Origin: Lachnospiraceae bacterium
GTDB taxonomy: Bacteria; Bacillota; Clostridia; Lachnospirales; Lachnospiraceae
Reading direction: 5' to 3'
NCBI GenBank assembly: GCA_900168235.1
Contig: FUZG01000002.1
Coordinates: forward strand, 310,001 to 374,000
DNA: 64,000 nt
Made by a program: the position numbers and the translations under genes. Under the pieces are notes generated by a model. It did no database searches and was not told the DNA's origin. It was given only the letters and a program-made list of their open reading frames with translations. Position 1 is the stretch's first letter. The number at the start of each line of letters is the position of its first letter. Below, one piece after another: positions 1-64,000 of the stretch.

Positions 1-343
1 TGATATTCCAACTGCTTCCTGTAGTATTTCCGAAGATGGATCTTGATTCTGCCCTGGAATAGATACTTTCGCCGTCCGCTAAAACTGTCATTTCCCAGTG
101 ATCTATATAGATACCGAGAGCACCGCCCTTTTTCAGGAGCTCTTTTGCACTCACGGTGTAGTAGGCACTGTTTGGTGTTCGACTCACAAGTTCAGCTGAA
201 AGCGGTTCTGATATCACAGTTTTTTTCGCGTCAAATGGCTTCTTGTAATTAGAAAAAATACAAATTATGGATAATACAATGGCGGTCAATAACAGAAAAA
301 GATAGATGACGCCGATACGTGATGTGAAATTTCGTGTAGACAT
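1..343 (-). CDS. Membrane-anchored sensor-like protein, N-terminal part (runs off the left edge)
   Basis: The reverse strand is open from an ATG at 343 to the window edge, giving 114 residues with no stop. The product begins MSTRNFTSRIGVIYLF and has one strongly hydrophobic segment at about residues 9-31, then a polar extracytoplasmic stretch containing ALGIYIDHWEMTVLADGES and FGNTTGSSWN. That pattern resembles the jelly-roll sensory domain at the outside of many Lachnospiraceae GGDEF or kinase receptors, but the signalling domain would lie outside the window, so the function is inferred only. No forward-strand alternative here has a convincing start. I am fairly sure it is a gene and unsure what its output domain is. 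Confidence 0.55.
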   Translation of the reverse strand, partial: MSTRNFTSRIGVIYLFLLLTAIVLSIICIFSNYKKPFDAKKTVISEPLSAELVSRTPNSAYYTVSAKELLKKGGALGIYIDHWEMTVLADGESIYSRAESRSIFGNTTGSSWNI

Positions 344-497
344 ACTTTAATCCCAATCTAAATAAATCCCCTAAGTGTTGCATTGGCAATGATCATAATG
401 TAAGACATATCTTTGCCAAGTGTCTTTTTTATTATAACAAGAAATTGTATGTATTTGTATATGTTTGAATACAAAAGACAAAAATTCAAAAAAATAG

Positions 498-545
498 GGC
501 GCTCGCCCGGGATGAGATCATCCGGAGCGATGCCCTGTTTTTTAA
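498..545 (-). terminator. Rho-independent terminator of putP
   Basis: A GC-rich imperfect stem (AGGGC paired with GCCCT, and CCGGATGA-type inner pairs around gatc) lies just after the putP stop on the reverse strand and ends in a T-rich run. The remaining 344-497 stretch is AT-rich and holds nothing else I can recognise. Confidence 0.6.
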
Positions 546-560
546 CATATGAGTAAGGAA

Positions 561-2138
561 TTAAACTGTCACAGTTTCCTTAGGTGCGTCAGCGCCTGTA
601 TTTTCGCCCTTTACCTTGTCGAAGGTTCTCTGAATTGATTCTGAAGGCTCAGGTGTGCAGAGAGAAACTACTACATCAACAACAAAGGCAACGATAAATG
701 CAGGAAGAAGCTCGTAGATGCTCCAGACACCGCCCATGGGAGAAATGAGGTATTTCCAGATGAATACCATGAGTCCGCCTGCGATCATGGAAGCTGTTGC
801 GCCCTGACGTGTGCTTCTCTTCCAGAAAAGTGCGAGGAGTACTACAGGTCCGAATGCAGCGCCGAAGCCTGCCCATGCGAATGATACTACGCGGAAGACG
901 CTGCTTGCAGGATTCCATGCAAGAGCAACGCCGATGATAGCGATGCCTATAACTGTGAGGCGGGCTACCAGCATGGATGTCTTCTGGCTGAGCTTGATGC
1001 CGAGGAAGTCATGAAGCAGATCCTCTGACATACTGCTGGCTGCTGCGAGAAGCTGTGAATCAGCGGTAGACATTGTAGCAGCAAGGATACCTGCCATGAT
1101 GATACCTGCGATGATCGAGAACAGGATACCGTTGCTGCTCATGAGGTCAGCCATACGGATGATGATCGTCTCGGACTCTGCACTTGATGTAAGGAAAGGA
1201 ACCTTGCCTGCTGCAGATACACTGTAACCGATGATTCCGATAAATACCGCGATCGCCATGGACAGAACAACCCATACAGCTGCGATCCTTCTTGAAAGCT
1301 TGATCTCCTCAGGGTTTCTGATAGCCATGAAACGAAGGAGGATATGAGGCATACCGAAGTATCCAAGTCCCCATGCGAGAGTAGATACAACAGAGAGGAG
1401 GCTGAATGAACCTGCGCTTCCGGTTGCTGCGTCATATCCCTGAGTAAGGTTCAGGTAGCCGGGAAGTGACTGTGCGTTTGAAACAACTGCTCCGATACCG
1501 CCTGCCTGAGTGATTCCGAATACGATTACGATAAGGAGTGCGATAGACATTACAACTGACTGGATAAGGTCTGTTGTTGATACTGCGAGGAAGCCTCCGA
1601 GAACAGTGTAGCCGATGATGGCAGCGGCTCCGATAACCATTGATACGTGGTAATCCCAGCCGAAGAGACTGTTGAAGAGAGTTCCGACAGCCTTAAAGCC
1701 TGAAGCTGTATAAGGAACAAAGAATACAAGGATTACAAGAGCTGCGATGCAGGAAAGTACGTGCTTTTTGTCCTCATATCGTCTTGAGAAAAAGTCGGGA
1801 ACTGTATTAGCGCCGATAGTTGCTGAATAGATACGGATCCTCTTCGCTACCAGCAGGAAGTTAAGATAAGTACCGGCAGCAAGTCCGATAACAGTCCAGC
1901 CAACCTCGGCAACACCGCAGAGATAAGCGAGACCCGGGAGACCCATCAGCAGATAGGAACTCATGTCGGATGCCTCGGCACTCATTGCCGTAACTACGGG
2001 ATGAAGCCCGCGTCCTCCGAGATAGAAGTTAGCTGTGTCATTTCCGCTGCCCTTACGGCTGTAGTAGATACCGATAAGGATCGTGATGCTAAGATACGCG
2101 ATGATGGCGATCAGCACACAGATGCTTGTACTTGTCAT
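561..2138 (-). CDS. putP: Sodium/proline symporter (SSS family)
   Basis: 525 residues, the normal length for PutP. The protein is almost entirely hydrophobic, with about 13 predicted membrane segments, and carries SSS-family features: the N-terminal FYLGGRGLHPVVTAMSAEAS region (TM2, substrate and sodium site), DMSSYLLMGLPG, and the late AWAGFGAAFGPVVLLALFW signature. It would import proline with sodium at the cytoplasmic membrane. A strong ribosome site (AGGAGAG) lies 7 bases before the ATG. It is transcribed alone, ends in its own terminator, and the divergent TetR gene lies beyond its promoter side. Another SSS substrate is possible because the family is broad, but the similarity is to PutP. 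Confidence 0.88.
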   Translation of the reverse strand: MTSTSICVLIAIIAYLSITILIGIYYSRKGSGNDTANFYLGGRGLHPVVTAMSAEASDMSSYLLMGLPGLAYLCGVAEVGWTVIGLAAGTYLNFLLVAKRIRIYSATIGANTVPDFFSRRYEDKKHVLSCIAALVILVFFVPYTASGFKAVGTLFNSLFGWDYHVSMVIGAAAIIGYTVLGGFLAVSTTDLIQSVVMSIALLIVIVFGITQAGGIGAVVSNAQSLPGYLNLTQGYDAATGSAGSFSLLSVVSTLAWGLGYFGMPHILLRFMAIRNPEEIKLSRRIAAVWVVLSMAIAVFIGIIGYSVSAAGKVPFLTSSAESETIIIRMADLMSSNGILFSIIAGIIMAGILAATMSTADSQLLAAASSMSEDLLHDFLGIKLSQKTSMLVARLTVIGIAIIGVALAWNPASSVFRVVSFAWAGFGAAFGPVVLLALFWKRSTRQGATASMIAGGLMVFIWKYLISPMGGVWSIYELLPAFIVAFVVDVVVSLCTPEPSESIQRTFDKVKGENTGADAPKETVTV

Positions 2139-2358
2139 AGTGATCTCTCCTTTTTAGGTACAAAAAATTTACCTTATTCAATGCCAAGTACTATAACACA
2201 ACTTTTGTTAGACTAAAATACAGAATGAATAATAGAACAGAGTCTGAACTATTTTTGATAAAAAATCTTAAAACGCTTATAAAATAAGGAATTATTTATA
2301 GACTGGGTTATATACATAGTGTGGAATCATAAATAAATTTTTTTGTCATTCCACTTTC

Positions 2359-2943
2359 TTATGGCTGATATCCGCGTAAAAACATGGACATCATCCTGTC
2401 AGAATTTTGGCATAGAGAGTACTCACCGTCTTCAAGGCACCAGTCGTAAAGAAGTGCTCTTTCAAACATGGCATAGTCATTCACGATCTGGTTTGCTGTC
2501 ATGTCTGTGCGGATCTCGCCGCGCTCCTGTCCCTTTTTTATGGTCTGGCTCAGCATGCGGAAGTACGTGCGCTTACGGTTTAGCAGGTGCTTTTCGCCGT
2601 GGGTGATGAGCTGTGAAGAAAAAAGACGCGCCAGAAGGTCTATGGAAACTGAAGAATCGATCATTTCAAAAAGCTCGTGGTTCATGTAGGTGAGCTTTTC
2701 GATGGCATTCATGTCAGGGTCCATGGTTTTCTGGAGCTCTTCGTATTTTTCATCAAAAAGGATGTTAAGTGAGCTGAGGAGCGCGTCCTTTCCCTCAAAA
2801 TAATGATAAAAAGAGCCCTTGGAAGTACCGGACTCAAAAACAATGTCATCTATGGTCGTATCATCGTATCCCTGCTCATAGAAGAGCTTCCATGCCGCGG
2901 ATACGATCTTTTGCTTTGTGTTTCTTCCATTCTTTTTTTTCAT
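2359..2943 (-). CDS. TetR/AcrR family transcriptional regulator
   Basis: 194 residues. The N-terminal 60 residues form a TetR-type helix-turn-helix, with TTIDDIVFESGTSKGSFYHYF matching the family pattern of recognition helix followed by YxYF. The C-terminal three-quarters is the variable ligand-binding domain, so the inducer cannot be read. It lies upstream of putP on the same strand, 220 bp away, and diverges from the acetyltransferase gene; either could be a target. A small palindrome TTAGACTAA (2208-2216) sits in front of putP but is too short to assign with confidence. Confidence 0.85.
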   Translation of the reverse strand: MKKKNGRNTKQKIVSAAWKLFYEQGYDDTTIDDIVFESGTSKGSFYHYFEGKDALLSSLNILFDEKYEELQKTMDPDMNAIEKLTYMNHELFEMIDSSVSIDLLARLFSSQLITHGEKHLLNRKRTYFRMLSQTIKKGQERGEIRTDMTANQIVNDYAMFERALLYDWCLEDGEYSLCQNSDRMMSMFLRGYQP

Positions 2944-3069
2944 AATGGTCTCCTGAAAAATAAGAAATAATAATGCTTAAAAGGATTATACAATATTCTG
3001 TACATGCCTTGAAATGAGTATTTTTCGGGCGTAAAATGTGGGAAAAATTTGAGAAGGGGAGTTTTATTT

Positions 3070-3621
3070 TTGAAGGTGAAGAAAAACGAGAGGGGAAGTC
3101 TGCATATCCGTCTGGCGGACGAGCGGGACGAGGCAAAAGTCATAGATTATCTGCATGTGACATGGGATGCAGGAGAAGAAACCGTAAACGGCGGGGCTGG
3201 AATTGAGGGATTCGAGACTTACGCGGAATGGCTCATGGAGAACAGGAAAAACCGGTGTGAAGAAACTGTCAGGGAAGGTTTTGTGCCTGCCAGCACGTTT
3301 CTTGCTTTTAATGAAAGGGAAGAACTTGTCGGAATGATCGACCTTCGTCACAGACTGAATAAATGGCTGCTCAGGTTTGGCGGGAATATCGGATACAGCG
3401 TGAGACCAACGGAGCGGCGAAAGGGCTATGCATCGGAGATGCTGAGTCTTGCTCTCGATGAGGCAAAAAAGCTCGGGATAGAGCGGGTCCTCATAACCTG
3501 TGACAGAGAAAATGAAGCATCGAGAGGTGTCATTATAAAAAACGGCGGAGTTCTTGAAAATGAAGTCGAAGGACCGGATGAAGGACAGTTGACCCAGAGG
3601 TACTGGATAACGAATTTTTGA
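3070..3621 (+). CDS. GNAT family N-acetyltransferase
   Basis: About 183 residues. The acetyl-CoA binding motif A is clear: IGYSVRPTERRKGYASEML, with the R-x-x-G-x-A pyrophosphate loop, and the late N-x-A-S-R motif (ENEASRGVIIKNGG) is typical of GNAT enzymes. I place the start at TTG 3070 because GAAGGGGA at 3053-3060 is a good ribosome site 9 bases before it; an in-frame TTG at 3049 would put the ribosome site inside the gene. Substrate unknown. It stands alone between the divergent TetR gene and ppaC. Confidence 0.8.
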   Translation: MKVKKNERGSLHIRLADERDEAKVIDYLHVTWDAGEETVNGGAGIEGFETYAEWLMENRKNRCEETVREGFVPASTFLAFNEREELVGMIDLRHRLNKWLLRFGGNIGYSVRPTERRKGYASEMLSLALDEAKKLGIERVLITCDRENEASRGVIIKNGGVLENEVEGPDEGQLTQRYWITNF

Positions 3622-3708
3622 ACACTAATATGGTAAAATTGCCCAAAAAATATTTAAGATATCCTTAATTATTGGGGGCAAGAATTTAAGATAAGCCCTG
3701 CTCAGTAC

Positions 3709-3737
3709 TTGTCGCATATATGAACACCTGTTATACT
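3709..3737 (+). promoter_or_regulatory. SigA-type promoter for ppaC
   Basis: TTGTCG (3709-3714), a 17-bp spacer and TATACT (3732-3737) lie about 118 bp before the ppaC start. The rest of the 3622-3854 gap shows no other clear structure. Confidence 0.6.
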
Positions 3738-3854
3738 GTAAAACTATCAACAGACAACTTTTTGTGAATAATAAACAGTCGCAGTGGCAAAAAAGCGGCA
3801 ATTTGACGATTTCTTTATAGTGAGAGTCGTCTGAAGTAGTTAGAGAGGAAATAA

Positions 3855-5507
3855 ATGGAGAATGTGAGTCAGCGACCTGTGATAGTGATCGGTCACAAAA
3901 ATCCGGATACCGATTCTATCTGTGCAGCAATCGCGTATTCAAGACTGAAGAGAAAGATTACCGGAGAAAATTACATCGACTGCAGAGCGGGCCATCTTAA
4001 TGAAGAGACCCAGTATGTTCTGGATAAGCTCGGAGTACCGTCTCCGGCGTATATCAAGGATGTTCGTACTCAGGTAAGAGATATGGAAATAAAGATGGTG
4101 GGCGGTGTGTCCAGAAATATTTCCATGAAAGCTGCATGGCAGCTCATGCGTGATGCGGATGTTGTTACTCTTCCCGTAACACAGGGAGCAGAGCTTGAGG
4201 GTGTTATCACCATGGGAGACATCGTGGAGTCTTACATGGATCTTTACGACTCAAGGATGCTTTCCATGGCAAAGACAAGCTACCAGAACGTGGTAGACAG
4301 TCTTGCAGGAACAATGGTTGTAGGCGAGATCGGCGACAGCATCGAAAAGGGTAAGGTTCTCATCGCAGCAGGTAATCCTGAAGAAATCGAGAAGTACGTA
4401 GAACCCGGCGATGTTGTGATCCTTGGAAACCGTTATGAGTCACAGCTCTGCGCTATCGAGATGGAAGCAGGATGCCTTATTGTCTGTGAAGGATCTGACA
4501 TTGCTTCTACTATTAAAAAGCAGGCTGTGGAGCACGGATGCAAGATCATCAGCACACCTCATGATACATTTACAGCAGCCCGTCTTATCAACCAGAGTCT
4601 TCCTATCAGTTACTTTATGAAGGAAAAGAATCTGGTAACATTCCATCTGAATGATTATATCGAAGACGTTCAGACTGTAATGGCTAAGGAGCATCACCGT
4701 TACTTCCCGATCCTTGATGATGAGGATCATTATGCAGGTATGATCTCCCGCAGAAACTTCCTGGGGGCCAGAAAGAAGAGAGTGATCCTTGTGGACCACA
4801 ACGAAAAGAGTCAGGCAGTAAACGGTATCGAAAATGCTGAGATCATGGAGATCATCGATCACCACAGACTCGGAACTATCGAGACCATGGGTCCTGTATT
4901 CTTCCGTAATCAGCCTCTTGGAAGTACATCAACAATCGTATACCTGATGTATAAAGAGTTTAATGTAGAGATAGATCAGAACACAGCAGGCCTGCTTCTC
5001 GCAGCTATCATTTCCGATACTCTGCTGTACCGTTCTCCTACATGCACTGAGACAGATAAGAAGGCTGGTGCAGACCTTGCGGCTATCGCAGGTATCGATG
5101 CGGAGAAATTTGCACATGAGATGTTCCGCGCAGGAAGCAATCTCGGAAGCAAGACTCCGAACGAGATCATCCATCAGGATTTCAAGCGTTTCTCTGTAAA
5201 TGAGCTCAACATCGGAATCGGTCAGATCAATTCCATGGATGCAGAGGAACTTAAGGTTATCGAGAAGAAGGTTGAGGCAGAACTCGAGAATGAGAGAACT
5301 GCAAATAACCTGGATATGATATTCATTCTCTTCACAGATATCATCGCAGAGTCTTCTGAGGTTCTTTTCAACGGAAAAGATGCTGCGGCAACTATCGAGA
5401 ATGCATTTAACGGAGAGAAAACCGGAGCAAGCTCAGTACAGCTTCCGGGAGTTGTTTCCAGAAAGAAGCAGTTCCTTCCGGCTATCGTAGAAGCTCTTCA
5501 GCAGTAA
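3855..5507 (+). CDS. ppaC: Manganese-dependent inorganic pyrophosphatase with CBS and DRTGG domains
   Basis: 550 residues, the size of regulated family II pyrophosphatases (plain PpaC is about 310). Order: DHH N-terminal half with VIGHKNPDTDS (residues 11-21), a first CBS motif near 83-125 (VVTLPVTQGAELEGVITM), a DRTGG-like insert at about 130-255, a second CBS motif near 260-310, then the DHH core with ILVDHNE and IIDHHR, and the DHHA2 substrate-binding end with SRKKQFLP. It hydrolyses pyrophosphate in the cytosol; in this subfamily adenine nucleotides and diadenosine polyphosphates bind the CBS/DRTGG part and tune activity. RBS AGAGGA precedes the ATG. Monocistronic with its own promoter and terminator. 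Confidence 0.95.
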   Translation: MENVSQRPVIVIGHKNPDTDSICAAIAYSRLKRKITGENYIDCRAGHLNEETQYVLDKLGVPSPAYIKDVRTQVRDMEIKMVGGVSRNISMKAAWQLMRDADVVTLPVTQGAELEGVITMGDIVESYMDLYDSRMLSMAKTSYQNVVDSLAGTMVVGEIGDSIEKGKVLIAAGNPEEIEKYVEPGDVVILGNRYESQLCAIEMEAGCLIVCEGSDIASTIKKQAVEHGCKIISTPHDTFTAARLINQSLPISYFMKEKNLVTFHLNDYIEDVQTVMAKEHHRYFPILDDEDHYAGMISRRNFLGARKKRVILVDHNEKSQAVNGIENAEIMEIIDHHRLGTIETMGPVFFRNQPLGSTSTIVYLMYKEFNVEIDQNTAGLLLAAIISDTLLYRSPTCTETDKKAGADLAAIAGIDAEKFAHEMFRAGSNLGSKTPNEIIHQDFKRFSVNELNIGIGQINSMDAEELKVIEKKVEAELENERTANNLDMIFILFTDIIAESSEVLFNGKDAAATIENAFNGEKTGASSVQLPGVVSRKKQFLPAIVEALQQ

Positions 5508-5522
5508 TTTTATACATACAAG

Positions 5523-5573
5523 AAAAAGCCCCTGCGGAATGGTTATGGATCATCATCCGCAGGGGCTTTTTAT
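5523..5573. terminator. Bidirectional terminator between ppaC and the capA-like gene
   Basis: Perfect inverted repeat GCCCCTGCGGA / TCCGCAGGGGC with A-run on one side and T-run on the other; it can end both convergent genes. Confidence 0.85.
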
Positions 5574-5594
5574 GCTCAAAAAATTGTTGTGGCT

Positions 5595-6866
5595 TTAGTG
5601 TGAGATAAAGCCGTCCTCGTCGATCTTTACGTTTATGGAGAACTTTCTCATATCCGCAAGAATACGCTCATAGTCGTTGTCGCCTTTTGTCATGAGGTGT
5701 GTCTTGCAGTCATACTGCCGGCATGGGATAAACTGGAGTGACTGGAGTGAGCCGTTGCTTATCGTAGCTTCTGCCACGCAGTTATCCAGGGTTTTTGAAT
5801 TGAACCAGAAGTTTCCGAGGCTGTATAAAACAGGTACATCGTGTACGTATTCGATACCCTGAAGCACATGGGGGTGATCTCCGATGATAAGGTCTGCTCC
5901 GGCATCTGCATATGCTGCAGCTAGATCATGCTGTGCAGGCTCAAAGTCAGATACGTTTTCAGAACCCCAGTGTACATAGACGATAACAAAATCGCTGTTT
6001 TCCTCAGCTTCTTTTATGACAGTCACAAATTTTTCCGGATCGAGAGTACGGAGAACGCCGGGGCTGGTTTCGGTAGCTTCCTTTGTATCGGGAGGGAGAC
6101 TCCGTTCTATCTGGGTCGCAGAAACAAATGCAATCTTCATTCCGCCTGCAATGTAGTAAACAGGCTTCATTGCTTCGTCAATATTGTAGCCTGCACCTAC
6201 ATATGGGATGCCTGCGTTTGTCAGGGTTTCAAATGTATCTATCAGTGCCTCCTCACCGTAATCGTAGGCATGGTTATTGGCAAGAGATACGATATCGACT
6301 CCCATGTCGTTAAGGAACGTAACAGTTGACGGGTCAGCACGGAAGGTGAATTTTTTGTCCGGAAGAGCGCTGCCTCTGTTGCTGTACGGAAATTCATTAT
6401 TCAGCATAAAGATATCAGCATGCCTGAGTCTTTCCATAAGCTCTCCGTCGATACATCCGGCGATGCCCTGTCCGCGGGCACGGAGAGCTGTCATATTTGA
6501 ATAGCGATCGTCAAAATCCACATCACCTGCAAAGTCGATCACCACAGAACCTGGCGTTGAAACGCTCTTTTTATAAACTCCATTTTCTGAAACATCGGTT
6601 TCAGCGAGAGTATAGCCTTCAAAGGTCTCGGCAGGAGGCGCAGCAGGTGCGGTCTCTGCACTTATGGAATCGGATTCATCCCCGGGATTCCAGGTGACCT
6701 CGGCTGCGGCGTGACCGTCATTTCCTATTATTATAGGAGCGGAATCGGAGGTCACGGCTTCTGTCGATGCTTCTGTAGGAACTTTGCTGTTTTTTGTCTC
6801 CTTGCAGCCGGTCATTGATATGGCTGCGGTAATGATCATCAATGTTAAAATTTTTGTATTTTTCAT
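5595..6866 (-). CDS. CapA-like metallophosphatase-fold lipoprotein
   Basis: 423 residues from the ATG at 6866. This start gives a classic lipoprotein signal (MKNTKILTLMI...ISMTGC, lipobox cysteine near residue 21); an upstream in-frame ATG at 6896 would add ten polar residues before it. After a Ser/Thr/Ala-rich linker comes a PGA_cap (CapA) domain: IDFAGDVDFDD, MLNNEFPYSNRG, VSLANNHAYDYG, VHWGSEN, LIIGDHPHVLQG and YSLGNFWFNS. CapA proteins take part in poly-gamma-glutamate capsule assembly, but lone CapA-like lipoproteins are common in clostridia without capB/capC, as here, so the role is uncertain. No Shine-Dalgarno is visible; a TATACT hexamer sits exactly 6 bases before the ATG. Confidence 0.85.
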   Translation of the reverse strand: MKNTKILTLMIITAAISMTGCKETKNSKVPTEASTEAVTSDSAPIIIGNDGHAAAEVTWNPGDESDSISAETAPAAPPAETFEGYTLAETDVSENGVYKKSVSTPGSVVIDFAGDVDFDDRYSNMTALRARGQGIAGCIDGELMERLRHADIFMLNNEFPYSNRGSALPDKKFTFRADPSTVTFLNDMGVDIVSLANNHAYDYGEEALIDTFETLTNAGIPYVGAGYNIDEAMKPVYYIAGGMKIAFVSATQIERSLPPDTKEATETSPGVLRTLDPEKFVTVIKEAEENSDFVIVYVHWGSENVSDFEPAQHDLAAAYADAGADLIIGDHPHVLQGIEYVHDVPVLYSLGNFWFNSKTLDNCVAEATISNGSLQSLQFIPCRQYDCKTHLMTKGDNDYERILADMRKFSINVKIDEDGFISH

Positions 6867-6976
6867 GATATCAGTATACCATGATGTAAGGGTCAAAAGT
6901 AGATTTTGTAGCTTTTGGACCTGGCATCAATATATTAAGAATTGTATAAGATTTAGAGCAATCCTTGTTAATTTTA

Positions 6977-7005
6977 TTGAAACCTCAGAACTACTTTTGT
7001 ATAAT
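6977..7005 (+). promoter_or_regulatory. Strong SigA promoter for the subtilase
   Basis: TTGAAA (6977-6982), 17-bp spacer, TATAAT (7000-7005); transcription would start about 15 bases before the subtilase ATG, leaving a very short leader. Confidence 0.75.
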
Positions 7006-7026
7006 TTGAAAGCTGGGGGCATTGAT

Positions 7027-8946
7027 ATGATCAAAAATCGCAGAAGAAAAAATATAATGGCGTGGCTTATGGTGTTGGCAGTTTCTATGTGCAATATCAG
7101 CCCCGTTTATGCGTATTTCGAAGAAGAGAACAGCGTCGGGATCGAGAACACAGATCTCGCAAGCAGGCTTTCTTACATGGAACCTGATGAAGATTATGTC
7201 CGGGACGAAGCTTTTGTCGATGTTTCTTCATATGAAGAGGCTGAAAAAGCCGCAGCTTCTTATGGTGCGGAGATAATCAAGTATTCAGAAGGCATAGCAG
7301 TCCTGAAGCTTCCTAATGACATAGAGACAACGCTTAAAAATGCGGAAAACTCGGTAAGTGTCAGCACGGCACTTCATCCGCAGCTTATCCTCGATGATTT
7401 TTCTATAGATACATCATCTATTTCGGATTTCAACGATCCTGAACTCCAGAAGCAGTGGTTTCATGAGAAGATTCATGATGCGGAAGCATGGAATATTTCT
7501 TCGGGAAAGGGTGCAGAAGTAGCAGTTCTCGACACAGGAACCCGTACTTCAAATCAGGATCTCAGCCGTATCAAAAATGCAGTGTGGGTTGGAAATCTTA
7601 CGAACGGAAATGACACGAATGGTCATGGAACCCACGTGGCAGGGATCATCGGGGCTGAAAGGAATAACAATGCATATGGGTGCGGAGTCGCTCCGGAAGC
7701 AGAGCTGTATTCCGTAAGGGTTACTGAGGATGGAAAGATATCCCTTTCGAACGCCGTTGAGGGTATAAGAAAGGCTATAGATAAAAAGGTCGACGTAATA
7801 AATATGAGCTTTGGTGCGACCGGTGACTATAAGAAAGATTTTCAGGAATATATAAATGAAGCATGGAAAGCCGGAATAGTAGTGGTTGCTGCAGCCGGAA
7901 ACAAATCCACTTCATCAGAGACATATCCTGCTGCCTGTGATCATGTGATCGCGGTTGCGGCATATACCAAGGATGGAGCGCTTGCCGAATACTCAAATTA
8001 TGGAAAATGGGTTGATATCGCTGCACCGGGCGGAAGCACCGGAGATGGTAATGCGATCTATTCCACACTCATTAACAGCGACGGATTCGGTGGAAAGATA
8101 GGAACCAGTCAGGCTGCTCCTATGGTGTCTGCGGCAGCGGCGCTGATTTATGCCTCTGACAGCACTCTTTTAAAGGCGCATAACAGCAAGGCAGCGGACG
8201 CGATCGCGGACAGGCTTATCAATTCGGCTGATAAAGTGACATATTCCTGCGGGAATCATTCAGTGACCGGAGGACTTAATTTATATAATGCTGTTGCAAG
8301 CTATAAATTCAGGGAAAACAGTGGATATCTCACCACAAGCGGTGATCAGGTGATCGGCGCAGGGAAGACGATAAAACTCCAGATCGCAAACGGCGCGGGA
8401 AGCATCGTAAAAGATGCTAAGAAAGCAAAGAACGTGAGCTGGAAAGTATCTGATACGTCTGCATTTTCTATAAAAAAAGGCAGATTGAAGTGTCTGAAGT
8501 CAGCTGCACCCGGAACAACTGCTGTAGTCACGGCTGAATATAAGGGAGAAACAGTTTCAGCTTGTTTTACAGTTTCTGCACCTACAGTAAAAGCAGGATT
8601 TATAGATGGCAGCTCTGCAAAAGTCAAGACGAGTATCCGTCTGGACAAGCAGATAAGGGTAGGAGACACCTTAAGCGTCAATGACGTAAGTGCACTTACC
8701 GGACAGGATGTCCGTGCATGGACAAAAGCTCCTTCAAAGACCCTGAGCGGAAACAGTGTAAGCATGGGTTCCGTTGGATATGCTGTAAAGATATCCAAAA
8801 TGAAAAAGATAAAGATCACGGGATATGATGACAGGGGAAATCCTGTAGCGTTTACCCCTGCAAAAAAAGGTACATATACTGTGACTTATACGGCGGCGGA
8901 CGGATCGGGAAAGAAGTTCCGCGTAAAGATCCGCGTCACGGACTGA
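7027..8946 (+). CDS. Secreted subtilisin-like serine protease (S8) with a C-terminal beta-rich module
   Basis: 639 residues from the ATG at 7027, preceded by GGGGGC; the reading frame is open further upstream but only this start places a signal peptide first (KNRRRK basic start, hydrophobic core, cut near SPVYA, residue 29). Residues 30-130 look like an I9-type propeptide. The catalytic triad is complete: Asp169 in AVLDTGT, His200 in NGHGTHVAG and Ser361 in GTSQAAP (Gln in place of the usual Met). Residues about 440-639 form a separate module resembling most of the next protein (for example GTYTVTYTAADGSGKKF here, GKYVVTYTCNDGSNKKF there). No LPXTG or S-layer anchor is visible. It probably acts outside the cell on peptides or proteins; substrate unknown. 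Probably cotranscribed with the next gene. Confidence 0.93.
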   Translation: MIKNRRRKNIMAWLMVLAVSMCNISPVYAYFEEENSVGIENTDLASRLSYMEPDEDYVRDEAFVDVSSYEEAEKAAASYGAEIIKYSEGIAVLKLPNDIETTLKNAENSVSVSTALHPQLILDDFSIDTSSISDFNDPELQKQWFHEKIHDAEAWNISSGKGAEVAVLDTGTRTSNQDLSRIKNAVWVGNLTNGNDTNGHGTHVAGIIGAERNNNAYGCGVAPEAELYSVRVTEDGKISLSNAVEGIRKAIDKKVDVINMSFGATGDYKKDFQEYINEAWKAGIVVVAAAGNKSTSSETYPAACDHVIAVAAYTKDGALAEYSNYGKWVDIAAPGGSTGDGNAIYSTLINSDGFGGKIGTSQAAPMVSAAAALIYASDSTLLKAHNSKAADAIADRLINSADKVTYSCGNHSVTGGLNLYNAVASYKFRENSGYLTTSGDQVIGAGKTIKLQIANGAGSIVKDAKKAKNVSWKVSDTSAFSIKKGRLKCLKSAAPGTTAVVTAEYKGETVSACFTVSAPTVKAGFIDGSSAKVKTSIRLDKQIRVGDTLSVNDVSALTGQDVRAWTKAPSKTLSGNSVSMGSVGYAVKISKMKKIKITGYDDRGNPVAFTPAKKGTYTVTYTAADGSGKKFRVKIRVTD

Positions 8947-9030
8947 TCAGGTAATTCCTGCAGAAAACTGCGGATTACATAGATATTTCTGCTCATGCAG
9001 AAAAGATAAAAGAGTTCAGGAGGAGAGAAA

Positions 9031-10083
9031 ATGAAGCTCAATAAGAAAATCGCGCTCATTCTCAGCGCAGTAATGGTTTTCAGCATGTCTGTACCGGTTT
9101 CAGCGGCAGAGAGAGAAGTAGTAGCAGAGGTTTCAGCAGTTTCTGCTGACAAGGAAGTTGTAGAGATCAAGACAGCAGAGGATGTTGTTAGTGATATCGA
9201 GGCTGAGACAGGTATCGATGTTGAGTCTGTCAATGCTACAACAGTTTCCGGTGATCAGAACGCATATGTTAATTTCATCAAGCTTTACAGCCAGATTTGC
9301 GGAAACAAGAACTATGCACTTAAGACAAAGACAGGTACAACATCCTGCAACGGAATCGCTTACCTTGGAAAGGGTGCAACACAGAAGCTTACAGTAACCG
9401 ATCAGGCTGGAAATAAGGTCAAGGGTCTGAAAAAGAAGGATGTTCAGTGGGACGTATTCTCATACGGTAAGGCTGGACTTACACAGAATCCGGCAGATAT
9501 TACTGTAAAGGGCGGAACTGTAAAGTGTTCAAAAAATGCAGAGGCAGATTCTGTCGTATATGTATTTGCTACATATGGCGGAGCATCTGCACTGGAGACA
9601 TTCATTGTCCGTCCGAAGACTATCGCTTTCACACGCATCGTTGGAAGTAAGGCAAAGTCAAGCGCACAGGCTATCAACACATATTCTGTAGGAAAGGTTA
9701 TCAGCGTTGATAACATCCAGTCTCTTGTAGGAACAACAGGTCCGAGCTCATACAGCGTAAACGATTCTGTTTTCTATGCCAGCGCAAAGACTACAAAGAC
9801 ATTCGGTTTCATCAAGAGAACAACTTATACTGTTGAGGCTCTTCCGATGACAACAGATTATGCGTATGCAGAAGATCACATTTATAAGTTTTCTAACGGT
9901 TCTTACCTTAAGCTCGGTGCGTACGATGTAACAGTAAGCAAGCCGAAGAACATCACAGCAGTTAATGACAGACAGGGTAATGTAACAGGCTTCATCGCAA
10001 ACAAGCCGGGCAAATACGTTGTAACTTACACATGCAACGATGGTTCAAATAAGAAGTTCAAAGTTAAAGTAAAAGTTATGTAA
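9031..10083 (+). CDS. Secreted protein sharing the subtilase C-terminal module
   Basis: 350 residues with a clear Sec signal (MKLNKKIALILSAVMVF...VSA, cut near residue 25) and a strong AGGAGGAG ribosome site. I do not recognise a named family. From about residue 100 the sequence can be aligned by eye with residues 440-639 of the upstream protease: both have a K-x-x-x-VxW strand, a K-G-x-KC motif, a SVxxxxxL helix-like stretch, and end in a DGS-KKFKVKVKV strand. It contains no catalytic motif. It lies 84 bp after the protease without a terminator between them, so the two are likely coexpressed; it could be a surface partner, inhibitor or decoy, but this is inference. Lysine and threonine codon choice is like that of highly expressed genes. 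Confidence 0.8.
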   Translation: MKLNKKIALILSAVMVFSMSVPVSAAEREVVAEVSAVSADKEVVEIKTAEDVVSDIEAETGIDVESVNATTVSGDQNAYVNFIKLYSQICGNKNYALKTKTGTTSCNGIAYLGKGATQKLTVTDQAGNKVKGLKKKDVQWDVFSYGKAGLTQNPADITVKGGTVKCSKNAEADSVVYVFATYGGASALETFIVRPKTIAFTRIVGSKAKSSAQAINTYSVGKVISVDNIQSLVGTTGPSSYSVNDSVFYASAKTTKTFGFIKRTTYTVEALPMTTDYAYAEDHIYKFSNGSYLKLGAYDVTVSKPKNITAVNDRQGNVTGFIANKPGKYVVTYTCNDGSNKKFKVKVKVM

Positions 10084-10090
10084 AAAGTTC

Positions 10091-10119
10091 TTGACATCCT
10101 CGAATACCTGTGTTAAATT
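10091..10119 (+). promoter_or_regulatory. Promoter of the rplJ-rplL operon
   Basis: Consensus TTGACA (10091-10096), 17-bp spacer, TAAATT (10114-10119). It starts only 7 bases after the stop of the preceding secreted-protein gene, and no terminator separates them. Confidence 0.8.
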
Positions 10120-10127
10120 ACGAAAGG

Positions 10128-10262
10128 TTCTGAATTGAACCGGCCGAAGACAGCAGGTGCGCGGATGCGCGTAAGGCGAAAACGCCTGCCGAGGAAATAA
10201 GAGTTTTTATTTAATTGACTTTTATGGGCTCCTGTCTTTTGGCGGGAGCCTTTTCGTTTATC
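10128..10262 (+). promoter_or_regulatory. L10 leader RNA with attenuator
   Basis: The 5' untranslated region of rplJ contains the sequence pattern of the ribosomal protein L10 leader (CCGAAGACAGCAGGTGC followed by an AAGGCG...CGCC hairpin and CTGCCGAGG). Downstream, GGCTCC/GGGAGCC at 10228-10252 plus a T-rich run forms a terminator. In Firmicutes, excess L10(L12)4 complex binds this leader and promotes premature termination; the arrangement here fits that known mechanism. Confidence 0.8.
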
Positions 10263-10322
10263 GTATTGTGCCATACGGTTACGAAATTCGGCTATCAATT
10301 TCGTAAGGAGGTAAAGTAAACC

Positions 10323-10874
10323 ATGGCAAAGGTAGAACTGAAGCAGCCCATCGTTGATGAGATCTCAGCTAAGGTAAAAGATGCCAAGGCAGCAGTACTT
10401 GTTGACTACCGTGGACTGACAGTAGAGCAGGATACAGAGCTCAGAAAGCAGCTTCGTGAGGCTGGTGTTACTTACAAGGTTTATAAGAACACCATGATGA
10501 AGCGTGCATTCGAGGGAACTGATTTCGCTCAGCTTGATCAGCTTCTTGATGGACCTTCTGCTCTGGCTCTGTCCGCAGATGACGTTACTGCTCCGGCACG
10601 TGTTATCTGTAAGTTCGCAGAGAAGGCAAAGGCTCTTGAAGTAAAGGGTGCTGTTGTAGAAGGTACTTTCTATGACGCAAATGCAGTAGTTGATCTTTCC
10701 AAGATCCCGTCCAGAGAAGAACTTCTCTCAAGACTCCTTGGAAGCATGCAGTCTCCTATCGCAAACTTCGCTCGCGTTATCAAGCAGATCGCAGAGAAGA
10801 AGGCAGATGGAAGCGAGACAGCAGAGGCTCCGGCAGCAGAAGCTCCGGCAGCAGAGGCAGCTCCGGAAGCATAA
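10323..10874 (+). CDS. rplJ: 50S ribosomal protein L10
   Basis: 183 residues, slightly longer than the usual 165-175 because of an alanine/glutamate-rich tail (EAPAAEAPAAEA) after residue 160. The N-terminal MAKVELKQPIVDEISAKV and VDYRGLTVEQDTELRKQLR are standard L10. It forms the base of the ribosomal stalk, binding 23S rRNA and holding L7/L12 dimers. Strong AAGGAGG ribosome site. First gene of the rplJ-rplL operon; autoregulated through the leader upstream. Confidence 0.98.
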   Translation: MAKVELKQPIVDEISAKVKDAKAAVLVDYRGLTVEQDTELRKQLREAGVTYKVYKNTMMKRAFEGTDFAQLDQLLDGPSALALSADDVTAPARVICKFAEKAKALEVKGAVVEGTFYDANAVVDLSKIPSREELLSRLLGSMQSPIANFARVIKQIAEKKADGSETAEAPAAEAPAAEAAPEA

Positions 10875-10930
10875 TTTTCCGGATCGTGTATATTTGAAAT
10901 TCACACTATACCAATTTGGAGGTAAATAAA

Positions 10931-11299
10931 ATGACAAAGGAAGAAATGATCGAGGCTATTAAGGGTCTTACAGTTCTTGAGCTTAACGACCTCGTTAAGG
11001 CTTGTGAAGAAGAGTTCGGCGTATCTGCATCTGCAGGCGTTGTTGTAGCAGCAGCTGGCGCAGCAGGCGCAGCAGCAGGCGAAGAGAAGACTGAGTTCAA
11101 CGTAGAGCTTACAGAGGTAGGCGCTAACAAGGTTAAGGTTATCAAGGTTGTTCGTGAGATCACTGGTCTTGGCCTGAAGGAAGCTAAGGAACTCGTTGAT
11201 GGAGCTCCGAAGATCCTTAAGGAAGATGTTGATAAGGCTACAGCTGAGGACATCAAGGCTAAGGTTGAAGAGCAGGGCGCTAAGGTTACTCTTAAGTAA
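10931..11299 (+). CDS. rplL: 50S ribosomal protein L7/L12
   Basis: 122 residues, normal length. N-terminal dimerisation helices ([19 protein letters not shown]), an Ala/Gly hinge ([13 protein letters not shown], residues about 40-52) and the C-terminal factor-binding domain with [19 protein letters not shown]. It recruits translational GTPases to the ribosome. The start is ATG 10931; a TTG at 10916 in the same frame is part of the TTGGAGG ribosome site and is not the start. Confidence 0.98.
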
Positions 11300-11313
11300 T
11301 TTCTGCTTTTCTT

Positions 11314-11361
11314 ATCGACGCTGGACTGTGCTTTGGCACAGTCCGGTGTCATTTTTTTTTA
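11314..11361 (+). terminator. Terminator after rplL
   Basis: A 9-bp perfect stem GGACTGTGC-tttg-GCACAGTCC, extendable to 14 bp with wobble pairs, is followed by ten T residues. It separates the stalk operon from rpoB. Confidence 0.85.
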
Positions 11362-11424
11362 GTAAAACACCGATAGTTGTTTTATGAGTTCAGATAAAGT
11401 TTTGTATTTAAATTAAATTTATTG

Positions 11425-11453
11425 TTGACTTCTTTGCAAGCCTGTGTTACCAT
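11425..11453 (+). promoter_or_regulatory. rpoB promoter
   Basis: TTGACT (11425-11430), 17-bp spacer ending in an extended TGT, and TACCAT (11448-11453). The roughly 100-base leader that follows holds a short GGGC/GCCC hairpin with a T-run (about 11469-11501), which might weakly attenuate transcription. Confidence 0.7.
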
Positions 11454-11553
11454 GGAAAATGCACTATTGTGGTTACATGGGCTTTTTTGTGCCCTTTTTT
11501 ATAAGGTAGTGCGGTTGCTTAGGTGAAGTTTTTAAGAACGGGGTGAAACGTTA

Positions 11554-14500
11554 ATGGAAAAGAACAGAATACATCCGGTCTACAATGGGAAAGCAATGCG
11601 AATGAGCTTTCAGAGAAAGCAGGATGTCATTGAGATGCCTAATCTCATTGATGTTCAGAAGTCCTCATATGATTGGTTCATCAATGAGGGTCTCAAGGAG
11701 GCATTCGCAGATATTTCTCCGATTACAGACTACAGCGGAAACCTCAGCATGGATTTCGTAGGTTACGAATTTGCTAAGGGTGAAGCAAAGTATTCCATTG
11801 AAGAGTGCAAGGCACGAGACGCAACGTATGCAGCACCGCTTAAGGTGAAGGTTCGTCTCAGAAACAGTGAGAACCCGGAAGAGGATATCAAAGAACACGA
11901 GATCTTTATGGGAGATCTCCCTATTATGACTGATACCGGTACGTTCGTTATCAATGGTGCAGAACGTGTAATCGTCAGCCAGTTAGTTCGTTCACCCGGC
12001 ATTTATTATGGTATAGATCACGATAAACTGGGAAAGGAGCTCTTCTCCTGTACAGTTATTCCGAACAGAGGTGCATGGCTTGAGTACGAAACAGATGCCA
12101 ATGATATCTTCTATGTTCGTGTTGACAGAACCCGAAAGGTTCCTATCACAGTTCTGATCCGTGCTCTTGGAATCGGATCAAATGAGGAGATCCTTGATTA
12201 CTTTGGTGATGAGCCGAAAATCCGTGGATCCTTCACAAAAGATACTTGCGAGAACGCTGTTCAGGGTCTCTTAGAGCTTTACAAGAAGATCCGTCCGGGC
12301 GAGCCTCTTGCAGAGGAAAGCGCAAGAACACTTATCGAGGGCATGTTCTTCGATCCCAGAAGATATGATCTCGCTAAGGTTGGTCGTTACAAATTTAATA
12401 AGAAGCTTCACTTCAAGAACCGTATTACAGGTCATACACTTGCAGAGGACGTAATCGATCCTGCAACAGGTGAGATCGTAGAGGCTGGTGAAGTTAAGGC
12501 TGCGGCAGGAACTGTTGTTACAAGAGAGCTCGCTATCGAGATCCAGAACAGTGCTGTTCCTTACGTAATGATCCAGACAGAGGAGAGAAACGTAAAGGTT
12601 CTTTCTTCTCTCATGGTTGATATCAACCACTATATCGAGTTCCCGGCAGGCGAAACTGCTGAGAAGTATGGTGTTTCAGAGCTGGTTTACTATCCTGCTC
12701 TTGCAAAGCTCATGGAAGAGAATGATACTCCTGAGGATCTTCAGGCTGCTATCAGAAAGAACATTCCTGAGCTGATCCCGAAGCATATCACAAAGGAAGA
12801 TATTTTTGCTTCTATTAACTACAACATGCATCTGGAGTACAGAATCGGTAATAAGGATGATATCGATCACCTTGGAAATCGTCGTATCCGTGCAGTTGGT
12901 GAGCTGCTTCAGAACCAGTACAGAATCGGACTTTCCCGTATGGAGAGAGTTGTTCGTGAGAGAATGACTACTCAGGATATCAGTACGATCACACCTCAGG
13001 CTCTGATCAACATCAAGCCTGTAACTGCTGCAGTTAAGGAGTTCTTCGGATCTTCACAGCTGTCACAGTTCATGGATCAGAACAATCCGCTTTCTGAGCT
13101 GACACATAAGCGTCGTCTTTCAGCCCTCGGTCCCGGTGGTCTTTCCAGAGATCGTGCAGGCATGGAGGTCCGCGATATCCACTATTCTCACTATGGACGT
13201 ATGTGCCCGGTAGAGACACCCGAAGGACCGAACATCGGTCTTATCAACTCTCTTGCCTGCTTCGCACGTATCAATGAGTATGGTTTCGTAGAGGCACCTT
13301 ACAGAAAGATCGATCTTACAGACGAAGCTAATCCGGTTGTTACAGATGAAGTTATCTACATGACAGCCGATGAAGAAGATAATTACCATGTAGCACAGGC
13401 TTCTGAGCCTCTCGATGCTGAAGGCCACTTTATCAACAAGCTGGTTTCCGGACGTTTCAGAGATCAGACTCAGGAGTGGGATAGAAGTAGATTTGAGTAC
13501 ATGGATGTCTCTCCGAGACAGGTATTCTCTATCGCTACAACACTGGTTCCGTTCCTTCCGAACGATGATCCGACTCGTGCGCTCATGGGATCCAACATGC
13601 AGCGTCAGGCAGTACCGCTTCTTACAACAGAGGCACCTGCCGTTGGTACAGGCATGGAGCACAAGGCAGCTGTCGACTCAGGTGACTGCGTTGTTGCAAG
13701 AAAGTCCGGTACTATCACAATGTCAGAGTCCAACAGAATCTGCATGGACAATGACGACGGAACAAAGGACGAGTATCATCTGATCAAGTTCATGCGTTCC
13801 AACCAGAGTAACTGCTACAACCAGAGACCTATCGTATTCAAGGGTGATCATGTTGAGGCAGGCGATGTAATCGCAGACGGCCCGTCCACTAAGGAAGGTG
13901 AGCTTTCACTCGGTAAGAATCCTCTTATCGGATTCATGGAGTGGGAAGGTTACAACTACGAGGATGCTGTTCTCCTGTCAGAGCGTCTTGTACAGCGTGA
14001 TGTTTACACTTCTGTTCATATCGAAGAGTATGAGTCAGAGGCACGTGAGACAAAGCTCGGACCTGAAGAGATCACGCGTGATATCCCTGGTGTAGGTGAG
14101 GACGCTCTCAAGGATCTTGACGAGAGAGGAATCATCCGTGTCGGTGCGGAGGTTCGTGCCGGTGATATCCTTGTTGGTAAGGTTACTCCTAAGGGTGAAA
14201 CAGAGCTCACAGCGGAGGAAAGACTTCTTCGTGCTATCTTTGGTGAGAAGGCTCACGAAGTTCGTGATACATCTCTTAAGGTACCGCACGGTGAGTACGG
14301 AATCGTTGTTGATGCTAAGGTATTCACAAGAGAAAATGGTGACGAACTGTCTCCGGGTGTAAACCAGGCAGTACGTATCTATATAGCTCAGAAGAGAAAG
14401 ATCCAGGTTGGTGATAAGATGGCCGGCCGTCACGGTAACAAGGGTGTAGTTTCCCGCGTTCTCCCGGTTGAGGATATGCCGTACCTTCCTAACGGAAGAC

Positions 14501-15447
14501 CTCTGGATATCGTGCTTAATCCTCTTGGTGTGCCGTCTCGAATGAACATCGGACAGGTCCTTGAGATCCACCTTTCTCTCGCTGCAATGGCACTCGGTTT
14601 CAATATCGCAACACCGGTATTTGACGGTGCAAACGAGATCGACATCGAGGATATGCTCGAGCTTGCTAATGACTATGTAAATGACGAGTGGGATGTCTTC
14701 TATGAGAAGTACAAGGACAGCCTTCTTCCGGATGTAATGCAGTATCTGGATGAGAACAGAGCTCACAGAGCACTGTGGAAGGGTGTAACTATCCGTAAGG
14801 ATGGTAAGGTACATCTTAGAGACGGACGTACAGGTGAGTACTTCGAGTCACCTGTTACTATCGGACACATGCACTACCTGAAGCTGCATCACCTGGTAGA
14901 TGATAAGATCCATGCACGTTCAACTGGTCCGTACTCCCTCGTTACTCAGCAGCCTCTCGGCGGTAAGGCTCAGTTCGGCGGACAGAGATTCGGAGAGATG
15001 GAAGTTTGGGCACTGGAAGCTTATGGTGCCGCATATACTCTTCAGGAAGTTCTTACTGTTAAGTCCGATGACGTTATTGGTCGTGTTAAGACATACGAGG
15101 CTATCATCAAGGGTGAGAATATCCCTGAGCCTGGCGTACCGGAGTCCTTCAAGGTTCTCCTTAAGGAGCTTCAGTCCCTTGGTCTTGATGTTCGTGTACT
15201 TAAAGAGGACGGCTCTGAAGTTGAGATCAGCGAAAACGTTGATTACGGCGAGACTGATATGCGCGCTATCCTTAATGATGATCATGACCTTAAGCAGCAG
15301 GAAAACTATGCTAGCCATGGTTATCACGTACAGGAGCACAACGCAGACGGTGAGCTTGTTGATGTCGAAGAAGAGAATGAGCAGTATGCAGATGAAGAAG
15401 ATACTGCTGATATCTATGATGAAGAACAGGATCCGATCAACAACTAA
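11554..15447 (+). CDS. rpoB: DNA-directed RNA polymerase subunit beta
   Basis: 1297 residues, in the normal range for clostridial RpoB. Conserved blocks are in order: [14 protein letters not shown] near the N-terminus, the rifampicin-pocket region [60 protein letters not shown], and the C-terminal [26 protein letters not shown]. Typical wild-type residues are seen in the rifampicin region (Q, D, H, R, S). After the conserved end there is an acidic tail of about 40 residues ([17 protein letters not shown]...). It ends 97 bp before rpoC. Confidence 0.99.
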
Positions 15448-15492
15448 GATCAGTGGTTCAGTAGTTTCGACATTACACGTATATAGATAAAG

Positions 15493-15523
15493 TATCCGGA
15501 TCGGTGGGCAATCGGTCCGGATA
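15493..15523 (+). promoter_or_regulatory. Intercistronic hairpin between rpoB and rpoC
   Basis: TATCCGGA and TCCGGATA form a perfect 8-bp stem with an inner CG/CG pair. There is no T-run, so it is not a terminator; it may be an RNA-processing or stability element. Confidence 0.45.
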
Positions 15524-15550
15524 TGATAAAACTTTGGAAGGAGCATGTTC

Positions 15551-18500
15551 ATGCCAGAGACAAATAAGCAGTCTGAAACCTATCAGCCGTTGACATTTGA
15601 TGCGATCAAGATCGGCCTGGCTTCACCGGACAGGATCAGAGAGTGGTCCCATGGTGAGGTTAAAAAGCCTGAGACGATCAACTACAGAACGCTGAAGCCG
15701 GAAAAGGATGGACTGTTCTGCGAGCGCATTTTCGGACCTAGCAAGGACTGGGAATGTCATTGCGGAAAATACAAGAAGATCCGTTATAAGGGCATTGTCT
15801 GTGACCGTTGCGGCGTTGAAGTAACAAAGTCTTCCGTACGTCGTGAGAGAATGGGACATATCGAGCTTGCAGCTCCTGTATCCCACATCTGGTACTTCAA
15901 GGGAATCCCCAGCAGAATGGGTCTTATTCTCGACCTTTCTCCGAGAGTTCTCGAGAAGGTGCTTTACTTTGCATCATATATCGTACTTGATCCGATGGAC
16001 ACTGATCTTGAGTACAAGCAGGTCCTCAGCGAGAAAGAGTATCAGGATGCAAGAGAGCAGTATGGCGAAAAGAAATTCCGTGTCGGCATGGGTGCTGAAT
16101 CAGTTAAGGAACTTCTGGAAGCTATCGATCTTGAGAGAGAGTCTGTTGAACTGAAGGAAGAACTTCAGGATGCAACAGGTCAGAAGAAAGCAAGGATCAT
16201 CAAGAGACTTGATGTTGTAGAAGCATTCCGTGAGTCCGGAAACAATCCGGCATGGATGATCATGGATTGTATCCCGGTCATCCCGCCCGATCTGAGACCT
16301 ATGGTACAGCTCGACGGCGGACGTTTCGCAACATCCGACCTTAACGATCTTTACAGAAGAATCATTAACCGTAATAACCGTCTGCAGAGACTTCTTGAGC
16401 TCGGCGCACCGGATATTATCGTTAGAAACGAAAAGAGAATGCTTCAGGAGGCTGTTGATGCCCTCATCGATAACGGCCGCCGCGGACGTCCTGTAACAGG
16501 ACCCGGAAGCCGTGCACTGAAGTCTCTTTCCGATATGCTTAAGGGTAAGGGCGGACGTTTCCGTCAGAACCTTCTCGGTAAGCGAGTTGACTATTCCGGA
16601 CGTTCAGTAATCGTCGTTGGACCTGAGCTGAAGATCTGGCAGTGTGGTCTTCCTAAGGAAATGGCTATCGAGCTTTTCAAGCCTTTCGTTATGAAGGAGC
16701 TCGTTGCTAACGGAACATCACACAATATCAAGAATGCAAAGAAGATGGTAGAGAGACTCGAGCCCGAGGTTTGGGACGTACTCGAGGACGTTATCAAAGA
16801 GCATCCTGTTATGCTTAACCGTGCTCCTACGCTTCACAGACTTGGTATTCAGGCATTTGAGCCTGTTCTTGTAGAAGGTAAGGCTATCAAGCTTCATCCT
16901 CTTGCATGTACAGCGTTCAACGCCGACTTCGATGGAGACCAGATGGCTGTACATCTTCCGCTGTCCGTTGAGGCACAGGCAGAGTGCAGATTCATGCTGC
17001 TCTCACCGAACAACCTTCTGAAGCCTTCAGATGGTGGTCCGGTTACAGTACCTACTCAGGATATGATCCTTGGTATCTACTACCTTACACTTGATAAAGA
17101 TGGTGAGCCTGGTGAAGGAATGGCATTCAAGGACATTTCCGAAGCTATCATGGCTTATGTAAACCATATCATTACTCTTCAGAGTAAGATCAAGGTTAAG
17201 ATTGAAAAGACAGTAAACGGAGAGAAGCGTTCCGGTGTTGTAAATGCTACACTTGGCCGTCTCCTCTTCAACGAGATCATTCCTCAGGATCTCGGTTTCC
17301 AGGACAGAACAAAGCCTGAAAACGAATTTGTGCTTGAGATCGACCAGCAGGTTGGTAAGAAGCAGCTTAAGCAGATCATCGAGGCGATCATCAATACACA
17401 TGGATCCATCAAGACAGCAGAAGTACTTGATCATATCAAGGCTATGGGTTATCACTACTCAACTATCGCTGCGGTCAGCGTATCCATTTCCGATATGATC
17501 GTTCCTGATACAAAGCCGGCACTTCTTCAGCAGGCACAGGATACTGTGGATAAGATCACAAAGAACTTCAAGCGTGGTCTTATTACAGACGAGGAGCGTT
17601 ATAACGAAGTTATCGAGACCTGGAAAGAGTGTGATGATACTCTTACAAAGGACCTTCTTAAGGGTCTTGACAGATATAACAATATCCGAATGATGGCAGA
17701 CTCCGGAGCTCGAGGTTCCGATAAGCAGATCAAGCAGCTTGCCGGTATGCGAGGCCTCCAGGCTGATACAACCGGTCACACTATCGAGCTTCCTATCAAG
17801 GCTAATTTCCGTGAGGGTCTTAACGTTCTGGAATACTTCATGTCTGCGCATGGAGCAAGAAAGGGACTTTCCGATACAGCTCTTAGAACAGCCGATTCCG
17901 GATACCTGACTCGTCGAATGGTTGACGTATCTTCTGAGCTTGTAATCCGTGATATGGATTGTAATGAAGGCAAGAAGCGCCCGATTCCGGGAATGATCGT
18001 TTCTGCATTCATGGATGGTAAGGAAGAAATCGAAAGCCTTGAGGCACGTATCACAGGAAGATATTCCTGCGAGGATATCTTTGATAAGGACGGCAGAAAG
18101 ATCGTTGGTGTAAACCAGATGATCACTCCGCTCAGAGCTCGTCAGGTTGTTACTGTGGGTGTTCGTGACGGTGAGCCTATCGAGGCAGTTAAGATCCGTA
18201 CAATTCTTACATGCCGCAGCCACAAGGGTATCTGTGCAAAGTGCTATGGTGCGAACATGGCTACAGGTGAGCCTGTACAGGTAGGTGAAGCAGTAGGTAT
18301 CATCGCTGCTCAGTCTATCGGTGAGCCTGGTACACAGCTTACAATGAGAACATTCCACTCCGGTGGTGTTGCCGGTTCCGATATCACACAGGGTCTTCCT
18401 CGAGTAGAGGAGCTTTTCGAGGCTCGTAAGCCTAAGGGACTTGCTATCATTGCTGAGTTCGGCGGAAAGATCGAGATCCGTGATACAAAGACCAAGAAGG

Positions 18501-19204
18501 AAGTTGTAGTAACAAATGCTGAGACAGGTGAGTCAAAGGCATATCTCATTCCTTATGGTTCCAGAATCAAGGTTGAGGATGGAATTACTGTTGAAGCCGG
18601 TGATGTTATCACAGAAGGTTCCATCAACCCGCACGATCTTCTTAAGATCAAGGGACTTCGTGCCGTACAGGATTACTTCCTTAAGGAAGTTCAGAGAGTT
18701 TACCGTCTTCAGGGTGTTGAGATCAACGATAAGCATATTGAGGTTATCGTTCATCAGATGCTGAAGAAGGTTGAGGTTGACGATCCGGGTGAAACAGATC
18801 TTCTTCCGGGAACAAGAATGGACAACCTCGATCTCGATGATATTAATGAAGCAGCAGAGGAAGAAGGCAAGAAGCCTGCAACAGCTACCCAGATCATTCT
18901 CGGTATCACAAAGGCTTCCCTTGCAACAGACTCCTTCATGTCTGCAGCATCCTTCCAGGAGACAACAAAGGTTCTTACTGATGCCGCTATCAAGGGTAAG
19001 GTAGATCACCTCGTTGGTCTTAAGGAAAATGTTATCATCGGTAAGCTGATCCCGGCTGGTACAGGTCTGAAGCGTTATAGAAATATAAAGCTCTCAACTG
19101 ACGAAGAGATCAGGGAAGATGAGGATACTATCGATCTTGGCGATGACATGATCACTGATGGTGAAACAGCTGAGATCGGTCAGGAGACAGTTACGAACGA
19201 ATAA
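15551..19204 (+). CDS. rpoC: DNA-directed RNA polymerase subunit beta'
   Basis: 1217 residues. The zinc-binding start ([20 protein letters not shown]), the active-site [12 protein letters not shown] that holds the catalytic magnesium, the bridge helix/trigger-loop region ([17 protein letters not shown]), and the second zinc site ([13 protein letters not shown]) are all present. I choose ATG 15551, 7 bases after GGAAGGAG, over ATG 15545, which is only one base from that ribosome site. An acidic tail ends the protein. Cotranscribed with rpoB. Confidence 0.98.
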
Positions 19205-19220
19205 ACGTACAATATAACTC

Positions 19221-19249
19221 TTGACATCATAACTTCATTCATATAAAAT
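19221..19249 (+). promoter_or_regulatory. Promoter of the rpsL-rpsG-fusA operon
   Basis: Consensus TTGACA (19221-19226), 17-bp spacer, TAAAAT (19244-19249), 17 bases after the rpoC stop. No terminator was seen after rpoC, so readthrough from rpoBC is also possible. Confidence 0.78.
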
Positions 19250-19251
19250 AC

Positions 19252-19340
19252 TTTAGCGTGCCGTTCATATGGATGGCACGCTAAAATCTTGTAAGCTGCC
19301 ATGCCAGGAGGCGAGGCGAAATTGTTCAAGGATGAAACAA
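19252..19340 (+). promoter_or_regulatory. Structured 5' leader of rpsL
   Basis: An 11-bp perfect stem, TTTAGCGTGCC (19252-19262) with GGCACGCTAAA (19275-19285), begins at or just before the predicted transcription start, so the mRNA would start with a hairpin. A second, longer-range pair GTAAGCT/AGCTTAC (near 19290 and 19343) encloses the rest of the leader. I do not recognise a named leader family. Confidence 0.5.
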
Positions 19341-19381
19341 AAGCTTACGCAAAATAAACTATAGAAAGAGGTGAAACTTAA

Positions 19382-19804
19382 ATGCCAACATTCAACCAGT
19401 TAGTCAGAAAGGGCAGACAGACATCTGCAAAGAAGTCTAAGTCTCCGGCACTTCAGGCAGGATTCAACTCCCTGCAGAAGAAGGCTACTGCTACACTTTC
19501 ACCGCAGAAGCGTGGTGTTTGTACAGCAGTTAAGACTGCTACACCGAAGAAGCCGAACTCTGCTCTTAGAAAGATTGCCCGTGTACGTCTTTCCAACGGA
19601 ATCGAAGTTACTAGCTACATCCCTGGAGAAGGTCACAACCTTCAGGAGCATAGCGTAGTTCTTATCCGCGGCGGCCGTGTAAAGGACCTTCCTGGTACAA
19701 GATATCACATTATCCGTGGTACTCTTGATACTGCAGGTGTTGCAAACAGAATGCAGGCCCGTTCTAAGTACGGTGCTAAGAGACCGAAGGCTGCTAAAAA
19801 GTAA
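19382..19804 (+). CDS. rpsL: 30S ribosomal protein S12
   Basis: 140 residues. [30 protein letters not shown] and the [17 protein letters not shown] loop are standard S12; the lysines linked to streptomycin sensitivity are wild type ([13 protein letters not shown]). It helps decoding at the A site. Ribosome site AGAGGTG. First gene of the str operon, whose order rpsL-rpsG-fusA-tuf is conserved here directly behind rpoC. Confidence 0.98.
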
Positions 19805-19815
19805 TTTCGATAATA

Positions 19816-19905
19816 TACGGTAGTGTTGGGATTTAGGTTATCTTTATAGATAGCTTCGAGACCGCACGAACAGGGGCAGAAGCCTCTGAGTACCGTTGAG
19901 CCCAA
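19816..19905 (+). promoter_or_regulatory. Structured rpsL-rpsG intercistronic RNA
   Basis: The 126-nt gap holds ACGGTA (19817-19822) able to pair with TACCGT (19891-19896), and TTGGG (19826-19830) with CCCAA (19901-19905); the two helices cross, giving a pseudoknot or alternative folds. Inner hairpins TATC/GATA and CAGGGG/CCTCTG lie between. In E. coli, S7 represses its own translation at the equivalent gap; a similar role here is inference. Confidence 0.4.
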
Positions 19906-19918
19906 TGACTCAATTTAG

Positions 19919-20401
<483 letters not shown>

Positions 20402-20437
20402 TTTTAAGTCTGTTTCTGTTATATTTACGCGATTTAT

Positions 20438-20506
20438 ATACCAGCCGGTGTGAACCGGCGTGGTATTCGTGTATAACCTGAGAGATGGAAGTTCCTCTCT
20501 TAGGTT
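20438..20506 (+). promoter_or_regulatory. Twin hairpins in the rpsG-fusA gap
   Basis: Hairpin one pairs ATACCA and CCGGT with ACCGG and TGGTAT (20438-20466). Hairpin two pairs AACCTGAGAGA with TCTCTTAGGTT through one G-T pair (20475-20506) and ends 13 bases before the fusA ribosome site. No T-run follows either. Confidence 0.45.
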
Positions 20507-20531
20507 GCTGTAATATAAGGAGGAAAATTCC

Positions 20532-22649
20532 TTGGCTAACGATCCTGGAAGAGAGTATCCTCTTGAGAAAACCAGAAACATTGGTATTATGGCTCATATC
20601 GACGCTGGTAAGACAACTCTTACAGAGCGTATCCTGTATTATACCGGTGTAAACTATAAGATTGGTGAAACTCACGATGGTACAGCTACAATGGACTGGA
20701 TGGAGCAGGAGCAGGAGCGTGGTATCACTATCACATCTGCTGCTACAACTTGCCACTGGACATTGGAAGAAAATGGCGCACCTAAGAAGGGTGCACCGGA
20801 GCACAGAATCAACATCATCGATACACCTGGTCACGTAGACTTCACAGTTGAGGTTGAGCGTTCACTTCGTGTACTTGATGGAGCTGTCGGCGTATTCGCA
20901 GCTAAGAGCGGTGTTGAGCCGCAGTCTGAGAACGTATGGCGTCAGGCAGAAGGATTCCATGTTCCGAGAATGGCATTCATTAATAAGATGGATGCTATGG
21001 GTGCTGATTACTACGGCACAGTTGATCAGATCCGTACAAGACTTGGTTCTAACGCGATCATGATCACAATCCCGATTGGTAAGGAAGATGACTTCGCTGG
21101 AGTTATCGATCTTCTTGAGAATAAGGCATATTATTATGACGACGCTCAGGGTAAGCAGGAAGACATCAGAGACATTCCTGAGGATATGGCTGATGATGTT
21201 GAGCTTTACAGAACCGAGACAATCGAGAAGATTTGCGAGCTTGATGATGAGCTGATGGAGCAGTATCTTGAGGATAAGATTCCGTCAATCGATGAGATGA
21301 AGAAGGCTCTTCGTAAGGCTTGTATCGAAAACAGAGCAGTTCCGGTATTTGCTGGTTCCGCTTACAAGAACAAGGGTGTTCAGAAGCTTCTGAACGGTGT
21401 TGTTGAGTACATGCCTTCACCTGTTGATATTCCGGCAGCTGAGGGAACAGATCTTGATGGTAATGCACTTTCTGTTGAGGCTACAGATGATGGCCCGTTC
21501 GCAGCACTTGCATTCAAGATCATGACAGACCCGTTCGTAGGTAAGCTTGCATTTATCCGTGTATATCGCGGTAAGCTGAACTCCGGTTCTTACGTTCTTA
21601 ACTCTACAAAGGGTAAGAAAGAGCGTGCAGGACGTATCCTTCAGATGCATGCTAACAAGAGATCCGAGCTTGATACTGTTTATTCCGGAGATATCGCAGC
21701 TGCAGTTGGATTTAAGCTGACTGTAACTGGTGATACAATCTGTGATGAGCAGCATCCTGTAATCCTTGAGTCCATGGAGTTCCCGGATCCTGTTATCGAG
21801 CTCGCTATCGAGCCGAAGACAAAGGCTGGTCAGGACAAACTTGGTCAGGCACTTGCAAAGCTTGCTGAAGAAGATCCTACATTCCGTGCTCATACAAATG
21901 AGGAGACAGGTCAGACTATCATCGCTGGTATGGGTGAGCTTCACCTTGAGATCATCGTTGACAGACTTCTCCGTGAGTTCAACGTTGAAGCTAACGTTGG
22001 TGCTCCTCAGGTTGCATATAAGGAAGCTATCACTAAGAAGGTTGATATCGATTCCAAGTATGTTAAGCAGTCCGGTGGTCGTGGTCAGTACGGTCACGCC
22101 AAGGTTGTATTCGAGCCTATGGATGTAAACGGCGATCAGGAGTACGAGTTCATCAACAACGTTACAGGTGGTGCTATTCCGAAGGAATACATCCCGTCTG
22201 TAGACGAAGGTATCCAGGAAGCTATGAAGACTGGTATCCTTGGTGGATTCCCTGTTACCGGTATCAAGGCAACCTGTTATGATGGTTCATACCATGAAGT
22301 CGACTCTTCCGAGATGGCATTCCACATCGCTGGTTCTATGGCTATGAAGGATGCTATGCAGAAGGGTGCTCCGGTACTTCTTGAGCCTATCATGAAGGTT
22401 GAGGTTACTATGCCTGAAGAGTACATGGGCGACGTTATCGGCGACATGAACTCTAGACGTGGACAGGTTCAGGGTATGGAAGATATCCCGGGCGGTAAGA
22501 TGGTTAGAGCAATGACTCCGCTTTCTGAAATGTTCGGATATGCTACAGACCTTCGTTCCAGAACACAGGGACGTGGTAACTATTCTATGTTCTTCGATCA
22601 CTATGAACAGGTTCCGAAGAACGTTGCTGAGAAGGTATTAAAGAAATAA
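20532..22649 (+). CDS. fusA: Translation elongation factor G
   Basis: 705 residues starting at TTG, 8 bases after AAGGAGGAAAA. GTPase motifs are intact: G1 [10 protein letters not shown]2 region [12 protein letters not shown]3 DTPGHVDF, G4 NKMD, followed by domains II-V ending in [10 protein letters not shown]. It catalyses translocation on the ribosome. As is usual in this lineage it belongs to the str operon; the full-length motifs indicate the housekeeping EF-G and not a Tet(M)-like paralogue. Confidence 0.98.
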
Positions 22650-22663
22650 GACAGGCAATAAGC

Positions 22664-22692
22664 TTGAAAAATAGCGCTTGTTGAAATATAAT
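22664..22692 (+). promoter_or_regulatory. tuf promoter
   Basis: TTGAAA (22664-22669), 17-bp spacer, TATAAT (22687-22692). The leader after it contains a TTGCGGAG/CTCCGCAG hairpin (about 22715-22742) just ahead of the AAGGAGG ribosome site. Confidence 0.72.
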
Positions 22693-22768
22693 ACAAATCA
22701 GTTGTGTATCTTTTTGTGCCCTTGCGGAGCACTATGACTCCGCAGGTGCAATTTTAAGGAGGATAAAA

Positions 22769-23962
22769 ATGGCTAAAGCTAAATTTGAGAGAACTAAGCC
22801 CCATGTTAACATTGGTACAATCGGCCACGTTGACCATGGTAAGACAACCCTGACAGCAGCTATCACAAGCGTACTTGCTGATAGAGTTGCAGGTAATGCA
22901 AAGGTTGATTTCGAGAACATCGATAAGGCTCCGGAAGAAAGAGAGCGTGGTATCACTATCTCTACAGCACACGTTGAGTACGAGACAGAGACACGTCACT
23001 ATGCTCACGTTGACTGCCCTGGTCATGCTGACTATGTAAAGAACATGATCACTGGTGCAGCTCAGATGGATGGTGCTATCCTCGTTGTTGCTGCAACTGA
23101 TGGTGTTATGGCTCAGACTAAGGAGCACGTTCTTCTTGCTCGTCAGGTAGGCGTTCCTTACATCGTAGTATTCCTTAACAAGTGCGATATGGTTGATGAT
23201 CCTGAGCTTATTGAGCTCGTTGAGATGGAGATCAGAGACCTTCTTACAGAGTACGAGTTCCCGGGCGATGACACTCCGATCATCCAGGGTTCTGCTCTTA
23301 AGGCTCTTGAGGATCCTCACGGTGAGTGGGGCGATAAGATCCTTGAGCTTATGGCTGCAGTTGATTCTTACATCCCGACTCCTCAGCGTCCTACAGACAA
23401 GCCGTTCCTTATGCCGGTTGAGGACGTATTCACAATCACAGGTCGTGGTACAGTTGCTACAGGTCGTGTAGAGCGTGGTGTAATTCACCTTAACGACGAA
23501 GTTGAAATCGTTGGTATCAAGGAAGAAATTAAGAAGACAGTTGTAACTGGTATCGAGATGTTCCGTAAGCTCCTCGATCAGGGTGAAGCTGGTGATAACA
23601 TCGGTGCACTCCTTCGTGGTGTTGATCGTAAGGATATCGAGCGTGGTCAGGTTCTTGCTGTTCCGGGAACAGTTACATGCCACACCAAGTTCACAGCTCA
23701 GGTTTACGTTCTTACAAAGGACGAGGGTGGACGTCACACACCTTTCTTCAACAACTACCGTCCTCAGTTCTACTTCAGAACAACAGACGTTACTGGTGTG
23801 ATCAACCTTCCTGAGGGAACAGAGATGTGCATGCCTGGCGATAACGTTGAGATGACAATCGAGCTCATCCACCCGATCGCTATGGAGCAGGGTCTTACAT
23901 TCGCTATCCGTGAGGGTGGTAGAACAGTAGGATCTGGAAGAGTTGCTTCCATCATCGAGTAA
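22769..23962 (+). CDS. tuf: Translation elongation factor Tu
   Basis: 397 residues, normal length. G1 [10 protein letters not shown]2 RGITIS, G3 DCPGHADY and G4 NKCDMVD are intact; domains II and III follow to the C-terminal [15 protein letters not shown]. It delivers aminoacyl-tRNA to the ribosome. It has its own promoter in addition to possible readthrough from fusA. Its last 54 bases, stop codon and terminator are duplicated 2.4 kb downstream, where they form the far boundary of a decayed integrative element; the complete reading frame is retained on this side. Confidence 0.99.
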
Positions 23963-24102
23963 TTCGATCTTACTAGATAGAATTTATACTTAGAATCACT
24001 GTAATCCTAGTGTTTATCAGTGTTTCGCATATCTGAATAGATATTTGTCCAAGCATAAATTAAGGGCTGATTCCTTCGGGAGTCAGCTCTTTTTTGATAC
24101 TT
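23909..24102 (+). repeat. Left copy of the tuf 3'-end duplication (putative attL)
   Basis: 194 bp covering the last 54 bases of tuf and the terminator region after it. It matches 26351-26634 base for base in length once a 90-bp insertion there is removed, with about 8 mismatches, all downstream of the stop codon. Some of these are paired changes in the terminator stem. Confidence 0.85.
24063..24095 (+). terminator. tuf terminator (left copy)
   Basis: GGGCTGAxxCC-ttcg-GGxxTCAGCTC followed by six T. The right-hand copy is at 26595-26627 with a differently based but still paired stem. Confidence 0.8.
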
Positions 24103-24112
24103 GGAAAGACTC

Positions 24113-24130
24113 GTGGTACCTTTTTGGTAC
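24113..24130 (+). repeat. 18-bp direct repeat, left copy (candidate integrase arm site)
   Basis: GTGGTACCTTTTTGGTAC, identical to 26232-26249 in the same orientation, just inside both ends of the element. Each copy itself contains two GGTAC units separated by five T residues. Confidence 0.6.
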
Positions 24131-24148
24131 CTTTTTTTCGAAAAAAAA

Positions 24149-24195
24149 GATGCACTGACACCAAAATGACTTTGGTAATCAGTGCATTTTTTATT
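24149..24195. terminator. Terminator of the XRE repressor gene
   Basis: TGCACTGA paired with TCAGTGCA, with an inner ACCAAA/TTTGGT helix, flanked by A- and T-runs; it can work in both directions. Confidence 0.75.
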
Positions 24196-24202
24196 TTAAA
24201 AA

Positions 24203-24703
24203 TCAAATAAGTTTTATAGGAGTCTTGAATGAATGAAGTAAATCATCAAACCAGATTTTGTATTCGTCATAATCGATCAGATCATTATCAAGTTTTTCGT
24301 TAAGCTCATTCCAACCGTTAAGTAATGACGCGATCTGAGGATTATCAATGGATATCGTAGAAGTAAGGGTGTGGGTGTCCTTGTTAGCGGAAACACTGGT
24401 TTTAACCGGAATATTGTTACTTTTTAGCGTATCCAGTATTAAAAGAAGATCGGCATAGTTATTTGGATGTTCATTTGTCTGTTTAGGAGTATTAAAACCA
24501 AAAAACGTGTCCAGGGAAATACCCAAAATATTACAGAAGGCTTCGATTATCTCCATCGGAGGCTCGCTGTATCCATTCTCGTAGTTGGAATAACTGGGGA
24601 CGGAAAGATCCAGTTTAGCTGCCATATTTTTCTGAGTTATCCCGGAGTTTTGTCTTAGGGTTTTCATTTTTTTATCTATTTCTAAATAGTGTGAGATTCT
24701 CAT
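24203..24703 (-). CDS. XRE family repressor of the integrative element
   Basis: 166 residues. A Cro/CI-type helix-turn-helix occupies residues 12-65 (LRQNSGITQKNMAAKLDL, then SVPSYSNYENGYSEPPMEII). The C-terminal half has no recognisable domain and is rich in Leu/Asn/Asp. It is divergent from the excisionase-like gene, a layout typical for repressors of conjugative or phage-like elements, and so probably controls the promoter at 24815-24843. Confidence 0.8.
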   Translation of the reverse strand: MRISHYLEIDKKMKTLRQNSGITQKNMAAKLDLSVPSYSNYENGYSEPPMEIIEAFCNILGISLDTFFGFNTPKQTNEHPNNYADLLLILDTLKSNNIPVKTSVSANKDTHTLTSTISIDNPQIASLLNGWNELNEKLDNDLIDYDEYKIWFDDLLHSFKTPIKLI

Positions 24704-24814
24704 AGATCTCTGTCCTTCCTAGTATTTATGGCATTTAGATAGTCCAATAGTATCACAAAAGAATTAGTATATAAATATTTTGTATCAATATATTAAAAAA
24801 CTAATATTTAAATG

Positions 24815-24843
24815 TTGACATATTAGGTATTTAATAATACTAT
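24815..24843 (+). promoter_or_regulatory. Promoter for the excisionase-like and integrase genes
   Basis: TTGACA (24815-24820), 17-bp spacer, TACTAT (24838-24843). It is surrounded by several ATTAGT/ACTAAT-like words in both orientations (24760-24870), plausible repressor sites. Confidence 0.6.
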
Positions 24844-24898
24844 TAACTACAAGAAATCTAATAATCATATTAAAAAATTAATAAGGGAGGTAAAAGAA

Positions 24899-25096
24899 AT
24901 GAAATCGAATTTTATGATGAATGCGGAAGATGTGGCAAATGCATTAGGAGTATCAAAAGGACATGCATACAAGGTTATCCGGGAGCTGAATGATGAGCTT
25001 TCAGATCAGGGATTCATAATTGTAGCAGGAAAAGTTCCGAAGGCATTTTGGGAAAAGAAGTTCTTTGGATATCACTCAGAAAAGGTAGCGATTTAA
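24899..25096 (+). CDS. Excisionase-like small DNA-binding protein
   Basis: 65 residues with a strong GGGAGG ribosome site. NAEDVANALGVSKGHAYKVIRELNDEL is a winged-helix/MerR-like recognition segment of the type found directly upstream of integrases in Lachnospiraceae elements. It lies 9 bases before the integrase remnant and is cotranscribed with it. The protein looks complete. Function as a recombination directionality factor is inferred from position and size. Confidence 0.7.
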   Translation: MKSNFMMNAEDVANALGVSKGHAYKVIRELNDELSDQGFIIVAGKVPKAFWEKKFFGYHSEKVAI

Positions 25097-25105
25097 GGAG
25101 GGACG

Positions 25106-25714
25106 ATGCCGGCATACAAAGAGAAAGATGGAACCTGGTCAGTCTCTTTTCATTATCAAGACTGGACGGGAGCTAAAAGGAGAAAACACAAAAGAGGATT
25201 TAAAACCAAAAAGCAGGCTCAGATATTTGAATCGGAATTTAAGCTTGCATCGAAAGCAGATTTGTCGATGAAAATGAAAGACTTCATCGAGATTTATTTC
25301 AACGATAAGGAAAATGAATTAAAAGCAAGAACGAAAAAGAATAAGGCATATATGATAAATGCCTATATCACCAGATTCTTTGGAAGTAAAGCGGTGAATG
25401 AGATAACTCCGGCGGACATTATAGCCTGGCAAAATGAGATAAAAGAGAAAAATTCCTTTTCAGAATCTTATCTTCGAATGATTCAAAATCAATTAACTGC
25501 TTTATTTACACATGCGGAGAAGATATACGGATTAAAGAGCAATCCTTGTAAAAAAGTAAAGAAAATGGGCAACTCGGATGGTCGAAGCCTGAATTTCTGG
25601 ACAAGGCAGGAATATGACAAATTTATCAGCACATTTGAAAAGGGTTATCATGTAATGATTTGCAAATATAATCGAAGCACGTTTATTCCCATGCAATATA
25701 ATCAGTGGTTTTAA
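25106..25714 (+). pseudogene. Tyrosine integrase, truncated before the catalytic domain
   Basis: 202 residues remain of about 380-400. The N-terminal AP2-like arm-binding domain (YKEKDGTWSVSFHYQDWTGAKRR...) and the SAM-like core-binding domain (about 55-160) are intact, and the catalytic domain opens with LNFWTRQEYDKFI. After about residue 183 the sequence changes to unrelated residues and stops at 25714, so the R...HxxR...Y active site is missing. The ribosome site AAGGAGGGACG overlaps the end of the upstream gene. The truncation explains why the element is fixed. Confidence 0.85.
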
Positions 25715-26001
25715 TTGAATTTCTACCGGCGACAGTATATATTAAAAATGCGAAGAAAATTCTTTGACATATCTAGGTATGATATAAAGGTCTGAATATA
25801 GACTATATAATTGTTAGAGAGGTCCTGCTTTAGTGGACGATTCAAAATAATGGGTTGTTTGTGAATGCAAGCAACCCATTTTTAGTGTGGAAAAATTGTA
25901 ATCAAGTATGGGCAAGGTTCCTTTTTATTGTTGAGCCGAAAAATACAAGTGGTGTAAAATTATAGAAACTTATAAAGTGCGAAATAATTGGAGAAAATAA
26001 A

Positions 26002-26175
26002 TTGACACTTGCTGAATTTGAAAATGACATTAAAAACGGAGAATCGCTAACGGTTGAGTTTAAGTCTTGGGTAAAGGCTAAAACCATGAAGGAGCGAATT
26101 ACACTTGCTGTAGATGAGCTTGTGGCATTTGCTAATGCAAAGGGAAGATCGAGTAGGTATTTAAAAACTCGATAA
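26002..26175 (+). pseudogene. Truncated AlbA_2 (Schlafen/RecG-like regulator) fragment
   Basis: 57 codons from TTG 26002, after GGAG at 25990-25993. LTLAEFENDIKNGESLTVEFK and ERITLAVDELVAFANAKG match the start of AlbA_2 domain proteins (GExxxxEFK...A.ANxxGG). The sequence breaks just where the conserved GGxxxxGV strand should follow, in a run of AAAACTCG-like short tandem repeats (26165-26200). The 25715-26001 gap before it shows a GGGTTG/CAACCC hairpin with T-run (about 25852-25882) and nothing else. Confidence 0.5.
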
Positions 26176-26231
26176 AAACTCGAAAAAACTCGAAAAACTC
26201 AAATTAGAAATTAATGGCACTATTTTTTAGT

Positions 26232-26249
26232 GGTACCTTTTTGGTACTT
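26232..26249 (+). repeat. 18-bp direct repeat, right copy (candidate integrase arm site)
   Basis: Identical to 24113-24130. The remaining bases 26176-26350 show no gene. Confidence 0.6.
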
Positions 26250-26350
26250 TAAAATTAAAAAACGAATAATAATATGGCAAATATGAATAATATGCAGAAA
26301 TAAACCCAGTAAAATCAATATGTTTCACGACGATTATATACTGATAAAAT

Positions 26351-26634
26351 CGTGAGGGTGGTAGAACAGTAGGATCTGGAAGAGTTGCTTCCATCATCGA
26401 GTAATTGTGCGGAGCACTTAGCGAGGTATTACCGAGCTTAGTGCGTGCCATGCAAGTACGCTTGGCGAGGTATTATCGAGCTTAGCGTAACTTGTTCGAT
26501 CTTACTAGATAGAATTTACATTTAGAATCACTGTAATCCTTGTGTTTATCAGTGTTTCGCATATCTGAATAGATATTTGTCCAAGCATAAATTAAGGGCT
26601 GGCTTCTTCGGAAGTCAGCCCTTTTTTGATACTT
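26351..26634 (+). repeat. Right copy of the tuf 3'-end duplication (putative attR), split by an 88-bp repeat
   Basis: Repeats the last 17 codons of tuf plus stop and terminator. In-frame stops lie directly upstream, so it is not translated. Its length is exactly 90 bp more than the left copy, accounted for by the 88-bp element at 26407-26494 plus a duplicated TT. Confidence 0.85.
26407..26494 (+). repeat. 88-bp double-hairpin interspersed repeat, copy 1
   Basis: Begins GTGCGGAGCACTTAGCGAGG and ends with AACTTG. It contains two hairpins (GCACTTAGC/GCTTAGTGC, and CAAGTACGCT/AGCGTAACTTG). The same 88 bases without gaps recur at 44228-44315 with paired substitutions. It interrupts the tuf-end duplicate between two TT dinucleotides. 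Confidence 0.8.
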
Positions 26635-26819
26635 TTTCACTTAAATCCCTGTCAAGCGAAACTAATTATGTTTACCAAATAAAACAAACCGATATGTCGA
26701 TTTGTTCAAAAAGAGAGACATGACCTGATTTCATTGAGTTAGAACCTGACATAGGATATTATAATTTTCGGTGTTTTGTATCCACTGGATTTTGAGGTTT
26801 GATGAAAGGAGGGTGACAA

Positions 26820-27923
26820 ATGCTTGGACCAACGCTAATCAGTATTTTTATCCTTCTTTTTATTATATTCCTGGCGCGTAACAATGCCATCATGCCGTGC
26901 GGGATAAAGAAGGCATTTATCTTCACGGCGATCACCATACTTACGATAGTGGTGTCAGACCAGATCGGATTATCGGTAGAAGGCACCGGAGGTGTAACAG
27001 CGTATCTGCTGTGTTATTTTGGAAATACCATGTCCAAGATGCTGTCACCGTTACCGCCTGTAGTATTTAACTATTATTCAGAAAAAGATTTCTTTGTTAA
27101 AAAGAAGAAATTGCTGATACCTATCGCTATATACGAAGTGTTGTGTCTCATTAATCTCAGGTATCCGCTGATATTTGGTGTGCACAGTGAGCACACGGTA
27201 TATTACAGAGAGTTCCTGCTGCCGGTAGTCACACTGGTCTCTGCATACTCCTTTGTAGTGTTCCTGTATGGTCAGGTCAGGCGGAATTATGATCTGGATA
27301 AATACGACATGAGTTATCTAAGTATTGTATACTCCCTGATGTTTTTCGGAACGGCGGTGCAGATGCTGTTCCCGTCCATCATGATACTTTGGTGCTGTGT
27401 TTCGCTTGCAACGCTCATGTATTACATGTTCATTCAGGATCTTGATTTCAGAACTGATGTAGTCACCGGAATGAAAAACAGAAACGTATTCAAGCTCAGG
27501 ATGCATCAGGTAGAAAAAGAACGGAACATAATCCTGGTAAGTTTCGATCTGAATGATCTGAAAAAGGTCAACGACAATCTGGGACATGCGGTAGGAGATG
27601 AATACCTCAGAGCTTCTGCAAAGACGATACAGAAGCAGTTAAAGCCTTTTGGAAGACTTTACAGAATAGGCGGAGATGAGTTCTGCCTGTTGTCTATCAA
27701 CTCAAATAAATACTTCCTTCAGAAAAAGCTGGATGAGCTCGTTAAGAGGTCAAAATGCGATTCAGAATATGGAGAGTACGGATTCAGCATGGCTTTCGGT
27801 GCGGCAGAGAGACGGCCCGGTGAAGAGCTTCTCGAGTGTCTGAAACGTGCAGATAAGAGGATGTATGACAACAAAGCCTGGCAGAAAAGTCAGATCAGCA
27901 TGAATTATACAAACGCAGTATAA
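26820..27923 (+). CDS. Membrane-bound diguanylate cyclase (GGDEF)
   Basis: 367 residues. The N-terminal 215 residues contain about six hydrophobic segments, then a GGDEF domain from residue 216: DVVTGMKNRN, FDLNDLKKVNDNLGHAVGD and the intact active-site YRIGGDEFCLL. No RxxD inhibitory site is seen five residues ahead, so product feedback may be lacking. It would make cyclic di-GMP from two GTP at the membrane. No EAL domain. Ribosome site AAAGGAGGG. The 185 bp before it contain an AT-rich TATAAT but no convincing -35. Confidence 0.88.
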   Translation: MLGPTLISIFILLFIIFLARNNAIMPCGIKKAFIFTAITILTIVVSDQIGLSVEGTGGVTAYLLCYFGNTMSKMLSPLPPVVFNYYSEKDFFVKKKKLLIPIAIYEVLCLINLRYPLIFGVHSEHTVYYREFLLPVVTLVSAYSFVVFLYGQVRRNYDLDKYDMSYLSIVYSLMFFGTAVQMLFPSIMILWCCVSLATLMYYMFIQDLDFRTDVVTGMKNRNVFKLRMHQVEKERNIILVSFDLNDLKKVNDNLGHAVGDEYLRASAKTIQKQLKPFGRLYRIGGDEFCLLSINSNKYFLQKKLDELVKRSKCDSEYGEYGFSMAFGAAERRPGEELLECLKRADKRMYDNKAWQKSQISMNYTNAV

Positions 27924-27935
27924 ATATAGATTTCA

Positions 27936-27965
27936 AGGGACGGCGATGAGCCGTCCTTTTTTCGT
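27936..27965 (+). terminator. Terminator of the GGDEF gene
   Basis: Perfect stem GGACGGC-gatga-GCCGTCC followed by six T. Confidence 0.88.
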
Positions 27966-28116
27966 GCCAAGAAAATCAATCTGACATTGAAAAGTTCCAT
28001 ACACTCCCTGCACTTGATTTTCAGTCAATAAGGTACTATCATGTATGCGGTCTGCGGATTTCAAATACCCAATGATCCACGGACTTCCTGCTTTTTTCTA
28101 AGGTGCAGATTAGGCG

Positions 28117-28187
28117 GGACTATAAACGGAGTAGTCTGCGGTACAGGCTCTCCAAAAGTGATCAGCGGTCTGCGGTACAGACCGGCT
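28117..28187 (+). promoter_or_regulatory. Structured leader of thrS, candidate translational operator
   Basis: Two hairpins precede the ribosome site: GACTA/TAGTC (28118-28136) and AGCGGTCTG-cggta-CAGACCGGCT (28165-28187). The words CTGCGGTACAG occur twice, each placing GGTA in a loop, as in the anticodon loop of the tRNA-Thr(GGT) encoded in this window (TTGGTAG). No T-box consensus is present. E. coli thrS is controlled by anticodon-like hairpins in its leader; a parallel here is inference. Confidence 0.35.
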
Positions 28188-28213
28188 GCGAAAAAGAAAA
28201 GGAGTAATCTAAA

Positions 28214-29986
28214 ATGGAAAAAGAAGAATTTCTGAAGCTGTATCGTCATTCACTTGCCCACGTGCTGGCAAAGGCGGTTGTTGAGATCTTTGGAAAAGAT
28301 GTGCAGTACGCCATCGGACCTCAGATCGCAGATGGATTTTATTATGATTTCCTTCTGCCCCGCACAGTGACAACTGATGATTTCAAAGCAATCGAAGACA
28401 AGATGCGTGAGATCATCAAGCGCCGCGAAGTATGGACCAGAAAGGAAGTATCCCGCGACGAAGCACTGAATATTTTTAAGGCACAGAAGTACAAGACAGA
28501 GCTTATCGAGGATCTGCCGGCAGGCGAGACTATCACCATCTACTACACAGGCGAGGATTTTGTGGATCTTTGCCGTGGACCTCACGTAGAAAATTCACAG
28601 GAGCTTATGAATACGGCATTCCAGATCAAGTCCGTATCCGGTTCCTATTGGAGAGGTGATGAGCACAAGGATCAGCTCCAGAGAATTTATGTATATGCTT
28701 TCCCGGATAAGAAGGGTCTCAAGGATCATCTGAGCTTCATCAAAGAAGCAATGGAGAGAGATCACAAGAAGATCGGTCCTGAAATGGAGCTTTTCATGTT
28801 CCATGAGACAGCACCGGGTATGCCTTACTGGCTTCCCAGAGGATGGGAGATGTACAATGCACTTCTCGATTACTGGAGAAGAAAGCACCTTCCTCACGGA
28901 TATCAGGAAATCTCAGGCCCTGTAATGAGCTCAAAGGAGCTTTGGGTCCAGTCCGGTCACTGGGATCATTATCAGGATGGTATGTTCGTAGTTCCTATCG
29001 ATGAGAACAATACTTATGCCATCAAGCCTATGAACTGCCCTAATGCGATCAACGTATACCGCAGCCGTCAGAGAAGCTACAAGGAGCTTCCACTCCGTTT
29101 CTCACAGACTGATCCGATCCACAGAAGAGAGAAGTCAGGTGCGCTTAACGGACTTTTCCGCGTACAGGAATTTCATCAGGATGACTGCCACACATTCGTG
29201 ACAAGTGATCAGATCGAGGAAGAAATCGGTGATATCATGGATATCGCAAAGGAGATCTACGGAACATTTGGCCTCACATACGCAGCAGAGCTCTCAACAC
29301 GCCCGGATGATTACATGGGTGATATCGAGCTTTGGAATCAGGCTGAGTCCTCTCTGAAGACTATCCTTACTCACAAGTTCGGTGAAGGCAACTTCGAGAT
29401 CAACGAAGGTGACGGAGCATTTTATGGTCCGAAGATCGACCTGAAGATGAAGGACTGCATCGGCAGAGAGTGGCAGATGGGTACTATCCAGCTCGACTTC
29501 CAGCTTCCGCTGAACTTCGACCTGAAGTATATCGCTCCGGACGGATCCCAGCAGAGACCTGTACTGATCCACAGAGCTATCTTTGGATCACTGGAGAGAT
29601 TCATCGGTATCCTTATCGAGAACTTCAAGGGAAGCTTCCCGTTCTGGCTCGCTCCGAAGCAGGTTGGTATCGTTCCGATCCGTGTAGAGAACAACGAGTA
29701 TGCAAAGAAAGTTGCTGACCTCTGCTACGAGAATAGAATCCGCTTCGAGGCAGATTACACAGACGAGAACATGAAGGTAAAGATCAAGCGCTTCAAGACA
29801 ATGCGTGATCCGTACATCGTAGTTCTCGGAGACAAGGAAGCAGAGACAAATACTGTATCTATCAATATCCGCGGTACAAAGAAGAATCTGCAGAACGTGC
29901 CTCTTGAGACATTTATAAAGATGTGCAACCTGATGAACAGAGAGTATTCTCTCGATCTCTTAGAGGATGTTCCTGAGCAGATCTGA
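28214..29986 (+). CDS. thrS: Threonyl-tRNA synthetase lacking the TGS domain
   Basis: 590 residues, about 50-60 shorter than typical ThrRS because the N-terminal TGS domain is absent: the ATG (after AAAGGAG) leads straight into the editing domain RHSLAHVLAKAV. The editing domain retains H-x-x-x-H and CRGPHV. The class II core has motif 2 (DPIHRREKSGALNGLFRVQEF), zinc ligands Cys in MNCPN, His in DDCH and His in LIHRAIFGS, and motif 3 GSLERFIGILIE. The C-terminal anticodon domain is complete. It charges tRNA-Thr. The shorter form is probably normal in this lineage. Confidence 0.97.
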   Translation: MEKEEFLKLYRHSLAHVLAKAVVEIFGKDVQYAIGPQIADGFYYDFLLPRTVTTDDFKAIEDKMREIIKRREVWTRKEVSRDEALNIFKAQKYKTELIEDLPAGETITIYYTGEDFVDLCRGPHVENSQELMNTAFQIKSVSGSYWRGDEHKDQLQRIYVYAFPDKKGLKDHLSFIKEAMERDHKKIGPEMELFMFHETAPGMPYWLPRGWEMYNALLDYWRRKHLPHGYQEISGPVMSSKELWVQSGHWDHYQDGMFVVPIDENNTYAIKPMNCPNAINVYRSRQRSYKELPLRFSQTDPIHRREKSGALNGLFRVQEFHQDDCHTFVTSDQIEEEIGDIMDIAKEIYGTFGLTYAAELSTRPDDYMGDIELWNQAESSLKTILTHKFGEGNFEINEGDGAFYGPKIDLKMKDCIGREWQMGTIQLDFQLPLNFDLKYIAPDGSQQRPVLIHRAIFGSLERFIGILIENFKGSFPFWLAPKQVGIVPIRVENNEYAKKVADLCYENRIRFEADYTDENMKVKIKRFKTMRDPYIVVLGDKEAETNTVSINIRGTKKNLQNVPLETFIKMCNLMNREYSLDLLEDVPEQI

Positions 29987-30022
29987 TATAGCTTCAGAAT
30001 GATATAAAGAAACAAATACACA

Positions 30023-30068
30023 ACCTCCCCGGCAGGCAAATGATATGATCTGTCGGGGAGATTTTTTT
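30023..30068 (+). terminator. Terminator of thrS
   Basis: CTCCCCGGCAG paired with CTGTCGGGGAG, then a run of seven T. Confidence 0.88.
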
Positions 30069-30099
30069 GTAACGGAAATGTTCTTTTTTCAAAAATATA

Positions 30100-30155
30100 T
30101 TGACGAAAGAAAAAGTCGGGTATAATATGAACACATGAACAGTTATTCATATGTT
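30100..30155 (+). promoter_or_regulatory. Promoter and ArsR/SmtB operator of the metal-efflux operon
   Basis: TTGACG (30100-30105) and TATAAT (30121-30126, 15-bp spacer) or TAATAT (17-bp spacer). Immediately downstream, AACACATGAACA-GT-TATTCATATGTT (30130-30155) is a 12-2-12 palindrome with 10 of 12 matched positions, the classic ArsR/SmtB operator shape, placed over the transcription start where bound repressor would block polymerase. Confidence 0.75.
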
Positions 30156-30206
30156 CATAAATGAGACGGCTATTTAGAACATAAAATATAGAAAGAGTGA
30201 TGACTT

Positions 30207-30566
30207 ATGGCAATACATGATGTTGAGAACTGCGACGTATATGAGCTTCATCCTGACAGGCTCCACCGGATTGAAAAAGAGATGCCTGATGAAGACACTT
30301 TATACGACCTTGCAGAGCTTTTTAAGACATTCGGGGATTCCACAAGAATACGTATACTGTTTGCGCTCTTCGAGCAGGAGACATGCGTGTGCGACCTGGC
30401 AGAAGCCCTTAACATGACTCAGTCAGCAGTTTCGCACCAGTTAAAAATCCTTAAAAATGCGAAGCTTGTAGGCAACCGCAGAGAAGGAAAAACAGTTATA
30501 TATTTCCTTTCCGATGACCATGTCCGCACCATAATCGGACAGGGATTAACTCACGTAAAAGAGTGA
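30207..30566 (+). CDS. ArsR/SmtB family metal-sensing repressor
   Basis: 119 residues. Winged helix with recognition helix MTQSAVSHQLKILKNAKLV. It has both known metal-site signatures: ETCVCDLAEAL in helix 3 (CxC, the soft-metal site of CadC/ArsR types) and D-x-H-x10-H-x-x-E at the end (DDHVRT...LTHVKE), the exact zinc site of SmtB/CzrA. It should release the 12-2-12 operator upstream when zinc (or cadmium/lead) binds and so control the HMA protein and ATPase after it. Confidence 0.9.
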   Translation: MAIHDVENCDVYELHPDRLHRIEKEMPDEDTLYDLAELFKTFGDSTRIRILFALFEQETCVCDLAEALNMTQSAVSHQLKILKNAKLVGNRREGKTVIYFLSDDHVRTIIGQGLTHVKE

Positions 30567-30639
30567 TTGATACAAAAAATTGTAAGAGAAATGTAAATCC
30601 ATTTTTCAATATAAAGGGAAAAGCCCAAAAGGAGTAGCT

Positions 30640-30855
30640 ATGAAGAAAAAATTTGCTTGTGAAGTTGATTGCGCAAATTGTGCAGCAAAGCTCGAGGATG
30701 CTATCAAAAAGGTTGAAGGCGTACAGGATGCAACAGTAAATTTCCTCACACAGAAGCTGACACTGGTTGCAGCAGACGATGTTTTTGATGAGGTGCTTCA
30801 GAAGGTTGTTAAAGAGGCAGCAAGGATCGAACCTGATACGGTCATCACACTGTAA
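30640..30855 (+). CDS. Free-standing heavy-metal-associated (HMA) domain protein
   Basis: 71 residues, a single ferredoxin-like HMA fold: the metal loop DCANCAAKLEDAI carries C-x-x-C, and the second half (GVQDATVNFLTQKLTLVA) fits the family strand pattern. It resembles the N-terminal domain of CadA/ZntA ATPases, which the ATPase here lacks, so this may be that domain encoded separately, acting as a cytosolic metal chaperone or regulatory partner. Ribosome site AAAGGAG. Confidence 0.85.
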   Translation: MKKKFACEVDCANCAAKLEDAIKKVEGVQDATVNFLTQKLTLVAADDVFDEVLQKVVKEAARIEPDTVITL

Positions 30856-30869
30856 ATAATTTTTGGGGT

Positions 30870-30905
30870 AAAGAGGCAGGGGCATGATGATGTTCCTGCC
30901 TCTTA
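30870..30905 (+). promoter_or_regulatory. Hairpin between the HMA gene and the ATPase gene
   Basis: AAGAGGCAGG paired with CCTGCCTCTT in a 14-nt loop; there is no T-run, so it may tune relative expression within the operon more than terminate it. Confidence 0.5.
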
Positions 30906-30948
30906 TGCAGATACGACAAGGCTGGGATGTACTTACGAGGAGTCTGTT

Positions 30949-32832
30949 ATGAACAAAAAAATGAAGAAAACGAGAAATCGCATAATCATCACATTGATCC
31001 TCTTCTTTGTGATCTTTATTTTAGATAAAGCAAACGTACTGAAAAATGCAGGGCTGCCTGAAATCGGAAGGCTCGTGCTCTACGTGATACCGTACCTCAT
31101 CATCGGATACGATGTTTTGAAAAAAGCTTTTATGCATATCATCCGCGGTCAGGCATTTGATGAAAGCTTTCTCATGACGGTTGCTACAGTGGCAGCCTTT
31201 GCTATCGGTGAATTTCCGGAAGCTACAGCGGTAATGCTCTTTTATCAGATAGGCGAACTCTTCCAGAGCTACGCTGTTGGAAAGTCCAGAGAATCCATAA
31301 CAGAAATGATGAGCATAGCGCCGGAATCCGCAAATCTCGAGAAAGACGGCGTGATCGAGGAAGTTGATCCTGAGGACGTAGAGCAGGGCGACATCATTGT
31401 TATCCGCGCAGGTGAGAAGGTCCCGCTCGACGGCGTAGTTATAGAGGGAGAATCTTTTCTCAATACAGCAGCTCTTACGGGAGAAAATGTGCCGAGGAGG
31501 GTGTCAGTCGGTGATGAAGTTATAAGCGGATGCGTAAATGACAAGGGCACTCTGAAGGTCAGGGTCACAAAGGCTTATGAGGATTCGACGGTTGCAAAGA
31601 TCCTTGAGCTCGTGGAAAATGCTGCAACAAGAAAAGCAAGGGTTGAGAAATTCATAACCCGTTTTGCAAGATGGTACACTCCGGTAGTTACGATCGGTGC
31701 GGTACTCCTTGCGGTAGTTCCGCCTCTGGTGCTGGGCGGAGGATTTGCTGACTGGATACACAGAGCATGTATTTTCCTCATCGTATCATGCCCCTGCGCT
31801 CTTGTAATTTCTGTACCTCTGGGATTTTTCGGAGGTATCGGAGCTGCATCTAAAAAGGGCGTGCTGGTAAAGGGCGGAAACTTTCTGGAAACGATCTCAG
31901 AAACAACCACGATCGTCTTTGATAAAACAGGAACTCTGACCAAGGGTGAGTTCAAAGTGACAAAAATCCTTCCCGATAATGAGAAAGGATTCTCAGAAGG
32001 TGGTATACTTGAACTCGCAGCGCTTTGCGAAAGCCTGTCAGATCATCCGATCGCACAGTCTATCCGAAGCGCCTATGGCAAAAATATCGACATAAGCCGT
32101 GTAAAGGACGCAAAAGAAGAAGCAGGACACGGTCTCGCAGCGAACGTTGACGGAAAGCAGGTGCTGGTCGGAAACAGTGCTCTGTTAAACGCAAACGGTA
32201 TCACTGCACCGGAGATCGCGGAAAACGGAACCGTTGTTTTAGTCGCGGTTGACGGAAGCTATGCAGGAGCCATTGTTATTTCTGACGTCATAAAGGAAGG
32301 CGCCGCGGAAGCTATCCGTAAGATGAAAAATGTGGGCATCAGAAAGACTGTCATGCTCACAGGAGACCGCGAAGAAACAGCAAAGGCTGTTGCTGAAGAG
32401 ATCGGAATAGATGAGATCCACGCAGAACTTCTTCCTGCTGACAAGGTATCGGAAGTTGAGAAGATCCTTGGTGCAAGCGAAGGCAAAGGAAAGGTGGCGT
32501 TCGTGGGAGACGGTATAAACGATGCTCCGGTCCTTATGCGTTCAGATGTCGGAATCGCCATGGGCTCTCTTGGATCAGATGCAGCTATCGAAGCCGCAGA
32601 TATTGTGCTGATGGATGATGACATCAGGAAGATCGCATCCGTAGTGAAGATAGGACGGAAGACCATGCGTATCGTCAGAGAAAATATCACATTTGCTCTG
32701 GCTGTAAAGTTCGCGGTCATAATCCTTGGCGCTCTCGGTCTTGCGAACATGTGGGAAGCAGTATTCGGCGACGTTGGCGTCACTGTGCTTGCTATCCTCA
32801 ATTCCATGCGGGCTCTGCGCGTAAAAGATTAA
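30949..32832 (+). CDS. Zinc/cadmium/lead-type P1B ATPase
   Basis: 627 residues. Order: two N-terminal membrane helices, MB pair, actuator domain with LTGENVPR, the metal-binding helix SCPCALVIS (CPC), phosphorylation site DKTGTLTKG, SDHPIAQS (HP motif), and GDGINDAPVL. The last helices contain GDVGVT, whose aspartate marks the P1B-2 (zinc, cadmium, lead) subgroup and argues against copper. No HMA domain precedes the first helix; a separate HMA gene lies 93 bp upstream. It exports metal ions from the cytosol and is controlled by the ArsR protein of the same operon. Confidence 0.92.
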   Translation: MNKKMKKTRNRIIITLILFFVIFILDKANVLKNAGLPEIGRLVLYVIPYLIIGYDVLKKAFMHIIRGQAFDESFLMTVATVAAFAIGEFPEATAVMLFYQIGELFQSYAVGKSRESITEMMSIAPESANLEKDGVIEEVDPEDVEQGDIIVIRAGEKVPLDGVVIEGESFLNTAALTGENVPRRVSVGDEVISGCVNDKGTLKVRVTKAYEDSTVAKILELVENAATRKARVEKFITRFARWYTPVVTIGAVLLAVVPPLVLGGGFADWIHRACIFLIVSCPCALVISVPLGFFGGIGAASKKGVLVKGGNFLETISETTTIVFDKTGTLTKGEFKVTKILPDNEKGFSEGGILELAALCESLSDHPIAQSIRSAYGKNIDISRVKDAKEEAGHGLAANVDGKQVLVGNSALLNANGITAPEIAENGTVVLVAVDGSYAGAIVISDVIKEGAAEAIRKMKNVGIRKTVMLTGDREETAKAVAEEIGIDEIHAELLPADKVSEVEKILGASEGKGKVAFVGDGINDAPVLMRSDVGIAMGSLGSDAAIEAADIVLMDDDIRKIASVVKIGRKTMRIVRENITFALAVKFAVIILGALGLANMWEAVFGDVGVTVLAILNSMRALRVKD

Positions 32833-32850
32833 CGAAAGGGAATTACTAAA

Positions 32851-34047
32851 ATGATCAAAAATCAGGAACTGATAGATCGGTTTTTCAGATATGTGAAGAT
32901 TGATACACAGTCTTCCGAGGAGACAGGGGCTTCTCCCTCAACAGCAAAACAGCATGATCTCGCAAAGGTTCTTTATAAAGAGCTTCAGGACCTCGGCGCA
33001 TCTGATGTTTACTATGATGAGGAGCACTGCTATGTTTATGCAGCGATCCCGGGAGATGAACGCGAACCGCTGGGATTCATAGCTCACATGGACACATCTC
33101 CGGCTGTCACAGGAAAGGATGTAAAGCCCAGGATCATCGAGAACTATCAGGGCGAAGATTTTCTGCTTAAGACAGAGGAATTTCCGGAGCTTCTGAACCA
33201 TATCGGAGAGGACATCATCGCAACAGACGGGACAACACTGCTTGGTGCTGATGACAAGGCAGGTGTTGCTGAGATCATGAATCTCGCAGTATATCTCATG
33301 GCCCATCCCGAGGTTTCACACCGTCCTATCCGCATCGCATTTACACCTGATGAGGAGATCGGATGCGGTACAGATCACTTTGACGTAGAGCGTTTCGGTG
33401 CAAAGGAAGCATATACTGTTGATGGCGGAAAGCTCGGTATCATTGAGTACGAAAACTTCAATGCAGCATCTGCACATATCCATGTGACAGGAAAAAGCGT
33501 GCATCCGGGAAGTGCAAAGGACATCATGAAAAATGCGGTGACTCTTGCCATCGAGTTTCAGAATATGCTCCCCGCAAACGAAGTACCGGAGCACACAGAA
33601 GGCTACGAGGGATTCTATTTCCTTGACAGCATGAGCGGTGACGTGGAAAATGCGGATCTCTCATATATCATCCGTGACCACGATGCAGTCCGTTTTGCTG
33701 AGAGAAAGAAGACTATAGAAAAGATCACAGCATATCTTAACGATAAGCATGGCGCAGGAACCTTCAGTGCTGAAGTGAAGGACCAGTATCACAACATGGC
33801 AGACGCTATGAAGGATCACATGGATCTCGTAGATAATGCTATGGAAGCTATGAGAAAGATAGGTGTGACGCCTGTAAATGAGCCGATCCGCGGTGGTACG
33901 GACGGTGCGATGCTCTGTGAAGCTCACGGCATCGCATGCCCGAATCTTCCTACAGGCGGATATAACTACCACGGCAGATATGAATACGCATCAGTGCAGG
34001 AAATGGAAAAGAGCGCAGAAGCCCTGATCCATATCGCATGCATGTAA
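32851..34047 (+). CDS. pepT: Peptidase T (tripeptide aminopeptidase)
   Basis: 398 residues, near the usual 405-410. M20 metal ligands are visible in GFIAHMDTSP, LLGADDKAG, FTPDEEIGCGTD, YTVDGG and YNYHGRYEY. It removes the N-terminal residue from tripeptides in the cytosol using two zinc ions. It starts 18 bp after the ATPase stop, after an AAAGGGAAT site, so it may be cotranscribed with the metal operon, though no functional link is obvious. It ends two bases from the convergent thioesterase gene with no terminator between. Confidence 0.95.
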   Translation: MIKNQELIDRFFRYVKIDTQSSEETGASPSTAKQHDLAKVLYKELQDLGASDVYYDEEHCYVYAAIPGDEREPLGFIAHMDTSPAVTGKDVKPRIIENYQGEDFLLKTEEFPELLNHIGEDIIATDGTTLLGADDKAGVAEIMNLAVYLMAHPEVSHRPIRIAFTPDEEIGCGTDHFDVERFGAKEAYTVDGGKLGIIEYENFNAASAHIHVTGKSVHPGSAKDIMKNAVTLAIEFQNMLPANEVPEHTEGYEGFYFLDSMSGDVENADLSYIIRDHDAVRFAERKKTIEKITAYLNDKHGAGTFSAEVKDQYHNMADAMKDHMDLVDNAMEAMRKIGVTPVNEPIRGGTDGAMLCEAHGIACPNLPTGGYNYHGRYEYASVQEMEKSAEALIHIACM

Positions 34048-34049
34048 AT

Positions 34050-34772
34050 TTATCTAAACTCGACGTTGCAGTAGGCTTTGCCATCGTCGTTATTTAAGCC
34101 GACTGTAAAGATCGTTTCGCCGTCACGTGAGCGCTCGTTTACAACAGGATGGATGATATTTCCGAGAAAGGCCTGTTTTTTGTATTCGGCTCTCATGTGT
34201 GACGGATGGAGGAGTTTCCCTTCTAAGCAGTCAAGCGCCATACGGATATACTGCTCGTTATTCATGTGATGGTTGCTGTCAAGATCACGGAGTCTTACGG
34301 TGATATCCTCGACGCTGTGATCACTGCCGTCTTTGGGGAAGGGAAGCTTTCTCGGGGCGTAGTCCATATCAAGCTTCGGCTCGATTGGGTAGGCTTCTTC
34401 CAGATACGCGGGTACATGCATGGGCATGCCGGTAGTCAGGTCTATAAGCGCCCAAATGGAATTTGCCTGAGCAAGGAGCTCGCCGTCTGCGGTCTTCATA
34501 AAGAAATTTCGCATGCCGAAGAGTCCCTTTAACTCATAGGGGATCGTGCCTATGACAACATCCTCGCAGAGTCTGGGATATCGGATCACATCGATCTGCC
34601 AGGATGACAGCATCCACGACATATTTTTTTCTGTAAGAGCAGAAAGAGAACCGCAGGTGCCTTCTGACTGGAAGGTGGAGCAGTCCTGAAAGTAATTGAC
34701 GAGAGCCGGCAGAGTCAGGATGCAGTCCGGACCGACCTCGCTGTAACGTATTTTAGATGGAAATGTAAACAT
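34050..34772 (-). CDS. Acyl-ACP thioesterase
   Basis: 240 residues, double hot-dog fold as in bacterial FatA/FatB relatives. The first half has IRYSEVGPDCILTLPALVNYFQD, the second the catalytic segment RDLDSNHHMNNEQYI with the Asn and His of the active site. It releases fatty acids from acyl carrier protein. Monocistronic; 2 bases between its stop and that of pepT. Confidence 0.88.
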   Translation of the reverse strand: MFTFPSKIRYSEVGPDCILTLPALVNYFQDCSTFQSEGTCGSLSALTEKNMSWMLSSWQIDVIRYPRLCEDVVIGTIPYELKGLFGMRNFFMKTADGELLAQANSIWALIDLTTGMPMHVPAYLEEAYPIEPKLDMDYAPRKLPFPKDGSDHSVEDITVRLRDLDSNHHMNNEQYIRMALDCLEGKLLHPSHMRAEYKKQAFLGNIIHPVVNERSRDGETIFTVGLNNDDGKAYCNVEFR

Positions 34773-34893
34773 AAAAAACTCCTAAACAGGCTGGATTAAA
34801 CATATCTAACTTTCCTGCACAGAGAAAAGTGCCCGAAATTCCCTTTATAATATCACATTTCAAGGGAGAGACGGCAGTTAATAGAAATTTTTC

Positions 34894-34922
34894 TTGTGTT
34901 AGAAAATGTGTACAGTTATACT
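34894..34922 (+). promoter_or_regulatory. Promoter of ddh
   Basis: TTGTGT (34894-34899), 17-bp spacer, TATACT (34917-34922). Confidence 0.65.
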
Positions 34923-35054
34923 GTTTAGCGGAACGTTTTAATGAATTGCCGTGACAGAGTGAAAGCTCTCCCGGTGATCTATCACAAAGGAGCTGTGTTC
35001 TTTATGGAGCATTACTCCAGATTGTCTGCAAAGGTGCAGGCAGGAAAGGAAGAT

Positions 35055-36038
35055 ATGAGTACAAAGATCGGTATTCTCGGATATGGAAATCTTGGACGCG
35101 GTGTAGAAAAGGCCGTTGCCCTCAATAAGGATCAGGAACTTGTGGCAGTTTACACACGCCGTGATCCGTCCACTCTTAAGATAGATACAGCAGGAGTTCC
35201 TGTGAAGTCAACAGCAGACCTGGAAACAGGAAAAGAGGACATCGATGTTCTCATCATCTGCGGCGGTTCTGCAACAGATCTTCCGGAAATGACTCCGAAG
35301 TATGCAAAGCTTTACAATGTGGTTGATTCATTCGACACACACGCAAATATCCCTACACACTTCGCAAACGTAGATAAGGCTGCTAAGGAAGCAGGCAAGA
35401 TCGGACTTATCTCCTGCGGATGGGATCCGGGAATGTTCTCACTGAACCGTGTATATTCCCACTCTGTTCTGCCGAACGGAAAAGATTACACATTCTGGGG
35501 AAGAGGCGTAAGCCAGGGACACTCTGACGCTATCCGCCGTATCCCGGGTGTTGTAGACGCAAGACAGTACACAGTACCTGTTCCTGAGGCACTGGACAAG
35601 GTTAGAAGCGGAAGCAATCCTGAGCTTACAACCAGAGAAAAGCACACAAGAGAGTGCTGGGTTGTTGCAGAGGAAGGCGCTGATAAAGAAAAAATCGCAG
35701 AAGCAATCAAGACAATGCCTAATTACTTCTCCGATTATGATACAACTGTAAACTTTATCTCTGAGGAAGAGCTTCAGAAGAACCACGCAGGTCTGCCTCA
35801 CGGCGGTTCTGTGATCTACACAGGTTCAACAGGTGACGGCTCCACAAAGCACGTTATCGAGTACAGCCTGAAGCTTGACTCCAACCCGGAGTTCACAGGT
35901 TCCGTACTTGCAGCATATGCACGTGCAGTATCCCGCCTGAACGCAGAGGGACAGACAGGAGCAAAGACAGTTCTCGACATCGCTCCTGCATACCTTTCCC
36001 CGTTAAGCGGAGACGAGCTCAGAGCACATCTGCTGTAA
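35055..36038 (+). CDS. ddh: meso-Diaminopimelate D-dehydrogenase
   Basis: 327 residues from ATG 35055, the exact family length; the frame is open upstream to 34941 but AGGAAAGGA precedes this ATG and the NADP-binding GILGYGNLGRGVEKAV then starts at residue 6. ISCGWDPGMFSLNR and the catalytic-site FWGRGVSQGHSDAIRR are characteristic of Ddh. It makes meso-diaminopimelate in a single step from tetrahydrodipicolinate, for lysine and peptidoglycan. Its last 20 bases overlap the end of the convergent gene. Confidence 0.96.
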   Translation: MSTKIGILGYGNLGRGVEKAVALNKDQELVAVYTRRDPSTLKIDTAGVPVKSTADLETGKEDIDVLIICGGSATDLPEMTPKYAKLYNVVDSFDTHANIPTHFANVDKAAKEAGKIGLISCGWDPGMFSLNRVYSHSVLPNGKDYTFWGRGVSQGHSDAIRRIPGVVDARQYTVPVPEALDKVRSGSNPELTTREKHTRECWVVAEEGADKEKIAEAIKTMPNYFSDYDTTVNFISEEELQKNHAGLPHGGSVIYTGSTGDGSTKHVIEYSLKLDSNPEFTGSVLAAYARAVSRLNAEGQTGAKTVLDIAPAYLSPLSGDELRAHLL

Positions 36039-36864
36039 GAAGCTCCATCTGATAGTTCTTTCGGTCTGAAAAAGGCCATACGAGAGTCCGTGAGGATATG
36101 AGATTTATCTCTCCCTCGCGGGCTCTTTTTCTAATGTCATTCATTCCCTGCAGTGCGCCCTCGACAGCGCCCTGTCCGTCAAAAGAAGAGCGTTCGCATC
36201 CGATCATTATCCGCCCGTGGGTAGCCTTTATGACACCTTCGTTAAAACGTGAAGTGATGGCATCATTTTCTGCGGCGACGCGGATAGGGACTTTGGGATC
36301 CTTTGCGCGGACAAGGTCCAAAAGCGCAGTCCATATCCACGCAGGCATATTATTAAGCTGGCTGTGAACTCCGAGGACCACAGACATATCAAAAAGATCT
36401 TCGCCGAAGTCAGGTATGTAGTCATTTACACTGCCGTATACCCGGTCAAGTTCTTCGATGGCAGCGGGGGCAGTTTCAGCAGGAGAAAAATCTGTCTTTA
36501 GCCGTGTCAGCTCACCAGTGATGAGATCTACGTAGTCATAGAGATCGGAGTCATCGATGCCTGTAAAATCAGCCTGTATGATGCGGATTTTTTTTGAGTT
36601 GGATAGCCCGTAGTGGCTGAGCGCGTCGGTCATTGCCTCTATGTCACGGTCAAAAACAGTTACTCTCTCAAAATATGCAGAAAGCAGGGCGAGATCCAGA
36701 TCTGCGCTCCGCCCCGCGCCGAAGATCGCCAGGTTTCCGGGAGACGGAGCCATCGAAATAATGTAATCCGTAAGGCTTTCCCGATAGCTTTCCCAGCGGA
36801 GATAAGCGTCAGGGATCACCTGAGAACGGCGTAATTCAGTTATTATATCTTTTGCGTTTGCCAT
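36019..36864 (-). CDS. Rossmann-fold (SAM-methyltransferase-like) protein in the AmmeMemoRadiSam operon
   Basis: 281 residues; I do not recognise a named family. Residues 40-110 look like a class I SAM-binding core: NLAIFGAGRSADLDLALL (glycine loop), VTVFDRD (acidic residue after strand 2) and IIQADFTGIDDSDL. The C-terminal half (VVLGVHSQLNNMPAWIW, HGRIMIGCERSSFDGQGAVEGA) has no familiar signature. It is the third gene of the operon, 14 bp after the radical SAM gene with an AGGATAG site, so it is probably a partner of that system. It could be a methyltransferase or a nucleotide-binding protein with another role. Confidence 0.75.
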   Translation of the reverse strand: MANAKDIITELRRSQVIPDAYLRWESYRESLTDYIISMAPSPGNLAIFGAGRSADLDLALLSAYFERVTVFDRDIEAMTDALSHYGLSNSKKIRIIQADFTGIDDSDLYDYVDLITGELTRLKTDFSPAETAPAAIEELDRVYGSVNDYIPDFGEDLFDMSVVLGVHSQLNNMPAWIWTALLDLVRAKDPKVPIRVAAENDAITSRFNEGVIKATHGRIMIGCERSSFDGQGAVEGALQGMNDIRKRAREGEINLISSRTLVWPFSDRKNYQMELLTADVL

Positions 36865-36878
36865 TATCTATCCTGTTT

Positions 36879-37718
36879 TCATACATTTCCCAGATGCACG
36901 TATTTCAGATGCGATGACGCGATGTCGTATAGCTCGCGCATCCGGCCTATGTCGGTTGGACCGCGGTCGGTCATCTGAAACATCGGGAAAAATCTTGTTA
37001 TATGGAGCGGTATCTCAGGGTTCAGAGATGCGATCCATGAAGAAAGCGCATCCATTTCCTCGTGAGAGTCATTTTCATGCGGGATTATCAGCGTCGTGAG
37101 CTCTATGTGGCACGAACCTTCCGCTCTTTTTATAAAGTGCTTAACGGTTTCCAGATCGCCGTCGCAGTTCTTGTAGAATCCCTCATGAAAAGCCTTCAGA
37201 TCGATATTCATTGCATCCAGTACTGGCAGTACCTCATCGATCACATCATCGGTAAAGCATCCGTTTGACACAAGTACGGTTTTTTGCCCGTCTTCGTGCA
37301 AGAGCTCTGATGCATCACGGACATATTCCCATGAGGTCAAAGGCTCATTATAGGTGAAGGCAACGCCTATGTTCCCCTCAGGTTTTTCGTCCCGGGATAT
37401 CCGGAGCAGTCTTTCCGGTGTCAGGTCATAAAGCTCCCGCATGAGGTCGCCGGAGCTCTGGCTTATTTCGTGATTCTGGCAGAAAGGACAGCGGAGATTG
37501 CATCCATAGCTCCCGACAGACAATATCCTGCTCCCCGGGAAAAAATGTGCGAGTGGCTTTTTCTCTATAGGGTCAAGTGCGATGGATGTGACCTTCCCAT
37601 AATTTAACGGAACGGATCTGCCGTTCTCGGCTGTGCGCGCACGGCAAAAGCCTAAACTGCCTTCGCTTAAACGGCAGTGATGAGGGCAGTATGGGCAAAT
37701 GACAGAGTCAGTGTTCAT
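36879..37718 (-). CDS. amrS: AmmeMemoRadiSam system radical SAM enzyme
   Basis: 279 residues. The N-terminus has CPYCPHHCRL and CRAR, an extra cysteine cluster; the radical SAM iron-sulfur motif CNLRCPFCQNHEIS lies at about residues 73-86. GVAFTYNEPLTSWEYV and MNIDLKAFHEGFYKN are typical of this subgroup, which resembles pyruvate formate-lyase activating enzymes. It lies 16 bp after the MEMO-AMMECR1 fusion. The reaction of this widespread system is not established to my knowledge. Confidence 0.92.
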   Translation of the reverse strand: MNTDSVICPYCPHHCRLSEGSLGFCRARTAENGRSVPLNYGKVTSIALDPIEKKPLAHFFPGSRILSVGSYGCNLRCPFCQNHEISQSSGDLMRELYDLTPERLLRISRDEKPEGNIGVAFTYNEPLTSWEYVRDASELLHEDGQKTVLVSNGCFTDDVIDEVLPVLDAMNIDLKAFHEGFYKNCDGDLETVKHFIKRAEGSCHIELTTLIIPHENDSHEEMDALSSWIASLNPEIPLHITRFFPMFQMTDRGPTDIGRMRELYDIASSHLKYVHLGNV

Positions 37719-37734
37719 ATTTTTGCCTCATAAA

Positions 37735-39150
37735 TCATTCAGGGTGTACTGAGTGGCGGGTTACAGTGAAGCGCTCCAGCTCCACGTCCTCGTCTTCGCC
37801 GATGCCTGCTTTTCTCTTTGCTATTGAGATCTGCTCTTCCACAGTATCTACGCCCTCCAGGTCAGGAAGGAGAAGACCGCGTTTCCGGCCCTTCCGGACG
37901 ATGACACCGTATCGTGACGGATCAAGCTCTGCTTCGGATGCTATGGGCTCGGTGGGGTTCAGGACATCAACGCTGTACTCAAGAGCTTCCAGCTCGCTTT
38001 CCCTTACAGGAGAAAAACGGGGATCGCAGCTGGCGGCGGAAACTGCATTGCGGATGATCTCCATTGCGAGAGAATCTTCGGTTGGTCCTGTGGTTCCGAT
38101 GCATCCGCGGAGCTGTCCGTATTTATGGAGCGATACAAAAGAGCCTGCTCTGACAGAGGTCAGTTCGCCTGGGAGTCCGTCAGGCATGTTCAGTACGGAA
38201 CCTGTTTTTACATAGTGTTCCACAGATGCACGGGCGAGTTTTATAAAAGCATCCTCTTTTTCAAGATCGGCTTTTCTTTCAGCTTCTTTTTTCGCGTCAA
38301 AGTGATCGAGAAAAGCTCTGTTTTCATCTGGACCTTCAGTGGTGTAGATGCATACTCCGTATCCTACGCCTGTGACTGACTCGTGACAGAGCCGTTCTGT
38401 TTTTACTGCGGTACGGTCGAGAGCACCTGCCATCATGATAAAGGAGCGGTGTCCGCACTCGGCTGCTTTGTCGCAGAAGCGTTCTGAAAAGTTAAGGAGT
38501 TCTTCAAAGTTTCCGCTCCCCATCACATCCATGATACGCTCGTCGTATTCAGGACCTTCTTTTGAAAGCCCGTAGGGACCGTCTTCTTTTAACTTGTGTG
38601 AGAGATCACCGCTTGCCACATGTACGATTTTTCGTCCCAGTGTATCTGCGGTATCTTTCAGAAGCTGTCCCACGCGGTAGTGGTCCCTGAAAGGAAGCCC
38701 TGAGAGACCGATGCGCACGACCTTATAGTCCGGTGTGAGTCCTGCTTCCTCGTATGCCTCGTTTATAAAGATGAGAGGGATCATAGTAGCGTGATCAAGC
38801 TCCGGTTTTCTCGCACCGCTTGTTCCGGCAGGGATACCTTCTTCGTATGCTTTTTCGCTGAAAAGGGAAACAAACTCTTTGTCGTAATTAGCTTCCACAC
38901 GGATCTCAGGTGCGCCGAATCCGGCGAAGCTTCCCGATGAGTGTGAGCCCGGCGAGACATGAAAATAATCCGCATACATGATGGTATGCGGACTCGATAT
39001 GACTATGGTCTCGGGACGGAGAGAAACGACAGCGGAAGCAGCCTTTTTATAGGCATCAATAGTTGGCTGAATGGTTTTCTCGGAACCTCGTCCGACACCC
39101 GGAAGGATCATAGGTGGATGAGGAACCATAATGGCACCGACAACAGACAT
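37735..39150 (-). CDS. MEMO/LigB-like and AMMECR1 domain fusion (AmmeMemoRadiSam B-A)
   Basis: 471 residues with two domains. Residues 1-270 are MEMO/class III extradiol dioxygenase-like: GAIMVPHPPMILPGVGRG, ISSPHTIMYADYF and VASGDLSHKLKEDGPYG supply the histidine metal ligands. Residues 285-465 are an AMMECR1 domain with LRGCIGTTGPTEDSLA, the signature LRGCIG. In many genomes these are separate genes, so this is a natural fusion. It leads a three-gene operon with the radical SAM enzyme and a Rossmann-fold protein. Confidence 0.92.
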   Translation of the reverse strand: MSVVGAIMVPHPPMILPGVGRGSEKTIQPTIDAYKKAASAVVSLRPETIVISSPHTIMYADYFHVSPGSHSSGSFAGFGAPEIRVEANYDKEFVSLFSEKAYEEGIPAGTSGARKPELDHATMIPLIFINEAYEEAGLTPDYKVVRIGLSGLPFRDHYRVGQLLKDTADTLGRKIVHVASGDLSHKLKEDGPYGLSKEGPEYDERIMDVMGSGNFEELLNFSERFCDKAAECGHRSFIMMAGALDRTAVKTERLCHESVTGVGYGVCIYTTEGPDENRAFLDHFDAKKEAERKADLEKEDAFIKLARASVEHYVKTGSVLNMPDGLPGELTSVRAGSFVSLHKYGQLRGCIGTTGPTEDSLAMEIIRNAVSAASCDPRFSPVRESELEALEYSVDVLNPTEPIASEAELDPSRYGVIVRKGRKRGLLLPDLEGVDTVEEQISIAKRKAGIGEDEDVELERFTVTRHSVHPE

Positions 39151-39185
39151 CAGAAACCCTCCTTTACATATTCATAACAAAAAAG

Positions 39186-39268
39186 TGCACCGGATGGGAG
39201 TCGAACCCACACGCCACGGGGACACAGGAACCTAAATCCTGCTCGTCTGCCAATTCCGACACCAGTGC
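39186..39268 (-). tRNA. tRNA-Leu (anticodon TAG)
   Basis: 83 nt with 7-bp acceptor stem GCACTGG/CCGGTGC, a long variable arm as expected for leucine, anticodon stem CAGGA/TCCTG with loop TTTAGGT (anticodon TAG, reads CUA) and the T arm GTGTGGGTTCGACTCCCAT-type sequence. CCA is not encoded. On the reverse strand an extended -10, TGGTATAAT, lies about 17 bases before the 5' end. Confidence 0.93.
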
Positions 39269-39301
39269 AAAAAACTGTATTGATTATACCATAGTCGCGA
39301 A

Positions 39302-40048
39302 TCAAATTGAAAGCATGGCTTTCCGCTTTTTCCAGTCGGGCATGAGCCGAGTCATGGATGCGTGGAAGGCAGCGGAATGGTCCATATGCAGAAAGTGATT
39401 ATACTCATGCCACACCACATATTCGATGGCAGGGAGCGGATATTCAATGAGACGGCTGTTCAGGGTTATGGTGGCAGTGGATGGCGTGCAGGACCCCCAT
39501 CGGGATTTCATCTCAGTGATCCGCAGAGTAGGAACAGGTACGCCAAAACTCTTAAAAGTGAGATAGCCTTTTTCCATAAAGTCCTTAAATATTTCCTCTG
39601 TCAGATTAGCCCTCCATTTTAGAAAAAGCTGCCTCTTTTTCTGGGTATGGAGTGGATTTTTAAGTGTGATATAGAGCACGGCGTCTTCTGTATCCCGTGA
39701 AGTTAGTGTCACATTCTCCGGCGTACCCTCTTTTATCATAAGAGTTATATCTTTGCCAAGGATACGCACGGTATCTCCTGAGTTGAACTCAGCGGGAAGT
39801 CTATGAACAGCCTTTTTACGCTTAAAAGATTCCAGCGCATCAAGTATAAACTCAGCCCGTGAGGACACGAAAGAATCTATATATGACACAGGAACCCGTG
39901 ATGGAGCAGAGACAGAAACGGTCCCATTATCTCTGATACGTAGATTGATGTTCTTCACTTTCTTTTTTGCAAGTTCATAAGAAATGGAGGAACCATCTGG
40001 AAGGGTTACGGATCTGTGCTGAGTTTTTGGAGTGGTACTTTTGGTCAT
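39302..40048 (-). CDS. YgjP-like (DUF45) zinc metallopeptidase
   Basis: 248 residues. The family pattern is complete: N-terminal beta-rich region (KNINLRIRDNGTVSVSAP), KSRWGSCTP, and the zinc motif VVWHEYNHFLHMDHSAAFH with HExxH and a following histidine. The fold is related to SprT/WLM peptidases; cellular substrates are unknown. It is read alone, upstream of tRNA-Leu. Confidence 0.88.
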   Translation of the reverse strand: MTKSTTPKTQHRSVTLPDGSSISYELAKKKVKNINLRIRDNGTVSVSAPSRVPVSYIDSFVSSRAEFILDALESFKRKKAVHRLPAEFNSGDTVRILGKDITLMIKEGTPENVTLTSRDTEDAVLYITLKNPLHTQKKRQLFLKWRANLTEEIFKDFMEKGYLTFKSFGVPVPTLRITEMKSRWGSCTPSTATITLNSRLIEYPLPAIEYVVWHEYNHFLHMDHSAAFHASMTRLMPDWKKRKAMLSI

Positions 40049-40087
40049 TGATTATTCCCAAATCTTTCTCATGTTTTGTGTATATCA

Positions 40088-40284
40088 GGAATCGGTGAGC
40101 GTTGTTTTCCATAAGCATCCCGTAAAGAACCGCACAGGTGAGATCCACTGCATACGCAGACTTAGCACGCGGGGCATGAGCTATACTGGAAGCGAATGTC
40201 CTGCGTGCTTATGTCGGAGTCAGCAGTTAGCTCACCGTAGTGTCGGTTCCCCGGGATGTGTTGGAAACAACGCCCACCGATTCC
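40088..40284. repeat. 197-bp imperfect palindrome
   Basis: The left arm (GGAATCGGTGAGCGTTGTTT at 40088) pairs with the right arm ending at 40284, whose reverse complement starts GGAATCGGTGGGCGTTGTTT. Further paired blocks are CATCCCG/CGGGATG, GAACCG/CGGTTC, GGTGAG/CTCACC, and GCACGC/GCGTGC near the centre. No gene is supported inside. It occupies much of the 479-bp gap between the metallopeptidase and the LacI regulator. Confidence 0.7.
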
Positions 40285-40470
40285 GTCACATTTGCCATAA
40301 AAGTGAACAAAATTCTGTACATTGAAAGCAATGCCGTTCCGCTGGATTTTATTCTGGTCTATAATCATGATATCAGCAGGTACAGTTTATGGAAAGAGAA
40401 GCACAACTATAAACAAAAAATGAAAAACTGCCGATATAAATTCTGCTGTGAATGGTTTTTGAGCGCATAG
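40285..40470 (+). pseudogene. Possible remnant of a LytTR-type regulator
   Basis: Starting at the base after the palindrome, an open stretch of 61 codons reads VTFAIKVNKILYIESNA..., which resembles the KxxDIxYIES strand of LytTR DNA-binding domains, then loses similarity. No start or ribosome site of its own. This is a weak resemblance and could be chance. Confidence 0.2.
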
Positions 40471-40527
40471 CATATAAAAAGTCATGGCAAATGACAAAAC
40501 ACTAATACAGAAAAGGATAGCAAATTC

Positions 40528-41541
40528 ATGGTTTCAATTCGAGACGTTGCAGAGCGGGCGGGAGTTGCTATCTCGACCGTATCTAAAGTTCTTCATCATT
40601 ATCCCAACATTTCAGAGGCGACGCAGGAGAAAGTACACGCGGCGATCAGAGAGCTGAACTACGTGCCAAACTCCATCGCGGCGGCTCTATCAAGTAAAAA
40701 ATCGGGGCGTATAGCTCTCCTCATGGATCCGAAGAGACAGACTGCAGCTATCGATCAGGTCTTTATGCAGTATCTGATAGGTGCACTGGACTGTGTCAGA
40801 GAACAGGACATGGAAGCAGTCACCATATTCTTTTCCATGCTGGACAATATGGACGTAGACGATATCATACGGTATCTCATGAGCCTGAATATCTCAGGAT
40901 TTATCGTATTCAATATGTCACGTGAAGACAAAAAAATAAGAGAGCTCATAGACCGCGAGGAATTTCCTGCGGTGCTGGTAGATGTGCCGCTAACGGGAGA
41001 AAAAATCTCCTGGGTGGGAATCGACCACGAGCAGGCGCAGTACGATGTGGCAAAAAAGACAATAACCGATAACGTTCAGTATCTGCCGGAAGACTACGGG
41101 CCGCAGAGCGTGCTTTATATCGCAGGAAACGGAAACGGATATGTCACTGCCGACAGGACAAAAGGAATGAGGCGCCTTGCTGCGGAATTAAATTTAAATC
41201 TCACGGTGCGTTACGGAGACTATTCCGAAAAGAAAGCCCGGGACATCACAATGGCAGCGGGAAAAGACAGGGATGTCATAGTCTGTGCATCAGATCTCAT
41301 GGCTATCGGTGCGATGAATGCCCTGCGGGATATGGATATTTTCCATCCTGTGTGCGGTTTTGACGGTATCACGCTCATGGGTTATGTAGGAAAACAGATG
41401 AATACCGTACAGCAGGATTTTTATCAGATAGCAAGGACTGCGGTCATAGAAGTCAAGCGTCTCATGGAGGGTGAGACAGGGCAGAAAGTTGTCGTTCCGC
41501 ATAGTCTCGTGCGCCTGGAATATATGGATATCATAAGGTAA
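40528..41541 (+). CDS. LacI family transcriptional regulator
   Basis: 337 residues. The headpiece SIRDVAERAGVAISTVSKVLH and hinge NYVPNSIAAALSSKKSGRIALL are typical LacI/GalR, followed by a periplasmic-binding-protein-like sensor domain (ISWVGIDHEQAQ, DVIVCASDLMAIGAMNAL, VCGFDGI). Its position 227 bp upstream of glgP, with a perfect LacI-type operator between, suggests a regulator of maltodextrin or glycogen use. The effector is not readable. Confidence 0.9.
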   Translation: MVSIRDVAERAGVAISTVSKVLHHYPNISEATQEKVHAAIRELNYVPNSIAAALSSKKSGRIALLMDPKRQTAAIDQVFMQYLIGALDCVREQDMEAVTIFFSMLDNMDVDDIIRYLMSLNISGFIVFNMSREDKKIRELIDREEFPAVLVDVPLTGEKISWVGIDHEQAQYDVAKKTITDNVQYLPEDYGPQSVLYIAGNGNGYVTADRTKGMRRLAAELNLNLTVRYGDYSEKKARDITMAAGKDRDVIVCASDLMAIGAMNALRDMDIFHPVCGFDGITLMGYVGKQMNTVQQDFYQIARTAVIEVKRLMEGETGQKVVVPHSLVRLEYMDIIR

Positions 41542-41653
41542 AGGCAGACACAGACCGAATCGTGAGAAAAAAGCGTAAGTGAATGTGTGCAAAAATAAGT
41601 AAAAAATTATGTACATATTGACGGTTTTAAAACTCATTTTGGAAATGTGTTGC

Positions 41654-41667
41654 GGAAAACGTTTTCC
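41654..41667. promoter_or_regulatory. LacI-family operator before glgP
   Basis: GGAAAACGTTTTCC, a 14-bp perfect palindrome with the central CG typical of LacI/GalR operators, about 100 bp before glgP. The adjacent regulator is the most likely ligand. TTGACG at about 41617 may be part of the promoter but has no good -10 at 17 bp. Confidence 0.75.
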
Positions 41668-41768
41668 TATGTTAGCTTGAGGGAGTCGACAGAAAAACGT
41701 AAATATTTAGAAACTACTCAGAGACACGATCTCTGACATCATCTGATTGTTTATAAAGGAGGAAATCT

Positions 41769-44108
41769 ATGGTTATCGCAGAACATTTTGACAAGCTTGC
41801 TCGTAAGCTTTACGGACGCCCTATCAAACAGTGCACCACAGCAGAGCTTTATCACGTAGTTCTTCAGCTGACAAAGGATCTCATGGATGAGCGCCCCACT
41901 ATCGACGGCGACAGAAAGATCTATTACATTTCCGCTGAGTTCCTTATCGGAAAGCTTTTATCAAATAACCTCATAAACGTAGGCGCATACGACGAAGTTG
42001 AGGCTATCCTTAAAGAAAACGGAAAGTCCTTAACAGAGATCGAAGAGGAAGAGCCGGAGCCGTCACTTGGAAACGGCGGACTTGGACGACTCGCTGCATG
42101 CTTTATGGATTCCATCGCGACTCTTGGCATCCCGGGCGCAGGTATCGGTCTGAACTATCACTACGGACTTTTCCATCAGGTATTTAAGGACTATCTGCAG
42201 AACGCAGAGAAGGATAAATGGATCGAAAAAGATTCATGGCTTAATAAGACAGACATTTCATTTGAGGTAAAGTTTGGCGACAGAACAGTTACATCCAGAA
42301 TGTATGATATAGATGTAACAGGTTACGAAGGCGGTATCAATAAGCTCCACCTTTTCGATGTAGACACAGTTGATGAGTCCATCGTAAAGAATGGCATCGA
42401 TTTCGATAAAACTGCTATCGAAAAGAACCTGACACTGTTTCTGTATCCTGATGATTCCGATGAAGCCGGAAATCTGCTCCGTATCTATCAGCAGTACTTT
42501 ATGGTATCAAACGGCGCACAGCTCATCATCAAGGAGCTTAAGGACAAGGGCTTTGATCTCCACGAGATGGATAAGCATGTAGCTATCCAGATCAACGATA
42601 CACACCCGACAATGGTAATTCCTGAGCTTATCCGAATCCTTACTCAGGAAGAAGAATTTACCATGGATGATGCTATCGCAGTTGTGAGCAAGACCTGCGC
42701 ATACACAAACCACACCATTCTTGCAGAAGCGCTTGAAAAGTGGCCTATCGCTTACCTTGAAAAAGTTGTTCCGGTGCTCGTTCCCATCATCAAGGAGCTT
42801 GCAAACCGCGTAAAGAAGCAGTACAAGGATTCAAAGGTCTGGATCATCGACGGCGACAAGAGAGTGCACATGGCACACATCGACATCCACTACGGCTATT
42901 CCGTAAACGGTGTTGCTGCGATCCACACAGATATCCTGAAAAATACGGAGCTTAACTGCTTCTACAAGATTTATCCTGATAAGTTCAATAACAAGACAAA
43001 CGGCATCACTTTCCGCCGCTGGCTCTTAGAGTGCGACCGTCCGCTTTCAAAGTATCTTGATAAGTGGATCGGAACAGGCTACAGAAAAGATGCTGACGAG
43101 CTGAAGAAGCTTCTCGAGTTTAAGGATAATGAAGATGCTCTGAACGAGCTCCTCGCTATCAAGGCTGACAAAAAGAAAGAGCTTGTAAAAGCTATAAAAG
43201 AGCGTGAAAACGTAGAGCTTGACGAAAATTCTATTTTCGATATTCAGGTTAAGCGTCTCCACGAGTACAAGAGACAGCAGATGAATGCGCTCTACATCAT
43301 CCATAAGTATCTGGAGATCAAGAGCGGAAAGAAGCCGAAGAGACCGATCACATGTATTTTTGGCGCAAAGGCAGCTCCGGCGTATGTTATCGCAAAGGAT
43401 ATCATCCATCTCCTGCTGGTACTTCAGAAGATTATAAATAACGATCCGAAGGTAAGCCCTTACCTCAAGGTTGTTATGGTCACAAACTACAACGTTGACT
43501 ATGCAGAGAAGCTGATTCCGGCTTGTGATATCTCTGAGCAGATCTCACTTGCATCCAAGGAAGCATCCGGCACATCAAACATGAAGTTCATGCTGAACGG
43601 TGCTGTAACTCTCGGAACAGATGACGGCGCAAATGTTGAGATCCACCAGCTTGTAGGCGATGACAACATCTATATCTTTGGTGTAGATTCCGACACAGTC
43701 ATCAAGCACTACGAGAAGGCTGACTATGTTTCAAAGGATTACTACAAGAAGTCAAAGGTTATCAAGGAAGCAGTTGACTTTATCGTAGGACCTGAGTGCA
43801 TGAAGATCGGTCACAAGGAAAATCTCGAGCGTCTTTATAAGGAGCTCCTTAATAAGGACTGGTTCATGACTCTCCTTGACCTTGAAGACTACATCAAGGC
43901 AAAGGACAGGATCTTTGCAGATTACGAAGACCGCGATAAGTGGAAGAAGATGATGCTCGTTAATATCGCAAATGCAGGCTTCTTCTCATCCGACCGTACT
44001 ATCGCTGAGTATAACCGTGATATCTGGAAGGTTCCGGTATGGAAAGCTCCTGCAAAGACAGAAAAAAAGGCTGAGGCAAAGGCTTCTGCTAAAGCTTCCG
44101 AAAAGTAA
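41769..44108 (+). CDS. glgP: Glycogen/maltodextrin phosphorylase
   Basis: 779 residues, GT35 family. Key blocks: [66 protein letters not shown], and the pyridoxal-phosphate lysine in [15 protein letters not shown]. It releases glucose-1-phosphate from alpha-1,4-glucans. The protein ends in a low-complexity Lys/Ala/Glu tail (about 22 residues, [16 protein letters not shown]) not usual in the family. Ribosome site AAAGGAGG. Probably controlled by the LacI protein upstream. Confidence 0.96.
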
Positions 44109-44188
44109 TATAAAAACATCCCGTACCCTAAAGTTTTATGGAGTGCATCCGATAATAAACTTGTGAGGGTGAAGAGATAGTAAACGAT

Positions 44189-44227
44189 ATGCGCGTCCAT
44201 CCTGTCAGGCTGGACGCGTGTGTTATT
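44189..44227 (+). terminator. Probable terminator of glgP
   Basis: CGCGTCCA paired with TGGACGCG in an 11-nt loop; the following T-run is poor, and the 88-bp repeat begins directly afterwards. Confidence 0.5.
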
Positions 44228-44315
44228 GTGCGGAGCACTTGGCGAGGTATTTTCGAGCCTAGTGCGTGCCATGCAAATTCACTTAGCAAGGTATTTTCGA
44301 GCTTAGTGAGATTTG
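44228..44315 (+). repeat. 88-bp double-hairpin interspersed repeat, copy 2
   Basis: Same length and ends as 26407-26494 (GTGCGGAGCACTTGGCGAGG start, GATTTG end). Hairpin one here is CACTTGGC/GCCTAGTG against CACTTAGC/GCTTAGTG in copy 1; hairpin two is CAAATTCACT/AGTGAGATTTG against CAAGTACGCT/AGCGTAACTTG. Substitutions occur on both sides of the stems so pairing is kept, including a single-base bulge. Confidence 0.8.
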
Positions 44316-44317
44316 CT

Positions 44318-44337
44318 GTGCGGAGCACTTAGCGAGG
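44318..44337 (+). repeat. Truncated copy of the 88-bp repeat
   Basis: The first 20 bases of the repeat (GTGCGGAGCACTTAGCGAGG) recur 2 bases after the full copy and then run into GAGAGTAAATG, the start of the next gene, so the repeat contributes part of its ribosome binding site. Confidence 0.75.
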
Positions 44338-44345
44338 GAGAGTAA

Positions 44346-45770
44346 ATGAAAAATTTCGGTATTCGGACAAGACTCATTTGCTTTGGAATGCTATCAGCAG
44401 GGAACGTGATCTTTCTTACGATACTGACTGCGTTTGATAAAAACGAGATGCAGATCATCATCGTGGGTATCATCATGTTCCTTTTTTTGACGGGATTAAG
44501 TATACAGCTTGTCATCAGCGTCGACAGGCTCATGAAGCTCAGTATGGATTACATCGAGCGCATGGGCACCGGAAACTTTACAGAGGATATCCCGGAGGCG
44601 CTGAAAGTCCGTAAGGATGAATTTGGCAAGCTTGGCGACAGCATGCGTGAAATGAAGCGCGCTGTGGGACTCCTTATAGGAAATGTAAAAAATCAGGCAG
44701 AAGGCATTGAAGAAGCTGTACTCAGCATCAATGATTCCGTAGGTGAGCTGAATACAGGTATTTCTGATGTTGCATCCAATACTGAGGCGCTTGCTGAAGG
44801 CATGGAGAGAACTGCAGCTTCTACAGAGCAGATCCGCGGTGTATCAGAGGATATCCGGCTTGCCACAGAAGATATGACAGTAAGGGCAAAGGGCGGCGCA
44901 GACCACGTAAAAGAGATAAATTCCAAGTCAAAGCATGTTGAGAAACGCATGAATCAGCGAAGGAAGGACGTGGAGCAGCTTCTGCTGGAGATAAGCGACA
45001 GCCTGAAAAAAGCCCTTGAGGATGTAGAAGTTGTTGAACAGATCGATGTTCTCAGTAAATCTATCATGACGATCGCGAATAAGACAAATGTCCTTGCGCT
45101 TAACGCATCGATCGAGGCAGCGGGGGCCGGAGAAGCCGGAAAAGGATTTGCGGTTGTTGCTATAGAAGTCAGGAGACTCGCGGAGCAGAGTAAAGAGGCG
45201 GTTGAAAAGATCCTGGCAGTAACAAGTGCGGTGACAGGATCAGTAAAACAGCTTGCGGGGGATTCCTCGAGGCTTATGGAATTTGTCAGTAACGATGTAG
45301 GAAAGATGCTGGATAACTTTGGCGAGATCATGGATGGATACGACAAAGAGATCGATTATATAAATTGTCTTGTGTCTGATTTTGCGGATACAGCGAGCAG
45401 GCTTAACCAGCAGATATCCGGTATCATGGAAGCTATTGATGAGATAAGCAGTGCCGCTCAGGACGGTGCACAGAGCACAGCCCAGATAGCAGAACGTATA
45501 GAAAGCATCCGCGAACTTTCCCAGAATGTAGTAAAGGAAGCGGGTAAGACCGAGGAAACGGTAGAGATCCTTGACTACGAGGTGGCAAAGATCGCCGTAC
45601 TCTCAGAAGATGAAGACTATGCCGAACGCCGTGAATATGATGATATAGATTATGACTATGAATACGAAGATGACGACGAAGAGTATGAGGACGATGAAGA
45701 ATACGAGGATGATGAAGAGTACGAAGCCGACAGCGAATACGAGGAAGACGGAAACGAAGAAGAAAATTAA
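44346..45770 (+). CDS. Methyl-accepting chemotaxis-like protein with an acidic Tyr/Glu/Asp tail
   Basis: 474 residues. Two adjacent membrane helices (residues 9-29 and 36-57) leave almost no external domain. A HAMP-like linker follows ([17 protein letters not shown]...), then long coiled coil and the signalling tip [22 protein letters not shown], slightly off the usual IEAARAGExGRGFAVVAdEV (Arg to Gly, Asp to Ile). From about residue 430 the chain becomes almost only D, E and Y in EYEDD-like repeats. It may act in chemotaxis-like or other clustered signalling inside the cell. Start ATG 44346 with GAGGGAGAG. Confidence 0.85.
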
Positions 45771-45802
45771 AATAAAGAGCAGTAATTTTTAGAAACAAAG
45801 AG

Positions 45803-45840
45803 AAGGTTCATCGGAAGAATGATTTCCGGTGAACCTTTTT
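45803..45840 (+). terminator. Terminator of the chemoreceptor-like gene
   Basis: AAGGTTCAtCGGAA paired with TTCCGgTGAACCTT and a T-run. Confidence 0.85.
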
Positions 45841-45977
45841 ATATCTTTATCTATCGCTGCACGATGAAAATTGAAGAAATCTAAATAAAGAAATAAGAGA
45901 GTCGAAATAAACTCATAAAGCTTAGAGAGTAAAATAATGCTTTGGAACTGTCAAAATACTGGATGTGGGTGAGAGTA

Positions 45978-47588
45978 ATGGAAAATAAAATTTCAGGAAT
46001 GAGAATTACACTTCAGAAGAGGGTACTGGCATTGATAATGCTTGTCTGTCTGGCGATGATCACATTGACCGGATGCGCGGATATTATGGCGCACATGGAA
46101 GAGTCAGATGCCGAAAGTGACGAAACAGTTTTTTCAACTGAAGTTGAGTCAGAAGAAGCAGAAGAAGCAGAAGAAACAGAAGGATCGGAGAGTCCGGTGG
46201 AAGATGACAAAGAGCCGGAAGTAAAAAATCCCTATTTTTTTCAGAACGGCAATGCTGAATACAAATACGCAGTGAAGCATCTGATTGATATGGACAATCA
46301 AGAGGGACTTTCCGAAGTGCCTGTTAAGGTTGAAAAATGCGAGAGTTATAACGATGGTGATGTATATTCGATCAGGATTCTTTATGACAAATTTGATGGC
46401 AATGCTGTCTATGATCCCGAAACCAGAATGAATGTCGGTACTTTCTATGTCACAAAAGATAAAATATATCTCCTGATGTATAGAGATGATATTCCGTCAG
46501 AGGATGAATTCTTAAAAGATGGAATTGTTGTTTATTCAGAAACTGACTCCAGTGAAATTTTGGAATCAGAGAATGAACAGGTGGAAATCGAGCATGATGG
46601 AGATATCTGTACATGCAGGATGTGGAGCACTGTAGGCGAAAGCGGATTTTATTATACGTATGAGTGGACTAAGGGAAAGGGACTTACGCTTTTTAGATCC
46701 GGTTATGGAGCAGAAGGTGAGCCGATCGAGATAAGCCTTCAAAAAGATGGCTCTGAAAAGATTAAGTTTAGTAGTGAAAAAAATGAATTCGAAGAGGCTG
46801 TTTCGGAAGAAGCAGGTAATGCTTCGCTGTGCAGTATTGTAACTGATCTGGACAAGGACGGAAAAAATGAAGCATTTGTCATTGCCGGTGATGAGAGCAC
46901 CATGGATAGTACGGTTATGACAGACGATGATGATGCTACGTACTGGGCTGTGGACCACGTGTGGTTTGTAGATGAAAATGGAAAAAGTGAAGAGCTCAGT
47001 GATCTGACAAATGGCGGACTGATGCTGTCTATGACGCAGAGCACATTTGAGGTTGAGGATAATTCCTACGTTATACTGAATGGATACAACGGTGTTGACG
47101 GCGTTGGAATGGTTTATACATTAGAGAACGATAAGCTCATAAATGCGGCACCGGATACATGGGCTAAGGGACACAAGAATTATGATGGCGAAGAATTGAT
47201 CTGGAAGATGGAATATTACGGAGAGTATGTAGATGATACAGGAATAATGGGACATATTTATATGCCATATCATTTATGCTATGAAAAGGGCACTTTTAAG
47301 TTGTATGGTTCAAAAGAAGTATCAAAAGACGTTATTGATAAATTTGATGGTATAGGGACGGTTTTCCTGTATGACGCAAAAAAGACCCAGTTCATTCTGC
47401 GAGATAACAATGAGCTCGATATCAATTACATGACCGGAGAAGAAAATGATTACACGGTCAATTCAAAAGTATATAAATTAGACGAAGAATCCGGTATGTG
47501 GGAACTCGAATCCACATTAGATGGATACTTCCTTGTAGATCCCCAAAATCCAGAAGAAACTGACTTCCTGGCGGAGTATCAGGGATGA
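45978..47588 (+). CDS. Lipoprotein of unknown function
   Basis: 536 residues from ATG 45978, chosen for the GGTGAGAG site before it. A lipobox (MITLTGC, cysteine near residue 33) follows a basic and hydrophobic signal. Then come a Glu/Ser-rich linker (about 45-75) and a mostly beta-rich body of which I recognise only a short calcium-loop-like DLDKDGKNEAFVIAG, like FG-GAP/VCBS repeats. No operon partners. I cannot assign a role. Confidence 0.8.
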   Translation: MENKISGMRITLQKRVLALIMLVCLAMITLTGCADIMAHMEESDAESDETVFSTEVESEEAEEAEETEGSESPVEDDKEPEVKNPYFFQNGNAEYKYAVKHLIDMDNQEGLSEVPVKVEKCESYNDGDVYSIRILYDKFDGNAVYDPETRMNVGTFYVTKDKIYLLMYRDDIPSEDEFLKDGIVVYSETDSSEILESENEQVEIEHDGDICTCRMWSTVGESGFYYTYEWTKGKGLTLFRSGYGAEGEPIEISLQKDGSEKIKFSSEKNEFEEAVSEEAGNASLCSIVTDLDKDGKNEAFVIAGDESTMDSTVMTDDDDATYWAVDHVWFVDENGKSEELSDLTNGGLMLSMTQSTFEVEDNSYVILNGYNGVDGVGMVYTLENDKLINAAPDTWAKGHKNYDGEELIWKMEYYGEYVDDTGIMGHIYMPYHLCYEKGTFKLYGSKEVSKDVIDKFDGIGTVFLYDAKKTQFILRDNNELDINYMTGEENDYTVNSKVYKLDEESGMWELESTLDGYFLVDPQNPEETDFLAEYQG

Positions 47589-47589
47589 T

Positions 47590-47633
47590 AAAAAGCCTTA
47601 CAGCCTGCAGAATAGCGGGTTGTAGGGCTTTTG
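47590..47633 (+). terminator. Terminator of the lipoprotein gene
   Basis: AAAAGCC...GGCTTTT with inner TACAgCC/GGtTGTA pairs, directly after the stop codon. Confidence 0.8.
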
Positions 47634-47740
47634 CTAACGTCGGATTGACGCCCCTATTTTGCAAACATATAATGATGTAAGACTCCGAAAAGGGGATTGG
47701 GGTTATAAAATCAAACAATGTAAGGAATGAATTAAAAGTT

Positions 47741-48901
47741 ATGAATAAAGTAGAGATTTCTGAAATCAAGAAGCAGTTTACACCGGATAAATGCACTATC
47801 CAGCATATCTGCACATGCTATGTAGGAGCAGAAAAAGAAAAGAAGTTTACAGCAAAGGATGCATTTTTATCCCTTCCCGAAGAGGAAATGCATAAGTATC
47901 TGGCGTTTTTTAAGAAGGTGCTCACAGGAACCATCGGTAAGAACCTGATGAATCTGGAGTTTCCTATCGCTGAGGAAATGGAAGGCGGAAAGCAGGAGTT
48001 TCTCCTTAAGCTCCGTGACAGTGAACTGGATGATGACGAGCTTGTAGATAAGTTCTATGACAAGATCATCGAGCATTATGATAATCCTGAGAAATATTGC
48101 ATACTTCTTATATACGCAGTTTATGATGTTCCCGGAAAAGGAACTGACAATCTGGAAGAGGATGATGCATCAGAAAATGTTTACCGTTACATGCTCTGCT
48201 GTCTCTGCCCTGTTGAGCTTACAAAGGGCGAGCTCGGCTATGATCCTGAAAAGAACCGTATCGGAGAGCTTCCGCAGGACTGGGTTGTAAAAGCACCGGA
48301 CAAGGGATTCCTCTTCCCGTCATTTGCAGACCGTACAGCAGACATTCATGAGATGCTCTACTACACAAAGAAGCCTGAGGAGATCCAGCCTGATTTTATC
48401 AACTTCGTATTTGGCGCGGACGCACCTCTTACAGCAGGCGACCAGAAGGAAACCTTTAACATGCTGGTAGAGGACGTGCTGGGTGAAAATGCAGATGTGG
48501 AAGTGATGAAGAGCATCCACGACAGCCTGACTGAGATCGTTCAGGAAAATAAAGAGAATCCCGAACCTCTCGCCATCGGCAAGATGGAAGTTAAGAAGAT
48601 TTTTGAAAAGAGCGGAGCTCCTGCAGAAGCAATGGAGAAGTTTGATACAAGCTATGATGACATAGCAGGAGATCAGGCAGAGATCATGGTTTCAAATGTT
48701 CCCGGCATAAAGAAGTTCGATATCTCCACACCGGACATTGATATCCATGTAAAGCCCGATTACGTTGATCTCATCGAAGCCCGCGTAGTTGACGGCAGAC
48801 AGTGCATCGTCATCGCAGTTGATGACCACGTGCAGGTAAACGGCGTTAATGTCAGAACCCTCATTCCTCAGGATGAGAAGCGCGGTGAAGTGGAAGGATG
48901 A
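47741..48901 (+). CDS. DUF4317 family protein
   Basis: 386 residues matching the pattern of DUF4317 proteins as I know them from Lachnospiraceae: start MNKVEISEIKKQF, the KNLMNLEFP block, DWVVKAPDKGFLFPSFADR, and the end RQCIVIAVDDHVQVNGVNVR. No catalytic motif or signal peptide; cytosolic, function unknown. An IS605-type element is inserted a few bases after its stop. Confidence 0.88.
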   Translation: MNKVEISEIKKQFTPDKCTIQHICTCYVGAEKEKKFTAKDAFLSLPEEEMHKYLAFFKKVLTGTIGKNLMNLEFPIAEEMEGGKQEFLLKLRDSELDDDELVDKFYDKIIEHYDNPEKYCILLIYAVYDVPGKGTDNLEEDDASENVYRYMLCCLCPVELTKGELGYDPEKNRIGELPQDWVVKAPDKGFLFPSFADRTADIHEMLYYTKKPEEIQPDFINFVFGADAPLTAGDQKETFNMLVEDVLGENADVEVMKSIHDSLTEIVQENKENPEPLAIGKMEVKKIFEKSGAPAEAMEKFDTSYDDIAGDQAEIMVSNVPGIKKFDISTPDIDIHVKPDYVDLIEARVVDGRQCIVIAVDDHVQVNGVNVRTLIPQDEKRGEVEG

Positions 48902-48904
48902 GGA

Positions 48905-49060
48905 TAAGTCAACTACCACGCACCTAAAGGTATGTGGCTTGCGACTCCCCTGTAGTTCGTTGCAATAACTCCTACATTTTGTCGGTGTAACTTCCGTGAG
49001 GTCGCATCATGGGACGGTTGACACCGCCCCTTACGACAAAGATTTACTCTGCCGTAACTG
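48905..49060 (-). ncRNA. Candidate omega RNA at the right end of the IS605-type element
   Basis: In IS605 elements the TnpB guide RNA covers the end of tnpB and the right end. Here the 140 bp after the tnpB stop are GC-rich and folded, ending in a CCAC/GTGG hairpin with ACCT/AGGT inside (48916-48937). The guide would begin in the flank, which is the 3' end of the DUF4317 gene. Inferred from architecture only. Confidence 0.4.
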
Positions 49061-50183
49061 TATCAGGTACTTGACTATCTTCGAGATAGTTGATTCCCAT
49101 GCGGTACAGATTCATAGCTCCAATGCGGTCATCGTTTGATTTATAACCACAGTTCTTACAGGAAAACAGATGTATCTTCTTGTTGCGGTTAGACTTTTCA
49201 ATGTGTCCACATACAGGACAGCACTGACTCGTATAACGAGGGTCAACCTTAATAACAGTAGACTGATTCTGTTTAGCTTTGTAGATAAGTTTCTGTTCAA
49301 GGTCATAGAAAGACCACGATACGGAAACGTAGCGGTCTTTGGTTCTGACACGTTCTGTAGCATTACGAACGCCTGACAAATCTTCAAGAACAAAGAGCGT
49401 ATGTTTCGGGTTGGATTCAACGAGTGCCTTTGATACCTGGTGGTTAACATCCTGCATCCAACGGTTTTCTCGCTGACCGATAGCTTTTAATCTACGTCTT
49501 GAAGATGGTGTCTGACACATTTGGAGTTCTTTACGAAGCTTAGAATAGTGAGCACGTTTCTGCTTGATGGCTTTACCGCTTACAAATCCAGACTTGTGCT
49601 TACTGTTATAAGTGGCAACAACAAAGTTAATACCTCTATCAATGCCTACAACATTGCAGATATCAGAGATATTACTTTCCTCGATATCATAAGAAACAGG
49701 GATATGCAAAAAATATTTACCATGCTTGTTTACGAGCTTAGCTGTGCCGAATTTATAGATTGTATGGTCAAAATATTTAGACATGCCCTCGGCGAAATAA
49801 GGTAACTTGACACGACCGTTCAACGTATTTACTGAAAAACAGTTTTGCGTAAGAGAATAATCCCTGTTCCAAACAAGGTCATACTGAGGCTTCTTGAAAG
49901 ATGGTTGAATCCACTCTTTCTGATTTTCGAGAATGGTCTTATATCTTGCAATGACAGTCTTAAATACAGACTGAGTCATTTGAGATTTAAGACCAAACTT
50001 TTCTCGTAATGTAGAATACAGTGCCTTGTTAAGAGAAAACTGTTTTAAATCGTGTGTATGGAACACATAGTCAGATACATAATTACAGGCATCAGAATAA
50101 ACAGACATGGTTTCGTCAAGTAAAACCTTGCTGTCTGCATTAACGGATATCTGTATTTTAGCCGTAACTGTCATCTGTTCCAT
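49044..50183 (-). CDS. tnpB: RNA-guided nuclease TnpB of the IS605-type element
   Basis: 379 residues from ATG 50183, which has GAGGTATATTT before it; a longer in-frame start at 50243 is less likely. The RuvC-type residues are all present: Asp in VVGIDRGINFVVATY, Glu in LFVLEDLSGVRNA, and Asp in KSNDDRIGAMNL. The zinc ribbon is CCPVCGHIEKS...FSCKNCG. TnpB proteins cut DNA guided by an RNA made from the element's right end and help keep the insertion in place. Full length and apparently active. Confidence 0.93.
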   Translation of the reverse strand: MEQMTVTAKIQISVNADSKVLLDETMSVYSDACNYVSDYVFHTHDLKQFSLNKALYSTLREKFGLKSQMTQSVFKTVIARYKTILENQKEWIQPSFKKPQYDLVWNRDYSLTQNCFSVNTLNGRVKLPYFAEGMSKYFDHTIYKFGTAKLVNKHGKYFLHIPVSYDIEESNISDICNVVGIDRGINFVVATYNSKHKSGFVSGKAIKQKRAHYSKLRKELQMCQTPSSRRRLKAIGQRENRWMQDVNHQVSKALVESNPKHTLFVLEDLSGVRNATERVRTKDRYVSVSWSFYDLEQKLIYKAKQNQSTVIKVDPRYTSQCCPVCGHIEKSNRNKKIHLFSCKNCGYKSNDDRIGAMNLYRMGINYLEDSQVPDTVTAE

Positions 50184-50261
50184 AAATATACCTCGTAGCA
50201 TTTTCACTAGATATAAGTTATAATATTTGTTAGTGAAAGTCAATTATTTGCAGGAGATTTC

Positions 50262-50405
50262 ATCACGGAAAACAAAGTTAAAGATATAATAATCCAAGCT
50301 TTAAAAGATGCTGGTTACGACATCGAAGTTGATAACGGAATACTTATTGTGGATGATTACGATACCAATAATGGTGTTTCCGTAAAAGTCGAGACTTTGC
50401 CGTAA
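50262..50405 (+). CDS. Possible small protein between tnpB and tnpA (no standard start codon)
   Basis: An open frame of 47 codons (TENKVKDIIIQALKDAGYDIEV, then DNGILIVDDYDT) ends 9 bases before the tnpA ATG. It reads like a real protein, with amphipathic helix then strands, but no ATG, GTG or TTG is in frame; CAGGAGA lies just before ATC 50262. tnpA itself has no ribosome site, so translation of this frame could couple to it. Uncertain. Confidence 0.35.
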   Translation: MTENKVKDIIIQALKDAGYDIEVDNGILIVDDYDTNNGVSVKVETLP

Positions 50406-50414
50406 TAATTACCT

Positions 50415-50819
50415 ATGGAAAACAGATATAACCGTCATAACAGGCGTAAATATAGTCTAAAAGTACATATAGTTTTAGTCACAAAGTACCGTAAGCAACT
50501 GCTCAGAAATTTTATCGCTGACGATGTAAAGCAAAAGATATACGATATCTGCAATTCTAAAGGTTACGGTATTATAGCTATGGAAACTGATAAAGACCAT
50601 ATACATTTTCTTATCAGCTATGATACAACGGACAGAGTTTGCGACATTGTAAAACTAATCAAACAGCAGACCACCTACTATCTGTGGCAAAAATATCCAA
50701 ACTTCCTGTCTAAACAGTATTGGAAGAAGAAAATCTTTTGGTCTGACGGATACTTCGCTTGTAGTATAGGCGAAGTATCATCAGCCACTATACAAAAGTA
50801 TATCGAGTGCCAAGGTTAA
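50415..50819 (+). CDS. tnpA: Y1 HUH transposase TnpA of the IS605-type element
   Basis: 134 residues. KVHIVLVTKYRKQLL starts the family fold, DKDHIHFLISYD carries the HUH metal motif (HIH), and the catalytic tyrosine is in TIQKYIECQG. It cuts and joins single-stranded DNA at the element ends as a dimer. Size is normal. No Shine-Dalgarno is visible ahead of its ATG. Confidence 0.93.
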   Translation: MENRYNRHNRRKYSLKVHIVLVTKYRKQLLRNFIADDVKQKIYDICNSKGYGIIAMETDKDHIHFLISYDTTDRVCDIVKLIKQQTTYYLWQKYPNFLSKQYWKKKIFWSDGYFACSIGEVSSATIQKYIECQG

Positions 50820-50897
50820 TGGCTACGAATTTACAAGGCTCCTCCCACCGCCCAAGGGCAGTGGGTTTCCGCCTATGAAACCGAAAGGGTTTTATTT

Positions 50898-51491
50898 ATG
50901 AAACTTAAATTAATGTCTATTCCTGTCGTTCTCTATCCGTATGTGTTCATTCCGGTGTTTATCGCGGCTCTTTTTGTGGGTAAATACACCATAGAGTTTA
51001 TGGAGTTTGCTAATGTTGAAACTCTTTTGGCAGAAAAGATAGGTGTCGGCGCGATAGTTGTTAGCATAATAGTCTACAACATACTGACATTTATCTGGGC
51101 AATAGCGCTCACCGCATGCATGATATCAGGGAAGTTTACTCTCGATGACATCGCAAAAGCAAACATGATGGTAAAGTTTTTGCACATCCCGGCGTATTTA
51201 TTTAACTTCGCGCTGGGACTTATCGGATCGATCCTGGGAGTATTTGGCATAGGATTCATTCTGTGGGCAGTTCTCGCCGACATGATAACGATAGCATTGT
51301 CAGGTATCGTGTCCTTCGGATTTGCAGTAAGGGCAATAAAGGAAAAAGAATTGCCCACGGTCGAGGGCATCATCCTCGCCATCGGAAGCTTTATCTACTG
51401 CGTCGATATCGTCCTGGCAGTCACCTACAAAAACAAAATCCTTCAGCGTTCCAACCCCATGAATAAACAGCCTGCAGTTGGGCATATGTAA
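50898..51491 (+). CDS. Multi-pass membrane protein of unknown function
   Basis: 197 residues with about five hydrophobic helices (VVLYPYVFIPVFIAALF, GAIVVSIIVYNILTFIW and others), and a short polar C-terminus. The ribosome site is weak (GAAAGGG), possibly because the IS605 element inserted directly upstream and replaced the original leader. I do not recognise the family with confidence. Confidence 0.7.
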   Translation: MKLKLMSIPVVLYPYVFIPVFIAALFVGKYTIEFMEFANVETLLAEKIGVGAIVVSIIVYNILTFIWAIALTACMISGKFTLDDIAKANMMVKFLHIPAYLFNFALGLIGSILGVFGIGFILWAVLADMITIALSGIVSFGFAVRAIKEKELPTVEGIILAIGSFIYCVDIVLAVTYKNKILQRSNPMNKQPAVGHM

Positions 51492-51588
51492 TTGCTTATC
51501 ACTGTGCTCATAGGGACTTTTTGTGGGTTAATCGTGGTGAATAGCGTTTTATCGTGATAATATATGTTGTTGGAGAGAATTAAAAAAA

Positions 51589-51693
51589 TTGAGAAAACCA
51601 GGAAAGTACATATTTTTTGATGATGAATCAAAGATAATGTATGCTCTTGGAAATTTGGAGGTTATTGATTATGAAATCTGCAGCAACTATTAG
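51589..51693 (+). CDS. Possible 34-residue small protein or leader peptide
   Basis: TTG start at 51589 after GGAGAG (51572-51577); reads KPGKYIFFDDESKIMYALG and ends by overlapping the first codons of the next gene in another frame. Could be a translated leader coupling into that gene, or chance. Confidence 0.25.
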   Translation: MRKPGKYIFFDDESKIMYALGNLEVIDYEICSNY

Positions 51694-52048
51694 AACATGT
51701 TCCACAATAATGATGATTATAACAATTTGTGTATCATTATTATTTGGTCTAGCTTTATTGGAAGAAACGCCAGCAGGCATTGTAGTTATGGTGGTTGGCA
51801 TTTTTTCTGGAATAATGATGAATGCACTATTTAAAGGATTTGCAGACATTATCGACAACACTTATGCTGTTGCGCTTAAGGCAAGTGGAGTAGAAGTAGC
51901 AAAAACGGTTGAAAATGCCACAGGTGATACTTCATTTCAGGAAGCATCAAAAGTAAATAATGATAAAAAAGAATATGCAAATGACCTGCTTTCAAAAGGG
52001 TTAATTAACGAAGAAGAATATGCGAAAATGACAGGGGGCGCAGAATGA
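51671..52048 (+). CDS. Small membrane protein with SHOCT-like tail (first of a pair)
   Basis: 125 residues from ATG 51671 (TTGGAGG 9 bases before); two hydrophobic helices at about 9-30 and 37-58. The last 35 residues, KKEYANDLLSKGLINEEEYAKM, match the SHOCT pattern (short C-terminal oligomerisation helix pair). Its stop overlaps the next start by 4 bases, so the two are translationally coupled and may form a complex. Confidence 0.65.
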   Translation: MKSAATIRTCSTIMMIITICVSLLFGLALLEETPAGIVVMVVGIFSGIMMNALFKGFADIIDNTYAVALKASGVEVAKTVENATGDTSFQEASKVNNDKKEYANDLLSKGLINEEEYAKMTGGAE

Positions 52049-52683
52049 ACGATAAAACCTGTAAATGGGTATGCGCAGGGCTGTGCCTTTTAAGCATCAT
52101 ATTTGGTGTTATTAACATATATAAGGAAATTACATTTCTGATAGATTTTATTACGTTTCAGCTTGGAATACGTAGTTTTGTCATTGGTAGTATTATTTGT
52201 ACATTATTTTTGATCTTATCCATCTTTTTATTGATTATTGTTTTTAGAGGAAGTTATCAAAGAACCAGGTTAGTATACGGTGGACTGGCAGCTGTGGGTG
52301 CATTATTTTTTGTTACTGAAGCTTGGGATATTATGGAAGGCAGCTATTTCTTAGATTCTTTGGCGCGCGTCTTTTCAGGTTTATTGATTGCCTCTATCGC
52401 TATTTGTTTAATTGTATCATTAAAAAAATGGCAAAAATTGTGGCTAGCCGTTATAATAGCGCAGCTAATGGTTTTATCAATGTTTGTTGGGGTTTCAAGA
52501 GCAACACTTCAGTGTCTGTCTATTCTGATAGCAGGATTGATCATCAACGTGAGATTATCTAAAACTGCCAAGTATGATAACGCTACCAGTGCATTTGAAA
52601 GCTTAAAGATGCAGTATGAAGCCGGAAAAATATCTGAAGAGGAATACGCACAAAAGAAGGCAGAATTGATTTCTCAGATTTAA
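52045..52683 (+). CDS. Membrane protein with SHOCT-like tail (second of a pair)
   Basis: 212 residues with about six hydrophobic segments (residues 8-180) and a SHOCT-like end, SLKMQYEAGKISEEEYAQKK. It overlaps the previous gene by ATGA. Both products finish with the same type of motif, which suggests a shared oligomerisation surface. AT-rich codon use compared with flanking genes hints at later acquisition. Function unknown. Confidence 0.65.
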   Translation: MNDKTCKWVCAGLCLLSIIFGVINIYKEITFLIDFITFQLGIRSFVIGSIICTLFLILSIFLLIIVFRGSYQRTRLVYGGLAAVGALFFVTEAWDIMEGSYFLDSLARVFSGLLIASIAICLIVSLKKWQKLWLAVIIAQLMVLSMFVGVSRATLQCLSILIAGLIINVRLSKTAKYDNATSAFESLKMQYEAGKISEEEYAQKKAELISQI

Positions 52684-52823
52684 GGCGAGAGTCAAAATCC
52701 GTTACGCAGACGAATTAACGTTATGTCATCATTCAAATTGGAAAACTACATTTTTTTTACTAGTGCAGTATGATAAAATCTTATGTAAATGTATAAGGGC
52801 GTTTACATAGGAGCGAGAATACT

Positions 52824-54260
52824 TTGAGAAATTCAGATAAACATAGAAAAATAGTGCGACGCCGTATAATTGCCACGGTGTCGTTTCTTTTTGTGATCAC
52901 ATTGGCATTGGGTGTAGTGATATTCGGAGCAGTGCAGGGATATAAACATTTCTTCCCGAATGGATTTCAGCTGGTTCCGGAGATCGAAACTGCATCTGCA
53001 GGAGAAAGCTCGGCCGAAGAGGAAGAAAAGGAATCGGAAGAGACAGGAGAAACAGAAGCAGACGAGGAACCTGCAAGATCTTCGGAAGACATGGCATCGG
53101 AATATGAATCTGTGATGAATGAAGAAGTAAATACATCAAGGGTTGTAGATATAGAAAACTTGCTGGCAAGTATGACTCTTGAGCAAAAAGTTGCACAGCT
53201 CTTTTTCGTGACACCCGAGGCTGTAACAGGCTTCGGACAGGTAACAGAAGCCGGCAGCGTGACTCAGACAGCACTCGGCGAGAGAACACCGGGCGGAATC
53301 ATTTATTTTGATAAAAATCTACTGAATAAAGATCAGACAAAAGCACTTCTTAACGGCACCCAGAAATATGCCATGGAAGCAGGCGGCATACCGATCCTTC
53401 TCGGAGTTGATGAAGAAGGCGGCTCTATATCAAGAATAGCTAAGAATAAAGACTTCGGAATCGAGAATACCGATTCAATGGAAAAAATCGGTAAGAGCGG
53501 TGACACCGACAATGCGCGTAAGGCAGGTGAGCATATCGGAGAATATCTGTCAGACCTTGGATTTAATGTAGACTTTGCACCTGTTGCAGATGTACAGATG
53601 GAAGACGGAAGTTCTGCGATCGGTGACAGATCTTTTGGTTCAGATGCGAGTCTTGTATCATCAATGTCTGTTTCTTTATCAGATGGTCTTAAAAAGAACG
53701 GCATCATCCCGTGTATGAAGCACTTCCCGGGATTTGGCAGAGCAGACGAAAATACGGACTTTGCGTATGTAAAGCTCGGAACAGAGTTATCTTCTCTTGA
53801 GTCAAAGGATCTGATCCCATATGCTGACGCGATCAACAATGGAGCAGATATGATAATGGCAGGTAACATGTCCTTCCCTGCAATTTCAGGAGACGACAGA
53901 CCTGCATGTATGTCATCCACTATCATTACTGACGTACTACGAAAGAAAATGGGTTATAACGGCGTGGTCATTACTGATGCACTCAATGCCGAGGCTGTCG
54001 TGTCAAAGTATTCATCAGGTGAAGCAGCAGTCGCAGTTATAAAAGCCGGCGGAGATATGCTCCTCATGCCGAAGGACTATAACGAGGCTTATCAGGCAGT
54101 TATGGACGCAGTATCAGACGGAACCATTACGGAAGACCGTATCGATGAATCCGTACGGCGTATCCTCACAGTTAAGCTCGAAACGGCAGCGGCCAAAGAC
54201 ATGGGTGAGATTCCGCCTGCTCAGGTCGGCGAAAATGTCTCTGAGGATGCGGAGGAGTGA
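52824..54260 (+). CDS. NagZ-like glycoside hydrolase family 3 protein with altered catalytic loop
   Basis: 478 residues starting at TTG, after TAGGAG. One N-terminal membrane helix (residues 14-36), a Glu/Ser-rich linker (50-100), then a GH3 barrel: SMTLEQKVAQLFFV, LLGVDEEGGSISRI, CMKHFPGFGRADENTDF, and the nucleophile loop GVVITDALNAEAV. NagZ enzymes use an Asp-His dyad in the loop after KHFPG (DSH); here that loop reads ENTDF with no His. It probably acts at the cell surface on peptidoglycan-type GlcNAc linkages, but with changed or lost activity. ATGTAAA/TTTACAT flank the leader just upstream. Confidence 0.82.
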   Translation: MRNSDKHRKIVRRRIIATVSFLFVITLALGVVIFGAVQGYKHFFPNGFQLVPEIETASAGESSAEEEEKESEETGETEADEEPARSSEDMASEYESVMNEEVNTSRVVDIENLLASMTLEQKVAQLFFVTPEAVTGFGQVTEAGSVTQTALGERTPGGIIYFDKNLLNKDQTKALLNGTQKYAMEAGGIPILLGVDEEGGSISRIAKNKDFGIENTDSMEKIGKSGDTDNARKAGEHIGEYLSDLGFNVDFAPVADVQMEDGSSAIGDRSFGSDASLVSSMSVSLSDGLKKNGIIPCMKHFPGFGRADENTDFAYVKLGTELSSLESKDLIPYADAINNGADMIMAGNMSFPAISGDDRPACMSSTIITDVLRKKMGYNGVVITDALNAEAVVSKYSSGEAAVAVIKAGGDMLLMPKDYNEAYQAVMDAVSDGTITEDRIDESVRRILTVKLETAAAKDMGEIPPAQVGENVSEDAEE

Positions 54261-54282
54261 TGCTAGTTTATTGGCTGTGTTC

Positions 54283-54476
54283 GTGCTGTACAGATAAGTA
54301 GTTCCTGAGACGCTCGGACATCTCTAAGTTCATACGTTGTCCTCATAAACTCGATAATTTCTGCGAAACTCGACGCTAAAGCGTCTCAAACAGCTCGCAG
54401 AAATTATCTAATCGGACAACGCATTCTTTAAGAGATGCCGGCTGATTGTCTCTGGAACTATTTATCTGTACGGCAC
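54283..54476. repeat. 194-bp imperfect palindrome
   Basis: Outer arms GTGCTGTACAGATAAGTAG and the complement of the right end (GTGCCGTACAGATAAATAG) match at 26 of 29 positions, and two of the three differences still form G-U pairs in RNA. Next are CATCTCT/AGAGATG, GTTGTCC/GGACAAC, then GATAATTTCTGCGA (54352) with TCGCAGAAATTATC (54395), and at the centre GACGCT-aa-AGCGTC. No gene is supported. The rest of the gap to ispF (54477-54659) shows nothing else clear. Confidence 0.75.
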
Positions 54477-54659
54477 TTATTCTGTGGCAAATAACACTGA
54501 GTATCACTTTATACAAAGCATTAAATCGTATATAATAGGCTAAGTGTTTGAAATGGCAAAGTTGAACGCACAGATTGTATAGTGAAATTACTTTTTGACT
54601 AATACTTGGTGATTAGTACGTAACTATATCATAAATGATTAACGGAACAGGACAAATAA

Positions 54660-55208
54660 ATGAGAGTAGGAACAGGATACGATGTACATAAACTTGTCCC
54701 GGAGCGTAAGCTGATAATCGGCGGCGTGGAAATCCCGTATGAACTGGGACTCTTGGGACACTCAGACGCAGATGTGCTGCTGCATGCCATAATGGATGCA
54801 CTGCTCGGTGCAGCTGCGCTTGGAGACATAGGAAAGCATTTCCCGGATACAGATCCGGAATACAAAGGCGCAGACTCACTGAAGCTCCTTTCAAGGGTCG
54901 GTGAGATGCTCGAAGAAAAACATTACATCATCGAAAACATCGACGCGACCATCATAGCGCAGAAGCCGAAGATGCGTCCGCATATCGATCAGATGAGAAA
55001 AAATATCGCAGACACTTTGGGTATCGATATCGATCAGGTCAATGTCAAAGCAACAACAGAAGAAGGAATGGGCTTCACAGGAGAAGGGAAAGGAATCTCT
55101 TCACAGGCAATATGCGCTCTCACAAGCCCTGCAGATTACTCCTATCAGGTAGCAGACTCCGCGTCCTCCGCACGATGCGGTAACTGTCCCGGGTGCGAAG
55201 CACACTGA
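54660..55208 (+). CDS. ispF: 2-C-methyl-D-erythritol 2,4-cyclodiphosphate synthase with a cysteine-rich tail
   Basis: 182 residues; the IspF fold fills 1-157 ([11 protein letters not shown] with the zinc Asp and His, [51 protein letters not shown]). It catalyses the ring-closing step of the MEP isoprenoid pathway. The extra 25 residues end in [11 protein letters not shown], a CxxCxxC motif not part of the enzyme. The neighbouring ispD usual in other bacteria is not here. No clear Shine-Dalgarno (ACAGGACA at best). Confidence 0.95.
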
Positions 55209-55239
55209 CAGATAAAAACATCCAAGGGAGGATTGAGGT

Positions 55240-55959
55240 ATGAGTAAGGCACATAAAGCGGCATCAATAGTAGATGCAGTGATCGAATATGTAAAATCTG
55301 AAATTCAGGTAGTAGAAGAACGGGACCCTGCAATACACAATAAGTGGGAAGTATTCCTGTATCCCAGTTTTTGGGCAATACTGTTCTATCGTATTGCTCA
55401 CCGTTTTTATGTGAATAAGCACTATTTCATAGCAAGAGCGATCTCACAGTTTGCAAGAAACCAGACAGGGATCGAGATCCATCCCGGTGCACAGATAGGA
55501 AGCGGATTTTTTATCGACCATGGCTCGGGAGTAGTAGTCGGGGAAACGACCATAATCGGAAACAATGTAACACTCTATCAGGGTGTGACACTTGGAGGTA
55601 CAGGAAAAGAGCACGGAAAGCGTCACCCGACCCTGGGTGATAACGTAATGGTATCCGTAGGCGCAAAAGTGCTCGGTTCATTCACTATCGGAGAAAATTC
55701 AAAGATCGGAGCAGGCTCCGTGGTACTTAACGAAGTACCGCCGAACTGTACGGTCGTAGGTGTTCCCGGACGGATAGTCCGCTACCACAACTGTCAGATA
55801 CCGAGAGAAACAATGAACCAGGTAGATCTTCCTGACCCTGTTCGTGATGATATAAATGTTCTGAAACATGCAGATTCAGAGATCACAAATCAGCTCCTGG
55901 AACTTAAAGATGAGCTCAAATATCTGAAAAAAGCCATGAAAGAAAAAGCAGAGGCATAA
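55240..55959 (+). CDS. cysE: Serine O-acetyltransferase
   Basis: 239 residues. The left-handed beta-helix hexapeptide repeats run from about residue 85 ([50 protein letters not shown]) with the catalytic His pair in DHGSG and KRHPT. It makes O-acetylserine for cysteine synthesis. It precedes cysS, so serine acetylation and cysteine charging are together, a common clostridial layout. Ribosome site AAGGGAGG. Confidence 0.96.
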
Positions 55960-55981
55960 AGATAAGGATAAGGTAACTGTT

Positions 55982-57409
55982 ATGAAGATTTTTAACACAA
56001 TGACACGCATAAAAGAAGAGTTTAAGCCGATCGAGCCCGGAAAGATCAGCATGTATGTATGCGGACCTACCGTGTACAATCTGATCCATATCGGAAACGC
56101 AAGACCGATGATCGTGTTTGATACCTTCCGCAGATATATGACACATAAAGGATATGAGGTAAATTACGTATCCAATTTCACCGATGTAGACGATAAGATC
56201 ATCAATAAAGCAAACGAAGAGGGAGTAGATCCTTCTGAAATTTCTGAGAGATATATTGCAGAGTGCAAAAAGGATATGGAAGGCATGAATGTCCTTCCGG
56301 CAACAGTACATCCAAAGGCAACAGAAGAGATCGACGGAATGATCGACCTTATCAATGACCTTATCGATAAAGGATACGCATATCCTACAGAGGACGGAAC
56401 AGTATATTTCCGCACACGTAAGGCTGAAACCTACGGAAAACTTTCTCATAAAAATATCGATGATCTCGAGTCAGGACATCGTTCAGAAGGACACACTCTC
56501 AAGGTGTCAGGTACTGCAGGAAAAGAAGACGACCTTGACTTTGTGCTTTGGAAACCGAAGAAAGAAGGCGAACCTTTCTGGAAGGCTCCCTGGTGTGACG
56601 GCCGTCCGGGATGGCATACAGAGTGCTGCGTAATGGCAAAGAAATATCTCGGTGCGACTATCGATATTCATGCAGGCGGAGAAGATCTGATCTTCCCTCA
56701 TCATGAAAATGAGATCGCCCAGTCTGAGGCATCAAACGGCGTAGAATTTTCTCACTACTGGATGCATAACGGCTTCCTCAATATCAACGGTGAGAAGATG
56801 AGTAAGTCTCTCGGAAACTTCTTCACAGTTCGTGATATCGCGGAAAAGTATGATCTTCAGGTACTTCGTTTCTTCATGCTGACAGCTCAGTACAGAAGCC
56901 CGCTGAATTTCTCCGCAGATCTCATGGAAGCTGCAAAGACAAGCCTTGAGCGTATCCGTACATCTGTAAGCAATCTTGATTTCCTCATGAAGCAGAACAC
57001 TGCAGAGGAACTCACAGAGAGCGAAGCAGAAAAGAAGGCAAAGGCTGAGGAGTACGTAACACGTTTTGATGAGGCAATGGATGACGATCTGAATACAGCA
57101 GACGCCATTTCCGTAATCTTTGAACTTGTAAAATATATCAACACAACTGCTGACGGAGACAGCTCAAAGGCATATCTCAAGGCACTTCGTGATGAAGTAG
57201 TTATGCTCAGCGACATCCTCGGACTTATCGTAGAGCCGAAGGAAGAGGGACTTCTCGACAGCGATATCGAGGCACTTATCGAAGAGCGTCAGCAGGCAAG
57301 AAAGAACAAGAACTTCGCACGGGCTGATGAGATCCGTGATGAACTTGCTGCAAAGGGAATCCTTCTCGAGGATACCAGACAGGGTGTGAAATGGAAGAGA
57401 GCAGACTGA
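55982..57409 (+). CDS. cysS: Cysteinyl-tRNA synthetase
   Basis: 475 residues. Class I motifs HIGN ([12 protein letters not shown]) and KMSKS ([12 protein letters not shown]), zinc ligands CGPTVYN, CCVMAKK and [10 protein letters not shown]. It attaches cysteine to tRNA-Cys. It begins 22 bp after cysE and overlaps the start of mrnC by 19 bases. Confidence 0.97.
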
Positions 57410-57789
57410 AGACATATTCACCGCAGACATTCGCCTATCTCGGAGACGCGGTTTACAGTCTCTTTATGAGAAACAGGGTAGTGCAGAGAGGCAACTGCCC
57501 TGCGAAGAAACTGCACAAAGCAACAATAGTCTATGTTTCAGCAAACGCACAGGAGGCCGCCATTGACGGTCTCTTGAGTGTTCTTACGGAAGAAGAGAGA
57601 GACATTTACGAGCGTGGTAAAAATACGAGAGTAGAGACCCACGCAAAGAACGCATCCTTAAAGACCTATCACAAGGCAACAGGAATGGAGTGTCTCGTGG
57701 GCTGGCTTTATCTGAAAGGTGATAAAGAAAGATTAGAAGAACTGCTGACCCGCGCGGCAGAGATTAACGAAGCTGCTTTAGAGCAATAA
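57391..57789 (+). CDS. mrnC: Mini-ribonuclease 3
   Basis: 132 residues: an RNase III catalytic domain without the dsRNA-binding domain. [18 protein letters not shown] carries the catalytic aspartate, and [20 protein letters not shown] the second acidic pair. It matures 23S rRNA. Start overlaps cysS, so translation is coupled, as in Bacillus where cysS-mrnC-rlmB are adjacent. Confidence 0.94.
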
Positions 57790-57802
57790 AAAAGAGGTAT
57801 AA

Positions 57803-58552
57803 ATGAGCAGATACGAAGAATCCATTATCGAAGGAAGAAATGAAGTCATCGAGGCATTCCGTTCAGGAAAGACCATCGACCGACTTTTCATACTGGACGG
57901 AGCACAGGACGGACCGATCCAGACTATCAAGAGAGAAGCAAAAAAACATGACGTAAGGATCGATTTTGTTGCAAAGACAAGACTGGACCAGCTTTCAGAA
58001 ACAGGAAAGCACCAGGGTGTTATCGCTTACACAGCAGCATACACCTACGCAACGGTAGATGAGATCATGAAAAAAGCAGAAGAATCCGGCAGACCGCCTT
58101 TTATCTTCCTGCTTGATAACATCACAGATCCCCATAACCTTGGTGCGATCATCCGTACAGCAAATCTCTGCGGTGCTCATGGCGTCATCATTCCGAAGAA
58201 CCGTGCAGTAGGCCTCACAGCCACTGTTGCAAAGACTTCCGCAGGTGCCATCAACTACACACCTGTAGCCAGAGTCACAAATATCGGAAACACCATCGAG
58301 GACTTAAAAAAGCAGGGCATGTGGTTCGTATGCGCTGACATGGACGGAGATGTAATGTACAAGCAGAACCTTACAGGTCCTATCGGTCTCGTTATCGGAT
58401 CTGAGGGTGAAGGTGTCGGAAGACTGGTAAAGCAGAAGTGCGATTTTGTCACACGTATCCCGATGCAGGGTGATATCGATTCACTTAACGCAAGCGTTGC
58501 AGCAGGCGTTCTGGCATTTGAGATCGTGCGTCAGAGAGGCGACTGGAAGTGA
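57803..58552 (+). CDS. rlmB: 23S rRNA 2'-O-ribose methyltransferase (SpoU/RlmB family)
   Basis: 249 residues. N-terminal substrate domain (EGRNEVIEAFRSGKTIDRLF) and SPOUT knot domain with the three family motifs: DNITDPHNLGAIIRTANLCG, LVIGSEGEGVGRLV and DSLNASVAAGVLAFE. It methylates ribose in 23S rRNA. Located between mrnC and sigH in the conserved order. Ribosome site AAGAGGT. Confidence 0.94.
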   Translation: MSRYEESIIEGRNEVIEAFRSGKTIDRLFILDGAQDGPIQTIKREAKKHDVRIDFVAKTRLDQLSETGKHQGVIAYTAAYTYATVDEIMKKAEESGRPPFIFLLDNITDPHNLGAIIRTANLCGAHGVIIPKNRAVGLTATVAKTSAGAINYTPVARVTNIGNTIEDLKKQGMWFVCADMDGDVMYKQNLTGPIGLVIGSEGEGVGRLVKQKCDFVTRIPMQGDIDSLNASVAAGVLAFEIVRQRGDWK

Positions 58553-58556
58553 TCAT

Positions 58557-59159
58557 ATGGGACGATACGATGAAATGAGTGATGCGGAACTTATCACTGC
58601 CCTGCGGGACGGTGATCAGAACGTAATGGATCATCTCATGGAAAAGTATAAGAACATGGTACGTATGCGAGTAAAGTCCATGTTCATCCTTGGCGGTGAA
58701 AAGGAAGACCTGATCCAGGAGGGGATGATCGGGCTTTACAAGGCAATACGGGATTATGACCCGGGGAGAGATGCGTCTCTCTCCACCTTTTGTCAGCTTG
58801 TCATAACGAGGCAGCTGTATTCTGCTGTCCGTTCATCAGGACGACAGAAGCATATGCCGTTAAACGGTTCGGTATCCCTTTCTGCGGGTTCTGAAACAGG
58901 TCAGGAAGAACCGCTGGCAGAGTTTCTCTCCAGCGATGACCAGAATCCCGAAACAGTACTGATAGACAGGGAAAATGCAGAACGGATAGAAGAGATACTG
59001 GAAACCCTGAGCCCTCTTGAAAAAGAGGTGCTGGACCTGCATATGACAGGACTCAGGAACGGCGAGATAGCAAGAGTTCTTGGACGTGATGAAAAGTCAA
59101 CGGATAACGCACTCCAGCGCATCCGTGCAAAGGTCAGAAAAGCTCTTGGCAAAGAGTGA
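58557..59159 (+). CDS. sigH: RNA polymerase sigma factor SigH (Spo0H-like)
   Basis: 200 residues from ATG 58557; an earlier in-frame start would lie inside rlmB and give an unrelated leader. Region 2 is typical (DLIQEGMIGLYKAIRDYDPGR, STFCQLVITRQLYSAVRSS), and region 4 has LSPLEKEVLDLHMTGLRNGEIARVLGRDEKSTDNALQRIRAK-type helix-turn-helix. In spore formers it drives early stationary-phase genes; in this lineage its role may differ. It follows rlmB by 4 bases. Confidence 0.92.
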   Translation: MGRYDEMSDAELITALRDGDQNVMDHLMEKYKNMVRMRVKSMFILGGEKEDLIQEGMIGLYKAIRDYDPGRDASLSTFCQLVITRQLYSAVRSSGRQKHMPLNGSVSLSAGSETGQEEPLAEFLSSDDQNPETVLIDRENAERIEEILETLSPLEKEVLDLHMTGLRNGEIARVLGRDEKSTDNALQRIRAKVRKALGKE

Positions 59160-59179
59160 ATTACATATTTACACAACGA

Positions 59180-59213
59180 AAAAGCCCTGAAATCTTTCGA
59201 TTTCAGGGCTTTA
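59180..59213. terminator. Bidirectional terminator between sigH and tRNA-Thr
   Basis: Perfect 10-bp stem GCCCTGAAAT-ctttcg-ATTTCAGGGC with A- and T-runs. Confidence 0.88.
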
Positions 59214-59217
59214 AGTA

Positions 59218-59290
59218 TGCTGGAACGCAGAGTCGAACTGCGGACCTCATCACTACCAATGATGCGCTCTACCACCTGAGCCATTCCAGC
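59218..59290 (-). tRNA. tRNA-Thr (anticodon GGT)
   Basis: 73 nt. Acceptor GCTGGAA/TTCCAGC, D arm with GGTGGTAGAGC, anticodon stem ATCA/TGAT with loop TTGGTAG (anticodon GGT, reads ACC/ACU), T arm GCAGTTCGACTCTGC. CCA not encoded. Confidence 0.94.
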
Positions 59291-59406
59291 ATGTGAATAT
59301 ATCCTCGGCGCACGTTTCGTGCGCTTACCCATAATAGCAAAGTAGAGAATAGGTGTCAATAAAAAAACAGAAATTGTTTAAAAATTGTTTTATGGTCAAT
59401 TTTTTG

Positions 59407-59435
59407 TTGACATGCAAGGTGTACTGTTGTATTTT
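59407..59435 (+). promoter_or_regulatory. Promoter of the GntR-ABC operon
   Basis: TTGACA (59407-59412), 17-bp spacer, TATTTT (59430-59435). Confidence 0.72.
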
Positions 59436-59437
59436 CT

Positions 59438-59486
59438 AACTGTACTAATACTTCTAGTACAGTTGATACACAGCAAGGGTGTATCA
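59438..59486. promoter_or_regulatory. Two adjacent GntR-type operators
   Basis: AACTGTACTA-N7-TAGTACAGTT (59438-59464) is a perfect 10-7-10 palindrome over the transcription start, and TGATACAC-N7-GTGTATCA (59464-59486) a perfect 8-7-8 palindrome right behind it. The first is the likely binding site of the autoregulated GntR protein encoded next; the second could be a second dimer site or an mRNA hairpin. Confidence 0.7.
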
Positions 59487-59599
59487 CGTGCAGTTTATAT
59501 ATCCGCAGGAGATGTGCCTCTCCTGCGGAAAACAGGATAAAGAAACGAATCTGCTGAATGAAGTTCGTACGGGCTTTGGCAGCAAGAAAGGAGGTATGG

Positions 59600-59986
59600 A
59601 TGACGCCGATCGATTTTCAGAATCCAAGGCCTATCTATGAACAGATCTGCGAGTATTACAAATCGATGATACTCCGCGGGATATTACAGCCGGATGAACA
59701 GATGCCGTCTGTCAGGAGTCTGGCTGTGGAACTGGGAACAAATCCCAACACGATCCAGAAAGCATACGCCGAACTGGAACGCCAGGGTTTTTTATATGCC
59801 GTAAAAGGAAGAGGAAATTTCGTCAGGGGGAATACGGATCTCATGGAAAATAAAAAAGAAGAATTGATTGGACGTATGTGTGCGATCCTGAAAGAAGGAC
59901 GCGAAATAGGTATTGAAGAGAAAGAACTTCTATCAAAGGCTGCAGAGAGGGCGGCTGTAGAGAAGAAGGAGGTAGACAGACCGTGA
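59600..59986 (+). CDS. YtrA-type GntR family regulator
   Basis: 128 residues from ATG 59600, 5 bases after AAAGGAGG; an earlier in-frame start lacks a ribosome site. Winged helix: PRPIYEQICEYYKSMILRGIL, EQMPSVRSLAVELGTNPNTIQKAYAEL, GFLYAVKGRGNFV. The short C-terminus (about 40 residues) without effector domain is the YtrA subfamily, whose members repress the ABC exporter in the same operon. It overlaps the ATPase gene by 4 bases. Confidence 0.92.
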   Translation: MTPIDFQNPRPIYEQICEYYKSMILRGILQPDEQMPSVRSLAVELGTNPNTIQKAYAELERQGFLYAVKGRGNFVRGNTDLMENKKEELIGRMCAILKEGREIGIEEKELLSKAAERAAVEKKEVDRP

Positions 59987-60888
59987 TCAGGACAGAAAAT
60001 CTGACAAAAACATTTGGCGGGATCTGCGCAGTAAATGACATATCGATCACGCTGAAAGAAGGGGAGATTTTTGGTCTCACCGGAACAAACGGAGCCGGAA
60101 AAACCACGTTCCTGAGACTCCTGTCAGGAATAATCAGTCAGGATAAAGGAACGGTTTTAATAGATGATGAGCCGGTATTTGATAACAGAAAAGCGAAGGA
60201 AAATCTGTTTTATGTACCGAGCGATCTTTACTTTTTCGTAAATTCATCACCGAAGGACATGGGTGCATATTACGCCACAGTTTACAGCAAATTCCGTATG
60301 GACCGCTTCAGAAAACTGGTGGATGACTTTGATCTGGGATGGACCAGAAGGATTCAGACTTATTCAAAGGGAATGAAGAGACAGCTCGCTATCCTTTTAG
60401 GACTCTGCGCAGGAACTAAGTACATTTTTATGGACGAGACTTTCGATGGACTTGACCCTGTAATGAGACAGGCGGTAAAGAGCCTCATTGCGGAGGAAAT
60501 GTCTGATAACGGACTCACTCCGGTCATCTCTTCCCACAATCTCCGTGAGATCGAGGATGTATGCGACCATGTAGGTCTCCTGCATAAGGGAGGGATCCTG
60601 CTTTCAGAAGATGTTGCTGATATGAAGACTGAGATCAGGAAGCTCCAGTGCGTATTCCAGAATGAGGACGAGCAGCGTAAAGCAGAGAAGATGTTAAACA
60701 TCCTTAACTGCAGAGTTGACGGAAGGCTCAGAACATACGTGGTTCGCGGGACTGAGGATCAGATACAGGGGACTATGAAAGAAATAGAAACAGTTTATGC
60801 GGAAGTTGTTCCGCTTACACTTGAAGAAATCTTTATCAGCGAAACGGAGGCAGTGGGTTATGACGTCAGGAAACTTATTCTGGACTAA
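59983..60888 (+). CDS. ABC transporter ATP-binding protein
   Basis: 301 residues with GTG start overlapping the gntR stop. Walker A GTNGAGKTT, signature YSKGMKRQLAIL, Walker B KYIFMDETFDGLDP and H-loop ISSHNLREIED are intact. The C-terminal 80 residues are an extra domain seen in YtrB/BcrA-type exporters. With the permease it forms an ABC-2 exporter, perhaps for a peptide or envelope-active compound. Confidence 0.93.
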   Translation: MIRTENLTKTFGGICAVNDISITLKEGEIFGLTGTNGAGKTTFLRLLSGIISQDKGTVLIDDEPVFDNRKAKENLFYVPSDLYFFVNSSPKDMGAYYATVYSKFRMDRFRKLVDDFDLGWTRRIQTYSKGMKRQLAILLGLCAGTKYIFMDETFDGLDPVMRQAVKSLIAEEMSDNGLTPVISSHNLREIEDVCDHVGLLHKGGILLSEDVADMKTEIRKLQCVFQNEDEQRKAEKMLNILNCRVDGRLRTYVVRGTEDQIQGTMKEIETVYAEVVPLTLEEIFISETEAVGYDVRKLILD

Positions 60889-62995
60889 AGAATGGAAGCT
60901 TCTGAAGAGAAGGGCTGCACTTTTCATTTTTACGGCCGGACTTCTCATAGGACTGCTTCCCATATCAGTCATCATATCTATCGTAAGCAGTGATCAGCAC
61001 AGCCTGTGGAATGAGTATGGGACCATCATGACAGAAGTCATGAGAGTGTATGCAGTCAATGAAGCGATAGGATTCTCACAGGAATGGCTCTATGTGATCA
61101 TTGCATTGGGAATTTTAACAGGACTTTCCGGATTTTCATGGCTTTTCAGCATGGAAAGACTTGATTTTTATGAGAGCCAGCCGGAAACGAGAAAAGAAAG
61201 ATTCTGGCTCTTTTATATAAATGGACTTTTAGTATTTATGATCCCGTTTATCGTATGCGAAGCGCTGGGAATCGCTGCGGCTCTCCTTATGCACGGTATG
61301 ACGAAGTCTGTACTTGCGGCAGCACTTTTCGAGGCAGTCAGAGTTACGGGAATATTTTTTGCAAGCTACAGTATCGCGGTATTGTCAGCAATGCTCTGCG
61401 GAAATGTGCTGGTTGCACTCTGCTGTTCAGGCTTCTTACTTTTACTGGAGCTCGTAACATCCTTTTTGTACGATACATACTGCGATATGTTCTTTGTCAC
61501 ACATATGTGGAGACAGTTTGAGAGGATAAGGCTTACAGTTTCGCCTTTATATGGATACATAAACAACAAGACTGTGATACGCGGCCGGCTGGACAATACT
61601 CTGGGATATCAGCTTAAAAAATCATTTGTCCTCGATATCATGAAATCCCTTACACCAAGTGTCATCTGCTATTTTGTTGTAGGTATAGTACTGGCGCTGA
61701 TCGCACTTAAGCTATACAAGATCCGAAAGGCAGAAATGGCAGGAATATCCGTCCTTTTCAAACCTGTAAGGATGGTTTCCAGATTTATCGTTACATGGGC
61801 AGGCGCTCTTGGGTGCATAGCGGTTTTTACGTTATGGATAACGAACGATTTATCCGGCAGAATGAGCACGGGCATACTGATCTATATGTTTGTGATCGGT
61901 GTTATAACCGCCGTTGTCCTTTCAGGTATGATCCAGGCGCTGTACATGTCAGATCTGAAAAAATTCTTCAGTGAGCCTGTGCTGACAGCGGGAGTTATCG
62001 GTCTCACAGCTTTGGTTCTTGTGGTATTCCGCTTTGATCTTATCGGTTTTGACTCATACATTCCGAAAGCATCGGAGATAAAGGATGGTGCGCTGATATC
62101 AGAAGACGGCGGAGGAATGGAGTATTATAACGAGAAAGATCCGTCCTATCAGATATCCCAGTTTGACTATAAAGAAAAATATATGCATATCACCGATGTA
62201 GAAGATCTGCAGAAGATAGCCGCTATCGGTCAGAAGGCTATGAAGGATGCTGTAAACCGCGGTGACATGACGGAAAACGATGGATGGAGTGTAGACCTTA
62301 TCTGGAGACTGAAAAACGGCAGAAATGTTTACAGAGCGATAAAGATCCCGTTCGATATAGATGAAGAAACCATGAATAAAGTAGTCAGGAGTGATGGTTA
62401 TCGTAAGGGTCATTTCATGATCTATAACGATGATGTTTTCTCAGAAAACTCTGCACTGTGCAGGATCAGCTACTCAAATGGAGCCATTGCGACGGATATT
62501 CCGGGAGGTCTGTACGACGATTTTGCAGACGCATATCGTAAGGACCTGGAAGAAAACTATAATTTCTCCATTGCAAAAAACGAGTGCGCTATAGGAAAGA
62601 TCAGCGTGAGCGTAAAGGCAGGCAATTCATATCAGAACTATGAAGTTTACGACTGCTACAAAAATACGATCGATTTCCTGAAGAAAAACGATGGCTGGAT
62701 CGAGCCTCTCGAAAATATGAAAAATGTGAAGGATATCACTGTAGAGTATTTCGATGAGAATAGTGAAAATACTATCACCGAAGTTTATTCTGAGCCGGAT
62801 GATATCGATAAGATCATGAAAGGTTGTGCGATGTCACGATATTACAGTGAGTGGGCACCTTATACCCTTCTGAATTATGATTACAGTATCAGCCTGGAAT
62901 TTAATGAAAAGCTGAAGAAAGGCTTCAGACCTGATGAAGACATCTATTTCAGGGCGGGAATGGTACCGGACTGTGTAGTAAAAAAGCTGGGATGA
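60860..62995 (+). CDS. ABC-2 type permease with large extracytoplasmic C-terminal domain
   Basis: 711 residues from ATG 60860, which follows GGAGGCAG and lies inside the end of the ATPase gene (29-base overlap). Residues 15-400 contain about 10-11 membrane helices in the ABC-2 pattern. Residues 415-711 are soluble and polar (EYYNEKDPSYQISQFDYKEK, DGWSVDLIWRLKNGRNVY), probably outside the cell, and resemble the DUF6449 domain attached to such permeases in Lachnospiraceae, although I recall that only loosely. Substrate not readable. Confidence 0.85.
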   Translation: MTSGNLFWTKEWKLLKRRAALFIFTAGLLIGLLPISVIISIVSSDQHSLWNEYGTIMTEVMRVYAVNEAIGFSQEWLYVIIALGILTGLSGFSWLFSMERLDFYESQPETRKERFWLFYINGLLVFMIPFIVCEALGIAAALLMHGMTKSVLAAALFEAVRVTGIFFASYSIAVLSAMLCGNVLVALCCSGFLLLLELVTSFLYDTYCDMFFVTHMWRQFERIRLTVSPLYGYINNKTVIRGRLDNTLGYQLKKSFVLDIMKSLTPSVICYFVVGIVLALIALKLYKIRKAEMAGISVLFKPVRMVSRFIVTWAGALGCIAVFTLWITNDLSGRMSTGILIYMFVIGVITAVVLSGMIQALYMSDLKKFFSEPVLTAGVIGLTALVLVVFRFDLIGFDSYIPKASEIKDGALISEDGGGMEYYNEKDPSYQISQFDYKEKYMHITDVEDLQKIAAIGQKAMKDAVNRGDMTENDGWSVDLIWRLKNGRNVYRAIKIPFDIDEETMNKVVRSDGYRKGHFMIYNDDVFSENSALCRISYSNGAIATDIPGGLYDDFADAYRKDLEENYNFSIAKNECAIGKISVSVKAGNSYQNYEVYDCYKNTIDFLKKNDGWIEPLENMKNVKDITVEYFDENSENTITEVYSEPDDIDKIMKGCAMSRYYSEWAPYTLLNYDYSISLEFNEKLKKGFRPDEDIYFRAGMVPDCVVKKLG

Positions 62996-63015
62996 TCGAT
63001 CTACCTTTATCAAAT

Positions 63016-63047
63016 AAGGGCCTGCGGAGAACCGTGGGCCTTTTTTT
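63016..63047 (+). terminator. Terminator of the GntR-ABC operon
   Basis: AAGGgCC/GGgCCTT stem with an inner CGG/CCG, followed by seven T. Confidence 0.75.
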
Positions 63048-63178
63048 GTACACAATAAAAACCAAAATCACGGTCAGCATTTTTAGTCGGCTATCCGAAA
63101 TGAATGGTATAATCCCTTATGAAAATAAGGATAACTGTGCCCATTCCGGTGCAGGCTGAAGGCAGGTAAACAAAGTCA

Positions 63179-63469
63179 ATGAACGATAACGAATTAAGGA
63201 ATTTACTGACCGGACGCATCATTGAAGCGTACGGTTTTGATGCTGGACTCAGGGTAGCAAATGTGCTGCTGCCGTCAGTACTCACGGATTTTGCCATGGT
63301 GATGAACAAGGCAAAAGAAGGTGAGACAGCAAAAGAGGATTATCAGACGGATGACAGAAAAGTGATCATCCATCTGGAAGGAATCAGAAAGGGAGCGCCG
63401 GGAAATAAACAGAATTATCAGATCACAGAGGTGTTGTTTAACGGTAATAAAGTAGAAATAGGTCAGTGA
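63179..63469 (+). CDS. Small cytosolic protein of unknown function
   Basis: 96 residues, starting MNDNELRNLLTGRIIEAYGF, helical in the first half and strand-like in the second (KVIIHLEGIRKG, YQITEVLFNGNKVEIG). No signal, membrane segment or known motif. GGCAGG stands 10 bases before the ATG. 21 bp precede the next small gene, so they are probably an operon. Confidence 0.65.
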   Translation: MNDNELRNLLTGRIIEAYGFDAGLRVANVLLPSVLTDFAMVMNKAKEGETAKEDYQTDDRKVIIHLEGIRKGAPGNKQNYQITEVLFNGNKVEIGQ

Positions 63470-63490
63470 TTTTTTGACCGGAGGTGCAGT

Positions 63491-63868
63491 ATGCCAGCGA
63501 GTTTTGATCAGTGGAAAGAGTATTATATTGCAGATCAGAAACCGAATCTCTCGGAGCTGGTTCTTGAAGAACCATTGAAGATCCCGGGGACAGACGAGAT
63601 GGATTTTGTAAAGCTGACACTGCTGCAGGCACTGGATATAGGACATATCTCGGTATACCTTGCAGATCGTGTACGAACCATCGTAAATATGTCACTATTC
63701 ACCGGAAAGGACCCTGCAGAGGGGCTCCATGACCTGATAATCGAGGAGATTGAGCTCAACGACCAGAGCATAATCAATCTCGTTTTCGGAAAGAAAGCAC
63801 CGTCCGCTGCCAACAAGAATGCAAAGGCAGATACATGGTGGGCTGAGGAAGCATTAAAGGGTCGATAA
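63491..63868 (+). CDS. Small cytosolic protein of unknown function
   Basis: 125 residues with a clear GGAGGTG site. Mostly helical (FVKLTLLQALDIGHISVYLAD, LHDLIIEEIELNDQSIINLV), ending in a Lys/Ala-rich stretch and WWAEEALKGR. No recognised family. It follows another unassigned small gene on the same strand. Confidence 0.65.
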   Translation: MPASFDQWKEYYIADQKPNLSELVLEEPLKIPGTDEMDFVKLTLLQALDIGHISVYLADRVRTIVNMSLFTGKDPAEGLHDLIIEEIELNDQSIINLVFGKKAPSAANKNAKADTWWAEEALKGR

Positions 63869-63870
63869 AA

Positions 63871-63899
63871 TTGATTTTTAAGCGCCGTTATTGTATGAT
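63871..63899 (+). promoter_or_regulatory. Promoter for the gene at the right edge
   Basis: TTGATT (63871-63876), 17-bp spacer, TATGAT (63894-63899). Confidence 0.6.
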
Positions 63900-63950
63900 A
63901 GTTTCGATTATTTCGGCTTAAAAGCTGATTAGATACAGGAGATATTTACA

Positions 63951-64000
63951 ATGGAAAACACAGAAGAATCCCGGAATTTTATCGAGAGGGAGATCGATAA
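63951..64000 (+). CDS. Start of a gene, possibly glutaminyl-tRNA synthetase
   Basis: Only 16 codons are in the window: MENTEESRNFIEREID. The pattern (short polar lead, then NFIxxxID) is like the start of GlnRS, but this is too little to be sure. AGGAGA lies 9 bases before the ATG. Confidence 0.4.
   Translation, partial: MENTEESRNFIEREID

Follow-up and report, generated by a model that had tools for sequence, protein, structure and literature searches.

Group IIC introns insert behind intrinsic terminators in one orientation, and integron attC sites are folded single-strand recombination sites with variable stems. REP, BIME and REPIN sequences are described, in excerpts of PMC8266576, PMC6006769 and PMC3733652, as short palindromes with conserved mismatches that occur in many copies 3' of genes, and an excerpt of PMC2817692 remarks on compensating changes that keep the structure of REPs. 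For the CGTC-tagged REPs no dedicated transposase is known according to PMC3733652; the strings 'Firmicutes' and 'Clostridi' have 0 occurrences in that paper. PATEs, of the IS200/IS605 type, have no terminal inverted repeats, carry palindromes near both ends and are too short for a gene (PMC3119063, in excerpt).

The repeat described here was found as an 88-bp unit in a window of 64,000 nucleotides (the whole stretch of DNA that was analysed) of a Lachnospiraceae genome, below called the host genome. It has the REP-type look that an earlier reading of the letters alone (the sequence-only reading) had given it, being an imperfect palindrome in many copies, and it shares with REPs the conserved mismatches, the position 3' of genes and the compensating changes. 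It differs from them in the absence of a GTAG/GTGG tetranucleotide 5' of the hairpin (copies of the host genome mostly have CGGAG), in its two hairpins facing the same way, in its terminator target, and in having no linked RAYT (none in the host genome, and 10 loci of relatives free of the repeat). Like the CGTC-tagged REPs it has no known dedicated transposase, but their tag, stem and CCA tail, as given in that paper, differ from the unit; a CGTC/CGCC word precedes the core in a larger foldback repeat (type II, below), not in the unit of the window. The unit resembles PATEs in lacking terminal inverted repeats, in its palindromes near both ends and in being too short for a gene, but none of the IS200/IS605 loci found in the genome matches its palindromes (0 of 11 Y1 loci). 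Target and orientation are shared with group IIC introns; no intron domains were noticed and the genome gave no reverse transcriptase match. No integron boxes were recognised in the unit by eye. The unit is REP- and PATE-like in mechanism, yet it lacks the GTAG tag and the linked RAYT that mark REPs, and no IS200/IS605 element with ends like its own, as expected of a PATE, was found. New here are the terminator targeting, the apparent att-pair origin of the doubled tuf end, and a Lachnospiraceae-wide core hairpin that also tips a foldback repeat. No Rfam family matched the element at a cut-off as loose as E<=5, in line with the sequence-only reading, which did not know it as a described family, and no published description was seen among the titles and opening lines of abstracts screened, from a collection without most subscription journals.

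The unit and the doubled tuf end

The features of the window are as follows.

22769-23962, + strand: tuf (EF-Tu)
23909-24102, + strand: tuf 3'-end copy without the repeat (empty site)
24203-24703, - strand: HTH_3 regulator between the two tuf ends
25106-25714, + strand: integrase fragment, Arm-DNA-bind_4 and Phage_int_SAM_3 (PF14659, PF14657), no catalytic domain matched
26351-26634, + strand: tuf 3'-end copy with the repeat (filled site)
26405-26406, + strand: left TT border, directly 3' of the tuf-end stop codon TAA (26402-26404)
26407-26494, + strand: 88-bp unit, full two-hairpin copy (GTG plus 85-nt body, CGGAG...CTTG)
26414-26444, + strand: hairpin 1 of the unit, with T-T mismatch and tandem G-A mismatches
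26453-26494, + strand: hairpin 2 of the unit, outer stem CAAGT/ACTTG
26495-26496, + strand: right TT border
26594-26627, + strand: terminator-like hairpin of tuf and its T-run, some 100 bp 3' of the inserted unit, read by eye
44228-44315, + strand: second full copy, behind a terminator-like hairpin (locus L047, -24.1 kcal/mol)
44318-44337, + strand: truncated third copy, comprising the first 20 nt, tandem to the second and just 5' of an ATG
50415-50819, + strand: Y1 transposase (PF01797, 120.5 bits), no R1 repeat in its locus (L063)

The 3' end of tuf is doubled as had been noticed earlier, and the two copies align without gaps but for one 90-bp block in the right copy, made up of 88 bp between TT and TT. 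Positions 26351-26406 equal 23909-23964 at 100% (56 bp), and 26495-26634 equal 23963-24102 at 94.3% (140 bp). The same unit recurs at 44228-44315 (26401-26485 against 44222-44306, an 85-bp gap-free alignment at 87%). The two full units of the sequence-only reading therefore stand, and the truncated third copy at 44318-44337 had been overlooked. This copy continues, within 44318-44346, into GGGAGAGTAAATG just 5' of a gene start, and the repeat may supply part of the ribosome-binding region of the downstream gene.

Folded as RNA, the + strand of the unit forms two hairpins at -36 kcal/mol (z -3.3), and the - strand folds at -26 kcal/mol (z -2.2). The strand preference is smaller with DNA parameters (-16.8 for the + strand, -14.5 for the - strand). 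Both hairpins point in the same direction. The stem is preceded on its 5' side mostly by CGGAG in the host genome and mostly by NGAG in relatives. There is no inverted repeat at the ends, whose end-to-end score of 8 was reached by 36% of shuffles; in the strict sense the term MITE, used before, does not apply. A classical MITE of a DDE transposon would share the small size and the many copies, but with ends that are not inverted repeats, hairpins that face the same way and one orientation relative to terminators such an origin is hardly credible.

A plain duplication of the tuf end, as first read, is not supported: an integrase fragment lies between the two ends, and a filled copy is also present in the sister species G009. 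Judged by their anatomy, the two tuf ends (23909-26634) resemble the att copies that would flank a decayed integrative element. In G009, too, the repeat occupies this position in tuf (locus L099), so that the filled site probably represents the older state of the chromosome, the empty site probably having arrived with the integrative element. The unit sits directly after the stop codon of the tuf copy and before the tuf terminator, an exception to the terminator rule described below.

Copies, empty sites and targets

The host genome (3.79 Mb, 28 contigs, 99.93% complete) is the one with the largest number of copies of the repeat. The tens of copies that a BLASTN check was expected to give were obtained (44 matches at E<=1e-3), and the covariance model that had also been suggested gave 111 matches at E<=1, or about 110 copies. 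When 3 mismatches were allowed, a left-end pattern of 19 nt had 113 matches, and its reversed control 5. From 139 loose left-end rows, 106 fitted the left-end pattern and 86 copies could be delimited, the 20 without a recognised right end being left out. These 86 comprise 47 with two hairpins (84-86 nt), 30 with one hairpin (40-41 nt) and 9 of 135-136 nt, in which the 3' arm of hairpin 1 is longer by about 50 bases. The extra bases of the 135/136-nt variant (loci L034, L107-L110, L113-L115, L117 and L119) begin with GGCTGAAATAGCAAATC. Identical sequence is found in 22 of the 86; the contig-edge copy C17:6 lies outside these 22, and 23 copies have their covariance-model score. Degenerate and half copies are frequent. 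By eye the one-hairpin copies look chimeric, joining the first half of hairpin 1 to the second half of hairpin 2. As the crossover points vary, their simplest origin is repeated deletion between the two 44-nt half units, which probably produced them.

The covariance model was run on 61 genomes, the host and 60 relatives. At E<=0.001 it matched in 14, all of the same genus (14 of 37); at E<=1e-3 the other 23 of the 37 gave no match, and none was found at E<=0.001 in 24 genomes of other families. The sequences vary with the species: the largest identical set of the host genome has mostly TTTT-CGGAG, and copies of G014, G009 and G031 have TTAT-GCGGAG.

The joined flanks of 12 copies (3000 bases) were used to query relatives for empty sites. 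The cleanest is at L023, where 253 query bases match G431 at 99% straight across the site; the terminator is there and the element is absent. At L009, L011 and L013, one to three relatives match contiguously across the site without the element, at L022 such a match is less clear, and the remaining 7 of the 12 loci gave no comparison across the site. The fetched empty sites contained no element ends other than one chance match in coding sequence. The unit is a recently active, non-autonomous mobile DNA repeat: identical copies at different sites (22) together with empty sites demand mobility. An inserted repeat with TT borders, as had been proposed, agrees with the empty site in 99%-identical DNA and with the recurrent borders at T's. 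The 2-bp target duplication that went with this proposal is not confirmed as a fixed feature, since filled minus empty is +90 bp at tuf and +88 bp at L023, where the difference falls within the T-tract. An 8-9 bp target duplication in TATAAT-type copies was considered and dropped, as it could be element-borne.

Target sites were assessed on 81 of the 86 copies, tandem and edge cases being removed, by folding 48-mers with a threshold of <= -10 kcal/mol. The upstream 48-mer reached the threshold in 75 of the 81 copies, the downstream 48-mers (reverse strand) in 8 of 81, and random 48-mers in 22% (n=1000). The last 12 nt 5' of the unit contain on average 7.2 T, against 3.5 downstream. The upstream ORF is on the same strand in 77 of 86 copies, at a median distance of 70 bp, and on the opposite strand in 9; 5 of the 86 lie inside a mechanical ORF of at least 80 aa. 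In the host genome the unit is thus found mostly directly 3' of an intrinsic-terminator-like hairpin and T-rich tract, in one orientation. Selection against other sites could add to this bias. A mobile element that chooses terminators gains a harmless and abundant landing site, and the unit could alter readthrough between genes.

Outside the host genome the terminator bias is weaker. Of 150 cores from other genomes, 87 resembled type II and 19 were second-hairpin cases, and these were not used; a strong upstream fold was found in 25 of the 44 left (two of which, L267 and L287, are from the genus of the host), against 27% of random sequences. Some two-hairpin units there lie instead directly behind TGGTATAAT or GGTATACT, most of them having a similar word at the right end too, as though they had entered an extended -10 box, which this word resembles; the 15 matches of this type include at least 2 false matches of the foldback type. 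Units behind such words are at L225, L241, L256, L273, L275, L288, L321, L330, L337 and L078. Terminator and -10-like sites could have in common a non-template strand that becomes single-stranded in the transcription bubble, and the unit offers a natural system for asking how transcription-exposed single-stranded DNA is targeted.

Structural constraint and candidate mobilising enzymes

The paired stem changes reported from the two window copies recur in the host genome, where 4 of 24 pairs show double changes among 19 copies. Covariation was evaluated on 70 of 73 hairpins, thinned from 178 distinct ones of the host genome and other Lachnospiraceae. The outer stem pairs vary jointly. Pairing cells amount to 90.5% (80.3% when shuffled) and doubly changed cells to 102 (39 in shuffles), and the covariation score is 0.307 (0.125 shuffled; slid controls 0.04-0.12), a value that 0 of 500 shuffles reached. 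The claim of structural constraint is upheld by this score. No excess over shuffles was seen among the 70 hairpins in pairs with a double change (5, against 5.0) or in further pair types (17, against 16.8). Five pairs out of 11 are constant, as are 17 columns; they are fixed by the selecting pattern and hence are no evidence, and the T-T and tandem G-A mismatches are likewise fixed in this set because the search pattern required both.

An RNA-level function, which the sequence-only reading had seen in the paired changes, does not follow from them, since folding of single-stranded DNA would give the same covariation. The repeat might still be a selected RNA element, serving as processing, stability or anti-readthrough hairpins behind terminators and spread mainly by recombination, so that position and structure reflect function. 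Such an element would fit the strong covariation, the 77 of 86 copies downstream of a same-strand ORF, and the better folding of the + than of the - strand as RNA (-36 against -26 kcal/mol), which is less pronounced as DNA. We regard it as improbable: the 22 identical copies at different sites and the empty sites demand mobility, degenerate and half copies are common, most copies lie behind and not before the terminator (75 of 81 are behind a terminator-like hairpin), and 23 of 37 genomes of the genus have no match at E<=1e-3.

The reading that we prefer, with a probability of about 0.55, is that of a small non-autonomous mobile repeat whose folded strand is read by a trans-acting enzyme, which inserts it as single-stranded DNA behind terminators. 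The enzyme would recognise the folded top strand, with the T-T and tandem G-A mismatches as marks and the stem sequence free. The element would move as single-stranded DNA and be joined to TT in the T-tract behind the terminator hairpin. After insertion its right end would again read 'hairpin then TT', which would explain the tandem copies. Candidates for the enzyme are a Y1 (HUH) transposase that works in trans and is of the IS200/IS605 or REP type, or else a novel hairpin-reading recombinase. Y1 enzymes act on hairpins according to excerpts of PMC8266576 and PMC6006769. Within the preferred reading a Y1 enzyme in trans is the most likely single enzyme, at somewhat less than even odds; it is the best single guess because the IS200 elements of the host genome are also behind hairpins, all five left ends seen following hairpins of -16 to -32 kcal/mol and starting at TTAT. 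These left ends behind terminator-like hairpins are at L060, L065, L066, L067 and L069; at L066 the preceding hairpin looks like part of another IS end. By eye the IS200 hairpins differ in sequence from the repeat. Because folding pairs A and T tracts, no fixed distance from stem to insertion is claimed. Four identical Y1 elements of G033 (L183-L186) are, by eye, not behind terminators.

Y1 matches number 11 in the host genome, several being fragments that lie at contig ends. No transposase with similar ends, expected earlier as support, came to light when the fetched Y1 loci were examined: in 23 loci (11 from the host genome) neither the repeat model (0 matches) nor the core pattern matched. 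In 20 further Y1 loci there was one core-like hairpin, upstream of an IS605-type gene in G014 (L197). Any Y1 gene is present in 23 of 30 core-rich genomes and in 29 of 50 others (p = 0.15). RAYT-like genes are somewhat commoner in repeat-bearing genomes, namely 6 of 14 against 3 of 23 repeat-free ones in the same genus (p = 0.057) and at least 14 of 43 against at least 9 of 73 combined (p = 0.015), species not being independent. They carry a C-terminal extension. The host genome has no RAYT-like match, and 10 RAYT-like loci in relatives had no repeat within the fetched flanks. These Y1 genes, of about 190-280 aa, are at L153-L162 (G006, G013, G014, G020, G023, G025, G027, G028 and G033). An excerpt of PMC6006769 reports that no REP had been found for subclass 2.1 enzymes, which bear a helix-turn-helix end.

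A host or element recombinase other than Y1 that reads hairpins, perhaps a single enzyme that serves all Lachnospiraceae hairpins of this family, the type II foldback repeat among them, is the less likely but still serious alternative. Y1 is absent in 7 of 30 core-rich Lachnospiraceae genomes, among them G064, which has 35 core matches, 100% completeness and no Y1 transposase match. Among the ORFs within 2.5 kb of cores at 100 loci (L203-L302), no mobile-enzyme cluster was common to 3 or more loci, and the same core is found in two architectures. Against such a recombinase stand the want of a candidate gene and the chance that type I and type II have different movers.

A retro-mobile element moved by a reverse transcriptase of the group IIC intron type would have the same target class and orientation, but it is largely refuted already and very improbable, with 0 RVT_1 matches in the 99.93%-complete genome that has the largest number of copies. 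An IS110/IS1111-type element with guide RNA and 2-bp core would explain the dinucleotide borders and the lack of terminal inverted repeats; the host genome has no IS110 match over the cut-off, only a single sub-cut-off one within a 1426-aa frame, and we give this origin next to no weight. A search for Y2 (IS91) gave 0 matches, as did its control. Two further candidates were dropped. The pair C28:4983/6767 had been considered as element ends, but it encloses an ORF, presumably glyoxalase-like, between two decayed copies. In B-type copies GTGCG had suggested the 5' end of a group II intron, but it is absent from the A-type.

The core hairpin in other Lachnospiraceae

The core hairpin, of 25 nt, occurs widely among the Lachnospiraceae, a large family of gut bacteria, and a larger foldback repeat has it at its tip as well. 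The core was found in at least 116 stretches of public genomes; where the 80 titles shown give a family or genus, it mostly belongs to the Lachnospiraceae (Butyrivibrio, Faecalicatena, Enterocloster, Dorea, Roseburia and others). When the pattern was loosened to CTTAGCGA N3-30 GAGCTTAG, it matched in 56 of 392 genomes of the order, 50 of 131 in the family and 6 of 261 elsewhere (reversed control: 6 matches in all). Some matches, which recur once per genome with one and the same sequence, look like coding sequence and hence chance. Rfam at the gathering score gave no match on the cores of 10 related loci, the sole match being an unrelated TPP riboswitch, and a search of virus, phage and plasmid collections for the repeat gave 0 matches.

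In the foldback repeat (type II) the outer stem is a long inverted repeat, different from copy to copy, and the tip reads CCC..AACGYCGGYR - core - YRCCGYTRCGTT..GGAGCGARAGCGYG. All six cores in five fetched loci of G064 are of this type. Foldback repeats were seen at L226, L255, L238, L262, L227 and L244 and at the G064 and G380 loci L380-L390.

The two architectures might, tentatively and with the odds well against it, represent one Lachnospiraceae-wide class of mobile DNA. It would have one recognition hairpin (CTTRGCGAGG..CGAGCYTAG) with free outer stems and at least two architectures, the 88-bp unit and the long foldback. Its units would enter transcription bubbles on the non-template strand (in the host genus and Butyrivibrio-like genera at the T-tract of terminators, in other genera at extended -10 boxes, TGGTATAAT), and an unrecognised single-strand recombinase would move it. 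Being shared across the family, the core hairpin can serve directly as a marker in genome annotation and as a sequence lead in the search for the mobilising enzyme. In G170 and G425 (L393, L394, L395 and L398) hairpin units start with, or immediately follow, a probable stop codon; the site L393/L398 is common to both species.
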